Source: Apostichopus japonicus
Lineage: Eukaryota; Echinodermata; Holothuroidea; Aspidochirotida; Stichopodidae
Direction of reading: 5' to 3'
NCBI RefSeq assembly: GCF_037975245.1
Contig: NC_092574.1
Span: 11,619,213 to 11,683,212 of the forward strand
Length of the DNA: 64,000 nucleotides
Made by a program: the position numbers and the translations under genes. Under the pieces are notes generated by a model. That model had not been told where the DNA came from and did not search any database. It worked only from the letters and a program-made list of their open reading frames with translations. Numbering within the stretch: the stretch's first letter is position 1; each line of letters opens with the position of its first letter. This document shows, in pieces, positions 1 to 64,000 of the stretch.

Positions 1-21
1 TTTTCTTTCAAAACAAATCCA

Positions 22-110
22 TTATTTTGCCTGATCAGGTGTCAACAACTGAATTACATTCAGCATGGTGTCTGCACAGTAAAGTGAAGATTCCTGCTGT
101 TGAATGTAAG
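22..110 (-). CDS. Possible terminal coding exon, unidentified
   Basis: On the minus strand an acceptor-like AG (minus-strand text ttaatag before position 110) opens a reading frame of 28 residues ending in TAA at 22-24. The peptide runs AYIQQQESSLYCADTML and ends in LLTPDQAK, which reads like protein rather than translated repeat. It starts in phase 1. The frame also continues back into the adjacent tandem repeat, so this may be chance. It could be a last exon of an unseen gene or an alternative end of the TFIIIA gene. I recognise no family. Confidence 0.22.
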
Positions 111-1225
111 CTATTAATGTAGAAACATCCCTCTTTGACAATGGATGAACCAAATAGATTATTACTACAACACTAAACAGTTTGAAAGAAACAAACCCTT
201 GTATATGACCTCTGGCGGTCCACATAGGGACACTCAAACACCTCCCTCTGCACTCTTTGACAATGAATGAACCAATAGATTATTACTACAACACTAAACA
301 GTTTTGAAAGAAACAAACCCTTGTGTATGACCTCTGGCAGTCCCCATAGGGACACTCAAACACCTCCCTCTGCACTCTTTGACAATGAATGAACCAAATA
401 GATTATTACTACAACACTAAACAGTTTTGAAAGAAACAAACCCTTGTGTATGACCTCTGGCAGTCCCCATAGGGACACTCAAACACCTCCCTCTGCACTC
501 TTTGACAATGGATGAACCAAATAGATTATTACTACAACACTAAACAGTTTGAAAGAAACAAACCCTTGTATATGACCTCTGGCAGTCCCCATAGGGACAC
601 TCAAACACCTCTCTCTGCACTATTGTAATGGATGAACCAAATAGATTATTACTACAACACTAAACATTTTGAAAGAAACAACCCCTTGTATATGACCTCT
701 GGCGGTCCCCATAGGGACACTCAAACACCTCCCTCTGCACTCTTTGACAATGGATGAACCAAATAGATTATTACTACAACACTAAACAGTTTGAAAGGAA
801 CAACCCCTTGTATATGACCTCTGGCAGTCCCCATAGGGACACTCAAACACCTCCCTCTGCACTATTGTAATGGATGAACCAAATAGATTATTACTACAAC
901 ACTAAACATTTTGAAAGAAACAACCCCATGTATATGACCTCTAGCAGTCCCTATAAGGACACTCAAACACCTCTCTGTGCACTATTGTAATGGATGAACC
1001 AATACATTATTACTACAACACTAAACAGTTTGAAAGAAACAAACCCTTGTATATGACCTCTAGCAGTCCCCATAGGGACACTCAAACACCTCTCTCTGCA
1101 CTCTTTGACAATGGATGAACCAATAGATTATTACTACAACACTAAACAGTTTGAAAGAAACAAACCCTTGTATATGACCTCTGGCAGTCCCCATAAGGAC
1201 ACTCAAACACCTCCCTCTGCGTATT
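111..1225. repeat. Tandem repeat, about 121-bp unit, about nine copies
   Basis: The block GATGAACCAAATAGATTA recurs at about 144, 266, 387, 511, 631, 752, 872, 992 and 1112. Each unit also carries GACCTCTGGCAGTCC and CACTCAAACACCTCC. Copies differ by few substitutions and by a small deletion (CTCTTTGACAATG versus CTATTGTAATG). This is a local satellite-like array with no coding capacity. Confidence 0.95.
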
Positions 1226-2726
1226 GTGAACTTTTGAATGACTCTTCAGCTGAGAAGTAAAAAGAGATTAAGAGAACATGGAAATTAAAATATGCTCAAT
1301 TTTTAAAAACAATTTCGAACAAATTAAAAATTAAAAATTAAATTTTTTCTATAAACAAAGTTACGCATCCATGTCCTTATTGCCTTGGAAGGTTAAGAAT
1401 GTTCAATTTCCTTGTATGACACAACGGAACAACTAAACAAACATTGGTTTTGTACTGTAGTCTAGTAAAGTAGAAATGCTTTCTATAAAATTGAATATTT
1501 ATACAACTGTGGAAGAAACTAGTCTCTACCATATCAGGGCTCTACAAATCCTATGTGCCGAGTGCCTTAACCCCTTACTACTGTATGTGGGCTACCTATT
1601 AAACTTCGGGCCCAAAAGCCAATTGTGCTACCAAAGATTCAATTTACTAACTTCCTTCACCATGTGGAGAAGTCAATTTCACTAGTTAGTCCAAGACTGC
1701 TTTGTACAAGTGTACACAGCAAAATTAATTGAACATTCCCACTGACACATCACACATGTCTAGCACTTGCCAAATTTATTGGCAATGATCCTTGAAAGTT
1801 CTTACACAATCAACAACTTTGTAAACAGCGCATATTCAGACATTCAAACAAAATACCTGTCACTAACAACAAAACAATAACCTTGTGACAAACTGAGGAA
1901 ACTTGTGGAAAACTGTTTGATAAAGACACTGCAGCCTACTACTAACATGCACAGTGCTTCTCAGCTCCAGTGAGAATAAAAATTCCAACATGTGGGAAAA
2001 CCCCTAGTAAATCACTCCAAAATATTGCATATTATTTCAAGAACTGCAAGGAACATCTTGGATGTAGCTTTGATTCCTTAAAACCATCAATGAATGATCA
2101 AACGATTGTACTGTGAGATTCAAGTTTGTGTATTGTAATTTGTTGCGGCTGTGGTTACGAAATATTTCAAACACAAAGCACTTGCTATTTTGACTAAGCT
2201 TATATGTCAGTATAGAAGGCATATGGTAGGATAGAACATTTTATGTCACTAGTATTAGTTAAATTCTTAGTAAGGATACCCAATATCTTTTCTACATGAA
2301 ATCAGTTTTGTTTATCACATGATGTCTTTTTTTTACCATTTCTGCCAAGTATTTTGCAAAATAAAACAAAACTTTTAGCCAACTGACAATGTCAGGCACA
2401 CTTACTTTTACACATGTATTTTCTAACTCTGTTTCATTAAAGTTTTCCATGACTTTCAACCTAAGTGTTAACTTCTTAAAGTGTTGAATGCAGTTAGTCA
2501 AAGAAAGCAACAAATCATACAACAGAAAATAAGGGAAGGAATAGGCTAGTAATTTTCCAAATACTTTACATGCAGAAAGTTTCATTCATATCAATTTGGT
2601 GCGGAATTTGATCGTTCACTTCCTGATGTGAAAAGCAAACTGTGATATTGCATTGTGTTTCTATGGGTACAAAGATGCAACAAGGTTTACAAATTTGTCA
2701 TGGGCTCTCTCAGAAAGTAATTGGAC
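1226..2726. other. Non-coding stretch left of the miniature element
   Basis: AT-rich sequence with only short open frames that lack splice or domain support. I searched the minus strand for the missing TFIIIA fingers 7b to 9 (Cys-X4-Cys and His-X3-His patterns) and found none. Confidence 0.5.
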
Positions 2727-3056
2727 CAGGGACGTAGCCAGAAGAGGAGGAAGGGGGAGCTATGGGAGCGATCACTCCCCCCTTTGAGTACACCGAAAAA
2801 TAAATTTAAAAGCAGGAAATATCAATAAAGCCCTCTTTTCAGACTGAAGGAAGCTAAGGGATCCTTCTCAATCTTTCCCCTGAAAGTTTGTCTGCTATGT
2901 AATACATTACTCTTACTATTGTTTATTTCCTGCAACGTGTGAGGCATTTTGGGCAAAAATTTTCTTTATAAATCATAACACTCTGTTAAGTGTAATAATG
3001 CACCCTTTTAAAGTTATGCTCCCCCCCCCCCCTTCAAATTTCTGGCTAAGTCCCAG
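2727..3056. mobile_element. Miniature inverted-repeat element, G/C-run family
   Basis: The left end CAGGGACGTAGCCAGAA and the reverse complement of the right end CTGGGACTTAGCCAGAA match at 15 of 17 bases. Poly-C (3020-3032) and AT-rich sequence lie between. No clear target-site duplication was found. It is non-coding and probably a diverged member of the hAT-like miniature elements seen elsewhere in the window. Confidence 0.65.
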
Positions 3057-3248
3057 TATCAGGCTACCACAAACTCAGGACACAAAACCCAATGGACTCC
3101 GACTTTATAAAAAAAAAAATGGCAAGCACTGCATATGACATCACATACTATTGTGCAAGCTGCAATCTTCTCTCAAAACCAATTTTTTACCTCAAAAAAT
3201 GATACAGTCAACCTTGAATGTTAAGCCATCTTCAGAGAATATTCTTAC

Positions 3249-6200
3249 CTTAGAGTTTGTTTTGAAAACTTTCCCACATTTTTCACAAGGGAAATCTGAA
3301 AATAGAAAGAAAAGAAGTATATAAAACTGAAATATATAAAACTGAATACCAATAGTACTAAGAAGCATGGCTCATGGAAACCCCCGAGTCGAGAAGCATT
3401 TACACACTGATGGGGCCACTCCAGCGTTGCCATAGAGGGCGCTGGCCTACGGTTTTTAATCTGCATAGTCCGTACTGCATGGTTACATATCTGTGAATCA
3501 TAGCGAGTCATGATCTTTTGAAGATTGCTCTTAAGCATGTGAACATGCTGGAGCACCTTGCATACAGTAGCACTGGGTGCTTGACTAAGTTCAAGGTTGT
3601 GCTGTTTGATCAAGCAAGAAACACAAGTTAATAATGTGCTTTAATAAACCAATTAGTTTGGATTGAAGCTTACCCTATCCCTACACCCTCCCCTCCTCTA
3701 CCACCCAAGATATGGCTGCAGAGCTGCAAAAAGTATTACATGAAAAGAGAATTTCACCAGACAAGTTATTCAAACCGCATTGCCAGAGGATTTTATTCTC
3801 TATTTGTAGCAAAATTTCATCAACTTCCACGCAAACAGCTGCCGCAAAGGAAAAAGGCTTTATATATGTTTTTATGTTTGCACACTTAGTCAAAAGTTCT
3901 GCCAACCAACTAACTATTCCTAAAAATGGACATTGTGCTTCATCAAACTAAGACAATTTGCTAGGGTTTTCCTACTCAAAAATAATAGTGATTTGATAAT
4001 AATTTTATGAAAGCCCAAAGTGGAAAAATTACAAAATGTTTGACTTAGACTTAGTACAAAACCTGATACAAATCTTGACAACCCAATACAATAAGTTTAT
4101 TACATATCAAGTTCATAAAGGGAGTTAGTATAGGATAGCATCAAGAACTTTTTTCAAAAAGAATTTAATTAAAATGCTTGGTTAAGACAATTTATACCAC
4201 TGTTTAATGAAAGTACTTACTTCTGTTATGGATTTCTGCTTTGTGCTTTCTCATCTGGCTCCACTTAAACACTAAGGTTTCACATCCAGGTACTTCACAG
4301 GTATACCCTGCAGGACGATTTCAATTTGTGTAATAAAAATAATGATAACTTAATATTTAATGGCCTGGCAAGCATGTGCATGTGTGAAAGCTGAAGATCT
4401 TATACAGTTTTCACACACTGCACATTGGGTGCTTCATCTATGGAGATTTGTATACAGTATACAGAGATGTGCCCAGGATTTCCTGAGTGCTGGGTATACT
4501 GATCGCCGTCCTTGGGGAGAGGTTTAAGGGGAGGGGGGGCCCCCTTTGAAGGTGCTCAGATGCCAAATGCTGGCACTTGTGTAGCTTTTTAAGCACATAC
4601 ACTAGTACTAGTTTTGCTAACAATTTACATTTTAAAAATTTGTTTAGTGAAATATATTACGTACCTGGTAAAAGTTATTAGTTTGTTTCAAAGAGATTTT
4701 ACAAGGGACCGATTGAGAGCCGTAAGTAATGTTTCTAGCATGCGTAACTGATGCATTATTAGTCTGTTTAACTTTGGCATAGGCAAGGCCCAATTTAAGT
4801 TGAATATATTGTTAGGAATGTCCGGATTTTAGATGAAAATAGTCATGGGCGGGATTCACGATTTTTAAGACAGTTCTGAGCGGATATCTTTTAGTGCTGG
4901 GCGGGGGCCGCCCAGTATGGGCACATCCCTGCACAAACATTGTTGACATTTGTACCAAAGACATAACTACAATTGATTTTTATAGTTAAAGGATGCTTGT
5001 AAGATAATACAGATAAGTCTCCTGTTGTTCTCTCTCTCTTATCCAACCAGATTGTAGCTAAAGCTTTGGCATTTTCCTTTCTACAAACAAGGCCAAACTT
5101 GGAAAGGATGGAGAACATGGAGAATTCTCATTCAACATTGTTCAAATATGAGCAAACAAACCTTCATGCGTTTTCTTGTGAGCTTTCAGTTTACTTGGTA
5201 CGGGAAATGCTCTACCACATCCTTCATAATCACACCTGCAAGAAAAAGATAATATGTAACAAAACATGTCCAAAGACACAACTGTCATATTTAAGGAATG
5301 GACACATTGCTGCCACTATGCAAAGAAACATGGCAAGTGTTGTGCCATCATAGAACCTTAGTAGTTTTGATTATTTCTGACAGACCAAAACTTAATGAAA
5401 CCCTGCCAAAGTGGTTGCAAATTCTATGTAAGTTATCAATTATATTCCTGTAGAGAGTTTGTATAGTTAACAAAAGACATGTTAGCTCGACACCCAGTGG
5501 TCACCCATTCAGTCAGAGGGGGCGGATGCCCACCCCCCCCCCCCCCCCCCCCCGACAGACTAAAATGGACTGCTGGTGCCCTTTTCAGCTTTTTACCACT
5601 TATTCGCGTTTTTACAACTTATTCGCGTTTATTGACTTTTTTATTGCACTCTCAAATACCTATTGGCATTTGTCACATTTTGTTGGTGTAATTTTCTGAC
5701 AAATGGGGATGACACCTATTTATTCTTCGTTTATCTGCAAATTAGCAAGGCCAGGAAAGGGTCATTTTAGGCGATCTAGGGAGTACCTTTACTTAAAAAA
5801 TTGTTGTACGCTCCGCGCCAACCTGTGGTGGCGCTCCGCTTAGATAGTGTCCAAAGTGCCCCTACAGACCATTCTCGCCCCCCGTGACCAATACCACTAG
5901 CTCCGCCACTGTCGACACCAACAAGACTTTAGGGTGATACAGAGTGATACAGAAGACATACTGCACTGCAGTCGATGTGCTCACAGCAACCTTTTTGAGG
6001 TCATTGATTTTTTAAATGCAATCTGATTCTTAAAACTACTCACAATGTGCATCTATGTGAAAAAACAACAAGGAAAGTCTTGGTAAGGACATGATCCCAA
6101 TGAGTTACCTCAGGGACACAATTAAATAAGCCCTGCATTTCTCTCAACTGAATTATCCAACCCTTAATGGGTGGCAATCCCTACATGGCCCTTTTTCTAA

Positions 6201-9200
6201 CTGCTGAGACTGCAAGTCAAAAACAACAGAATCTTGGATGTCCTGAAAACAGGGATCACTCCCCAGTTTTATTTGATATAACCCAGAAAAGGGCCAGGTA
6301 GAGATTTCAAGATAAAACAGTTTTGATGTCCTTATGCCTAAGTGAACAATGGAAAATGGTAAAGAGGCACAGAAACTTTTGGCTAGAATTATTCGAACCC
6401 AGTGACCTCCTGGGTCAAGCCCTGTATTCTACCAACTGAGCTATCCAGTCCTTATTGGGTGCCAATCTTTATGTGTATAGCTACTTTTTGGCTGGGGTTG
6501 GCCACAGTACAAGTAAGTACCTTGTATTGACAACCCAAACTCAAATACAGCTGGAAAGTGTGGAGGTGAGTATAAAATATTTGATATACCAACAAACAGA
6601 GCATTCTTCTATTAAAGTTCTTCTATAATCTCTAGGTACTTGGAGGATAATGCAATTTCATGAAAGGTCTAATGTGATCTACAACCGTATTTGTAAACAA
6701 ATGAGATTTTCAAATAGAGCAGAGTCAATTATTGAGGTTAAGGAAAACCTAAACACCTCAATCAAGAAAACTACTGCAAGCACTACCACACTCAGTTACT
6801 GTTAAAGGTCAAGTGACACATAGACTTGACTTTACATAATATTAAACTTAACAATTCTTACATTAAGAAAAACCCAACACCGCGATTTTTTCCCGTCTCC
6901 AAAGGGGTAGAAATCGGTAAAAAGTACTATTACGTAATAGATTCAGTGACGTCACGGGGGGGGGGGGGGGGGGAGCGCAGAAGAGTGCAAACTGTATATG
7001 TTCTGCGCAGTGCATTGGGTATGTAGAAATATCAAACATCTCGAAAATATTACCTTTTTCAGCAGTCTGTTACAAGAAAGTTAAGATTTGGATTAAGATG
7101 AAAAATCACAAATTGATACATAAGACATCGAACAAAACATCTTAATGACATCTTTTTGCATAAATTCCTTGCATTTTCTTCCTATCAAGCAACATAAACT
7201 CTGCAAAAATCGGCTAGATTGACTCGTTCAGGGAAAGTCGAAAACAAATGACGTCATTTGTTTACCAAGTCGAAAGTGCATGATATCGTCGCATGGAACT
7301 GCTTATTGCTACCACATACAGTTTCTATACACGCACTGTTGTACGCATATATACACAGCACAGCATACACAGCATAGCTTATACATATCGCGAAGTGGCT
7401 GCCGGTGGCATTGACACACAGTATTGAGATAGCAATTGATAGCGAAGAAGGCAGGGAAATGGAGGACATGGTCGACGATCGTGGGGAAGTTTTTCCCTAC
7501 ATGTTCGAACCGGAGACCAGCGAAGAGGAAGCGGGATCGGACAGCGATGTCGAAATTGATCGTCTTGACGGAACACAATGGTAACGTTACGCCTAGTGTA
7601 CTATACTGTATATAGGATAGTTGTGTTACTAGTTAGGCCTAGAACCGATAAATGTTCCTAACTTTGCTCATACTCTTAGCTAGCCAATTTGTTATGGGGC
7701 AGCAAAATTAACATGAGAGTGGGGTCGAGTTAAGTTAAGGAAGTTACTACTTTCCTTAAAAGTTGTGGCAGCACATGCCCCAGGAACATTTCACACTAAC
7801 ATATTTCATTTGGTTAGTAGATTGAATCAGCCAACTGGAAGAGTGCACAACAAATTCGGGGGTGGTCTATTATTATATTCCTAGCATTTGTAGTGGCAAA
7901 TTAGTGAAGTTACCACAAATCAGGGAAAGGGTGGGGGTGGGAGAAGGTGGCACCTGACACCAGCTTTTCGTCATTTCCGCTTAAGCTAATTTCATAACCA
8001 GATTTTCTCAATTGTCTAGGGAATGGATTCCGAAGTGGGAAAAAAAGAGTTGGAAACGAGGCATCATCGGCCTGTTTTTTTTCCTATTTTGACATGTTAG
8101 TATGCCCCAATAATTGAGGCCGGTATGAAGTCATTGAAAATTTGCTCTTTAGCATTTGAACTGGTTTGCATTGTTTACAGGTGTCATTGTGGCCAGTGTG
8201 CAGCTGTGATGCCTACACCAAGGGAGTGTAGATGCTGCAGGGAAATAGAAAAAGTAAGGAATGTGATGGATGAAGGTGCTGCATGCATCACCTTACACCC
8301 AGGTTTGAAGCTGTGTGCCTGAACCCATGAGTGCAACAGACAGCCTACTACTGTACATGTACCGTCAACAGTACGGATGCCGTGCACAGGAAAATAGCAT
8401 CCATGAGTAAGTAGAGAATACATTATATTTGTTGTATACCTTTATTCATTGCTCTGACCTGCTGTTGAATGATGTAACAATACAGAGGGTGTGCTTGTAT
8501 TCATAGTTTAGTTTTGTTGTGAAGGGAATTACATTAAGATATAGATTAGATCAAGAAAATGTGTGCACCATGTTCAAAACCTGCTTCTGATTAGGACATT
8601 TTGTGCAAAAACAAAAACTGGTGCAATGTCCTTGAGGTTAACCCTTATCATGCTGACTGACATAGTAGTCATTTACACTGAGCCACGGAACCAAATGCCA
8701 CACAAAAACTGTCCACCATGCTTGGGCATGATCCATTTACAAATTTTAGTCACCGAGATTCAATGATCAGTTTGTGTAAATTGCATAGCTAGGCCTAAAA
8801 CTTTAGGGGAGGCAGATTTAGGGGCCAATATAAATTCTGGAAATCATGTGGAGATTTATTTTAAAATTGACGTCCCCAGATGGCTACCAAGCTTTTGTGT
8901 GTCTTCATCTTTCATAGCTGGTTTTCATATGATTATTTTACAGGAAATACAGACACACAGCATACAGACAACTTGTACGGATGTGCTGGCAGTTTTTAGG
9001 GAAGGAGGTTTGTGTTGTTCTCCCATCCTGTTCAGTAAGGAGGATTCGAGCAGCTTTTCCATCTGAACAGTATGAATGGTTTAAATTACCAAGACTGTGA
9101 GAATGTGGACTTTGTATGCCAAGTCAAACTATCATTTCTGCAAAGTTTAATGAAACAGGGTTCGGTCCTGTCTGTTTTGTGGCTGAATGGTGAACATTTT

Positions 9201-12200
9201 GGAATTCCAGGATACATTTTTCTGGTTCATGGTATTAACTACAATCTTGGATGAAATTTTACTTTTTCAAGTTTGGGAAGTACATAACAGTAATAAATAA
9301 TAAAAACTCAAGTTAATTTTTTGTATGTATTCTCTCTTGTAACAAAAAAGCTGTAACTTCTAGTAGCCTGCCAACAAAATCTGGATGATTGAAATCTCAA
9401 ATATACTAGGTTAAAATAGAAGAACAGTTTGAATAAAGTAGCCTAAACCACTATGTCAATGGGATCTGGAGAGCTTAGGCTTTCATTTTAATAAAAGTGT
9501 AATGAAAATCAATCTGAAATTGTTCATTAATCCATGGAATATCAAGGTTACTTGATCATAAATGAGACAAAAAAAATCACATTTTATCCCATGCAGGGAA
9601 CAAACAGCAAATTTCTGTCAATTCATTTTGAACTTTTGTTTAAATATAATGTTATCATTTAGTTAGTTACAATGGAAACCAGATGTAAGTAAAACTTTAA
9701 TGTAAGACTTTAGCAACTTCCCTAAAGGCTGGTAGCAACCTGTTAATTAACACTGCTCTGCAGCTGTGCCAAAACATCATGTGAACAGACAATTCACAGA
9801 GTCGATTGCTCCCCACTACAATGAAACAAAATTAGAAATTGGGAGGCCATCAACCACTTCAGCAAAGCTTTTGAAATCTGCTTCGGTGTTGTTTTATGGC
9901 ATCCTCATTGTTGGGATGAACATAGGAGCTTGCAAGTGGTGGTGGCTCTTTTCTGACAGGAACAGGACACTCCTCTCCCAGAGTTCCACTTCTGCAGAAG
10001 TTGTGCAAGCAGTCAAAAAGTTCCCATATGTAATCTGTAGAATAGTAAAGATATGAAGAATAATATAATAATAGTTCACAAAAACATACCATTTAGATAG
10101 AGGCATTCCAATCACTCCATTTCGGTCAATAGTCATGGCACAATGCACAGTTGTCAGTCAAGTCTTTGGATGCCCAACTAAGGCGACAGCTGATACACCT
10201 CGATCGGTGTGGATACATGGGTCAGGTTTTACCTGACAACTTGTGCCTGAACAATTCCAATATATTTTTTACTGATTACAACAAAAACCCTACACCTGTT
10301 TGTGCACCTAATATTATGGATTATGTAATCTTCAGCAGGATGTGTGGTCATTGTCTCAGTAGCTTAACCACTGTTTATGTAGTAAAGTAAACATGGGGAC
10401 AGAGTAACATCCTGTCCCATCCACTTGTAATCCATGGTAAAAGAGTGTATAGGATGCAACTTTCACCATTTGTATTCAGTAGCAGATATCCAGCCAAGTG
10501 AAGATATAATATACTCTGTTAAATCCAACTACTTGTTTGTGCCTTTATTTCTTGTTCACATACAGCTGTGACAACTCTACCAGATACTGCATGTATATGC
10601 TAATTGAAGAAAAGACTGATGGCCTCACCACACATTCCAGACTGCCCCACAGTGTTGGTGTCAAAATTAATAATGATCCTCTTTCCAGAAAGTGATAGCA
10701 CCAATTGATTTGCCAGACTAATCTACTATCAATCTTGAAAATTACCTTGAAGCATCATCTTTGTCATGTTCAGATTCATCAGATGAGTGAACTGATGGAG
10801 TGTAGTCCGGACTACCTGGCGGTTTTTCGGTGTATCCCGATGAGGATGCCACAGCAGCAGACGGACCATCATCGCCACTGTGAGATGGCCCTGGTTGCAT
10901 TGATGGTGTTCTTGTCTCTGTTGGTCCAGTCAGCAACTTCAATGGTGGTAGGGGGACCAGTGAACACTGGACTTCTACATTCACTGAAAATTAGAATAAA
11001 CGCTTATTATACCACACACATACAGTAGGCTGCTCTTGGACAGGGGTCAGCTGCCTAGATGGTTCACTTATCTTTTCTCAAGGAGAGCATATCCTCCTAC
11101 TTTATGTGGCTGCAAAAATATGGGCCACTCACACCATGAGCATTGCAAATGACGAACAGCTTGGTTTCATATAGTATAACTACAATCTCCCTTCTCTCAT
11201 GAACTATAGATGTAGCCTATATATTTTCCTGTGAAGCCATCAGGTATAGCCTCCTCAACCACTCTCGTCAGGCAGGCGGATATGATGGATAAAATACAAT
11301 GTATGTTATCCCCTAGTCAGCCTGCCCTGATGTGCAGTTTTAGTTGCTGTTTTGCTTTCAACAAGTACTGTACTGTTTCTAAAATTTTGGCCCCTGTACT
11401 TACTTCTGCTATAGAATACTCTATAGATGTATGAAAGTTTTCCATTCTTCCTTGTATTACCCTAGCTTACACTTCTCCACATTTCCACCCCACCCCCCCC
11501 ATCCATCACTCTATTCATAGGCGTACGGGACCATTTCAGTTTGGGGGGGCAGAACTTTTTGTGCCCGAAAGTTCCCGTGACACTATCTAAGCGGAGCGCC
11601 ACCATCGGTTGGCGCATAGCGTACAAGAAAATTTTTGGCACACAATGCCTCTCAGATTGCCGGAAACGGCACTTCTAAGGCCTTGCAAGTTGCATCTAAA
11701 CATTCTTTATTTTATAATCTCACGTTTTAGAAATTTACACTTCCCCAAAAATTTGGTAAATTAGAAGAAGAAAAAATGGTAAAATCACTTTGAAGGGGAA
11801 AAATGGGACAGTATATTTTTTAAGCTCCTATTTAGTTACCTTATTTATTATTTTAACACAGTACTCAGCTACCTCCAGAAAAACATACATTGTTCAACGA
11901 CAGGTAGGCGGGATAATGTCGCTGTGTCGGGTGAGACTGCAATTTGTCTCACAAAAAAGTATAAAATATAACAAAGAATACGATAAACCTGTACTTCTAG
12001 GCTTGTATGCACTCCCCCCCCCCCACCATCCATGAAAAAGAAAATGTTTCTTATATACACTCATGTTGGGGATGTCCAGGTCAAGGGCGGCAGAAGCACT
12101 TTTAATCTGGGGGGGGGGGGCACCGACATCAAAGGGCACTTTGCAGAAATTCGATTAGACTGATGCAGCCTTATATTTAGAACCCTTTATAACTCTTATT

Positions 12201-12901
12201 GTATTATCTTATTTGTGTATACACATCACTCCATCAATGCCCCCCCCCCCCAAAGGAAAATATGCATACTAGCACTGCAATATCCAATGCGCAAATTGGG
12301 AAACAAGGAACAAGTTTTCTTTTGAGACAAAATGTGGTGAAATCATGCTAGTTGCTAATGTAGGAATCTTCCGAATTAGAGTTTTTTCTTGTTAATATCT
12401 TAACAAATTTTTTCCATTCGAAATAGCTTTGAGTTTGACCCACAGAAATTCATTAAAAGTCACAGGCTTAGCCAAGATTTGCAAAGTTGTATGCATGACT
12501 ATCTGAGCGGAGCGCCACCATCGGTTGGCGCGGAGCGTACTAGAAAATTGTTGGTTTTACAAACCCCTCAGATGGCCGGAAACGGCCCTTCCCGAGTGTT
12601 CATTCTGGTTCCCTGGCCTCTTGCTAACTTGAGGCACCTCAATTTTTATGTAGAAAAAAGGCACAGTTTTAACCTGCTCCAGTGCTCCCTGTGCCCTCCC
12701 CCCCGGTTCCGCCGCCCTTGGTCCAGGTATACAATTGACTAGTTAGAAAAAAATGATCGTGCAAAAAACGTGGTAGCCCAGATGTACTGCGCCAACGGTG
12801 GTGTTACACGGAAATATTCGGGCATCATGATGCTAAATAAAGAAAATCATGGAATTGTCGCGCAAAAATTTGAAAAAGATTCGGGCAAGCTACTGCATAT
12901 T

Positions 12902-12932
<31 letters not shown>

Positions 12933-15900
12933 ATAAATATATCCAGAGGACAAGAAATTCGGGCAAAAGTCCTGAAAAATTCGGGCAGCCTAAGAGGAGA
13001 AAAAAAAATATATATTTTTTTTTTCTCCTTTTCGGCTGCCCGAATTTTTCAAGCCTTTTGCCCGAATTTCTTGTCCTCTGGAAATTTGGGGGGGCAGTCT
13101 GCCCCCCTGCCCCCCGCCTCGTACGCCTATGACTCTATTTATGCCTATTTATGGGGACCTTTTGGGCGTAATACTGCTGCCTCCTTTTTGTCTGGTAGCT
13201 TGCCCCCCATATACATGCCTTGATGTTTTGCTAGTGGAGATTCCTTGTATCCCGTTCAAAACTGACTACTTAAATCTTTAATGCCTGTCACCACCCTCCC
13301 CTCACCCATTTCCCAACTGTTTTTCGGTAATTACAAGCACATGTATAAGATGATGCTACCTTTAGATGGAGATGTATTCTGCAGAATCCTGCCTTTGTAT
13401 TTTTACTGCAGTTGGTTGGGGAACAGCTTGTAGTGAAAATTGGGAAAGAAAATAACAAGGAAGTTATGAAAGTTCATTTAAGAAAGCAGTTTGATTTTTT
13501 TGAAAGCATGTGCACCTGTCACAAGCGTTTCCTCTTGTAACAAAAATTGCAGCCCTACCACCAAAAATGGCAAAATATAAGGATGTCATTTACTGTGCAA
13601 CATATGTGCTATGACTCTGAGTATGAAGATAGAAGGGAGCACATTATTGGGCAAAATGACATGTAAACATCTGATGCTTGTCATTCTGGATTCTTCATGA
13701 TGTACCACTGATCAAATGCTTCAGTAAGCCCTAGCCTACGCCTAACTTTATCGTCGCCATACCTTATTTAGGGCCTAACTAACTGAACGAAATTATAAGA
13801 ATTAGCCTACTGTAAGTTAGTAATAATACTAAGTTAGTCCTTGTAGTAGGCCTAGGCCAGAAAATACGCTTACTCTTTTCCGATCCAGCTTCGCAACTAC
13901 TGGTCTACTTGTTTCTATATCTCCTCGAGATTTGAAGATACTTTCTCCAAATAGAGAAGGAACGGCATTGTCTTGTAGACGACGAGCTGTTGGTGTTCCA
14001 AATCCAAGTTGCGCGGAAAGGCGATAGGAAACGAAACTTTAACTAGTGAAGTGCGCACTGCACACATAAGATTCGCTCGAAGGTCCAAGCCAATCTTTCT
14101 TAGGCAGCTAGGCTGGCTGAGTGCACTGGTACTAAGGTATCGCTGTATACAGTGTTTGACGAACAGGAAACTTTCTTGTACTGTTGTGCACCCATTCTCA
14201 TATGATATTTTGTTTACTGTCCGTGACATATTGTTTACGGCTTTGATCTCTGTTAGCATATTAGGCCTACTTAGTTTTGGTAACATTGGCGGTTCCCCCG
14301 TGACGTCATTATCTTACGGAATTAGCTTGGTTATTAACTTACTTAAAACAGCAAAGAAACAATAGTGGAGCTCCAAATTTGGAGTATAGGGTTTTGATAT
14401 GGAGCTTCTCAATTTGTGCAAGTTTGAAGGGAATCTATTACGTGTCACTTGACCTTTAAGAAGTAAAGACACAAAGCATGATCTGTAGCTGTGATATAGA
14501 AAGCAAGTTACAGGTGATCAGCATCTGGATACTTACATGTGAGGCAGAGTACCAGAGTGTTGGCAGGTATGGTACTTCAACTGATGATGCTTCTTAAATG
14601 CTTTCCCACAATCTGGCCAAGTACACTGTTAAATAACACAAACAGGGTTGAACAGGGTTACAGATACGTAGCAACTACTGTAACTGGTTGCTAATGGGTA
14701 ACCCGAGTAAGTATCCTGTTCTGTCCACGTGAAATTTATGATGACGGTAGCCGGATCTTCAAATCGACACAAAGTTTGGATAATCTCGATCACGCTGTGC
14801 AGATGTACTGTTAGAAACTTTCTATGTCACCTTGTTACAACTTTTAATACAAAAAGGAGAGCAAAATGATACCTGCCTTGGAATTGTTGGCAGCTGCTAT
14901 ACCTCATCATGTATTACCTGCATGCGATAAACCATATACTGTGCAGTGCTTGTGTAGTCACATCTGACTGTGATAGGCTGTTACTACTTACGTTATGGTA
15001 TTCTTAGATACAAGCACATTGAAAACATTTCACAATCAAGTCAATTTCTTATTATTATTGGCATCTATTTTTTTTATTGTAATTATTTTCATAACAAATA
15101 TAAGAATACTGTAAATGAAAATTTCATGGTTGCTTGTGTCATTATTTGACTTTAATCTTTAGACGAACTTTGATATCCATCGAAACTTGGAGGAAATCTA
15201 CACATTTTGACCAAATGCAGAGATATGTACCTTAAACTGCCTCTCCTGGTGAACCCTTTTCACATGTCGTTTCAAGCTTTCATTGGCAGCAAACTGCATC
15301 GTACAACCTTCTTCCTGACATCTGAAAATAAAAAGTGTTAAAAAATTTAGTTTAAGTGGCTGTTTACAGTAACACATAGCTTTACTAAATCTCTATTACA
15401 AATTACGTTTGATAAAGGATATTTGGACCAAACTGTCACTTTTGGCTTCTGAGATAGAGACACATGTGTGATGGAAATCTAACCATCCCCTAACCCCCCA
15501 CCACCACCACCACCCACCACCACCAAACCAACAGATAAGACACATGTTAAAGCATGATATTTAACACTTGAAGCAACCACTTCCTTGGTGGAATTATCAA
15601 TCACAAGCATCTTTATCATTTATGGTCAAGATTAATGCTCAAGGCTGGTTCGCTGCCCCATTAATTTTTGACCACCTGACTCTACTTGAGAATAAAGGCA
15701 AAAACCACAGACCTTCTTGGATATTTTTTAATTGTTAGACTTAAATGTCAACTTTAAACTTTTAAGTTTGATATTATTCTCAAACATTTTTCCAATATTT
15801 TAAACTTCATTCATAATTTTATTTGTTAGACTTAGTAACAAATTTTTTACTTTCAATTCTAAATGACTCATGTCAGTAATTTAGGAACTTTGTGGAATAA

Positions 15901-17249
15901 ACCTCTTTCTAAAAACCTGAGTGACAAGCCACCTCAAACCAGAAAATTTCTTGAACTTACTCAAAGTCCTTAGAGGCTGAATGGCTCTTCATATGTCTTT
16001 GAAGATGACTTTTTCTACTAAAGCTCTTGTAACAATCTTCAACTGTACAGGCAAATGGTTTCTTTAATAAAGAAATAATAACACAAAGAGAAAAAGCTTT
16101 AGTAGGATCCTCAGACATATTAGGCAAAATTACTCAAAACAGTCTGTATTTTTGTAGTCTTTCTTAGTACATTACCAACAAATCAGTTCAACATATTACT
16201 GAAAACCTCTCAAAGTACTCAGGTCCTTTCTCATCCTCGTGTAGGTATTTCCATACTCATGCTCGGAACTTGGTACTCATACTCATAGCAAGCAAATTTC
16301 AAGAACTTGTTTTATTGTAGTTTTGTACTCGCTCTCGTTCTCATGCTGTTGCATTCACACCACGATACATCTAATATAAAGGTGCACAACATTTTCTTTT
16401 ACATCTATCAGGACATGTGTCCCAACTTGCAACTTGCAACAGACATGTCCTGCTCGAAATTATACTTTTGGCCAGTTAGTATCACTTCTGAGATTAAATG
16501 ATAGGAATATAATAAACTTTAAAAACCATGTAGAACTTTGTAAAAAGAATTTTTGCAATGTTACTTAAGGTGTTGCCTCATGAATAATTGCACAGCACAT
16601 TTAATTAAATGATCTTACCATTTAGGGTTCTATAATAGCAGGCATTAGGAAACTGTTGAATCATATGCTCGACAACCATGTTGTCATTTCTGCTAGCAAT
16701 GTAGAAATAACCGGTTGGTTGATGCCTGTTGTATTATGTTATGTATCACTCTTAATTGTTACAGTTGCTTTTAGCATTACTGCCCTCTATTTATAAGAAC
16801 TAAATTTCTGTAACAATCAAAAGCGATATATTTGTCATAATACAACATTGCCAACTTCCAACAGCACCAATGTGTTATTGAAACATTCAATTTCAATTTC
16901 TAAAAGCTTATAGGTGGTGTATTATCTTTTGATATCTGTCTTACAACCAAGATTTCATCACATTCCACAGGTCTAGTACAAAAGCAGTGTTAAAATAGAA
17001 AAAAGGAAAGACATTTGCGTATAAATCGAACAAGCACAACAAAGAAACAATGTTTGATATGAAAAAATTCTTAATCTATAGCAAAAGAAACCTAAAAACA
17101 TCTCATGTTCCGTTAACATCTTACTACAGTTTTAGCTTTTGTTAGCTTTGAATTATACTCACCTCTCCAGTGTGTTTGACCATATGTTCCACCAAACGCC
17201 ATCTTTTCTTGAATGTAGCAACGCATTCTTCATGCGAACACGAAAACAT
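3249..17249 (-). CDS. GTF3A: Transcription factor IIIA (5' and middle part; fingers 1-7)
   Basis: TFIIIA binds the internal control region of 5S rRNA genes and 5S rRNA. Coding exons on minus: 17163-17249, 15961-16061, 15231-15321, 14537-14625, 5162-5235, 4221-4307 and 3249-3295; all phases join. Finger 1 reads FSCSHEECVATFKKRW and ends KHTGE. Finger 4 (CGKAFKKHHQLKYHTC), finger 5 (GCGRAFPVPSKLKAHKKTHE), finger 6 (C-X4-C, H-X4-H) and the C-X2-C half of finger 7 follow the TFIIIA order and spacing. The start is taken as the Met just before finger 1. A pyrimidine-rich acceptor ends at 17267, so an upstream exon is likely. Exons for the rest of finger 7, fingers 8-9 and the tail are not visible and may lie beyond position 1. 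The 9.3-kb intron after finger 4 holds a large transposon. Confidence 0.9.
4462..4931. mobile_element. Miniature inverted-repeat element in TFIIIA intron
   Basis: The left end CAGAGATGTGCCCAG and the reverse complement of the right end CAGGGATGTGCCCAT agree except at two positions. The interior has G-rich and GC palindromic blocks (about 4520-4550 and 4895-4915). A second copy begins at 63944. No target duplication was recognised. Confidence 0.7.
5495..5911. mobile_element. hAT-like miniature element with 8-bp target duplication
   Basis: The element begins CAGTGG and ends CCGCCACTG. It is flanked by exact 8-bp copies of TCGACACC (5487-5494 and 5912-5919). It carries a run of about 20 C and, in reverse orientation, the GGAGCGCCACC / GGCGCGGAGCG module also found near 11.6 and 12.5 kb. 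An 8-bp duplication with CA...TG ends fits hAT-type transposition. No transposase is encoded. Confidence 0.85.
6100..6480 (-). repeat. Two diverged tRNA-derived SINE copies
   Basis: On minus, 6381-6450 has a box A-like TAGCTCAGTTGG and a box B-like GGTTCGAAT. Its ends do not pair as an acceptor stem, so it is SINE-like rather than a tRNA gene. A weaker copy (about 6110-6180) keeps the same order of motifs with several changes. Confidence 0.55.
7459..9100 (+). pseudogene. P2X7 C-terminal-domain-like gene, frameshifted
   Basis: Three exons are visible: 7459-7580, 8181-8406 and 8944-9100, with good GT/AG borders and joining phases at both ends. Exon 1 starts MEDMVDDRGE, then YMFEPETSEEEAGSDSD (acidic). 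Exon 2 has WCHCGQC, ECRCCREIE and CITLHP, the Cys-rich core of the P2X7 C-terminal 'ballast' family. Exon 3 has YRHTAYRQL and VVLPSCSVRRIR, the conserved end of that family, then TGA. Within exon 2 the frame breaks: after CITLHP the expected FEAVCLNP lies in another frame, a TGA follows, and YRQQYG lies in a third frame beside an apparent 5-bp duplication. No receptor channel region is present, so this is a stand-alone domain protein. It may encode a truncated product if the lesions are real. Confidence 0.7.
9292..9297 (+). terminator. Polyadenylation signal for the P2X7-C-like gene
   Basis: AATAAA about 190 bp after the stop of the plus-strand gene, followed by a second AATAAT. Confidence 0.5.
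9859..10034 (-). pseudogene. Candidate last exon of the transposon minus-strand gene
   Basis: A minus-strand frame after a TTCTACAG acceptor reads YIWELFDCLHNFC, then EECPVPVRKEPPPLASSYV, and ends HRSRFQKLC with TGA at 9859-9861. Composition and acceptor look coding. A further fragment with NGVIGMPLSKW lies just upstream (about 10090-10150) but its phase does not join cleanly. The gene may therefore be decayed. I do not recognise a catalytic domain. Confidence 0.35.
10746..10983 (-). pseudogene. Candidate linker exon of the THAP-type gene
   Basis: A pyrimidine-rich acceptor (TTCTAATTTTCAG on minus) opens a 78-codon frame ending at donor GTAATTTTC. The peptide is Pro/Ser-rich, then acidic, ending SSDESEHDKDDASR. 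Disordered acidic linkers like this often follow THAP domains in transposon-derived proteins. Its phase (1) does not match the donor of the THAP exon at 13874, so an exon is missing or the gene is broken. Confidence 0.4.
12082..12720. mobile_element. hAT-like element nested inside the 11516-13131 element
   Basis: The ends CAAGGGCGGCAGAA and, on the other strand, CAAGGGCGGCGGAA form inverted repeats. The flanks are exact 8-bp copies of GTCCAGGT (12074-12081 and 12721-12728). It contains the same GCGGAGCGCCACC / GGCGCGGAGCGTAC module (about 12505-12545) as its host element, so both belong to one family. Confidence 0.88.
12943..13081. repeat. Near-perfect 139-bp hairpin
   Basis: CCAGAGGACAAGAAATTCGG at the left is matched by its complement at the right end (13062-13081). 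The arms stay complementary for about 60 bp, including AATTCGGGCAGCC, up to an A/T-rich loop (about 12998-13023). It lies at the right side of the 11516-13131 element, just after a (TA)n run at 12901-12940. Confidence 0.85.
13874..14107 (-). pseudogene. THAP-domain exon with one nonsense codon
   Basis: The minus frame of 78 codons between a TAG acceptor and a GTAAGC donor reads KKDWLG, then YVCSAHFTS, a stop, SFVSYRLS and finally NAVPSLFGES. C-X2-H followed by F, with AVPSLF at the end, is the second half of a C2CH THAP zinc finger. The in-frame TAA is at 14039-14041, where the family usually has an acidic residue (HFT-S-E-F pattern); one G-to-T change explains it. The first two THAP cysteines are not identified upstream. 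Together with the exons at 10.7 and 9.9 kb this is probably the transposase-type gene of the TTAA element. Confidence 0.6.
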
Positions 17250-17975
17250 CTTCTTTATGGAGTCTTCTACCGTTAAGGAAAAAGTGGGGGAAAATTCAGA
17301 GACATGCATAATGTTTGAAGGTTGTGTAGCTATGCTTATGTAATTGGTCAAAATTGTAGACATGAAAATGGTTGCTAAACATCAGAGCTCAACTAGCTGC
17401 AGCTAGTGGGGAGTAACTATAGAATCCCACCACTATCGGAACACATCTATTGAAAATGAGGCTCAGTGACGCCACTAGCCTTTGGTTTTATTTTATTATT
17501 TTATTTTGAAAACGACAGGCAGCATGTATGGAGATTATGTTGACTGTATGTAGGCCTACAGATATACTACAAAAATATATCAAATTCTACTGAGCCTCCA
17601 TCCTGATGTGACGAATTCACAGGTTGTGATAGAACATAGTTTATCTTATGTCTGCCACACAGCCACTGTACCTTCAAAGGGAAAGTGAGGTTTCAGATAG
17701 GTTGGTTCTACTTTGTATCACATTGTGGGTTCCATTATGGAGCACATAATACTTTGTACTTGAAAATTATACTCATTGTTGAATGATTATCTCCAATATC
17801 CTATGTAGGCCCTAACGCTCATCTATGGTAGCTTTTGCAAGTGTAATACCACCCTGTAATTTGTGAATCTAGCTTTATTGGGCTAGGCTAGCCTAGGCCC
17901 TACATTTTAATGTTTTCAAAAAATAAATAAAATATGATGTGCACGTTGTCCTGCTTTTTAGTCACGGCAACTTAC

Positions 17976-18055
17976 TAGATGACCGCAACTCAGTCGCATC
18001 GCTTCTACTTGTCGTGTATGATTCGCGTCCCTCTCTTGTAATCTTAAAATTAAGG
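17976..18055 (-). other. Candidate 5' non-coding exon of the TFIIIA gene
   Basis: A strong donor (GTAAGTTGCC on minus) follows position 17976, upstream of the first TFIIIA coding exon. The exon contains ATGCGACTGAGTTGC, but its phase does not join the finger-1 frame: spliced to the acceptor at 17266 it would give an 11-codon upstream frame ending in TAA. The upper limit is arbitrary. Confidence 0.3.
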
Positions 18056-18382
18056 AACATTCATACGGTAGGTGGATAGAACTATCGAAATTCACTTACG
18101 CGTAATGTTCAATAAACGTTAGGATAATAGGTTGATATGATACGTTAGCTTCGGCCTAGCCTGTACTTGGCAGTTGCACGAAATACATGTAGTTGCTATT
18201 TTCTGCGTAGGTTTTTCTGTTGTATGACCACTTTCTAACTTTATTTTAGTGCCCACCGATCTTTGCGACTCTTTATTTTTGGCTAGTTTTCATCCTTTCC
18301 GAACGATCTGGGATTAGGATAAGTATCAATGTATCTCGATGGTTCAATGTGTAACTGTCAATCCAGTAGCTAGGCTTAGTAT

Positions 18383-19850
18383 ACCGGTGTGAAGTTAGAT
18401 ACTTATTCCCCCGTTCCTCGTTCGACATTCGCGAATGAGTAACTGCTACCGATTCAGTTACGTATTCGACAATGGTATCGACGTAACACCTCTGGCATGA
18501 CGAAAGCTTTCTTACAAGATGTTCAACATTTGGTCGTGGAAAGAGGTTAATCTATGGTTCATATACTCTAATGAATATTTAGAAGGATACCGTAATGCAT
18601 CTTTTCCTGTCCGAATAGTTCTTGACCAACTAAAATGACCACTACTTCATCAGTTTCTAAATTAATGTAACGGGACCTGAAAAAAATCACTCTAGGCCAT
18701 AATCAAACTAGCACGCCTTGGACCACCTAACCAATGGGTCATAGGAATTCTTAACACATTGTAGAAGTATACCATAATGCGTCTTGACCGGTCCAAAGCG
18801 TGCTTGACCAATTAAAATGACCACTAAATCAACAATTTTTTAAATAAATGTAACAGGAACTGAAATAAAAACATTTGGGCCCTAATCAAAACCAGCACGC
18901 CTTGGATCACCCAACCAATGGGTCGTATGAACTCTTAAGTCATTGTAGAAGGGCACCACAATGCGTCTTGCCCCGTCCAAAGAGGGCTTGACCATTTTAA
19001 ATAACCACTAAATCATTTACTTCTTTCATGAGTGCAACAGGACCATAATAATAATAAAAATAATAATAATACACAGTTCTTATAAAGCGCAAATACACAC
19101 TTAAGTCTCAGTGCGCTGATTATTATTAACCCCTGGTCATTGGTAACTTGTCACACCCACACACCAAAGTGTGCACAATTCAGTCAATCTCTCCTGGGAC
19201 ACGACAGTGCACCACAACCACGTGTCCCCCGGGGGACTTCCCATAGGGTGCAGCCACAACCTTAGCTAAGAGTCTTTGGACCGGGCAAGACACATTATGT
19301 TACCCTTCTACAATGTCCTTAGACTTCCTATGATCCATTGGTTGGGCGGTCCAAGGCTTGCTGGTTTTGATTAGGGCCCAAATGTTTTTATTTCAGTTCC
19401 CGTTACATTTATATAAAAAAAATGTTGATTTAATGGTCATTTTAATTGGTCAAGCACTCTTTAGACCGGGCAAGACGCATTATGGTACTCTTCTACAATG
19501 CGTTAAGAATTCATATGACCCATTGGTAAGGTGGTCCAAGGCGTGCTAGTCTTGATTAGGGCCTAAAGTATTTTTGTTACATTAATTTAAGAACTGATGA
19601 AGTACTGGTCATTTTAGTTGGTCAAGAACTATTTGGACCGGGCAAGATGCATTATGGTACCCTTCTACATAGTCATTAGAGTTCATATGACCCATGGCCA
19701 TTGATAAACCCCTTTCCACGACCAAATGTTGAACATCTTGTAAGAAATAAAAGGACCATTGTCGAATACGTAACTGAATAGGTAGCTCAGTTACTCATTC
19801 GCGAATATCGAACGAGGAACGGGGAATAAGTATCTAACTTCACACCGGTG
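18383..19850. mobile_element. Large foldback element with tandem sub-repeats in its arms
   Basis: The left ACCGGTGTGAAGTTAGATAC and its complement at the right end mark inverted arms of roughly 650 bp. Arms include ATTCGCGAATGAGTAACTG and CAGTTACGTATTCGAC and their complements. Within the left arm a unit of about 182 bp (TTGACCAA.TAAAATGACCAC, then AATGGGTC) repeats at about 18580, 18762 and 18945; the right arm has the reverse. The centre (about 19030-19275) is a SINE-like insert. No coding frame or clear target duplication was seen. Confidence 0.85.
19030..19275 (-). repeat. SINE-like insert in the loop of the foldback element
   Basis: On minus this reads TGACCAGGGGTTAATAATAA, then a GCGCTTTATAAGAACTGTG tail and an (ATT)n run. 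It resembles the 3' part of the plus-strand SINE at 25107-25430 (TGACCAGGGGTAATATAATG, then AAAGCGCTTTGAGACG). Confidence 0.6.
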
Positions 19851-20451
19851 CCAAGTAGTAGTATTGAAATAGTTATTTTGCATTCTATGTTACTATTGCC
19901 ACAGTATATGACACAAGCAAAATACTGGACACAACACACCTGATGAAACTGCCAACGCACGTGCGCGCTGGCAAATAGAGCAACGGTATCGATCGTTAGG
20001 TGAACAGGTTTTCCCATAGCTACGGAAACGTAAAGGAATATTACATTGATGACCACTGACCAGGAGTTCCAATACATAACCGGTTTGTATAGTTAGGACT
20101 ACTCATCAAACGTGTAAAAAATGCAAAACACCTTTGCTTTGCTACTCTGTCTTGTGCGTAATGAATTGCAACTGGTCAAAATGATCCGTTTTCTACAGAT
20201 GGTAGGCGCAAGGGGTGGAAAAGGTGGGTAGATGGGGAGGGGGTTGAGGAGACGTCGCCAGAGCAACACCAAATGTCCTACTCCCCATCGGACGGTAACT
20301 GACAGTATGTGGCACTTGCAAGATGTCCATGATATTTACAAATTACAGTTTGAGTAAAAACAACACAATAACAAATTTCTTTTACTGCAACTGTTCCCTT
20401 TCCATTTGACTTTTGAACTGAATGCATTATTCATTCATACATCAGTAGCTG

Positions 20452-20837
20452 CAGGGGGTAGGAAGCTTCCAAAACGTGGGGGTGGGGGGCACGACATCAG
20501 AGGGGCACTTTCTCATTCAATAACCACCACTCGACGCATATTATAAACCATTACACACCGGCCATATCACTAAAATATATATGATGTGTTAGTATGCTAT
20601 CAATACTTCTTTTTGAGATTGTTTATTTTTAACCGTACGGCTACAAAAAGATATGGGATGAAATTTTTTAAATAGCATGTACAGACTTAAAATAAATAAT
20701 TAAAATTTACAAAGGCTGAAGATATCCAAAAGACAGTTCTTCATCAAGGGGCACATTTTATTTGCCTGTAGGGCACATTTTGCAATTTTTCAAGTGTGGG
20801 GGCACGTGCCCCAGTGCCCCCCGGCTCCTACCCCCTG
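20452..20837. mobile_element. hAT-like miniature element
   Basis: It begins CAGGGGGTAGGA and ends with the complement TCCTACCCCCTG. The flanks are exact 8-bp copies of AGTAGCTG (20444-20451 and 20838-20845). It is non-coding, with G-rich segments and an AT-rich centre. Confidence 0.88.
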
Positions 20838-20845
20838 AGTAGCTG

Positions 20846-21578
20846 CATAACTAAACGCCTTCAAAAATGAATATGTCTCCATCTGCAAACTTCGTTGAAA
20901 GTCAACCAAAGGGATCCTCTTAAACTTTGCATGGATCTTCATCTGTAATAAGAATTAATGGGTTCCGGGGGTCACAAATTAGCGGCCCTGCAAAAATCAT
21001 GATAAGTGATGGCAATTTAGTCCAAACTATATCATGGCCTTATAGAGACAAACAAAGGCAGCGGCACAACCACGTATACTTCTGATCCCCCAACCCCGCC
21101 ATTGCCATGACAGACAAAGTTGAATCTGAGTACCCTCATTTTTAACAACACTAATTGCACCACTCTCCCGGACGACACAACATATCGCATTCCTCTAATA
21201 CACTGTAGGCCTGCTGCTTGAAACATGCATGGTATGCAGCGGGACGGGATTTGGAAGTGGAAAGTGGGGGGGGGGGGGACATACATATGGATGATATGGT
21301 GGTCTAAGGGGTAGAGGTCCCCCTCTCATTTGAGCAACTTTTGGCTTTTTTAAAGTCCCTAGAGATGTGATATGGTGCAATATTTATTGTTTATTTCCCA
21401 GTACTAGTTGAATATTTGAAAATGTTATTATACTACCTGCATAAAAGTGTTGCCAGATCAAACGAAATATTAATCGACATAAAAAGTAGCAAATTATTTA
21501 ACACAATAGGTCATTCTTCTATAGCCTGTGTACGTAATGATATTATAAATAAGTATAAATGTATCTCAGAGTTGTCAG
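20846..21578. other. Intergenic, no gene seen
   Basis: Unique-looking AT-rich sequence with a poly-G run at about 21267-21279. The open frames over the G/C-rich parts are low-complexity and unsupported. Confidence 0.5.
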
Positions 21579-21952
21579 CAGTGGCGTAGGAAGGTACTTC
21601 TGAGTGGGGGGGGGGGCTGAAGATTGGTGGCCGGCCTGGGGGAGGGGTCTAAGGCGAGGGGGTGTCCCCCTCCCCTGTGGAATTTTTTGCATTTCCAGGT
21701 GGCCTCAGATGCAATTTGGTGCAATATATAGCACACTTCAACACCCACTCCATTTTGTAAACTTAATTTTGTATTTTCACCTGGCCTTAGATGCAATTTG
21801 GTGCTCCAAATGAGATTTTTTTTCTCATTTGGAAATGAAAAAGGGGTTTTCTGACTTGCGAAGCGGGGGGCGGAATGATACTTCCGCCCCTCCACATTTT
21901 TCACTGGGGGGGGGGGCTGGCGCCCCCCAGCCCCCCGGTTCCTACGCCCTTG
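21579..21952. mobile_element. hAT-like miniature element
   Basis: The left end CAGTGGCGTAGGAA and the complement of the right end CAAGGGCGTAGGAA form inverted repeats. The flanks are exact 8-bp copies of GTTGTCAG (21571-21578 and 21953-21960). Poly-G runs lie inside each end. Confidence 0.9.
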
Positions 21953-21960
21953 GTTGTCAG

Positions 21961-23750
21961 TATTACCGTGTAATAGCCAACCAAATTACTGACCGAAAGT
22001 TAGATAAAATGCCAACTCAAGTTCTTGGTGAAAATGGGGCGGGGGGGGGGAGCAAATGCCCCCCTTGTCGCCCCATTATCTGGCAGATGATGGTATGTAG
22101 TGGAAAGTGGAAGGTGGAAGGGGCGAGTTATTATAGGGAAAATATACCCCAGCTGCCATCTCTTCCATGAATGACTAATCCTATTATTCCTATACGTATG
22201 CAAAGGTTTTGGATCAATTTTGAATTTTCCATATTATTTTGAACAGCCGGATTCTGCCATTAAGTTTAATTGTAATTAAAGGATGTGAAAAGTCGTTCTC
22301 AAAATAATTGGAGAATGACAAATAGCACGTTGCTGCTGTAAAAAGAAACCTATAAAAGAAGATGGAAGGATCAGAATGTTTGAACATATTTGAATCAATG
22401 AATATATAAGTGTTGCATCTTCCTACGGCGTAGTTCACGTTACATTCACTTCGACATTAACAGGGACTTTGGAACTCAGTGAATGTAAGTATATTGGTGG
22501 ATCGGCCTAGTACCGATTGACTGGTTCGAAACCGGCAAGACACTGGTTACGAGGCGTCAGGGGTGCCGACAGCCTGAGGTAGAGAAGCTGAAGGTGTCGA
22601 TGAACGCGAATATGCTCCTTACATCGGAGATTTCAACTCCGCCACCTGTTTTCAGGTCCCTGCTGGCGCAGGTCGTGGCCGGATTATTGAGCCGGTAGAA
22701 CTTTATGCACCCCCACCCCTCCCCTGGTGACAGTGCGCCTATAGGACTGGCTGTTCAAGTGTCATGATGTACAGTAAGCGGAACCTTTGGGAGCCATGGG
22801 AGGGGGGGGGGGGTATGAAAACATTGCCACAACTCATTGAAAAGTGAAACACATTTCATTTCCCATCCACGTCGATGTGCATGTTGTAATTTTTAGCAGG
22901 TCCAGACTTTGATAAGGACTGCGGCATGACCCATAGTAATATTAAGGGCAAAATTGGTTTTCTTCAACTACCGGGTGTGGTGCTGCAATCGCCTGACATT
23001 AGTCGAGCTACACCGCACTGAACACTGGTGTGACTCCTGCTCACCTCCCACCCCTATCTCGAACCTGTATCATTAATCGGCCCAAAACATGGGACCAAAC
23101 TGGTTTAACCAAATTTCAATACTCAAGACTGGGATCGAACCGGATGATATCGGTGCTCGAATCACGGTCACAAATTTCGACAATTAGCTCATGCTTTCCA
23201 TAACAATAGGCCCGAACACGTTTCTCCTTCAAAACCTCTCAATTAGTGCCCCCCAAAAATAGTTATAATACACCCAAAAGTTGCCACATTATTGGGGAAA
23301 AGACATCTAGTCCGGCTGTTGTTATTGCACCGCGCCGTGTATGAAATGTTGATGCATTTCCCGCCATTAGGTCAGAATCAAATACCGCGCCAACTGGAAA
23401 GCAGCGTTTCCTGTCGATAAATGGCAGAAGATGGGACTTCCCAATAGTAGGGACAATTATGACATTTACGCAAATTGTCCAGACTGCTAGCAGGTTAAAT
23501 AAATAGCATTATTTATATTGCATAAAATATTATTTCATTGTAATTCGATTAATAATTATTCATATATAAGAACTATTTCACCAAAAATCGTTGCCGTTTC
23601 GTATTACTAATGAAGCGTACACCCTGTGTTGAATTTGAAACCTTACTTTATAACTTGTGACCCTTCACCCTTGCATTTTTCGTGAGCGCATCACACACTT
23701 TCTTCAACTACCGAGAAATCTACCCATCGTGACTAATAATATAACTAGTA
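21961..23750. other. Intergenic region upstream of PRPS
   Basis: No gene was recognised. It includes G-runs near 22038 and 22800, a box B-like GGTTCGAAACC near 22525 without a matching box A, and AT-rich sequence from 23480 to 23580. The PRPS promoter probably lies in the last few hundred bases, but no TATA box or other core element stands out. Confidence 0.4.
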
Positions 23751-23763
23751 TAAGGTAGGCCCC

Positions 23764-23790
23764 ATGGCTACGTGCCATACAACGAGTTAA
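23764..23790 (+). promoter_or_regulatory. Possible short upstream reading frame of PRPS
   Basis: ATG in a good context (CCCCATGGC) opens an 8-codon frame ending TAA, out of frame with PRPS. If the transcript includes it, it could lower initiation at the main start. Confidence 0.3.
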
Positions 23791-23978
23791 CAAAGTCAAG
23801 CTCAGAAAATAAGCCTGCTGGTGATTATTCAAGAATCGCTAAAGAACATCTTTTAATGAAAACTGCTCGTGCATCATCAATATTAGGTACTGAAGAAAAG
23901 ATTGGCACCAGAAGCGTTAAATCAGAAGACTCACTAGCAACTTTCACAACAAGTGATTCAGCACGTGTACAGGCAAAA

Positions 23979-27803
<3,825 letters not shown>

Positions 27804-30277
27804 TGTCACTGCAGAAATCTTCACTGGTTTTTACTTGTTATTGTCACGTGAGAAAAATACCATTGAGGTAACCATTGCATGGTTTCGAGTAAAACTCTTC
27901 CTGACACAACTTTTGCCTGAATGTCTGCTTCTTGGGAATTGATCTAAGTTGTTAAACCAATCAGGTGTTATCAGAGGTTGGAACAATGTTGTTCGACTTG
28001 ACTGCATTGGTACATAATATGTCATTAACATGTTGAATGTTTGCCAGTCACTTCTAATGTTTGGATTTATAGAATATTGAAACACGGATCATTCTATTGA
28101 CATGAACGGAGGTCATTGATGTACCCAAAACAAAAAACAAAAAACCAGAAGAAGAAAGTGAGCTTAAATGAGGGTAATAGCAGTAACACAATTCATGACA
28201 TGCTTTCACAACTTTTGTTTTGCCTGATGCTCAGCAAGTTTAGAAGAATGTCACTTTATGTGAGCTTTATTTGTACACGATTATGCAGACTAAAATGACT
28301 TGAAAGCTTGCTTTGTTTGTGAAGCGTATTCCTGCAGCCAATTGACTGCTTTCAATTTGTATAGAAAGTTATGTCAATGGTGGCCCAAGCTTCAGCTATG
28401 CTGGTTTATGATCTAGATTATTTATAATTATTTAGATTATAAACTCCCTGTCACTCAAAGATGATCCACGGTGAGTGTAATGATATGCCAGGCATGTAAA
28501 GATGGTAATTACAGTTCACTTATTTTCACTCCAGTATTTTCGCTCCAAAAAATTCTGTTTAAAACCACATTGGGAACTGAGTCTCAGAATGTGTTCAGAT
28601 GCCATGCTAAAAGTAATTTGCCGGTATGTTTTGTCAGAGGCAACTAAAAGTTTTGAAAAAACCAATATAACTGTACCCTTCATTTTGAAAAGTAGTGCTA
28701 TAATTTGTTGAAAGCCATGTATGTTCTAAAAACAATTTTGTAAAACATGCAACTTTGGGGTATGTACTATCTTGGGGAGAATTAATGGTATGAAGGTCAC
28801 ATTGATTAAGCAAAATTTGTTACATAACAAACCCCAATAATCTCAGCTACATAAGAAACAGGTCGACAGCATGTACACAAACAAGAGACAGACAAAATAC
28901 AATGGATTAACATAAAACATTAAGATCTAGACTGCAGGACTAACTTCAACACTGTAGCTGTCCTGAAGACATCACATACTTTATGTGACATCACGTTCCA
29001 GATTTCACATACTTTTTCACTCTCTTATAAAGAAGAACCAATCAATTGATGCTTCCAAACACTCCAGGCAAGACACAACATTTGCAATGTGAAATGATTA
29101 AGCATACAGTAGTCTCATCTGTTAACTGCAAACAATTTAAAATTATAATCCAATTGAAATCATGCTTGTCTGGCCATGATAATATGGTATGTTTCCACAA
29201 GCTATGAACTTTTGATTAACTAAAGATATCTAGAAAATGTACAGAGGACATGTTCAAAAGGTGAATCCAAAATATTGTCAGTTATAATGATGTCCTCAGG
29301 GGCTTTTTAAATGATTGCATGTGTTTTGCATAACCCATCAATTAGCTATCACTTAGCATTACAGTGTGCCTTCACTCTATTGGTAAGGATAAATGCTTTA
29401 GTATGCTAAATGTGAGGATGATAAATGTGAGGGTTGATGCTTTGTAAGTTTCGATGGCAACGAGAAGCAAGACAGTTTCTTCATTCACAAATGACATTCA
29501 ATACCTTTTTTTTTTTTAAGTTTCAGGTGGAAAATATTGCATAGCATTTCTTAAAGCATTGTGTATCAGCCTTCATAATTCATGTAGCTTTTGGGATGGA
29601 AGTGATTGCAACTTTACTGAAACTAGTACTGTGGAGTACTGGTGTAATTTATATAATGTAGTCTAGTGACCTTGGATGCTTTTTTTTTTGGTGTCATCCA
29701 AAACTATCCTTGCAGCGGTCTGATGTGCAACAGTGTACTGTAGAAACTGCAGAAGCACAGTTTGCCTTTATCTTGTCGATCAACTGACCTCAATACTAGC
29801 ACAATGTCTTTAAGAAAGTTCCAGGTTTTCAGAGAGACAGCTAGTCAGATGTGTTTAGTGCCTCCAGCTGTAGCCTGCTGCCATTTACTTTTTTTCACAG
29901 ATTGAGTATTCTGTTTGGAAAAGTTTTGGTTTCAAAATTTGTCAAGAGTTACAACCATGGTTAGACACTTGTATTGATTAATCATGCTTGTATTGTTGAC
30001 GTGATGGCAATATAATTTTTCATTTTCAGTGTCAATTGTTCGAATAAAAAGTAAGTGGCCTATGCCCCCCTCCCCCCCCAAAAAAAAACAGAGGCTGAGA
30101 TGTAGCATTTACCAATGGAATTGACAGGATTCTTGTTGTGAACCCATTCTATTATTTTCCCTCCTTCTTCTTTGCTTACTCTTTGCTCAAATTTCTGAAA
30201 TTTTCTGATTTTTGCTCTTACCAAGAAATGGTGATTAATCTTCCATTCTACTCACTAAGTCCAGAAAGTGCAGTATT
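27804..30277 (+). other. PRPS 3' untranslated and downstream region
   Basis: No coding signal on plus. The first canonical AATAAA after the PRPS stop is at 30043-30048, so the 3' UTR may be about 2.2 kb. On minus this would be downstream of the candidate terminal exon at 30278. Confidence 0.4.
30043..30048 (+). terminator. Candidate polyadenylation signal of PRPS
   Basis: First canonical AATAAA on plus after the PRPS stop codon, about 2.2 kb downstream. Confidence 0.35.
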
Positions 30278-30570
30278 TTAAAAAGAAGTAAACAGAATTT
30301 CTCCAGGCTCTGTAAGATAAATAATAATTGCAGGAGTATTTGGTACAAGCTTTCTCTCTTCAAGTAACTCCATATCTACTACGTAATATCTTCCAGTTTG
30401 TAGAGAATATCCATGCCGACTGAGCTTGACACTATTACGCCGTACTAACATGGTCAGTGCATGGATTTTATGCAACACCGCTATGAATGTTGTACATTCG
30501 ATTGGCTTTGCACTAGGATTATCGCCCAAGTAGGAAGGGGTCTGGCTGGATGGATGGCCAAAGAGGTAAC
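30278..30570 (-). CDS. Candidate terminal exon, possibly of the EGF-domain gene
   Basis: On minus a GGCTTTAG acceptor opens a 97-residue frame ending in TAA at 30278. It reads YLFGHPSSQTPSYLGDN, KLSRHGYSLQTGRYYVVDME and ends IYLTEPGEILFTSF. The composition is protein-like. It begins in phase 1, matching the donor of EGF exon 36467-36583, so it could be that gene's last exon. No family is recognised. It could also be a stand-alone or chance frame. Confidence 0.3.
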
Positions 30571-30599
30571 CTAAAGCCACTGTACATTATCAATTGCTT

Positions 30600-32990
30600 A
30601 CAGTTTGTATATATATTAAATATTGCCACCTTTTACTGCACAAATCTAAACACTTTTTTGACTGGAGTCCATGGTAAGGGTAATGAGTTTTACAAAGTGG
30701 CAAGTAATCCAGATGAGTTTTAGTATTTCATATCAATTTATGCTATCATCATCTCATTTTGGGAGAGAGGGGGGAGGGGGTTGGAAATGTGTATTTATCA
30801 TTATTTCAGCGATTTATCCAACAGCATGTCTGATTGAAATGCTTGATATTCCTGAGAATTTATCTTTGTCACTAAAGACTGAAAAAGCTTTGGCTTATCT
30901 TGTTTTTTGTTGTTTATGTTGATACCGACTGACTTGTGATAATTCACATGACTATATTGTGCAGTACAAATTTCAAGCTTTTTTTTTTACAATGAATAAA
31001 TTTCTTCATTAAATGTGGAATATTTGTCTGGTATCTGTTTTTTCCTGTTGCGTTTGCTGGGAAGGTGATCCTTTGGTTAGAAACAACAATTACAACCTCC
31101 CCCCCCCCGCATAGAACTATCAAATGCAATTGCTTATACAGAGTTGCTAGGATATTAATGACACTGTAATACAAAGAAACTGATAATTTAGCTACAAATT
31201 TATATACTGAAATGATGACCGTATGTTGTCTGAGCAAAACAAAACCTGATTTAAACAAGTGATCAGCATAGCTTGGATTGTGGGGAATGATTGACACCAA
31301 GAAGAGTGCTGTTCAAGGCCAAGACTGCAGAAGAAGTTTACAGGAACAATATTGAACAATTGCCTTGCAATCTTGTAGCATTAAGCCTTTCTTCAAAACA
31401 TTTAATCATTAAAACAGTTTAAATCCTGATGTAAGGAGATGGAGGGGATTAGGGTGTTGTTTGGTGCCCAGGCTTATTTTCGAGGGGTGCAAATGAAAAG
31501 AAAAACTTGTCATTTTGTTATATTATTTATATTTTCCAAACTATGAGGCAATGATATAAAAGCCATGCTGTTCCAGCTGGTACACTCTGCCTTAATCTGA
31601 TGTTATGCAGCTATGGGCATATCCTAATAGTGGGCTGAAAACGTTTTGATGGGTTGTGGTATTTTTCCAAATGTCAAATAATTAATCTAGGAGCTTGCTG
31701 AATGCTGACATAGCCCAAGCTAGCTTTCATGCATTTGGAGCATTCATTATGAGGGGTGGGGTCTGATAGGATGTAGCTCAGTCCACATGGAGGTTTCTGT
31801 GTGGTGGGCCTAAAAGTTATTGCAGTGCATTGCCCTGATCTAGAATTGTAATGCAAAAAAAAGTGAAGAGAACTGTTTGTTACAAAATGTTATATTTTTA
31901 TACTGCTTACATGGTTAAGTACACAAAGTCTACAAATAATTGTTTTTACGCATGAATTTAAGTAAGTACTAATGTGTTACCATACATAAATAAATTAGTT
32001 TACTAAATGGAGACAACCCTACTGAAATAAGCATAAAAATTCTTAATACTTGAAGATTAATAATAGTTATAGCACCAAGTAATGACTTTGGTAGTAGCAC
32101 ACTTTCAGGACACTGGATCTGTTAAAATTCAGTATTTCAGTTGCATAGTTGTGTTGGCTTGAAAAAAATGACTACTGTGGACAAATACAGTTGATTTGTA
32201 TAACATGCTGACCACTTTGCTAGTGGACAATAGTCTGATATGTCATTGTTACTATGTCAAAAGAGAACCAGTAATATCATATTTTTTCCCCTATCTTGTA
32301 ATAAATTTGTTGTTGCAGTAATTCCTTTCTAAACTAAAAAAACATTTCCCCCCAAAAAACTTGACCATTTTGTGATGAATTACCAGATAAGTTATTCCCT
32401 GGATCATGACAAATACCCCAAGTGAGGCAGCAGAACTCACAACAGAATAGATTCACAGAATGATGTAGCCAAGATGATTAGACAACAGGTACCCATGTGA
32501 ATAATTGACAATTACAGTAAAATACCTTTATGTTTAGAAGACATGCACCAAAATAACATAAAAAGTCTCACAACTTGTCTGTAAATTTGTTTTTAGGCTA
32601 TACAAATAAGCACCTTTTGTTAACAATTCCATGTAACACCCAGTGACAAAATTTCAAAAGAATTACCCAAGAGATCTGGCAGTACAAACAAAAAATACCA
32701 TGTTGCCATCGAACATAATTGTAGTACACATGTTAATATTATACAAAATATGAAAATAACAACAAATGAGTACTTTTGAGTACTTTTCATAGCATCTGTC
32801 TTTCCTACTCCTATTTATCCATGACATCCCTTTCAAGAATTGCATAACATCTGAAAGGTTGTGGAAGTAACACAGCATTCTTATTTATCAAATTCTTCCA
32901 CAAAATATTGATTTCATCAAACATTGGAAATGGAGGGGAAAATCTATATTTCTGTGCTGCTAATGTAGTAGTCACCTTTAATACTTGAGC
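30600..32990. other. Non-coding stretch, no gene seen
   Basis: AT-rich sequence with a poly-C run near 31100 and a G-run near 30770. No domain, tRNA or repeat unit was recognised. Confidence 0.4.
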
Positions 32991-34140
32991 TTTTTAACCA
33001 CTGGAAGTACCAAAAAAATATCATTTTCCACAGGAAACAGAGAACTCACATCAACAGACAAACAACCTGGTAATATCTCGATGCAATGTACCTTCAATAA
33101 CATCACAAAGAACCAGAATGACAGTTGGCTTTGTGATTCCTTGCAATAAAATTTGCTCAAATTACCAAACAACCATCTGACCAATGTAGGTAATATCCAG
33201 CTTTCCAGCTCTTATTTGTAGCACTTCTTTATGCTGGACTTCATACAAATTCACTGGTAAGGATTTTACAGTAAATGGAGAAAATGGCCAATATTTTCCA
33301 CAAGTTGAGATAACCTGTTGACCTCTTGAAGCTCAGAGCATGAAAATGATAAGGGCTTGTGTGAGCATGTTAAAGCAAGATTGCTTCTTTGAAGTAGACT
33401 TCATTTCCTGGATATATGGAAGTTTTGTTGGAGACTTATTGAGGCCCTTCACTAAACTGAACTTGACCAATATATGTTTAATAGAAGAAAATTATAGCAT
33501 AAGAGAAATTTACAGGTTAATTGTAGCTTTAATTTTGAATCACCTTGTTTAAAGGGTTTCCAGACTTTAAAACCTGTTGACCTTTGACCTCCACCAATTT
33601 CAATAGTTCTTGCATTCAACAAGCTGAACATATGAAGTTCAAGAAAGATCATTGTACTTTTTGAGTTACCGTATCGACAATATATTCAGACTTTTGACTT
33701 AAATGTTGACCCCAGATGACCTTATACCTCCACCAACTTCAATAGGGTTCCTCTACTCAATATGGGACATCAACATGCCAAACATAAGATTCATATCGTG
33801 TTTTCAATGTTTCCAGTCTGACCTCGAGTGACCTAGTAAGACCTTTGATCCCAGCCAAAAGCAATATCAGCTGAGAACTCACAGTGTTACATGTACGTGC
33901 CAAGTTTATAGTCCTTCCTACTTGTAATATTGAGTTATCGTATTTACAAGATTTTCACAGTTGACCTCTGGTGACCTAGTATGAAGTTTTATCCCAGCCA
34001 AAACAATACAACTGACAACTCAATATGGTGCATCTACATACAAAGTTTGAAGTCCATCCAACTTAAGAATATTGAGTTACCATGTTTATGAGCCAAAGCA
34101 TCACAGACACACAGCAAAATGACAGTAATGATTCCTTTTG
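32990..34140. repeat. Dispersed repeat copy A
   Basis: It contains TTGGCTTTGTGATTCCTTGC (about 33125-33144), TTTGTAGCACTTCTTTATG, several blocks of the type ACCTTTGACC.CCACCAA...TTCAATAG and TTGAGTTACC.TGTTTA, and ends with CATCACAGACACACAG. The same ordered blocks recur at 36645-37200. Repeat class unknown. Confidence 0.6.
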
Positions 34141-34639
34141 CCCTAAGCAGGAATCACAAACTGATTTTAAATTTATTTTGACATTAGGTGGGCTATTTTT
34201 AAATATGTCATTTCTAGAAGAATCATTAAAAATGTTTCAAGCATGCTGCTTCGAGATATGTCATCGATTGTTTGTTCCATCAATATGCCAAAAGTCATCT
34301 ACATTAATCTTATCTCTCCTCACAATAATATGCTGCTTTAAAAGTCACAGGGTTATATAGTAGCTTCTGGCACAAAACAGTGTAATGGGAGCATAGTCAG
34401 AGGTGCTATTACATGTACTCCCATAAAATCATGACTTATGTGAAATTAAGAGATCTCCTGATCTCTAACTTGAAACATAAAAGATTGAAGGGTGTGAAGA
34501 CTCGCGCAAAAAGAAACGTCTAATGCCAGTAATCTGACCTAGTTTTGAATGAGGTGTAACATAAGTGTTAGACACCACCATCGATCCCAGAAAATACACA
34601 CACAGCTTGCTACTGTCGGTAATTAGACGCTAGTGTACA

Positions 34640-34849
34640 GTCAGTACATACAGGTGCGGTAAATACCCACAACAGTGTACATAGCAGTGATGGACATCTC
34701 AGGTCCAGCTAAAGATAACAAGGTATCACGTTTCATTACTGTTTGCATTTTGTAGTGACAAGAGAAAACCTTCACTTGCAAGCAATGGAAAGTTAACTTT
34801 TTCACAGGGCGGCACAAGGTTTGGGGCGAGTCTTCAATGCCTTTAAGGA
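34640..34849 (-). CDS. Weak candidate exon between EGF exons and 30 kb
   Basis: On minus, after CTCCTTAAAG, a phase-1 frame of about 68 residues contains five cysteines and ends IYRTCMY with TGA. It would also join the EGF exon. The acceptor is weak and no family is recognised. It is an alternative to the exon at 30278-30570. Confidence 0.18.
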
Positions 34850-36466
34850 GATTATGGCAGTGATCGTGGAAAGTATGTATTACAGCAAACAAGTATTAAC
34901 TATATCTCGCAATGCACTTAACAGAGTGGTCATATAAGATTGCTACAGTCACAAGGAGACAAAAGGCAGCATATAGTAGTTTATGTAGGAATAAATATTA
35001 AGAAAATGTAAAAATAAATGTATGAGAAAAATTATGTTGTACTAGAACTTTACATTTCCATCATGTTATATCATATAACATTGACATGTTAAGAAATCCG
35101 ACAGGTTTGAGCACACTTGTTTTTCAGGCACTACGGTGAACTGTAAATAGTAAAATAATAAATAGAAATATGCATAGTATTGGCTAAGCTAGAAATTAAG
35201 TTACTTAAACAATGGTCATTATCCAAACAAGGACAGGAAGCATCTCCATCCTGCTCACCGGGATATTGCTTCCTTTCTCACAGAGTTTAGAGGATAATTA
35301 AACTTTCACACAAGCTTTTCCCAGGTTCCACTTTTCACTTGGGATGGATGTCAAATCTGCAGGGCATTCTGTCAAATCAAAGGAATCATTTGAAACTGAT
35401 TAGAAAGACTACTTTAGAAAAAAAATTGTATGAGATATCACAAGTGATTGGGGCCAAGTTTACTGTGGATGGATGATATTTGGGGTGGGAGTAAGGGGTG
35501 GTGGAGACTTCTCCAAATGCTGAGCTCACAAACCCTCCAAAGTGGACAGGCAACTGCTCAAACTTTTGAAACCAACAGTCAACAGGAACAACCACAAAAA
35601 ACAGTGCTAAAGCTTATCACTTCCCAGGTAGCTGCACTAGACATGATATGTGAGTGTAGTTAGGTCTAATGTGACAGATAATCAAAGAGTAAAGCATATA
35701 TTTCTAGAGTACCTTTCGTTCGTGAATGGAAACTTGAGCATTTGCTTCTTTAATTCTAAATATATCTGTCCGCCAGAAACTGACTGGGGTAACTGCATGA
35801 TACCCTCAAAGAATCCTCTGCTGTCTGAAGCCTTTGTCGTTCAGTATCAATCATTGATAACATCCATGTGACACCTTTCATGTACTATGTTTGTTATTTC
35901 ATTTTGAGAATCTTTTTCTTTCAATAAAGGGGTACAGCATTTGTGCCACTTATTTTCAAACTAGTCTTTTTTATTTCTTTCATTGTTGCTTAAACACATA
36001 ATAATTAAAGGAAATTTTACCGTCATTAAAACAAGCAGTCCTTCATATCTAAAAATTAAAAATAAATTCACCAACCCAAGAAAGTTCTACAGGTCTGATC
36101 ATGTTTCTATTCCAGTAAACCCTTAAATCCAGGATATGATAATCTAAATTCATAGTGCATAGGATACCGTAAATACTGTGAAATGTTGACCAAGTTTGCT
36201 ACACAGTTTCAAGCATGACAGAATGTAGAATCACAGTGCTGAGCCTGTACTTTCAGTACTTTATGACATAGTATAAACAAAATTCAGACACCTTAAAATG
36301 ATTATGAAACCTTTCATTTACATATATGTAAATGACTCCCTGCCATTTGTATCTAATGATCCAGTTTTAATTTCTCCAAAACTTGACATCACCTACTGTA
36401 TACTAAATACAGTAGGTGAAACAACATGCAACAAAACACATATATACAGGCTGTATGTATTCTTAC

Positions 36467-38835
36467 CAATTTCACAGTGCCTTCCATAGTAACCAGTTCC
36501 ACAACACTTACATTCATAATGGTGTTCCTTTGCTTGTGAGCAAACACCATTATTCAGACATGGGTTATTCTTGCACACATCACCTAAAGTTTTGGCATAA
36601 GAAAAACATAGGTTACAAGGTTAATAGGAATAAAAAAATCCAGAAAGCCAGTTGGCTTTGTGATTCCTTGCCATGTAATTTGCTCAAAATTCCACATATA
36701 TTGCTAATTGATCAAGTGAGTTAAATTTTTCCACTAGCAAAGTTCAGAGATTTCTGTCTATTATTTGCAGCACTCACTTGTGAGCATCAACCAAGAAGTT
36801 CACTGGTTAGAATTTTACAGTATAGAATTTTTATTCCAAAAATGTTTCAATATCCTGAAAGAACAGTCTTCCTAGGTGAAATATAGACAGATGATGTATG
36901 AGAAAATGAACACTTTCTATTGCCAATTTGGAGCTAGCGAATCAGCTCTGCCACCAACCATCCCTTTAATTGTTGTTATTAATGAATGAGAGTTACATTA
37001 CACTGGTTATTGGCTACAGTATACATTGTGAAATATTTTCACAAGTTACTGCTGAACTTCACAGAAAAGATTGAAGTCGGATCCACATACCAAGTATGAA
37101 GTTACTCCTTGAGTTACCTTGTTTACGACCAAGTTTCACATACACACACATACACACACACAGGCTATCACCAATGGGTGTGATGCCTTTCACCTCTGAA
37201 AAGGAATCAAAAGCAGCACCCATTTAACAAATCTCCTGTGGTTACATCTGGTTTTGATCACAAATGGAACTATTTTGTGATAATTTATAGAGGCCACTTG
37301 ATATTCCTTAGAAGGTGCATACAGTACCCATTGACATAGCATTAACACTGTTATATGCTTATATACTAGGAATGAAGATATGGATAAAGTGCACCATTCC
37401 CATGTCCAGTTGCTTCAATTTAAACTCACCCCAACTATATTCCCCTGACCACCTCCTTCTGCATACCAAAAGAAGAAAAACCATGTATTTAGTATACATG
37501 TTGCTTACCATAGACAGCATCTAGACATTCCTCCATTGTGTTATACTGATAAGGAGTTTCACATCCTTGACTCTCTGTACAAGAGCACTGTTTGTCTTCC
37601 AGTGTGCACCCCTTCCAGATGGTAGTATCACATGATGCAGTGGCTGTATATCAAAAGAAATTTAAGTACACATCAAGTAGTTTTAAAATACAGTATACTG
37701 TACAGTATATACTCCTACTAGAAAGAACCTGAAATGATCACAATTGAAAAGCCAACAGACAGATCGATTTAAATAGTATTCTCGTAGAACAGAAAGCACC
37801 AGCGTTAGTACTGTACCATTCATTATCAATTTAATACTATTATAATTACTTGTCATTTAATGCCTCCATTAGAAATTTTCCTATTTAATACAAGAACCAT
37901 TTAATCCATATAAAATTAGAAACACTAACATGCATTACATTTTTGGGGGGATTGAAAAGTTTAAACAAATCTTCTGTGTTAAATTGAGGGCAACCCAAAT
38001 AAATACTGTCCCTGTAACATGGGTTCATCATGTCATTAAAAATGCTGTTTCATAACTGTTCTGTGAGTGTCACTGTACAAAGTGTAAAATTAACAGAAAC
38101 ATATCTGGAATAGAATGCAGAGTAGTGTTCATCCATCCAACTTATGCAATTTTCACTCAGTTCATGCAAGCTCAGCTGCTTGATTGAAATAAACAAGTTG
38201 ATATTTACAGAACCTGGACAAATATTTTTTGGTCCCCACTCGTCTGATTGTCTGAGACTACCAAATTTCAGTGGATACAATCAACTCTGCTTGGACGGTC
38301 GTCTGGCAGAGGGCTACAGTACTGTAGTTAATGGCATAAACTTCAGTATGCATTTTTACTTTAAATACTAAATACCCCTAAATACTGTAGGTAATTAAGC
38401 AATAAATTGGCAATAACGTTGCATCACTTTGTAGGTTCTGAAATAAAACTAGTGGTAGGCCCAAAGATGATGTTCTATTCACCAAATTGACATATCTCTT
38501 CTGCTGTATGTACAGTATGTATGTATAGTCGTCATTCTTTAATATTTGGCTACATTGTTGCGGGCAACCAAACTGTGCTGCTCGTATTCATGACCAAGAA
38601 GTATGACCCAGTTGTCCAAGTGACAACCAGAAAAAAATCCTTAAAACTTTGTCATGCATGAGTACACTCCATTTCTGATAACTGCTACAAACACAGTTCA
38701 GCTTGAAAACAATTGCAAAACTTTTTATTACAGATTGGTAACAGTAAACTGGACTAACAAGATGATCTTACCTCGATGTATACAAACTAGCACAAACATC
38801 AAAATTGCGCAGGCTAGGAGGGTGAAACGGGTCAT
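36467..38835 (-). CDS. Small secreted Cys-rich and EGF-domain protein, 3' end uncertain
   Basis: Exons on minus: 38772-38835, 37509-37643 and 36467-36583; phases join (all phase 1). Exon 1 encodes a signal peptide, MTRFTLLACAILMFVLVC. Exon 2 encodes one Cys-rich module with seven cysteines: CDTTIWKGC, QCSCTESQGC and MEECLDAVYG. Exon 3 encodes an EGF repeat, CKNNPCLNNGVC then CKCCGTGYYGRHC, with an extra Cys before the last loop and no calcium-binding consensus. The product is therefore predicted to be extracellular. The last visible donor has GTAAGAATAC; further exons lie at lower coordinates (candidates at 34640 and 30278). I do not recognise the Cys-rich module as a named family. Confidence 0.75.
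36640..37200. repeat. Dispersed repeat copy B
   Basis: It shares ordered blocks with 32990-34140: TTGGCTTTGTGATTCCTTGC, TTTGCAGCACTCACTTG, CACTGGTTAGAATTTTACAG, CTTGAGTTACCTTGTTTACG and a CACACA stretch. It is located in the intron between the Cys-rich and EGF exons. Confidence 0.6.
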
Positions 38836-38939
38836 ACTGAATCCAAGGTGGGATTTGCTGAGAAAGAAGATACTGTCTTTAAATTATAGTCGAATAAAAG
38901 TTAGATCTTCAATGAATATCTTTGGAAGATACTAGATTT

Positions 38940-41900
38940 AATATAATTTAAAAGGGCTGGCAAGTAAATATTGCATGATAGAATGGCCAACAGGAGTACA
39001 AAATACAATTTTGCTTAAATATCCATGGGGTTTCCTAATATATTTAACACTACCTACTGCAAACCATTGCTACTTTTCAACCCAATACTCAATCAATAAT
39101 AAAAAGACAGCATAGCACTGTTGACTGTACTTGAAAGGAACGCAAAGAAATTGGTCCAGCTGAGACTAGCGTGCATTCAATTTTTAACTGTTGAATAAGA
39201 ACCAACACGTTTCGGAAGACTTTTCTGCTCGACACCAGTCCCCAGCTGTGGACGAACACTGTCACATTTCAATTTTAAGGAAATATACTGCTGCATCGAT
39301 GTTAAAGATATACTGCAGTAAATATCTTCTTTGATGTAACTTATTGTTACAACCAAGATTCAAATTCTTCAAAGTTCCAATATCATGAAGTAGGCTACGT
39401 ATATTATGGAAACTAAAGATGGATGTTTTGATTGCATGGCACTATTTTTGTTGGTTCAAAGGATCCGTGTGCTTAACAACCTATTCTTCATTGTAAAATC
39501 CTGCCTCCACAACTTTCAAAATCAGGTGAGCTCTCCCTCCTCTGCAGGTTATGAAATTTGTCAGTGTTTGCATTATTGCATTTTAAATGCCCCCATCTTC
39601 TCCAATTATCTGGTGTTGAGATGTCACTTTGACAAAAATTGAAGTAGGTACTTAAAAAAACCTGTTAACTTTTCTCACATTTCCGACTCTCTCTTTTACA
39701 AACATCTTTCTGGTTCACTGCAATACCATGGCCAATACACCAAGGGCGGTACATAAAAAGTCATACAACTTTACAAGCTAACCATACATACCCAACAACA
39801 TAGGCCACCCAGGCAAAACATAATCATTACTTACTGGCTATTCTGCTTTGACTTCTATCATTACGCTGAGTGTCAAAAAAAATGGCAACAAAGTACCAGT
39901 TTGGGCATTTAAAGCTACATAAGAAATCAAATCGCCGGTAGGCCTAAATATTTCAACACCAAACTAATTTCCTAACGCCCTAGCTTACTACCGTAGTCTA
40001 GTTTATAGGGTTATCATTACAATTTACACTACAGTATTGTACGTAGGCCTACAGACACGGCCTTCAAGTTCTGGTTTAGTGACATTAGTGTTTTGCCTAT
40101 TTCAGTCTTTACAAAACGACAATTAGCAAAGGTTAGACAATTGTTTCTATCATTAATTTCAATGATTCTGAACGTCACTTTATGATGACTGCAGAATTGT
40201 TTACTTACGTTTGGTCGGTATAAACAACGTAGGTCTTTGCCCTACAGTAGGTGACGTTTATCAAGTGAGTGTGGCACTAGCGCTAAAGTAACAACCGAAA
40301 CCGCTAGATGAAGGTGGTACAGGACGATTCCCAGTACATGTCATAGGCACCGTGATGTTCTAGCCAGTTTTCACACACACGTACACCTTAACAAGTTATG
40401 TTGCTAGTGACCTTGCTCAGGTTATTTTGCCCCCAGCAAATTGTTCAATAGGTCAGAAGTATTTCATGCTTTTTAAAAATTACATGATACTACCTGGCAA
40501 AACAGGACTAATATTATTGTAAATGAAAAGTAAGAAGTCTATAATAATAGTATGATAATATAGAGTATAATAATTTTTGTTCCGATAAAAACTAGTGAAC
40601 TTTAAAGTCTAAGATTGTACCATTTTTAATAAAGGGACTTGGTCTACTATTCTTGTCCATTGTGCAACTTGTTTAGGAAGCAATGCAGACGACTGACCTT
40701 GGCCTCCGATCCCGCTAGCAGCTAATTAACATCATCTGTTAGTAGTACTAATTCTTACTTATAGACATACGCATACTGGCTACAACATCACCGTTGGCTG
40801 CGAGTAGTAAATTTAGGTGAATTATGGAGCTTTTTTTTTTTAATAGCTTGTGCATTTTGTAACGTTGCAAGTCAGTACAAAAATAGCGATCAGCCTACAG
40901 TAACGTAGCGTAAATAATAGTGTTGTTTAAGCAAATTAAAGGCCTAGGCTATACTTTGGTAAGCTATGTCAAGATTGTCAATCTAGTTCAGCGCCTATAG
41001 CCCAATAGCATGAAAGGCGAGACCTAAAAATAAAAATGAAAAGCCTGCATTCTCTATCAGTGCTTACTCAAAAATTTAGTCAAGTGTCGTCAGTTCTACT
41101 TCTAAGTTCTTGGTTCAATGGGCCAAGGTTTAACCTAACTGTGAGCAGTGAACTGACTAGGCTTGGGTGACGCCTAAAAGTGGAGTGGCTCTAGGAGTTT
41201 GTGAGCCTGAGTTTTATCACAACTCCTTGGTTATGCAACAAAGTTGACATCTATATAAACAGTCAGTTCATTATGCAGATTTGACTTTAAAGGTCTGCTG
41301 TATAGACCCAAACTATAGCACGCTATCAATCATGGTAAAGTTTCTTGAGATTACGTAACCGACCTGCCTTGGTCGAAAAACGACCCCATTTTACCAATTA
41401 TTCTGCAACTCCTGGCACTTTTTTTCAAAGAGCCTAATGGTGTAAAAAAGCTACGCATGCTAATTATAAAGCCTGAGGTTGATTTACGACCTTGACAGGT
41501 CGATTACATAATCACAAAACTTTCCTAGCTATAGCGTGCTATAATTGGAGCCAATAGAGCAGATCTTTAAGGCCTGCATAGCCTAGTACACTGGGCCTAA
41601 TTGTGAAAGTTAAGTTTATAACGATTCATACCTTTCACCAATATTATATGGTATATAATTCAAAATTTCCCATGCAGTTTTCATGGTCATAAATGAATGA
41701 TCATTGACCTAACAATCAGACACTTTTGGGATACGACAGAAAGCTACATTTACCCACACAGCCTGCAGCGTTTAAGAACAAACTGATTTGGTTTGCAAAA
41801 CGGTTTGTTATGCTCGCCATAGGAAGGATGCAACATAACGCAAAATCACAATATTTTTTAAACAAGGTGGAACTTTCATAAGTAGTGATCCACATGAAAA

Positions 41901-42420
41901 GAATGAAACCCTCATTTTGTCATTTCTTTTTCTAAGTGCTTAGGCTTTTTCATGTCAACTAATCAATAAATCAATGATGGCATATTCTAGCATTTGTTCA
42001 ACTATCCACCATTCTTGAATCTCTGATTTAAATTGCCTAGAATGGCCCGTAAAGAGATTCACAAAGAAGTTGAAACATAACGTACATATGTACCCTACAC
42101 CAGGAGGGCAATTGAAATCAGAAACAAATGTAAACAGTACACATGTCTTGAGGAGTGCTAGTTACACCTACAGCTCCCAACGAATTTGGAGTGTGATTTT
42201 TAACATACAGTATTTTGAGATTCTAAATGACAAGACCAGACACTTTAACTTGGCACAAGTAGGGTGAGTAATTAGCTCAGGACTGTCAATAAATTATGAA
42301 AGATAAGGACTCTTGCAAGTCTTAAATCATTCTGGGAAGTTGGAGCATGAAAGCATAGAGTTCTTTTTTTTCTTTCATGTATCATGTTTCCCTTGATTTA
42401 CTGTAGAGGCCCTCGTTGAT
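38940..42420. other. Intergenic region between EGF gene and TOMM5
   Basis: It separates two divergent genes and probably holds both promoters. Four TAGGCCTA-type octamers or close variants occur (about 39940, 40045, 40940). Palindromic AGCTATAGCGTGCTATAAT-like text at about 41525 and its complement near 41315 suggest a small foldback repeat (about 41275-41575). No coding region was recognised. Confidence 0.4.
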
Positions 42421-42473
42421 CACTTCTGAAGCAAGGGTATTTCAAGAAGAGTATCTTACAGTTCAACGTGAAG

Positions 42474-43385
42474 ATGTTTAGCGTCAAGCAACCCGAGAAA
42501 GCAGGTGGAGATCCGGATCTAGCAAAGCAGATGCAATGGGAAACAATTAAAAATGTTCTGCTTTTTGCAGGAATTGTTGTTACACTCAGACTAAGTAAGA
42601 AAGATTTTTATATTCATGAGAATACCCTTACCCAATGAAGGGCTCTCCTTCCATACAAGACAAACTTCCTCAGATTCTCTCTATGGTAAAAATTGTTCAA
42701 ATTTTTTATTTCTGTAAAATTATCTGAAGGTGAAGAGACATTGTGCCATGGTGATTGACAGTGTGGCTCTTTGCAAAGTATGTCTAATTGGCTTCCATTT
42801 CAAAGTTGCATCAAGCATTCACGTATAGTGCAATATTCTGCTTGCTACACCACTAGAAGCTGAGCAAGAGTTAGATTGTTGGGAGCCAAGGGACAGGTGA
42901 TTATGGGGCCTTTTCAGCATAAGCTTTTGACAATTTAACAAATAGAAATGACATCTTGTACACAGGTATTCAGATTGCAAGGAGACATTTAAACAGTAGT
43001 ACTAGTTAATAGTATGATATGTCATATCGCCAATCTTTCTCAGATGGCAATTATTTCATTTAAAAAAATGTGGGTGCTGTAAGCCTGCCCTCAATATATC
43101 ATATCAACCTTGTAGTGCTTCACTTGATTTTTAAGGCCTGCTGTAGTAAAACTGCAATTTTGTAATTAAGGGTAAGAACCCAACAGCCCACGTGTCAGCG
43201 CTCAAGAGACGGAAAAAAAGTTGAGGGCGATTACGGATTACCACTCGGTAGTTTTCATAGTTATTAGGTGTGATCAAGTAATGTCTGCAAATGACAGTCC
43301 TATTTAACAGGATCATTGCATAGATTTCATGTTTTGTTTCATTGTTTTCATAGCTCCCATTGTTTTGGAAAAGATGAAGTCTTAA
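42474..43385 (+). CDS. TOMM5: Mitochondrial import receptor subunit TOM5 homolog, complete
   Basis: TOM5 is a small tail-anchored subunit of the outer-membrane TOM import complex. Exon 1 (42474-42594) encodes MFSVKQPEKAGGDPDLAKQM, then a hydrophobic stretch VLLFAGIVVTLRL. Exon 2 (43354-43385) completes TPIVLEKMKS and stop. The total is 50 residues (51 in human TOMM5). MF at the start, a DP-D/E-X2-K-X-M block, one membrane segment and an L-R-X-T-P-X-X-L-X-K-X end match the family. The donor GTAAGAAAG and acceptor TTTTCATAG join in phase 1. It is convergent with SUMO. Confidence 0.85.
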
Positions 43386-43526
43386 CATCAGCACAAGCAA
43401 GGTACCCTGGGGTTTCTGCTGGATGTAGCTTCCTATTGGAGCACCAGATTGTTGGATGTATAGCTAGGGCATGACCCTTGCAATGGGACATGCCAAGAGA
43501 GAAGAAATGGGCTTTGATTTATCGTT

Positions 43527-43532
43527 AATAAA
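43527..43532 (+). terminator. TOMM5 polyadenylation signal
   Basis: AATAAA about 140 bp after the TOMM5 stop, a usual distance for a short 3' UTR. Confidence 0.6.
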
Positions 43533-43559
43533 ATATATACTTGAGAGTAATTGGGTAAC

Positions 43560-45900
43560 TTATTCAGGGACAAAGAAGAATGTGAAAGCTTCAGGAGCAT
43601 GTTTAATCTTCATACATTAAGGAACATTCTTCCGACTTGTATCACAGCCCTGGACTGTTTGAAGCACTGTTTCCAGTGATTCCCAGCTATTATGTGTGAA
43701 AGAACCAATGCCAAACTACTTGTTTAGAACTAAGGTTGATAGCGGTATTGTTTATCTGTTGTAATGGAAACGGCAATAAAGTAGCACCGCTGAACAAAAT
43801 TGTTCCGGGAGCAAATTCCCGTATATACCCATCAAACATTCTTGAACTTTGTATAGTAGCCTGTATTATTTGATGCATTATTTCTAGTAATATCTTGAAA
43901 CCTTAGGAATCAAATGATATACACTAACCGGAGGAATACGGCATTTTTTGAGTTTTGAATTAGAGTCTATTCTTTTCTATTTTTGGGATGACATGGGGGA
44001 GGTAAGTTCTCTTTTTCCAATTGTCATTCTTTTCAACAAGTAAGCGGTGGCTTTTTCATTGTATCAAAAGTACAGTGATGTAAAACCTATCAATCCTTAT
44101 GAGTAATAACACCAAGTAAATAGGGAAAATGATAGTGGAAGTTAGATGTTGTCACAAGAGATTGTAATATATTGTATGCATGATATTGCAGATCAGCTAA
44201 TACAATGAGACAATTGGTGTTCACACATATTTGAAGATAAGCTGTTAACATTTAAAGATGCAACAAGATCTATTGCAGACCTCTACAACTGAACCAGGGG
44301 TTGCATACATTTCACGATCATTAAATTTAATGTAATATTATGACTGTTTGAATGAATATCTACATCATGCTCTTTTCTCAGTTTGGCTGGGAAGACTTCA
44401 TCAAATAGTACCGTACAATGTAATGCGCTGCTCATTTATCAAGAACCGTGTTTTATACTTTTGTATGCAATGGAGGATAAACAATTCATCGTGTATGTGA
44501 AGTGTCAAGTTTATTTTTTGTCCATTTCACATCTTTGTTAAATGCTTTACTTACACAATGATACAAAGGGTCTCATCAGCTTCACAGGAAAATTATACGG
44601 ATCATACATATCATCTTTTACATTCCTTAGGGAGTACCACATACCACAAAATATTTCTGCTCTCGATATCCACAACGTTTCCATATGACTAAACGTTAGT
44701 TTGTAAAGTTACATTTTGGCACAAACACAAGGATTGTTTATCCTTAAAAATGAATTGTTAGTTGTAAAGCAAAGAATTTAGCACTGGTTTTCAAGCTGCT
44801 GCAGCAGAAGTAGTAATTTTCATTCCAATCATCTGCCAGGATTTTTATTTTAGAAATAGGAGGATTCACAGAGAAATATGGAGGACTTATTCTCTGTACA
44901 ACTGACAAAGATATACTAACATAAAGAAAATGACAAGTAGAAATATTTACATTAAGATGGGCTATTATTAACCCAAGCTGTATAGGCTATCCTTCAAATA
45001 CCAGACCAGCATGCCATTCCCTGCAGCAAGTGACCCCATAACACATTAAATGAGAACTACACATATAACAGCCACCTAAAGATGAGACGTAGGGTACCAT
45101 GCCTACCTACATACAGAGAAATATTTTCTTTTTTCTTAATTGATTTATTTTATCAATCATTTGTTTTGTACTAACAATGTTCACATAACTATGATGGATG
45201 AAGTTAGAACTAGATCCTTGGTGAAAATCAGGTCAATCCATTTACTTTTCATACGGTAAATTCCTTTTTTTGTACCACAGATTTTGCTTTTTGTTAGGTT
45301 TGCATTGTGTTTCCTTGGATCAATCAACACACTACTACTCACTATGAAGAAAGAACACTCATAACTTGTTTTCTCCCAATCCCCTGTAGTCTTCGGTTAA
45401 AACTCAATAGCACTTTTCAACACGCAAAACCACACTGCCGTTCCTTCCCACAGAGCAAATCATTTGACTAATAATTCCTAACAATTGCATATTATAAAAT
45501 GCAAACTGGTACCATATTTCATGTATAAAATGTTACAACATTGATGGGTCTTATTGCAAGTGCAAATAAAGCCTTTTCCCTGAGAATTACATCTCGCATT
45601 CTATTTGAGCTCTCTCTGCTGTGTGCCACCTGCAACAAGTATTACCATAAAAGTACAATATAACTCGTCATTGTGATAACTTCTTGCCTTAAAATGTCAA
45701 ACCATTCCAAGTTAAAGGAAGTAGTGAAATACCTTTGATTAAACCAAGAACACAATTTAAAAATCTAACAGAACAAAACTCGCAGTAGTATTGTGATCGT
45801 TATCTGATGTTTCCATTAATCTGAGTGCTGTTGAGATGCAAACAAGATTCCAGCCGGCATAATGTACATATCAAGGAATAAAGGCAAGCTAGTTAATCTG
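43560..45900. other. Region between TOMM5 and SUMO 3' ends
   Basis: No coding signal. Part is probably SUMO 3' UTR: the first minus-strand AATAAA after the SUMO stop is at 45144-45149, with another at 44844-44849. Confidence 0.45.
45144..45149 (-). terminator. Candidate SUMO polyadenylation signal
   Basis: AATAAA on minus, about 760 bp after the SUMO stop codon and the first canonical signal there. Confidence 0.4.
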
Positions 45901-45906
45901 TCTGTC

Positions 45907-48900
45907 TCATTGTCCCCCTGTCTGTTGTTGAAATACTTCAATCTGGTCCATATCTTCCATGTCCAGCTAAAATTGAAAAAATATTGAGAGTTAGATGATT
46001 TTCATGATTTAATTTTAACCTTCAGAAATACATGTGTGGCAATTCCCAAGGGAGGTTGAATTGCTGGGTGGGAAGTGGTGGAGTCGTATGGTACCACAGA
46101 AAACGTATAATTCATCATCCAAACAGGTGGTTACCTGGCAACATCGAGTTGAAATCATTCCTTTTAGAACATACTGCAGAAACCAGGTCACTAATGTTAA
46201 GTTACAATAAGAACATTCTTCTTACTCTCAAGTTTGACCTGTTCTGGAATTGAGACTTTCAAATGGCACAGGGCATATAGATGGACAAGGCATGCTGGGA
46301 GGAAGCCCCCCTACGTCATATCATTAGGATCAAAGGGTAAATTGACATATCAAAGGAAACGTGCGGTACTGTTTGGGTTGTTCGAACAGCAAATTTGATT
46401 GTCCCATAGAGTAAGTCAAAATAAAAAAGCTCCCCCTTTGGTGGATCATAGGCCTAATATATTTCTTATAGTCAAGGAGGGTGATATTAATTTATCATTT
46501 TACTTATTTGGGGATATTGAGTCACAAATCAGAATACAATGTCAACAAGCAGTCGTTCAATCGACCACCACAAAGCTGACTGTGGTTGTCCAAACAGAAA
46601 TTCGGATGACTTCAAACATTTTCCTGCCATGGCATAACTTCCTGTTATTTCTTACAATATGTAAGTTGCCAAAACTAAATTGAGCCCCTGTGGTGTCAGT
46701 CTAAAGAAAAATTCACACCAAGTGTTTTAGTCAACCACACACATTTTGTATAAACTAGCTATTTCTAAAAACAAAAATATCCCACAGAGTTAAAGAAGAT
46801 GGATATATCTTAATACAGAACACTTAAAGATTAAAAAGATACAAAGAAAACAAACAAAAAGGGGGGGGGGGAGGAGGAGGGGAAATACCTACCACCTGTG
46901 GCGTGTCCTCATCAAGGATGTTTGATCCATCATACCTAAACCTTAGAGTGTCAATGGCTCCGCCCTGAAAGTTCAATGAAAAATATTTCATAGCCTTTTA
47001 TTTTGTACCTTTGATGATAACCAAAATCTACAAATACATTGGTTTCTTTAAATGCTCTGGAGAGTGCCTTTGTGAGTGCCTTTGTGAGGAGGGAATACTA
47101 CAGAAGTGTCAACAACAGTGTTATAGTACTCAATGCTGCCCAATTAGTATGGTTGATCTTCATTTTTTCCCCCTCAAAAAGTACTGGATTTCACAACATG
47201 TCATAAACAGAAATATATGCCCGGTCAGAAAAGAAATGGCTGCAAGACTAATTGCAAACTGACCTTGATTTGACCCTCAGAGTTACCCCGATAACATGTC
47301 CGCTATTTGTTAGGTTTGATTCCCATAAGCAATGTAATATTCAAATCATGGGTACAGTTAGTCTGACAGTGCAAAAACTTGTGTAAGTTTTGGTGGTTCA
47401 GTGTACCATTCACAGAGGCTATCATACTTGTTTGCATGGGGGAAGAAAAAAATTAAGACTTGAAAATTACTGCAAAGTATTTCTATAGGTTGGCAGCCCT
47501 GATAAATGGGTACCACAAAAGGTCAAACATACAGCAGCTGTACAGTAAAAAAAAATCCCAAAAGATGGATCTGCATCTTATTGGACAAAGTGGGGACCAT
47601 AGAACTAAGTAATATGGCAGGGCTTGAAGAATTCAATGTGCTGGGTCCCTTAGGTTAATTCTTCCAGTATTCGAGTTATACCCATTTTGCCAGCTAGCTT
47701 CCTTCGAAGACATTTCTTGCTAACATTTTGAACGGTGTCTTTGGCATGAACAACACTGGTACGCTATGCATGCAGGAAAAGACAGTAAAGTACTTATTGT
47801 TGAAAGAAAAAAAAATTGATCAGAAAGCACCCCATGCAATTTTCAATGGACAATCAGGTAAAAAACGTTAAAATACTATATTTATTACAAATGAGAAAGG
47901 GGAACACCCTTGGAGATGATATTTGCTTAAAAATGTGGGTAACAAATTCTACTGTCCACATATATGCATTTGTTGTGAGCACTTGCAAAATGTATTGGGT
48001 TAACATGGCTCATGACAAAGCCCTGACAGGCTCCTCTGAAAAATATCGTCAAGTACTGGAGCAGACTATACCAGCCTTGAATACAGGCCCTTACTCAGTC
48101 TCTTGGTGAGATCCAGGTCAAATGTCTGTGGCCAAAGCCTGCAGACTCTAATTTGGCTAGGTAGACTAAAAACATTCCTGCTTTCATACCTGCTTATCAC
48201 AGTAGGCTTTCTTCAGCTTCCTCAAGGGTGTTGACCTTTTGATTTTAAATTGAACGGTTGAACCTTCCTGCAAGAAAAAATATGTAAGATGGTGTTGGTA
48301 AACTAACAACATCCACTCGTACACAGGAAATTCTACTGTATAGTATACATTAGTGATGGGAACAGGTACCAGGGGACCGACCGAAAAGAAATTACTAACC
48401 AGTACACAGTAGTACATAGTGCAAGTATGATATCGTGGAGTCGTACTTTAAAGGTGCCAAAACTGTCTTGTAAGAAATTGTAAATTGTCTTGCATCAAAT
48501 TGCTTAATTTGAGCAATTAAATACAAGTATATCCCCACAAATGCTTCAAGGAATTCAATCACTCAAATCCCATTTTCACGAGTGCTGTGGTTGATGTCAT
48601 TACCTCATGATGTCAGCTTTGCATAAGTTGTATTAGATATAGCTAAATAATAACTGAAATGAGTCAAACGTTGGAATGATCAGCAGGCAAAAGGTTTGAC
48701 AAGCTACAGTAAATGATGTTATGTTATTACATGTCTTTAATACAAAGAAAGATTGATACTCACAGAACCAACTACTCTCAGGGTGATGTGTTCTGATTCA
48801 TCTTTCACATCCTACAGACAAAAAAAAAAAATTGGAGAAAGTAACATTTTTGACAAAAAAGTCAGAAAATATTATATACCCAGGTTATATACACCTAGCT

Positions 48901-50255
48901 CAGGTATGATAAATTGCAGTGCGGTATGAGTGCCATAACTATTGGTTCACAAAATATATTGTCATACTAGATCTAAAATTCATCACAGGGCAATGCTTAG
49001 GGCTATACAAAGACAAAAAATGATATGACCGAAAGGACTGGACCCCATTTTCCACTAAACAATTCCTTTAAAAGTTGAAGCGTTGGGCGTTATTTGTTAT
49101 GTCATTTCTGTGTGCTGTGTACCGGTGTCAGTCCATTAGAATCCGAAGATCATTAAAGGGCTCGAGTAGTGAGAGATGGTTAAGGAACTAGTCTGTAGGT
49201 TACTTTACATTAAGTACTTTAAAAAGGAGAGAAAACACTTCATGTCAGATACAAAAAAAACAAAAAGAAAGAAAAAATTAGTATTACTCTAAAACGGAGA
49301 GACAATACTCCATTACTCTTTCGGCCATGGCGGAAAGGTACATTTAAGGTATGGATTTGACCTTGGTGTACAGGAATGTATCAGAGAAGCTTTCTCTGAT
49401 AAGGATAGTATACACTTCTTCAAATGTGACATTTCGCTGGATAGCCTGAATTGTAGTTAAGACAATATTGGGGAGTTGATGCACTATACAGGTTGATTGA
49501 ATAGTTTGAATTGTAAGTTCATAAGTGTCGATACATGATTGTCTTCAAATAAATAATAGTTAGTTGAATAAATCAAATTAAATAAGGCTGATAGTTTATT
49601 AAAAAGTCCGATTCTGATTGTAGGTTTAAATGGCTGATTTTGTGGATTTTTCGGGGCTTGGTATAGTTCATATACAAATTAATGGCGGAATGGCACATTT
49701 TCTATGGCGAAAAGAGCACATTTTCTATGGCGGAAAGTACCGATGGAGGAATGACACGTCCCCCGCCTATAGTAGTACAGGTAAAATAGTTGTAAATTGC
49801 TCAATCATTGATGGTATGTGCCTACTATCGTGAATTCATTTAGGCCTACTTTACTATGTCTGTTTCTAGATCATAACCTTGCGTTTGGAGAAAATTCATT
49901 TCAGTTCAACTTATATTTCCGAAAGGCATGGAATCGAGGTTATTGTTTTGGAAATGCTTATTTCGATTCGCGAATTTCGGATCGCTGCTGTGTGCATGTT
50001 GTAACGCTAGGCCTGTGTTCCTACCGTTGGGCATGTTCGAGCCCAACGGCCGGTTATAGGCTTCCTAGCCTAGGCCTATATCATTGTGACTAATCGGTTA
50101 GGCCTAGCCTAACTTTTGTTAGCTTTGTTTACGAGGAACAATAAAAATATTGTTCTCGATGTTTGGTGTAGGAGTTAGACTCATATATCACATTGGGTGG
50201 TTAACTCCTCAACAGCACATGCATGGTGATACATTACCTTTTTCTGCTCAGACAT
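45907..50255 (-). CDS. SUMO: Small ubiquitin-related modifier (SUMO2/3 type), complete
   Basis: It is conjugated to lysines of nuclear and other proteins by E1/E2/E3. Exons on minus: 50238-50255, 48764-48811, 48190-48267, 46893-46964 and 45907-45966, giving 91 residues; all introns are phase 0. Motifs: HITLRVVGS, VQFKIKRSTPLRKLKKAYC, TLRFRYDG, DEDTPQVLDMED and VFQQQTGG followed by one Gln. The diglycine (89-90) is used after removal of that single residue. Near the N-terminus VKDE (8-11) fits the consensus for SUMO on SUMO itself, as in SUMO2/3. The exon 4 donor is set at GTG|GTAGGT because it gives the family length; CAG|GTGGTA would drop one Val. The first coding exon has only six codons. 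Confidence 0.96.
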
Positions 50256-50554
50256 TTTGACAGGATAGATGAAATAAACGCCGGCGGTTGGTTGACTGCG
50301 TGCTGACTTCCCGCACTTCGTCTTCAGGGCATACACTAACAAGTATCAATGCCGCTTCACATGCCATAGGTCGGATCCGATCTTCGCGGTGCTAGAGTAT
50401 GGCGCGCCGTATGTATTACTTTATTTATGTTGTCGTCGCGGAGACTTAGGTAGTCATATTGAAGTGATCTGGATAAATCCATGTAGATTAGATTCATAGC
50501 ATAAAACGCGAAATGTCATGTCAGATGCATGCTCTCTAATACGAATATGTAAGA

Positions 50555-50950
50555 AAAACGATAATCCAAGTTCAACGATGATATTCCAAGTTTTTCGAGC
50601 GACGATACAGGTTTATCGTTGAGGAACCTGGATTTTCGACCTGTATTACAAGTTAGGTTTAGCGGTTGATGCTACAGATTTTGGGACCGATAATCCAAGG
50701 TTTTCCATTGATAATGCAAATTTATATGGACGATAAACCTTCTTTCTTTCTTTTTTCCTAACGACAATCCAGATTTATCGTTTTTGTTGAAAACCTGAGA
50801 GATAAATTTATTGGTATATATATCCGGGTTTTTCGACCGAAAATCGGTTTATCACCAGATAATCTTAGATTATCAGTCGAAAGCCTGGATTTTTGACGAA
50901 AACCTGGATTTTCGATGAAAAGCTGGATTATCGGCAAATACCGTTATTAA
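50555..50950. repeat. Cluster of degenerate CCTGGATTTTCGA / TTATCG motifs
   Basis: Short related words recur irregularly on both strands: CCTGGATTTTCGA, AACCTGGATTTTCGATG, CTGGATTATCGG, CAGGTTTATCGTT, GATAATCCAAG, AATCCAGATTTATCG. At least 15 are present in 400 bp without a fixed period. It is upstream of SUMO. Confidence 0.7.
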
Positions 50951-53700
50951 CATCGTAATCCTGAAATATTCGAGATATTCCAGGTTCATGGGTTGGTAAT
51001 CAGGGGTTTAAACTGAAAACCGGGAACATTCATTATTAGGCATTTGGCTTGCCATATGAGTATCAAGCGTAATAGCTGTTCCTTCCATGGGATTCGTGAT
51101 TCACATTTAAAAGGAAAGGGGACTGGGGTTGCGAATGAATTAGTTAGAATTCGTGCCCAGGCTATATATTGGGTGACTTATCCTTAAAAGTATCACAAAT
51201 ATACATCATGACACAAACACACTTACACACGCATGAGAGCCAAAAATACGCGACGCATCGTCAAATTGATAATAGAAATTTTTGTATATTTCTGCAACAA
51301 ACAACTGGTGAACATTAAACTATAACTATACCAAATCAGCAGTTAACGAGCATATTGCGCTTAAGTATCATCCCGGCCTGCATACCATTAACTGTGACTC
51401 ACAGTTAATGGCCCGTTAGCTGCTCAAGTTAAACATGCACCTTACATATTTTGCGCGAAAATCGTCTCGAAAGTTACCAAATTTAGCAAAAGGAGGAACG
51501 TTTTCGTCAGCAGAATGGCTTATTATCTAACGATAAGTCATATAAACGTGATATGTATTACATATGCATTGTTCATGCATAAAGGTCACGTCGGGCTGCC
51601 TCAGTACTGCGCAATAAGTGTTAATTTTCGGGATTACTGACCACCCCTTACACTGTTCCAGTGTGCGAACGCCGTTTGATGCACACATCAGTCGCACATG
51701 TTCGGTTAATAGGTTTATAGGCTCCAGTTTGGCGACTACGGTTTGTCCTTAAGTTGCAAAATGGTTTCCGTTTGCTCCTTGAATCTCAAACATCGGTTGT
51801 TAAAACTTCTACCCAAATATGCTAGGTAACTCACACAATATTTGTCAGCCATATATAGTCCTGTTTTACTGCCTCATGATTTATCTAATCTCACAATCAT
51901 ATCGAGGTAATAAACGGATGATTTGGATTCACGAAGAGCAATGAAAAAGGCGGCAATATGTTTGATATCAATTCACCTAAATATTTGATTATACAATTTC
52001 ACATGTAGTTTAGGCCACCTTGCTTAAAGTCTCTTAGTGAACCATTCACCTCGCAGTAGCTGTTGTATAGTGAAATCGTTATGACGATCTATTGTTTCAT
52101 ATCAAAGATTTATATGGTTAATGTTTATTTCCAGTTGCCATCGGAATTTGATTATGCGTAATATATCAATCAGAAACTAACATTGAAATATGTCATATTA
52201 CTTCAGAGGTCTTTCTTAATTGTTTCATTGCAAGACGTTAGGTAAATAACACACCTCGTATTATGTTGACAAACTCCGGTGCAATTTTACTGTTTTAAAA
52301 ACTTTCCTGCATTTAAATACAGAATTTGCCCCTACTTGATACTACAAGTCATAGTTTTACTTAATCAACATGATTAAAGTTAATCCAAACCCCTCTTTAA
52401 TCGCATTCACCCTAGTTAATCCTTTCAATAATGTTTAGAGAACAAGTTACAAAACTGGTTTAAAAGGTGAGTTTTGATGTTGATCTATTTCCCCATATTA
52501 ACCTGTCAGCCCATTCACTAGCTGTTGTGAGTTTCGTCTCAGATGACGTGGATTCAGCATTTAGTTGAAAATGTATACTTTTAAAGTAAATCTTATTTGT
52601 AAATATGTGAAATAATTAAGTATTTTTGTTAATTACTTAATGAGATGTCTTCTTTGTCGTCTATATGTAGACCTGATTCGTTTTAAGAGCCATCTAAAAT
52701 AACAAAGACGCCTTTATATCATGAAAAGTTCATATTCGCGTATTTATTGTATTGTTATATAAGTCGGCACATCTTAAATGTTTCTATATTCTTCGTCAAC
52801 TTGCATTCTCAAAGAAGATTTTTAGTACATATTCTTATATTTAGTACATGATCATAGAACCATCCCCTAAGAGCGTATGTGCCCAAATGCTAAAGGATAG
52901 TTGCGACATATTGCTAATAATTTAAGTAAAGTGTAGCATAAGTTAATCTTCGTTAGCCGAAATAAAGATAAACTTCATATTGAAAAAGAAATGCGCTTCG
53001 TAAGAACACCAAAACATGCATACTTTGGTCTCGTTCTGCCAACACATACTTTCAATTGGTCGTTCTGCGTTCAAACGGATAGGTACAGAGTACGTCAAAA
53101 CAACGGATGCTCCTCTTGCAGTTTTTTTTTTTTGGAAGATATTACTCTGTTAAAATTCTTTTAATAATTGAAGTTAACTTCTGTAGTAATTAACGCGTCA
53201 CATTCAGTTTTTAGATACGAAATCCGGCAGAGAGAAACAGATCGCTTAAATTGTTTAGGAAATGAAAACTTTTTAAAGATTCTTTTGAAGTCTTATTGTA
53301 ACCTTATTGTGTATTGGACTTTTATACAGTACATATAGGTTGTTATAGAGAACGTGTATGTGTATACTTTTATGTAATATCTGGTGCGTTTGTTAATGCA
53401 GTATGCATGCGTAAAGCTTAACCAGCTCGCTTTCAAGTATATAAGGGTAGAATTAACAGGAAAGCTACCAACTCATGTTAATCAGCATTCTTGAAGCATT
53501 CAGTGTAAGGCATACAGAATTTGCTATCTGCAGGTTAATTGTGACGAATGACGAGGAAAGATATGAGGATTGAGGCTTTCGGGGCGTTTGGGCCTTGATA
53601 GATACGGGGAAAGGAAATGTCGGTTCCTGCCTGGAATCATGGAAATTTATATTTACCCCTTTTGCAGTTTGTTTGGAAAAAAAGAAGCTCATAGAAAATA
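50951..53700. other. Intergenic region between SUMO and the complement gene
   Basis: AT-rich, no exon-like frame, RNA gene or repeat array was recognised. Confidence 0.4.
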
Positions 53701-53717
53701 GTTTTGAGAAACATTAC

Positions 53718-53723
53718 TTTATT
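53718..53723 (-). terminator. Candidate polyadenylation signal of the complement gene
   Basis: AATAAA on minus, about 530 bp beyond the stop at 54249-54251. Confidence 0.4.
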
Positions 53724-54248
53724 GTCAAAGACAAAGCTATATAACTATAGCACTGTTCATGAGATGTTTAGCTACCCACTCTACTACCACTTACACATTT
53801 AAAAAAGCTCGATTAATTAGTTTTCAAAAAATCATCGAATATCTACTTCAAACTAATAACTAGAAATATAGATTTCCACCTTCCGGTTGCAGTTTGCAAT
53901 CTCGCTCATTGGTCCCAAAGTGATACATATCCTTAATTGACCTTACCTCTCTTGATATATCCTATTCATGGGATCAAACAAACGACAAAACGACACATTG
54001 ATTTATAGCATGGCGACATTAGACTTAAAACAAAACTGCAGATTATTTATTGAAAGCAACTCTCCGTTCTCTTGTTATAAGAGGAAAAGAAATACAATGA
54101 AATCTAGGAGAAGTTGTAAGACGTGCTACCCGGCTAAGTTTAACTCTAAAATTATGGATAAAAGTGATTGGAAAATAGATACCAATACGAGCTGCCACAT
54201 ATTCTCTAACTAATTTTAATTCCACGTTGCTGCTTCAGGAGTTAAAAT

Positions 54249-57200
54249 TCAACGCTTTTCAATTAGTTGCAGCCACTGTTTCCATCGCGGATAGGTATTC
54301 GGACTTCCCTGTTATATTTTTTTCTCCAACGTGTCATAATTGAATTGTTGTCAATGACGTAGCGATACCTACAGATTAATAAAAACAGAGGTTTAGACGG
54401 TTGATGGTAGTATAATGAGATGTTGTGATACTGGACCTAAGCATTTGTAATTTACACCCAATAAGTAGTGATTACCATCCACAAAGTATACATTATACTT
54501 TGTTGCAGTGATTAAGGATTATACTATAGCTAGCAAGGAAGCGTCTGGCAGACAACGCTTACATTTCTAACCAATAAGTGAGCTGTTGGTGTTAAAAATA
54601 GCTGCAGACATGTTCGGGTAATTTTATTTCTTTTGAAACTAAGGGAAAGTTTTCTCTTCATGATATCAAAATCTCATGTCTTATTGAAGTAAAGCACGTA
54701 AAGATATAGCAAGGATACACTGAAAAAGAGGCATTTGCGTACCAGCATTGAAGACCACACTGTATTCATATTATTCGTGGTGATTCCGGGAACAAGGCAA
54801 TTTTCCTATGTGTGATATAACTGTTAGTCGAAATGTTACTATCACAAGCATTATATATAGTCATGACTTATTTCACAGAGTATCCCAGTAGTAGGAAGTA
54901 CGACATGTACTTGTTATCTTATTATCACATATGAAGATTTTGTTTTAAACACTAGACATTGTTGATGGTTACTTATTTCCACCAGACAAACTGTATACTT
55001 TACTCAAATACATTTATCACATGCTTATATCTTTTCTTCTAAAATGTTAGCGGGTTTTACTTGAAATGTTTCAACGAAAAGTTCACAATTAGACATCATA
55101 AATTCAACAGACAGACAAGATTAAGTAGTATATATGGTATTTCCCTAATGTTGCGGTCCATTACTAAAGTAACAATAATAAACTTTCAATTTATACCAGT
55201 ATTTTGCCCTTACCTGTCTATTTGCAAGAAAAGTAGCTACAATATGCTGTTAAGCGACATGTCTTCGCAAATGTGTAAAACAAATTCAGTTTGTCAACGG
55301 ACAACCCATCTAATGAAATTCAAAGTTCGCCTCTTGTCATCGTTATATATATGTTACAGTATTACGTAACATAACATATCATGTAATGCTTCGTTGGAAT
55401 CTACATACACTCACCCTTTAACCGCACCATTCCCGTCTGGCTTTGTATACTCCAATGTATTACTGCCAATTAACAAGTACTGCCTAATTCTTATATCGGG
55501 ACAACGACAAGCTCTGCTGAGCCAGAACTCACGAGAGTCATGGATATGGACATCTCTTTCATCACCTATGGAATCGAAAGAAAGGCTTGTAATTAGATAT
55601 CATTTTCTGTGGAATACTGGAAACATCATACGAATGGCAGCATTAGTTAAAACCCTTGATGGTTGAAATGTATAAATGTCTTCAAATATATACAGAAAGT
55701 TAAGCTGGCGCACGTATTGGACATCATGAGATATCGCAGAATTAATTTCAAAAAATTGTGTTGATTCTGTGCAACTTCGATACTGTTATAAAACTAAAAT
55801 CAGACAAATCATAAATCGTACCAAAATCAGACAATTTCGATAGCAATGAGTGTAGCAAGTCAACACATGGGCTGCGATCGTTTATAACATCTGGTTTTTG
55901 GTTCCTGTGCGATTAAAGTCTTCTTTTTAATCTTTTGTGCTTATTTAATTTTCTTGGTTTCCATTTAAGGCTATTGTTGTCAAGACCACAACTATACTCA
56001 CTGCAACGTGGAATTGATTTCAATGCTAACTTCTGGCTGCAGATTCAAGTTTACAGATTGCTTTGGTATCTGTCGGTTGTTTCGCACAGTATTTCTATAA
56101 TAGTCGTTGCTTACTATTACAGAGGACCATCCAACATACAACGAAGTTAATACGTTGAATGGCAGCAATTAGTAACCAAATTATACCAGCAAGTCTAGTT
56201 TTGAACTGTACAAATTGGGTTACCACCACTAGCATTTTATAACACAATATAGCATTTAAATATTGTTGTAGTAATGTTGAATTTCCTCCATAAATCCGTC
56301 TGCAAATGTCTTTTTAATACTGCATAAACATTCAAATTATTAATTGTCGGCACAGCGAGTGGTAAGTCATAGCCTTTATACTTTCTGGTTTATTTTCAAG
56401 TAATTCAATGTTTGAATAATGCTGTGTCCAAAAATGTCAAGGCAACGAAAGTTTCTCTTTCGAATGTAACTTAATTAGTGCTATCTAAAAGATGTTCATT
56501 TGGTGAACGAAACTATATATTTCGTACTATTTTTAACGTATATTTCCTCCATTTGTCATTTGTCATTACCTCTCTTAATTGGATCCAAAATAGTTGCGTT
56601 GACGACTTTGTATCCGTCTTCCTCTCGTATGTTCGTAACCTGCAAATAGTACACTAAACGAAGAACAACAAAAGACATCGAAATATTATGAAAAAATATC
56701 TTGGACATGTTTTGAATAGACTGCAGGATAAACAAACACTATGGTACTGTGATAATTTTCAATATTTTCTGTATACAGTCAAAACGCTAATAATTTCTAG
56801 TCAAACTCAAGTGTGCGCTACCATGCTATTTGTTGCATCATCACTACTTGCAAGCATCGAACTAAAGGATAAACTTGAGACAGAATTTTAGTATGGATGG
56901 TTGATAATCCAACAAGAAATGCAATAATTTCAACGGCTGGTGTTAATGTTATCGGTTTTCAAGAAGTTCACTTTTAAAATATTTTGAAATGACCAGAATA
57001 TATAAGTCGCACATTCTGATGACTCAACCACTATAGAAGTTATGTATCTGAGACCATATCTCCTTGAAAAATTAAGTCGTACATTCTGATGACTCAACCT
57101 CTATAACAGTAATGTATCTGAGATCCTAATTTCCTTGAAAAATTTAGTCGTACATTCTGATGACTCAACCACTATAGCAGTTATGTATCTGAGACCATAT

Positions 57201-58972
57201 CTCCTTGAAAAATTAAGTCGCACATGCTGATGACTCAACCTCTATAGCAGTAATGTATCTGAGATCCTAATTTCTTTGACAAGTTAAGTCGTTCATTCTG
57301 ATGACTCAACCACTATAGCAGTAATGTATCTGAGATCCTAATTTCCTTGATATATTAGGTCGTACATTCTGATGACTCAACCACTATAGCAGTTATGTAT
57401 CTGAGACCATATCTCCTTGAAAAATTAAGTCGTACATTCTGATGACTCAACCACTATAGCAGTAATGGAGCTGGGACCATATCTCCTTGACAAATAACCT
57501 GTGAGTATCTTCTCGCTCACTGTAAGGTGCTAGTGAGAAGTTGCTCACTGTCATACTCATGAGAAGTTGCCCACTGCCTCAATGCTTTCTACTAATTAGG
57601 GATTTCGATTACTCACTGTTGGAACAAAAGAATTTACTCGGGAGGAATCTTCATTTTCTCACTTGCTCATAGTTGTGCAGTTGAGTTTGTGTTGAATACT
57701 CAGACTGCTCACTCTTTAGTAATGTCAGTTAATCTAGTTGGTCACTATGCATTTAGCAAATTCGATTAATGGTAAGGTATTGCGGCCCGTTTGCAGACTC
57801 GTTCCTCGCGTATATATCTCTCACTGGTCCAACCATTAAAGGTATCTCCACTCTTTTCTGGTTTCTCACATGCGCTGTGTTGAAACTGTTGACTTTCGGC
57901 GAGCGTTGCAATACCAACGACCACTTAGAGATTGTTTTTATTAGTAAATGATGATAATGAATAGGATATATTATTATTTTGAAATGAAAATTCATATCAG
58001 ATGTTTAATACTGCTGTGTAGCCCATGGCCAATGTCGATGCTGTGAGGATTGCACACAACGTCTTCAGTGATGATGACAATTAAGGCACATTTGTGACAG
58101 ATGAAAAGATCTTATGTCAAAATATACTTTACCATATGTTTGAGCACTAACACAGGCAGCGATTAATAGTTCACCAGTATCCGGACTATCAAAACAAGGA
58201 GGGCATTCACCTTGAAAGAAGATAGAAAAAGGTGATGTAAACACACGTATTCCCAAAGAACGGTTCCGTGCCAAGTTCGCTTCATACTTAGTGAATGAAT
58301 TCACTCCAAGAAAAGACTGATCACTCCGAACACTTTCAATCGATTTCTCACATGTTTGCAGTTAAGAGTTTATTTTATATTCATAAAGACATATCAAAAC
58401 TGAAGAAGTTAACTCATAAACATCTGTGCAGAAGTATTACTTTACTTTACTTCGATCATTTCAAATGTTTAGCTTTGATGACAGAATGATATTCTTATCA
58501 CTCTTCATTTGCAAAGCTTTAAGAATTAGAATAATCTTGTTGGTTCAATTGATCGATTCAGCTCTAAAGGAGGCATTAGCTGATGTTAAAGAATGACCTT
58601 ATGCCTAGAATGACCTAAGAATGACCTTAGGCAGAATTTAAAAGACTCGAAATGTTATAGTCAAAGACAAATTATTATATGTTACATTTAATGCTGAAAC
58701 TTTGCAATACTCCTTTAATGGTATATATATGATGACTTCAGCTCCTCAGTCCGCACTGTAAGCATAACTTTTAATATTTACCCATTGCTTTAAAAATTAG
58801 AAAAATATTCTAGATTTCTAATGTACCATGAATACGCTTTTTGTGTCCATATGGATGTTTTCATTTTGAATCTTGTGTTGCATCTGAGGTACTAAATACG
58901 ACACAATGGTCGCTGTGTTACACTAAGTAGTCCATGCTCATTAAATTGATGAATTCAGATGTTTAAATGGTC

Positions 58973-59037
<65 letters not shown>

Positions 59038-59473
59038 ATACTAGATGAGACTAGTGGAACACTAGTAGTTGTAACTCGGAGTTTCACGCGTTATAGCGAT
59101 CTTCAGACAACTGGGTGTGTAGTCCTGCTCCCCCCCTGCCTCGTTACTTCCGGGCACTATTCGAAAAGAGAAGGCGAGATTCGCCGGTGTCCTTCCACGC
59201 ACAAAAACTTGGAACCTCAATAAATTCCGGCTAAGGATTTCCTTAGTCTGCTGAAGCACCTTCGGGTGGAAGCGTAATACGAGGTGTATCCTATCATTAT
59301 CTTGAAGCTACCAGTTGTCTGAAGATCGTTATAACGCGTGAAACTCCGAGTTACAACTACTAGTGTTCCACTAGTCTCATCTAGTATCAACATATATTCC
59401 ACTCTGTCCAATGGACATAGAGCACTCTGCGCCAAGATAGACGCCAACCTACTCTCTCTCTCCACCTCTCTCC

Positions 59474-59553
<80 letters not shown>

Positions 59554-62500
59554 GTGTATATGTGTGTGTGATGGTGTAGACATTCATGTGGACGGATAGA
59601 ACTATTTTGTAACGGTCTACAAGATTTGTTTTGTAGCTGGGTCATCCTTCAAAGGAGAATACTCCTCCTGAGAAATGGAGTAGTTTGCTTTCTTATTGCA
59701 CTACTGAAAATCTGTTTTGAGATAACCAAGTTAAGAACGTCTGTGTGGTCTGATTTGCATTGTCATGCCATGTTGTGGATTATAGCCCCAATATTGTCTC
59801 TTTGCTTGTAGGTATACCATAGATAATACAATGGAAGTATGTACATCTCGTAATTAATCTACCAACTATGTTAATGACTTGAATTGTATTTCTTCAGGTA
59901 GATATAAAAGAGATCGTGGTACATTTTAATGAAGCACACTGTTCCAGGTTTCCTTATGTTTTAATGTGGTTGCGTTACAAGTCATGATAAAAAGAAGTGT
60001 GACAAACTGTAGTCTAATGAAATGTTTTTATTACGGGATAAACATTTACTCCGAGAAGGTATCTTTGCCTAGGTACTAAACTGATGTGGTGATGGTGCAG
60101 GGCTTTCCGCGAGAACTCTATTCGAGACAACCCCGCTCCCCCTTTCCCCCTTCCGTGCCCGCCTCCATCATAACAGATGCAACCGGAGATATAACCCCTG
60201 AATGATGCAATAATAAAACATATTTGATTATATTTTAAACTGTAAGAGATTATGACTATAATATATATGATTATAATGATTGAACGGTTTGCATCAGGAT
60301 AGTGCCGATTAAACTGAGCCAATTAGAAGCACAATGGACCATTCATAGAATCGATTTACCTCCCTACAACCGGAATAATTATTCACTAGTGTAGAAAATG
60401 ACGTGGGAATGGCTTTAACCTGCCGGTTAGGATAGTCAGTTGATCCCATGAGGATGTTTTATAGGCCTACTGTCACACGAGGGGTACAAACCTGACTTTT
60501 ACATCACACATGAAATAAATTTCTATCAGCTCAGCCTTTATGACATGGATCGACTTACTTGAAATACAAGTACATTCGTCATCGTTACACAGCGTCTGTA
60601 CAACATTTGAACCTTCCCCTGTATAGAATTGTATGCACTCCTCATCTATAAAAGAACAGATTGAAATGATCATAAAGAAAAACAATTGTGAAAACTCACT
60701 TCGAAACTAATGTGTGATATTTAAATATGCCTATATGATATGAACTACATGCTGTTAATTGTTGACATAAGCTGCCAGTTTGAGCATGATTAAACGTTAA
60801 ATAGCGAAGATGCTTTTCGCAGGCTATGTAACTGAACAAATCATGATCATTATTCAATGCTATAGCCCAATTCAAGTCCTATATAAGACTCTCAGACGTC
60901 TGAATAATTTGTGTAACAGCTGCAATGGACATTGCAAAGGTACACCTGTGATATCATCAGATACGATGTGGAGTAATGATATGAGGCATCCTGTCTCTTA
61001 GAAGGGGGACATCTCCTCACTGACAACCATTCAGTCCAGATATGGGTATCCCTGGGCAATTTATGACCCGAGAGCAATAAAATTAAAGAAATACTAAGGG
61101 GTTTACGAGGCGAACCCCGGAGCTCTGCAGAGACGCTGCTAGAAATCATCGCAGCGTGCACAGAACTGAAAACATACGTGCAAAAGCTATGTGCACAACT
61201 AACGCTACATACAGCCTATTACGTAACAATCCATAAATATGCATAGGGTGCAAACCACAAAATTTGACTTCACTACAGTATTCTTGGAGTATAATATTGA
61301 AAAGTTGGGAAGTGCATGGATAGAAAGCTTAAAAGACCATGTAAGGTTATATGCAAATGTGAACTCGAAAACTTATGCCTGGCAAGTTGTGGCAACCGTA
61401 TACATGTATAACGATTTAATACATTGGCATTGTATTCCATGTGTAGCCTAGTGTAGATACGAGGAACAGAAGCAATTTACAGATACGTTTAACTTAAAAT
61501 CAGGAAAATCATCACGCTTTATAAGAATTATTAGTTACTAACCTGGATCGTAATAGTCATACACTGTAACAGCTGCGTGATGAATGTTGGTGACGTTGAA
61601 TGCACACTCAGCCAGAAATTCAAAGCTTATAGAGCCTTCGCGTTGTATGGGAAAGTATTTAGTATAGAAAATAACTGAACGGTCTGACAATTCATATCTT
61701 GCGACAAAGCTATTGTCTTCTACGACCTGTAATTGGTTAAAAAGTTGCATGGATGAAGTTAACATTTAACTCAAGATAATGCGATCACGTGTTATAGCTG
61801 TATCAATAAATACTTACACAAAAACTTATAATAATAATTATTACAGAGATAATATTAGTATCACGAAAGAAATTATTTACGAGTGCTAGCCTGAAAATTG
61901 GTGTATGTATTACACGAAAGAAATAATTGGCAAAATATTAACCACTTGTGCAGATATGTGATTTGATTCATAAAAGTATTATCACATTTTCAAATATAGC
62001 AATCATGATTTAAAACAAAAACAAATATAGACATGCCACTCAATAACTTAAACTAGAGCCGTTCCAGAGTAGCTGTCCATGAGTTGCAGCAATTTGTCAA
62101 TGAGTTGAAGTTCGTTTGATAACTTATTGGAAAAGATGGAATGTTTATGGTATGACTATAGGCAGTCATATGTCCTAGATCGACAATATCGTTAAATGTA
62201 CGAGAAATCGATTTCTGATGAGTTGCGCACAACTGACAGTTTCCGTTTTCTCGTTTCATTCAAGTTCTATGATTATGATTTGACGAAATCGGCATATGTC
62301 AAATTAAATTGACACCTGACATTTTCTAGCAACTGTTTAAGAGGACTCTATCACATGTCATCCCCATTACGCTTTAGATTGGAAGAAACTGCCATATGTA
62401 CGAGAAATTGACATATGTCAAATAAAATTTACATTTGTTTATTTCTCGCGCTCTTAATGGAGAACGCTTGTCACATCTCAATGTGTAACTTTCTTGACTG

Positions 62501-63395
62501 GATGTAAACTGTCATTAGTGACAGAATTAGACATGTATCGAATAAACTTGGCATTTGTCAGTTTCTCGATGTCTCATTTGGAGGATACATAATTCCTCTA
62601 CGTCGATTTCAGAACTAATGGCACTCTATAGGAAAACCATAAACGTTGATACATGTTCCATATTCAATGATACTCCAAATAATATCTTATCTGTATTATA
62701 TCAGCTGGGTGCGTTTCGCAACTTGATTCATCTTTATATTCCACTCCTCACCAGATTAACTCAATAACTAATACAATTTTGCATACAAGCAATGTGATTT
62801 ATCTCAAGCTTCAAACTGTTTTCGCAATGATCAATAACAACGCACATCGAACAAAGACATGCTAATGTGTACCATTCGTAGGCCTAAAGGTTATCTTAAC
62901 ATGTGTTTGTTGTCGATATTTTTAAACCCTTGTCATGCAGAAAGAAATTGAAACGTAAACTATCATGAGTATAGTCACTGCTCCAGAAACTATAGTTCAA
63001 AGACGGTAAACGTTTTAAAATTGTAGGTTTTGTGATTTATTCATATTTCTGTAGTTTGAGGAAACTGCCAAGGATGTTCTTAAAACAGGCTTGTCTAAAT
63101 ATGGACTACGGTATACTCTCACTATTAATGAGATGTTTTAAACATATACGCTGGTAAAAACATAGCTACCTCGTTCATGCAGTCATTAATCAAACAATGA
63201 TATCAATACTACTGACGCATACTGAACTTCATGCCTCCGAAGAAAATATTACAAATATAAATTGACATTGGTTGATTTTGTCACAACGAGTAAATGATCA
63301 ACATTACCGTATTGCAGCTGTCCTTATCTGGAACAAAACCCGTGAAGAGTCCAAAATCTATAATACCCATGCTGGTGTTGGTGTCGCCCAAATAG
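54249..63395 (-). CDS. C3: Complement C3-like protein, C-terminal exons (partial)
   Basis: C3 is a secreted thioester protein of the complement system. Eight exons on minus are visible: 63308-63395, 61543-61726, 60559-60645, 58128-58210, 56570-56639, 55415-55565, 54249-54303, seven of them well supported plus an expected upstream continuation beyond the right edge. The first two encode the macroglobulin-8 receptor-binding domain (TSMGIIDFGLFTGFVPDKD; ARYELSDRSVIFYTK; VTVYDYYDP). The next encodes the anchor region (EECIQFYTGEG; CNDDECTC). The rest encode the C345C/netrin-like domain: ECPPCFDSPDTGELL, VTNIREEDGYKVVNATILD, SRACRCPDIRIRQYLLIG and PRWKQWLQLIEKR. Order and spacing follow vertebrate C3. 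The thioester and anaphylatoxin regions would lie outside the window. The last acceptor is ambiguous (see findings). C4 or C5 type is not excluded. Confidence 0.88.
57003..57500. repeat. Tandem repeat, about 71-bp unit, seven copies
   Basis: ACATTCTGATGACTCAACC and GTAATGTATCTGAGATCCTA-type blocks recur at about 57004, 57074, 57145, 57214, 57285, 57357 and 57427. Two alternating versions exist (GACCATATCTCC and GATCCTAATTTCC). It lies in the intron between the 58128 and 56570 exons of the complement gene. Confidence 0.92.
57500..57760. repeat. Degenerate TTGCTCACTG repeats
   Basis: Right after the 71-bp array, words such as TCTCGCTCACTGTAAGG, GTGAGAAGTTGCTCACTG, TTACTCACTGTT and CTGCTCACTCTTTAG recur every 30-60 bp. 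The period is not fixed. Confidence 0.45.
58974..59550. mobile_element. Foldback repeat with (AT)n and (TC)n(TA)n microsatellites
   Basis: Arms of about 80 bp (59034-59113 and 59311-59396) are inverted copies, e.g. GTTGATACTAGATGAG and CTCATCTAGTATCAAC, and GAGTTTCACGCGTTATA and its complement. Outside the left arm is (AT)n (58974-59033). Beyond the right arm are (TC)n (about 59451-59519) and (TA)n (59520-59550). The spacer holds GGCGAGATTCGCCGGTGTCC. No transposase was seen; class uncertain. Confidence 0.8.
62150..62600. repeat. Degenerate GACATATGTCAAAT / ACGAGAAAT motifs
   Basis: GTACGAGAAATCGA (about 62197), GGCATATGTCAAATTAAATT (about 62290), TACGAGAAATTGACATATGT (about 62398) and ATTTGTCAGTTTCTCGATG (about 62552) are related words on both strands. 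They suggest an old tandem or inverted repeat in a complement-gene intron. Confidence 0.4.
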
Positions 63396-63943
63396 CTACA
63401 AAAATCAGAACGTGCAGGTTTATGAACGATTTAGTTGGAGGAAGTAACTTGTTTATAATTAACACCGCTATGCACAGAAACAATAGAGATTTGCAATGTG
63501 TCAAATTTGGTCCAAGTGATGTCGGATTGGATAGTATAGGCTAACTACTAATTTTATCAACAAAATGAGCCTTAACCGAACAAATCATTTGTCTCTCAAC
63601 AAAGACACCTAATGCTTTGAATTCTTACCATTCGAGAAACGGGATAACATTCTACTAATTGCAATGTGAATTAAATATTCCCAAACAACTAAAAACGTAG
63701 TTTTCTATTCCACAACCATCATGTACAATTTTATCGTTTCTTCATGTGCCATTCAAAAGTTATTTTTACCTAGCATTGTATGTCAAGTTGTTATATTCGT
63801 GTCCGATATACCTCTCATTTTAAATATATATTTGGGAGGCTTTCCTTTCACAGAAATCAACTCGAATATTCTTCAGTGAAACTCGTTAGCATGTTTTAAG
63901 AGAGTAATGACGTCAATTTCACAAGGAAATATGTATATATATA

Positions 63944-64000
63944 CAGGGATGTGCCCAGGATTTCCTGAGTGCCGGGTATACTGATCACCGTCCTTTAGTC
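63944..64000. mobile_element. Start of a second copy of the 4462-4931 element (cut by window end)
   Basis: CAGGGATGTGCCCAGGATTT and the following GCCGGGTATACTGATCACCG match the first 60 bases of the element at 4462 with few changes. The rest is beyond the window. Confidence 0.85.

What the first reader, a model, noticed from the sequence alone, without database searches (positions are those of the whole stretch)
6806..14455. TTAA-flanked 7.65-kb transposon carrying a P2X7 C-terminal-type domain gene and a THAP-type gene
The sequence shows exact 14-bp inverted ends, TTAA on both sides and a second inverted block about 150 bp inside each end. One P2X7-C-like gene (plus) and one THAP-like gene (minus) lie inside. 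Kolobok transposases are known to carry THAP domains and to target TTAA. The P2X7 'ballast' homologues are known as stand-alone invertebrate proteins. A direct physical link of that domain to a TTAA transposon would explain how the domain spreads and could bear on how P2X7 gained it.
Basis: partly seen in the sequence, partly recalled or inferred. Interest (0 to 1): 0.88.

Follow-up and report, generated by a model that had tools for sequence, protein, structure and literature searches.

The report
Decayed Kolobok transposon carrying KolX gene
This is a worn-out copy of a repeated jumping-DNA family in an animal genome that carries a broken relative of the tail of the receptor P2X7; the tie between such transposons and P2X7 was published in 2022, and this genome adds further examples.

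Summary
Window 6802-14459 is a transposon with exact 14-bp inverted ends, each flanked by TTAA (0 of 200 shuffles gave even a 12-bp pair). It carries a P2X7-C (PF20478) gene on + and a THAP remnant on -. Both are broken in this copy, and a 1,616-bp hAT-like element is nested inside.

The genome (671.6 Mb) has at least 39 further left ends. I fetched 20: 20 carry P2X7-C exons and have TTAA at the left end; all 15 whose right end was found have TTAA there. No DDE transposase core was seen in them. It is a multi-copy, nonautonomous Kolobok-type family.

Elsewhere in the genome, 27 of the 33 strongest P2X7-C matches have a Kolobok transposase match within 7.2 kb, all 27 convergent (about 0.06 expected).

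The link is in print: Kojima & Bao 2022 (PMC9587614) named this protein KolX, recognised the P2X7 ballast domain in it, and derived P2X7 from a KolX fusion. So: a new member of a known kind. Not settled: empty site, helper element, host species, and a P2X7-like gene without a transposase nearby (L036).

The parts
6802..14459 (.). Whole element with both TTAA sites (7,658 bp; 6,034 bp without the nested element and one copy of its 8-bp duplication)
   Evidence: ends; related copies
6802..6805 (.). Left TTAA target-site copy
6806..6819 (+). Left terminal inverted repeat AGGTCAAGTGACAC
6929..6960 (+). Left subterminal inverted block
   Evidence: score 32 against a highest of 31 in 500 simple shuffles
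7459..7580 (+). KolX (P2X7-C) exon 1
   Evidence: GT donor; present in most copies
8181..8395 (+). KolX exon 2, broken (two frame breaks, one stop)
8944..9100 (+). KolX exon 3 with stop codon; P2RX7_C over the family cut-off on its own
   Evidence: PF20478, 1.7e-7
9863..10034 (-). Conserved stretch, perhaps the C-terminal exon of the former transposase gene (weak)
   Evidence: comparison with transposases mostly at chance level
10748..10983 (-). Linker exon downstream of THAP
   Evidence: splice borders read by eye; in 20 of 20 fetched copies
11508..13139 (.). Nested hAT-like element 11516-13131 with 12-bp inverted ends and 8-bp duplication ACTCTATT
   Evidence: the name hAT rests on recalled features
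13874..14107 (-). THAP remnant (second half of the domain, one in-frame stop)
   Evidence: PF05485, 2e-5
14295..14322 (-). Right subterminal inverted block
14442..14455 (-). Right terminal inverted repeat
14456..14459 (.). Right TTAA target-site copy

Best explanation
A dead, nonautonomous copy of a KolX-bearing Kolobok-type DNA transposon. Its family (typically about 6.2 kb) was spread by cut-and-paste into TTAA sites, moved in trans by a DDE transposase made elsewhere, because neither this copy nor the 20 others fetched shows a DDE core. KolX is a transposon accessory gene: in this genome it is the regular convergent neighbour of the Kolobok transposase. The THAP piece is probably what is left of the DNA-binding front of this lineage's own transposase after an internal deletion. 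Shown: ends, TTAA, copies at distinct sites, KolX and THAP content, broken frames, and the KolX-transposase pairing elsewhere in the genome. Inferred: movement in trans, the internal deletion, and what KolX does (a zinc-bound accessory factor of transposition is my guess).
For: TTAA and exact ends. 20 of 39 other left ends fetched: all 20 with TTAA at the left end and KolX exons, all 15 with a found right end have TTAA there, 14 of those with distinct flanks. KolX = PF20478. THAP, as in Kolobok transposases of Xenopus (PMC6004289), whose full-length copies have AG ends, TTAA and 6.8-13.9 kb. In the same genome an open KolX frame and an open DDE transposase frame lie convergent inside TTAA ends, and 27 of 33 strong KolX matches sit beside a transposase match, 27 of 27 convergent.
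Against: No autonomous copy with these ends was found, and the search meant to find one did not complete, so the helper is unknown. The stretch 9863-10034 resembles the C-terminus of one transposase better than 298 of 300 shuffles but of the other two only at or near chance (141 and 23 of 300 shuffles as good), so the internal-deletion reading is weak. Absence of a DDE core rests on Pfam and on three transposases of another lineage; Pfam also missed one clear Kolobok transposase. No empty site was shown. 19 of 39 other left ends were not fetched.
Confidence: 0.85

Rival explanations
1. It is a piggyBac-type element that carries KolX; [quoted passage not shown]
For: TTAA target; PMC9587614 reports such piggyBac families (passage).
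Against: Ends are AG...CT, the Kolobok rule 5'-RR...YY-3' given in PMC9587614 as the difference from piggyBac. A THAP domain is present. The piggyBac versions are said to lack most of the seven cysteines; here all seven are present by my count.
Confidence: 0.05
2. A host ballast gene was captured by a transposon, so KolX is cargo here and not a transposon gene.
For: Stand-alone ballast genes were described as host genes across animals (PMC7016195, section 11); L036 has such a gene with no transposase match within 12 kb.
Against: 27 of 33 strong KolX matches pair with a Kolobok transposase in one orientation, and the Kol0 lineage is defined by KolX (PMC9587614). Several of the 33 are near-copies of one another, so they are fewer than 33 independent cases.
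Confidence: 0.04
3. The family keeps KolX and THAP products on purpose: a two-protein parasite, or repressor, of autonomous Kolobok elements.
For: 20 of 20 fetched copies keep KolX exons and the linker exon; in L014 and in L021/L022 all three KolX exons read without a stop over nearly their whole length.
Against: In the larger group 11 of 14 copies have a stop in KolX exon 3 and the other three a frame break there; the last zinc cysteine is a tyrosine in the ten such copies printed. The THAP exon has a stop in 17 of 19 copies showing it. So most copies spread or persisted with broken products.
Confidence: 0.05

Closest known systems
Kolobok superfamily, Kol0 lineage with KolX (Kojima & Bao 2022, PMC9587614)
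   Same: TTAA sites, RR...YY ends, KolX protein with the P2X7 ballast domain
   Different: No DDE core found in the window element or its 20 fetched relatives; genes broken; this family was not found named in the papers searched
Xenopus Kolobok (XKol) and T2-MITE (PMC6004289)
   Same: TTAA, AG ends, THAP domain, full-length copies of similar size; nonautonomous members moved in trans
   Different: Xenopus transposase frames are intact; that paper's text has no mention of KolX or P2X7
P2X7 receptor C-terminal ballast domain (PF20478)
   Same: Same domain; by my count on the alignment R546, H547, A549, Y550, P570, C572, R578, F581 and P582 and the seven zinc cysteines are kept
   Different: P2X7 is a fusion with a channel; here the domain is a separate, broken, three-exon transposon gene
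KolobokP (PMC9587614)
   Same: Same superfamily, TTAA
   Different: No long terminal direct repeats and no His-Me nuclease match here

Membership tests
Kolobok superfamily | TTAA 4-bp target-site duplication | tested here: met
   window and all 15 copies with both ends found
Kolobok superfamily | Termini 5'-RR ... YY-3' | tested here: met
   AG...CT in the window and in the 15 two-ended copies
Kolobok superfamily | Kolobok DDE transposase encoded | tested here: not met
   no Pfam DDE match in the element, no match to three Kolobok transposases of this genome beyond chance in the window or 20 copies; so at most a nonautonomous member
Kolobok superfamily | THAP domain (common in its transposases) | tested here: met
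   second half only, PF05485 2e-5, one stop
Kolobok Kol0 lineage | KolX protein with P2X7 ballast domain | tested here: met
   PF20478 2.7e-15 on the read-through; the gene is broken
Kolobok Kol0 lineage | Place in a tree of DDE cores | not testable with these tools
   no DDE core in the element
KolobokP | Long terminal direct repeats of about 450 or 660 bp | tested here: not met
   longest direct repeat within 6500-14800 is 57 nt and internal
piggyBac | TTAA target | tested here: met
   shared with Kolobok
piggyBac | piggyBac transposase | tested here: not met
   no such Pfam match in six frames

The most novel reading that the evidence does not exclude
KolX is an essential transposition factor that hosts repeatedly domesticate. 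In this genome the stand-alone P2X7-C gene without a nearby transposase (L036, frame C19:11523646-11524284) would be one more independent domestication, parallel to the event that built P2X7, and the window family would be a parasite that keeps KolX and THAP pieces while borrowing the catalytic enzyme.
Probability: 0.12. Interest if true: 0.6.

Novelty: new member of a known kind. Interest (0 to 1): 0.36.

Why it matters
It confirms, in one more animal genome and with numbers, that the P2X7 ballast domain is at home in Kolobok transposons: at least 150 domain matches, and 27 of the 33 strongest beside a Kolobok transposase in one fixed orientation. That supports the published view that P2X7 took its tail from a transposon. 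It also warns that stand-alone 'ballast' genes in invertebrate gene lists should be checked for transposon ends before they are treated as host genes.

Tried and rejected
Tried without result. (1) Protein homologue search with KolX: service switched off, so no relatives from other species were compared directly. (2) Viral and prokaryote collections for the ends and for KolX: no match. (3) Empty site: flanks of 14 copies and the window joined; the window's site was sent twice and not answered. (4) Autonomous partner by a THAP-plus-linker query: not answered. (5) P2X receptor genes in the genome, to look near L036 (PF00864): not answered; Pfam on the + strand of the 7 kb before L036 gave nothing. 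(6) Tree of P2X7-C domains: 8 rows, 4 of 5 inner branches open, long branches; uninformative. (7) Species: not determined.

Considered and rejected: piggyBac element (ends), KolobokP (no long direct repeats), captured host gene (pairing of KolX with transposase), chance ends (shuffles).
Full report
WHAT IS THERE. Window 6802-14459 is bounded by TTAA-AGGTCAAGTGACAC and its exact inverse. Among TTAA-flanked inverted pairs within 10 kb the window has one of 12 bp or longer, this one; 200 dinucleotide shuffles gave none. A subterminal inverted block lies inside each end (6929-6960 and 14295-14322); it beats the best of 500 simple shuffles only narrowly, 32 against 31.

GENES. On + there are three exons with GT/AG borders (7459-7580, 8181-8395, 8944-9100). 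Their read-through matches PF20478 (P2RX7_C) at 2.7e-15 and solved P2X7 chains at 8.5e-8; exon 3 alone is over the family cut-off. Exon 2 has two frame breaks and a stop, so this copy makes no full protein. By my count the seven zinc cysteines, and the residues matching R546, H547, A549, Y550, P570, C572, R578, F581 and P582 of P2X7, are still there. On - lies the second half of a THAP domain (PF05485, 2e-5, just over its cut-off) with one in-frame stop, then a linker exon (10748-10983) and a conserved stretch (9863-10034). Six-frame Pfam scans of the element find only these two domains. A 1,616-bp element with 12-bp ends and an 8-bp duplication is nested at 11516-13131 (the name hAT is from recalled features). 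Without it and one copy of its duplication the element is 6,034 bp.

OTHER COPIES. The genome is 671,581,487 bases in 35 contigs. The left 211 bp has 41 matches, 88-100% identical: the window, 39 other left ends, and one partial repeat inside a copy (L010). Only 40 of 115 candidates were scored, so the count is a lower bound. All 20 have TTAA at the left end. In 15 the right end was found, and all 15 have TTAA there; 10 of the 15 are 6,133-6,252 bp, the others 5,485, 5,650, 5,652, 6,854 and 7,441 bp. KolX exons are in 20 of 20, the linker exon in 20, the C-terminal stretch in 19, THAP in 18; L009 and L011 lack THAP, and in L009 the matched part runs to near the end of the fetched stretch. L021 and L022 share flanks and are 100% identical, and L016 and L018 share the left flank at 99%, so these are duplicated DNA and not independent insertions.

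TWO GROUPS. Substitution identity between copies is 93.5-100%. Fourteen copies form one group (96.1-99.0%); the window, L009, L011, L014 and L021/L022 form another; L028 stands apart. In the larger group 11 of 14 have a stop in KolX exon 3 and the other three a frame break there; a tyrosine stands in place of the last zinc cysteine in the ten copies of this group printed. In 17 of the 19 copies (window included) that show the THAP exon the best match holds at least one stop; I did not check for each copy that it is the same stop. In L014 and L021/L022 the KolX exons read without a stop over nearly their whole length.

NO DDE CORE SEEN. Three Kolobok transposases of this genome match nothing beyond chance in the window (best E 0.28) or the 20 copies (best E 0.67). 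Against over-reading this: those three belong to another lineage, and Pfam missed the DDE core of one of them (L032). The C-terminal stretch compared with the three transposases is equalled by 2, 141 and 23 of 300 shuffles, so its identity as a transposase end is only suggested.

KOLX AND TRANSPOSASE IN THIS GENOME. PF20478 has 150 matches over its cut-off (150 of 471 candidates scored) and none in 14 control genomes. Around the best one an open KolX frame (170 aa, 1.6e-35) and an open DDE transposase frame (556 aa, PF20700 2.4e-7) lie convergent, inside TTAA ends with a 9-bp exact inverted repeat AGGCCAGAT, C7:8076123-8088221 (45 x 40 TTAA pairs compared). Of the 16 top stop-free matches I fetched seven: four (L029, L032, L033, L034) have an open convergent transposase frame, L035 a broken one, L031 decayed fragments, and L036 none. 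Genome-wide the transposase query gave 91 matches (78 of 294 candidates scored), 55 loci after merging. Of the 33 P2RX7_C matches with 60 bits or more, 27 have a transposase match 468-7,111 bp away, all 27 downstream and convergent; about 0.06 pairs are expected by chance. Several of the 33 are near-copies of each other, so they are not 33 independent cases. The six without one are C17:16725225 (L031, fragments by tblastn), C17:1719889, C17:20260281, C15:2159299, C19:11523823 (L036) and C2:5853532. The other 117 matches were not tested for pairing.

HOW IT WORKS (INFERENCE). KolX is the regular partner gene of Kolobok transposases here. The window family kept its ends and internal parts but shows no catalytic core, and sits at many TTAA sites. 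The simplest reading is movement in trans by a Kolobok transposase; the helper was not identified. Most copies of the larger group carry a broken KolX, so KolX is probably not needed in cis. What KolX does is unknown; an accessory role in the transposition complex, using its zinc fold, is my best guess.

WHAT IS KNOWN. PMC9587614 (first of six parts, section 10 and passages read) says that KolX of the Kol0 lineage is similar to P2X7 region 476-595, adopts the ballast fold with seven conserved cysteines, that P2X7 arose by fusion of a P2X4-like gene with KolX, and that nanor is likely a domesticated KolX. PMC7016195 (passages and section 11) described stand-alone ballast proteins; its text holds no word beginning with 'transpos' or 'Kolobok'. 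PMC6004289 (passages) gives THAP, TTAA and AG ends for Xenopus Kolobok. The searches P2X7 + Kolobok, KolX + Kolobok, P2X7 + domesticated + DNA transposon + ballast, and nanor + P2X7 + transposable element listed no other paper that makes the link (of the others I looked at passages of PMC9319628 only, where both words are unrelated). I saw this particular family named in no paper of those searches or (listings); Repbase was not available.

VERDICT. New here: one more multi-copy, KolX- and THAP-bearing Kolobok-type family without a visible DDE core, and a genome-wide count of the KolX-transposase pairing.

Noticed in passing
L036 347-985 + (C19:11523646-11524284): Open 213-aa P2X7-C frame, matching solved P2X7 at 3.1e-15, with no Kolobok transposase match within 12 kb and a galactose-3-O-sulfotransferase gene about 4.6 kb downstream: a candidate host (domesticated) gene.
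   Followed up: partly
window 11508-13139: Nested hAT-like element with 12-bp ends and 8-bp duplication; inside it a 70-nt inverted repeat (12939-13085) and two copies of a 57-nt unit also found at 5795-5851.
   Followed up: partly
window 23754-25135: Two exons of a ribose-phosphate pyrophosphokinase gene on + (PF13793); a tRNA-Thr-like match overlaps the end of the second open frame at 25116-25188.
   Followed up: no
window 18383-19849: Two arms of about 600 bp, 85% alike and inverted, with internal tandem units of 184 bp: fold-back-like.
   Followed up: no
window 131-1220 and 57003-57495: Tandem arrays with units of 122 bp (9 copies) and 71 bp (7 copies).
   Followed up: no
L032 and L033 (C9:3887000-3895999, C21:13380000-13388999): Two places on different contigs are 98.8% alike over nearly all of the 9 kb fetched, with an open KolX-transposase pair; the ends were not reached.
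   Followed up: partly
L014 and L011: Copies of the family with inserts: in L014 a long frame that reads like a LINE reverse transcriptase, in L011 a 250-aa frame that looks like part of another transposon; both judged by eye only.
   Followed up: no
G000, rows at about 30 bits: Dozens of P2RX7_C matches share profile positions 143-192 and one TGA; they look like exon 3 of the window family's larger group, which would make that group far more numerous than the copies fetched.
   Followed up: no
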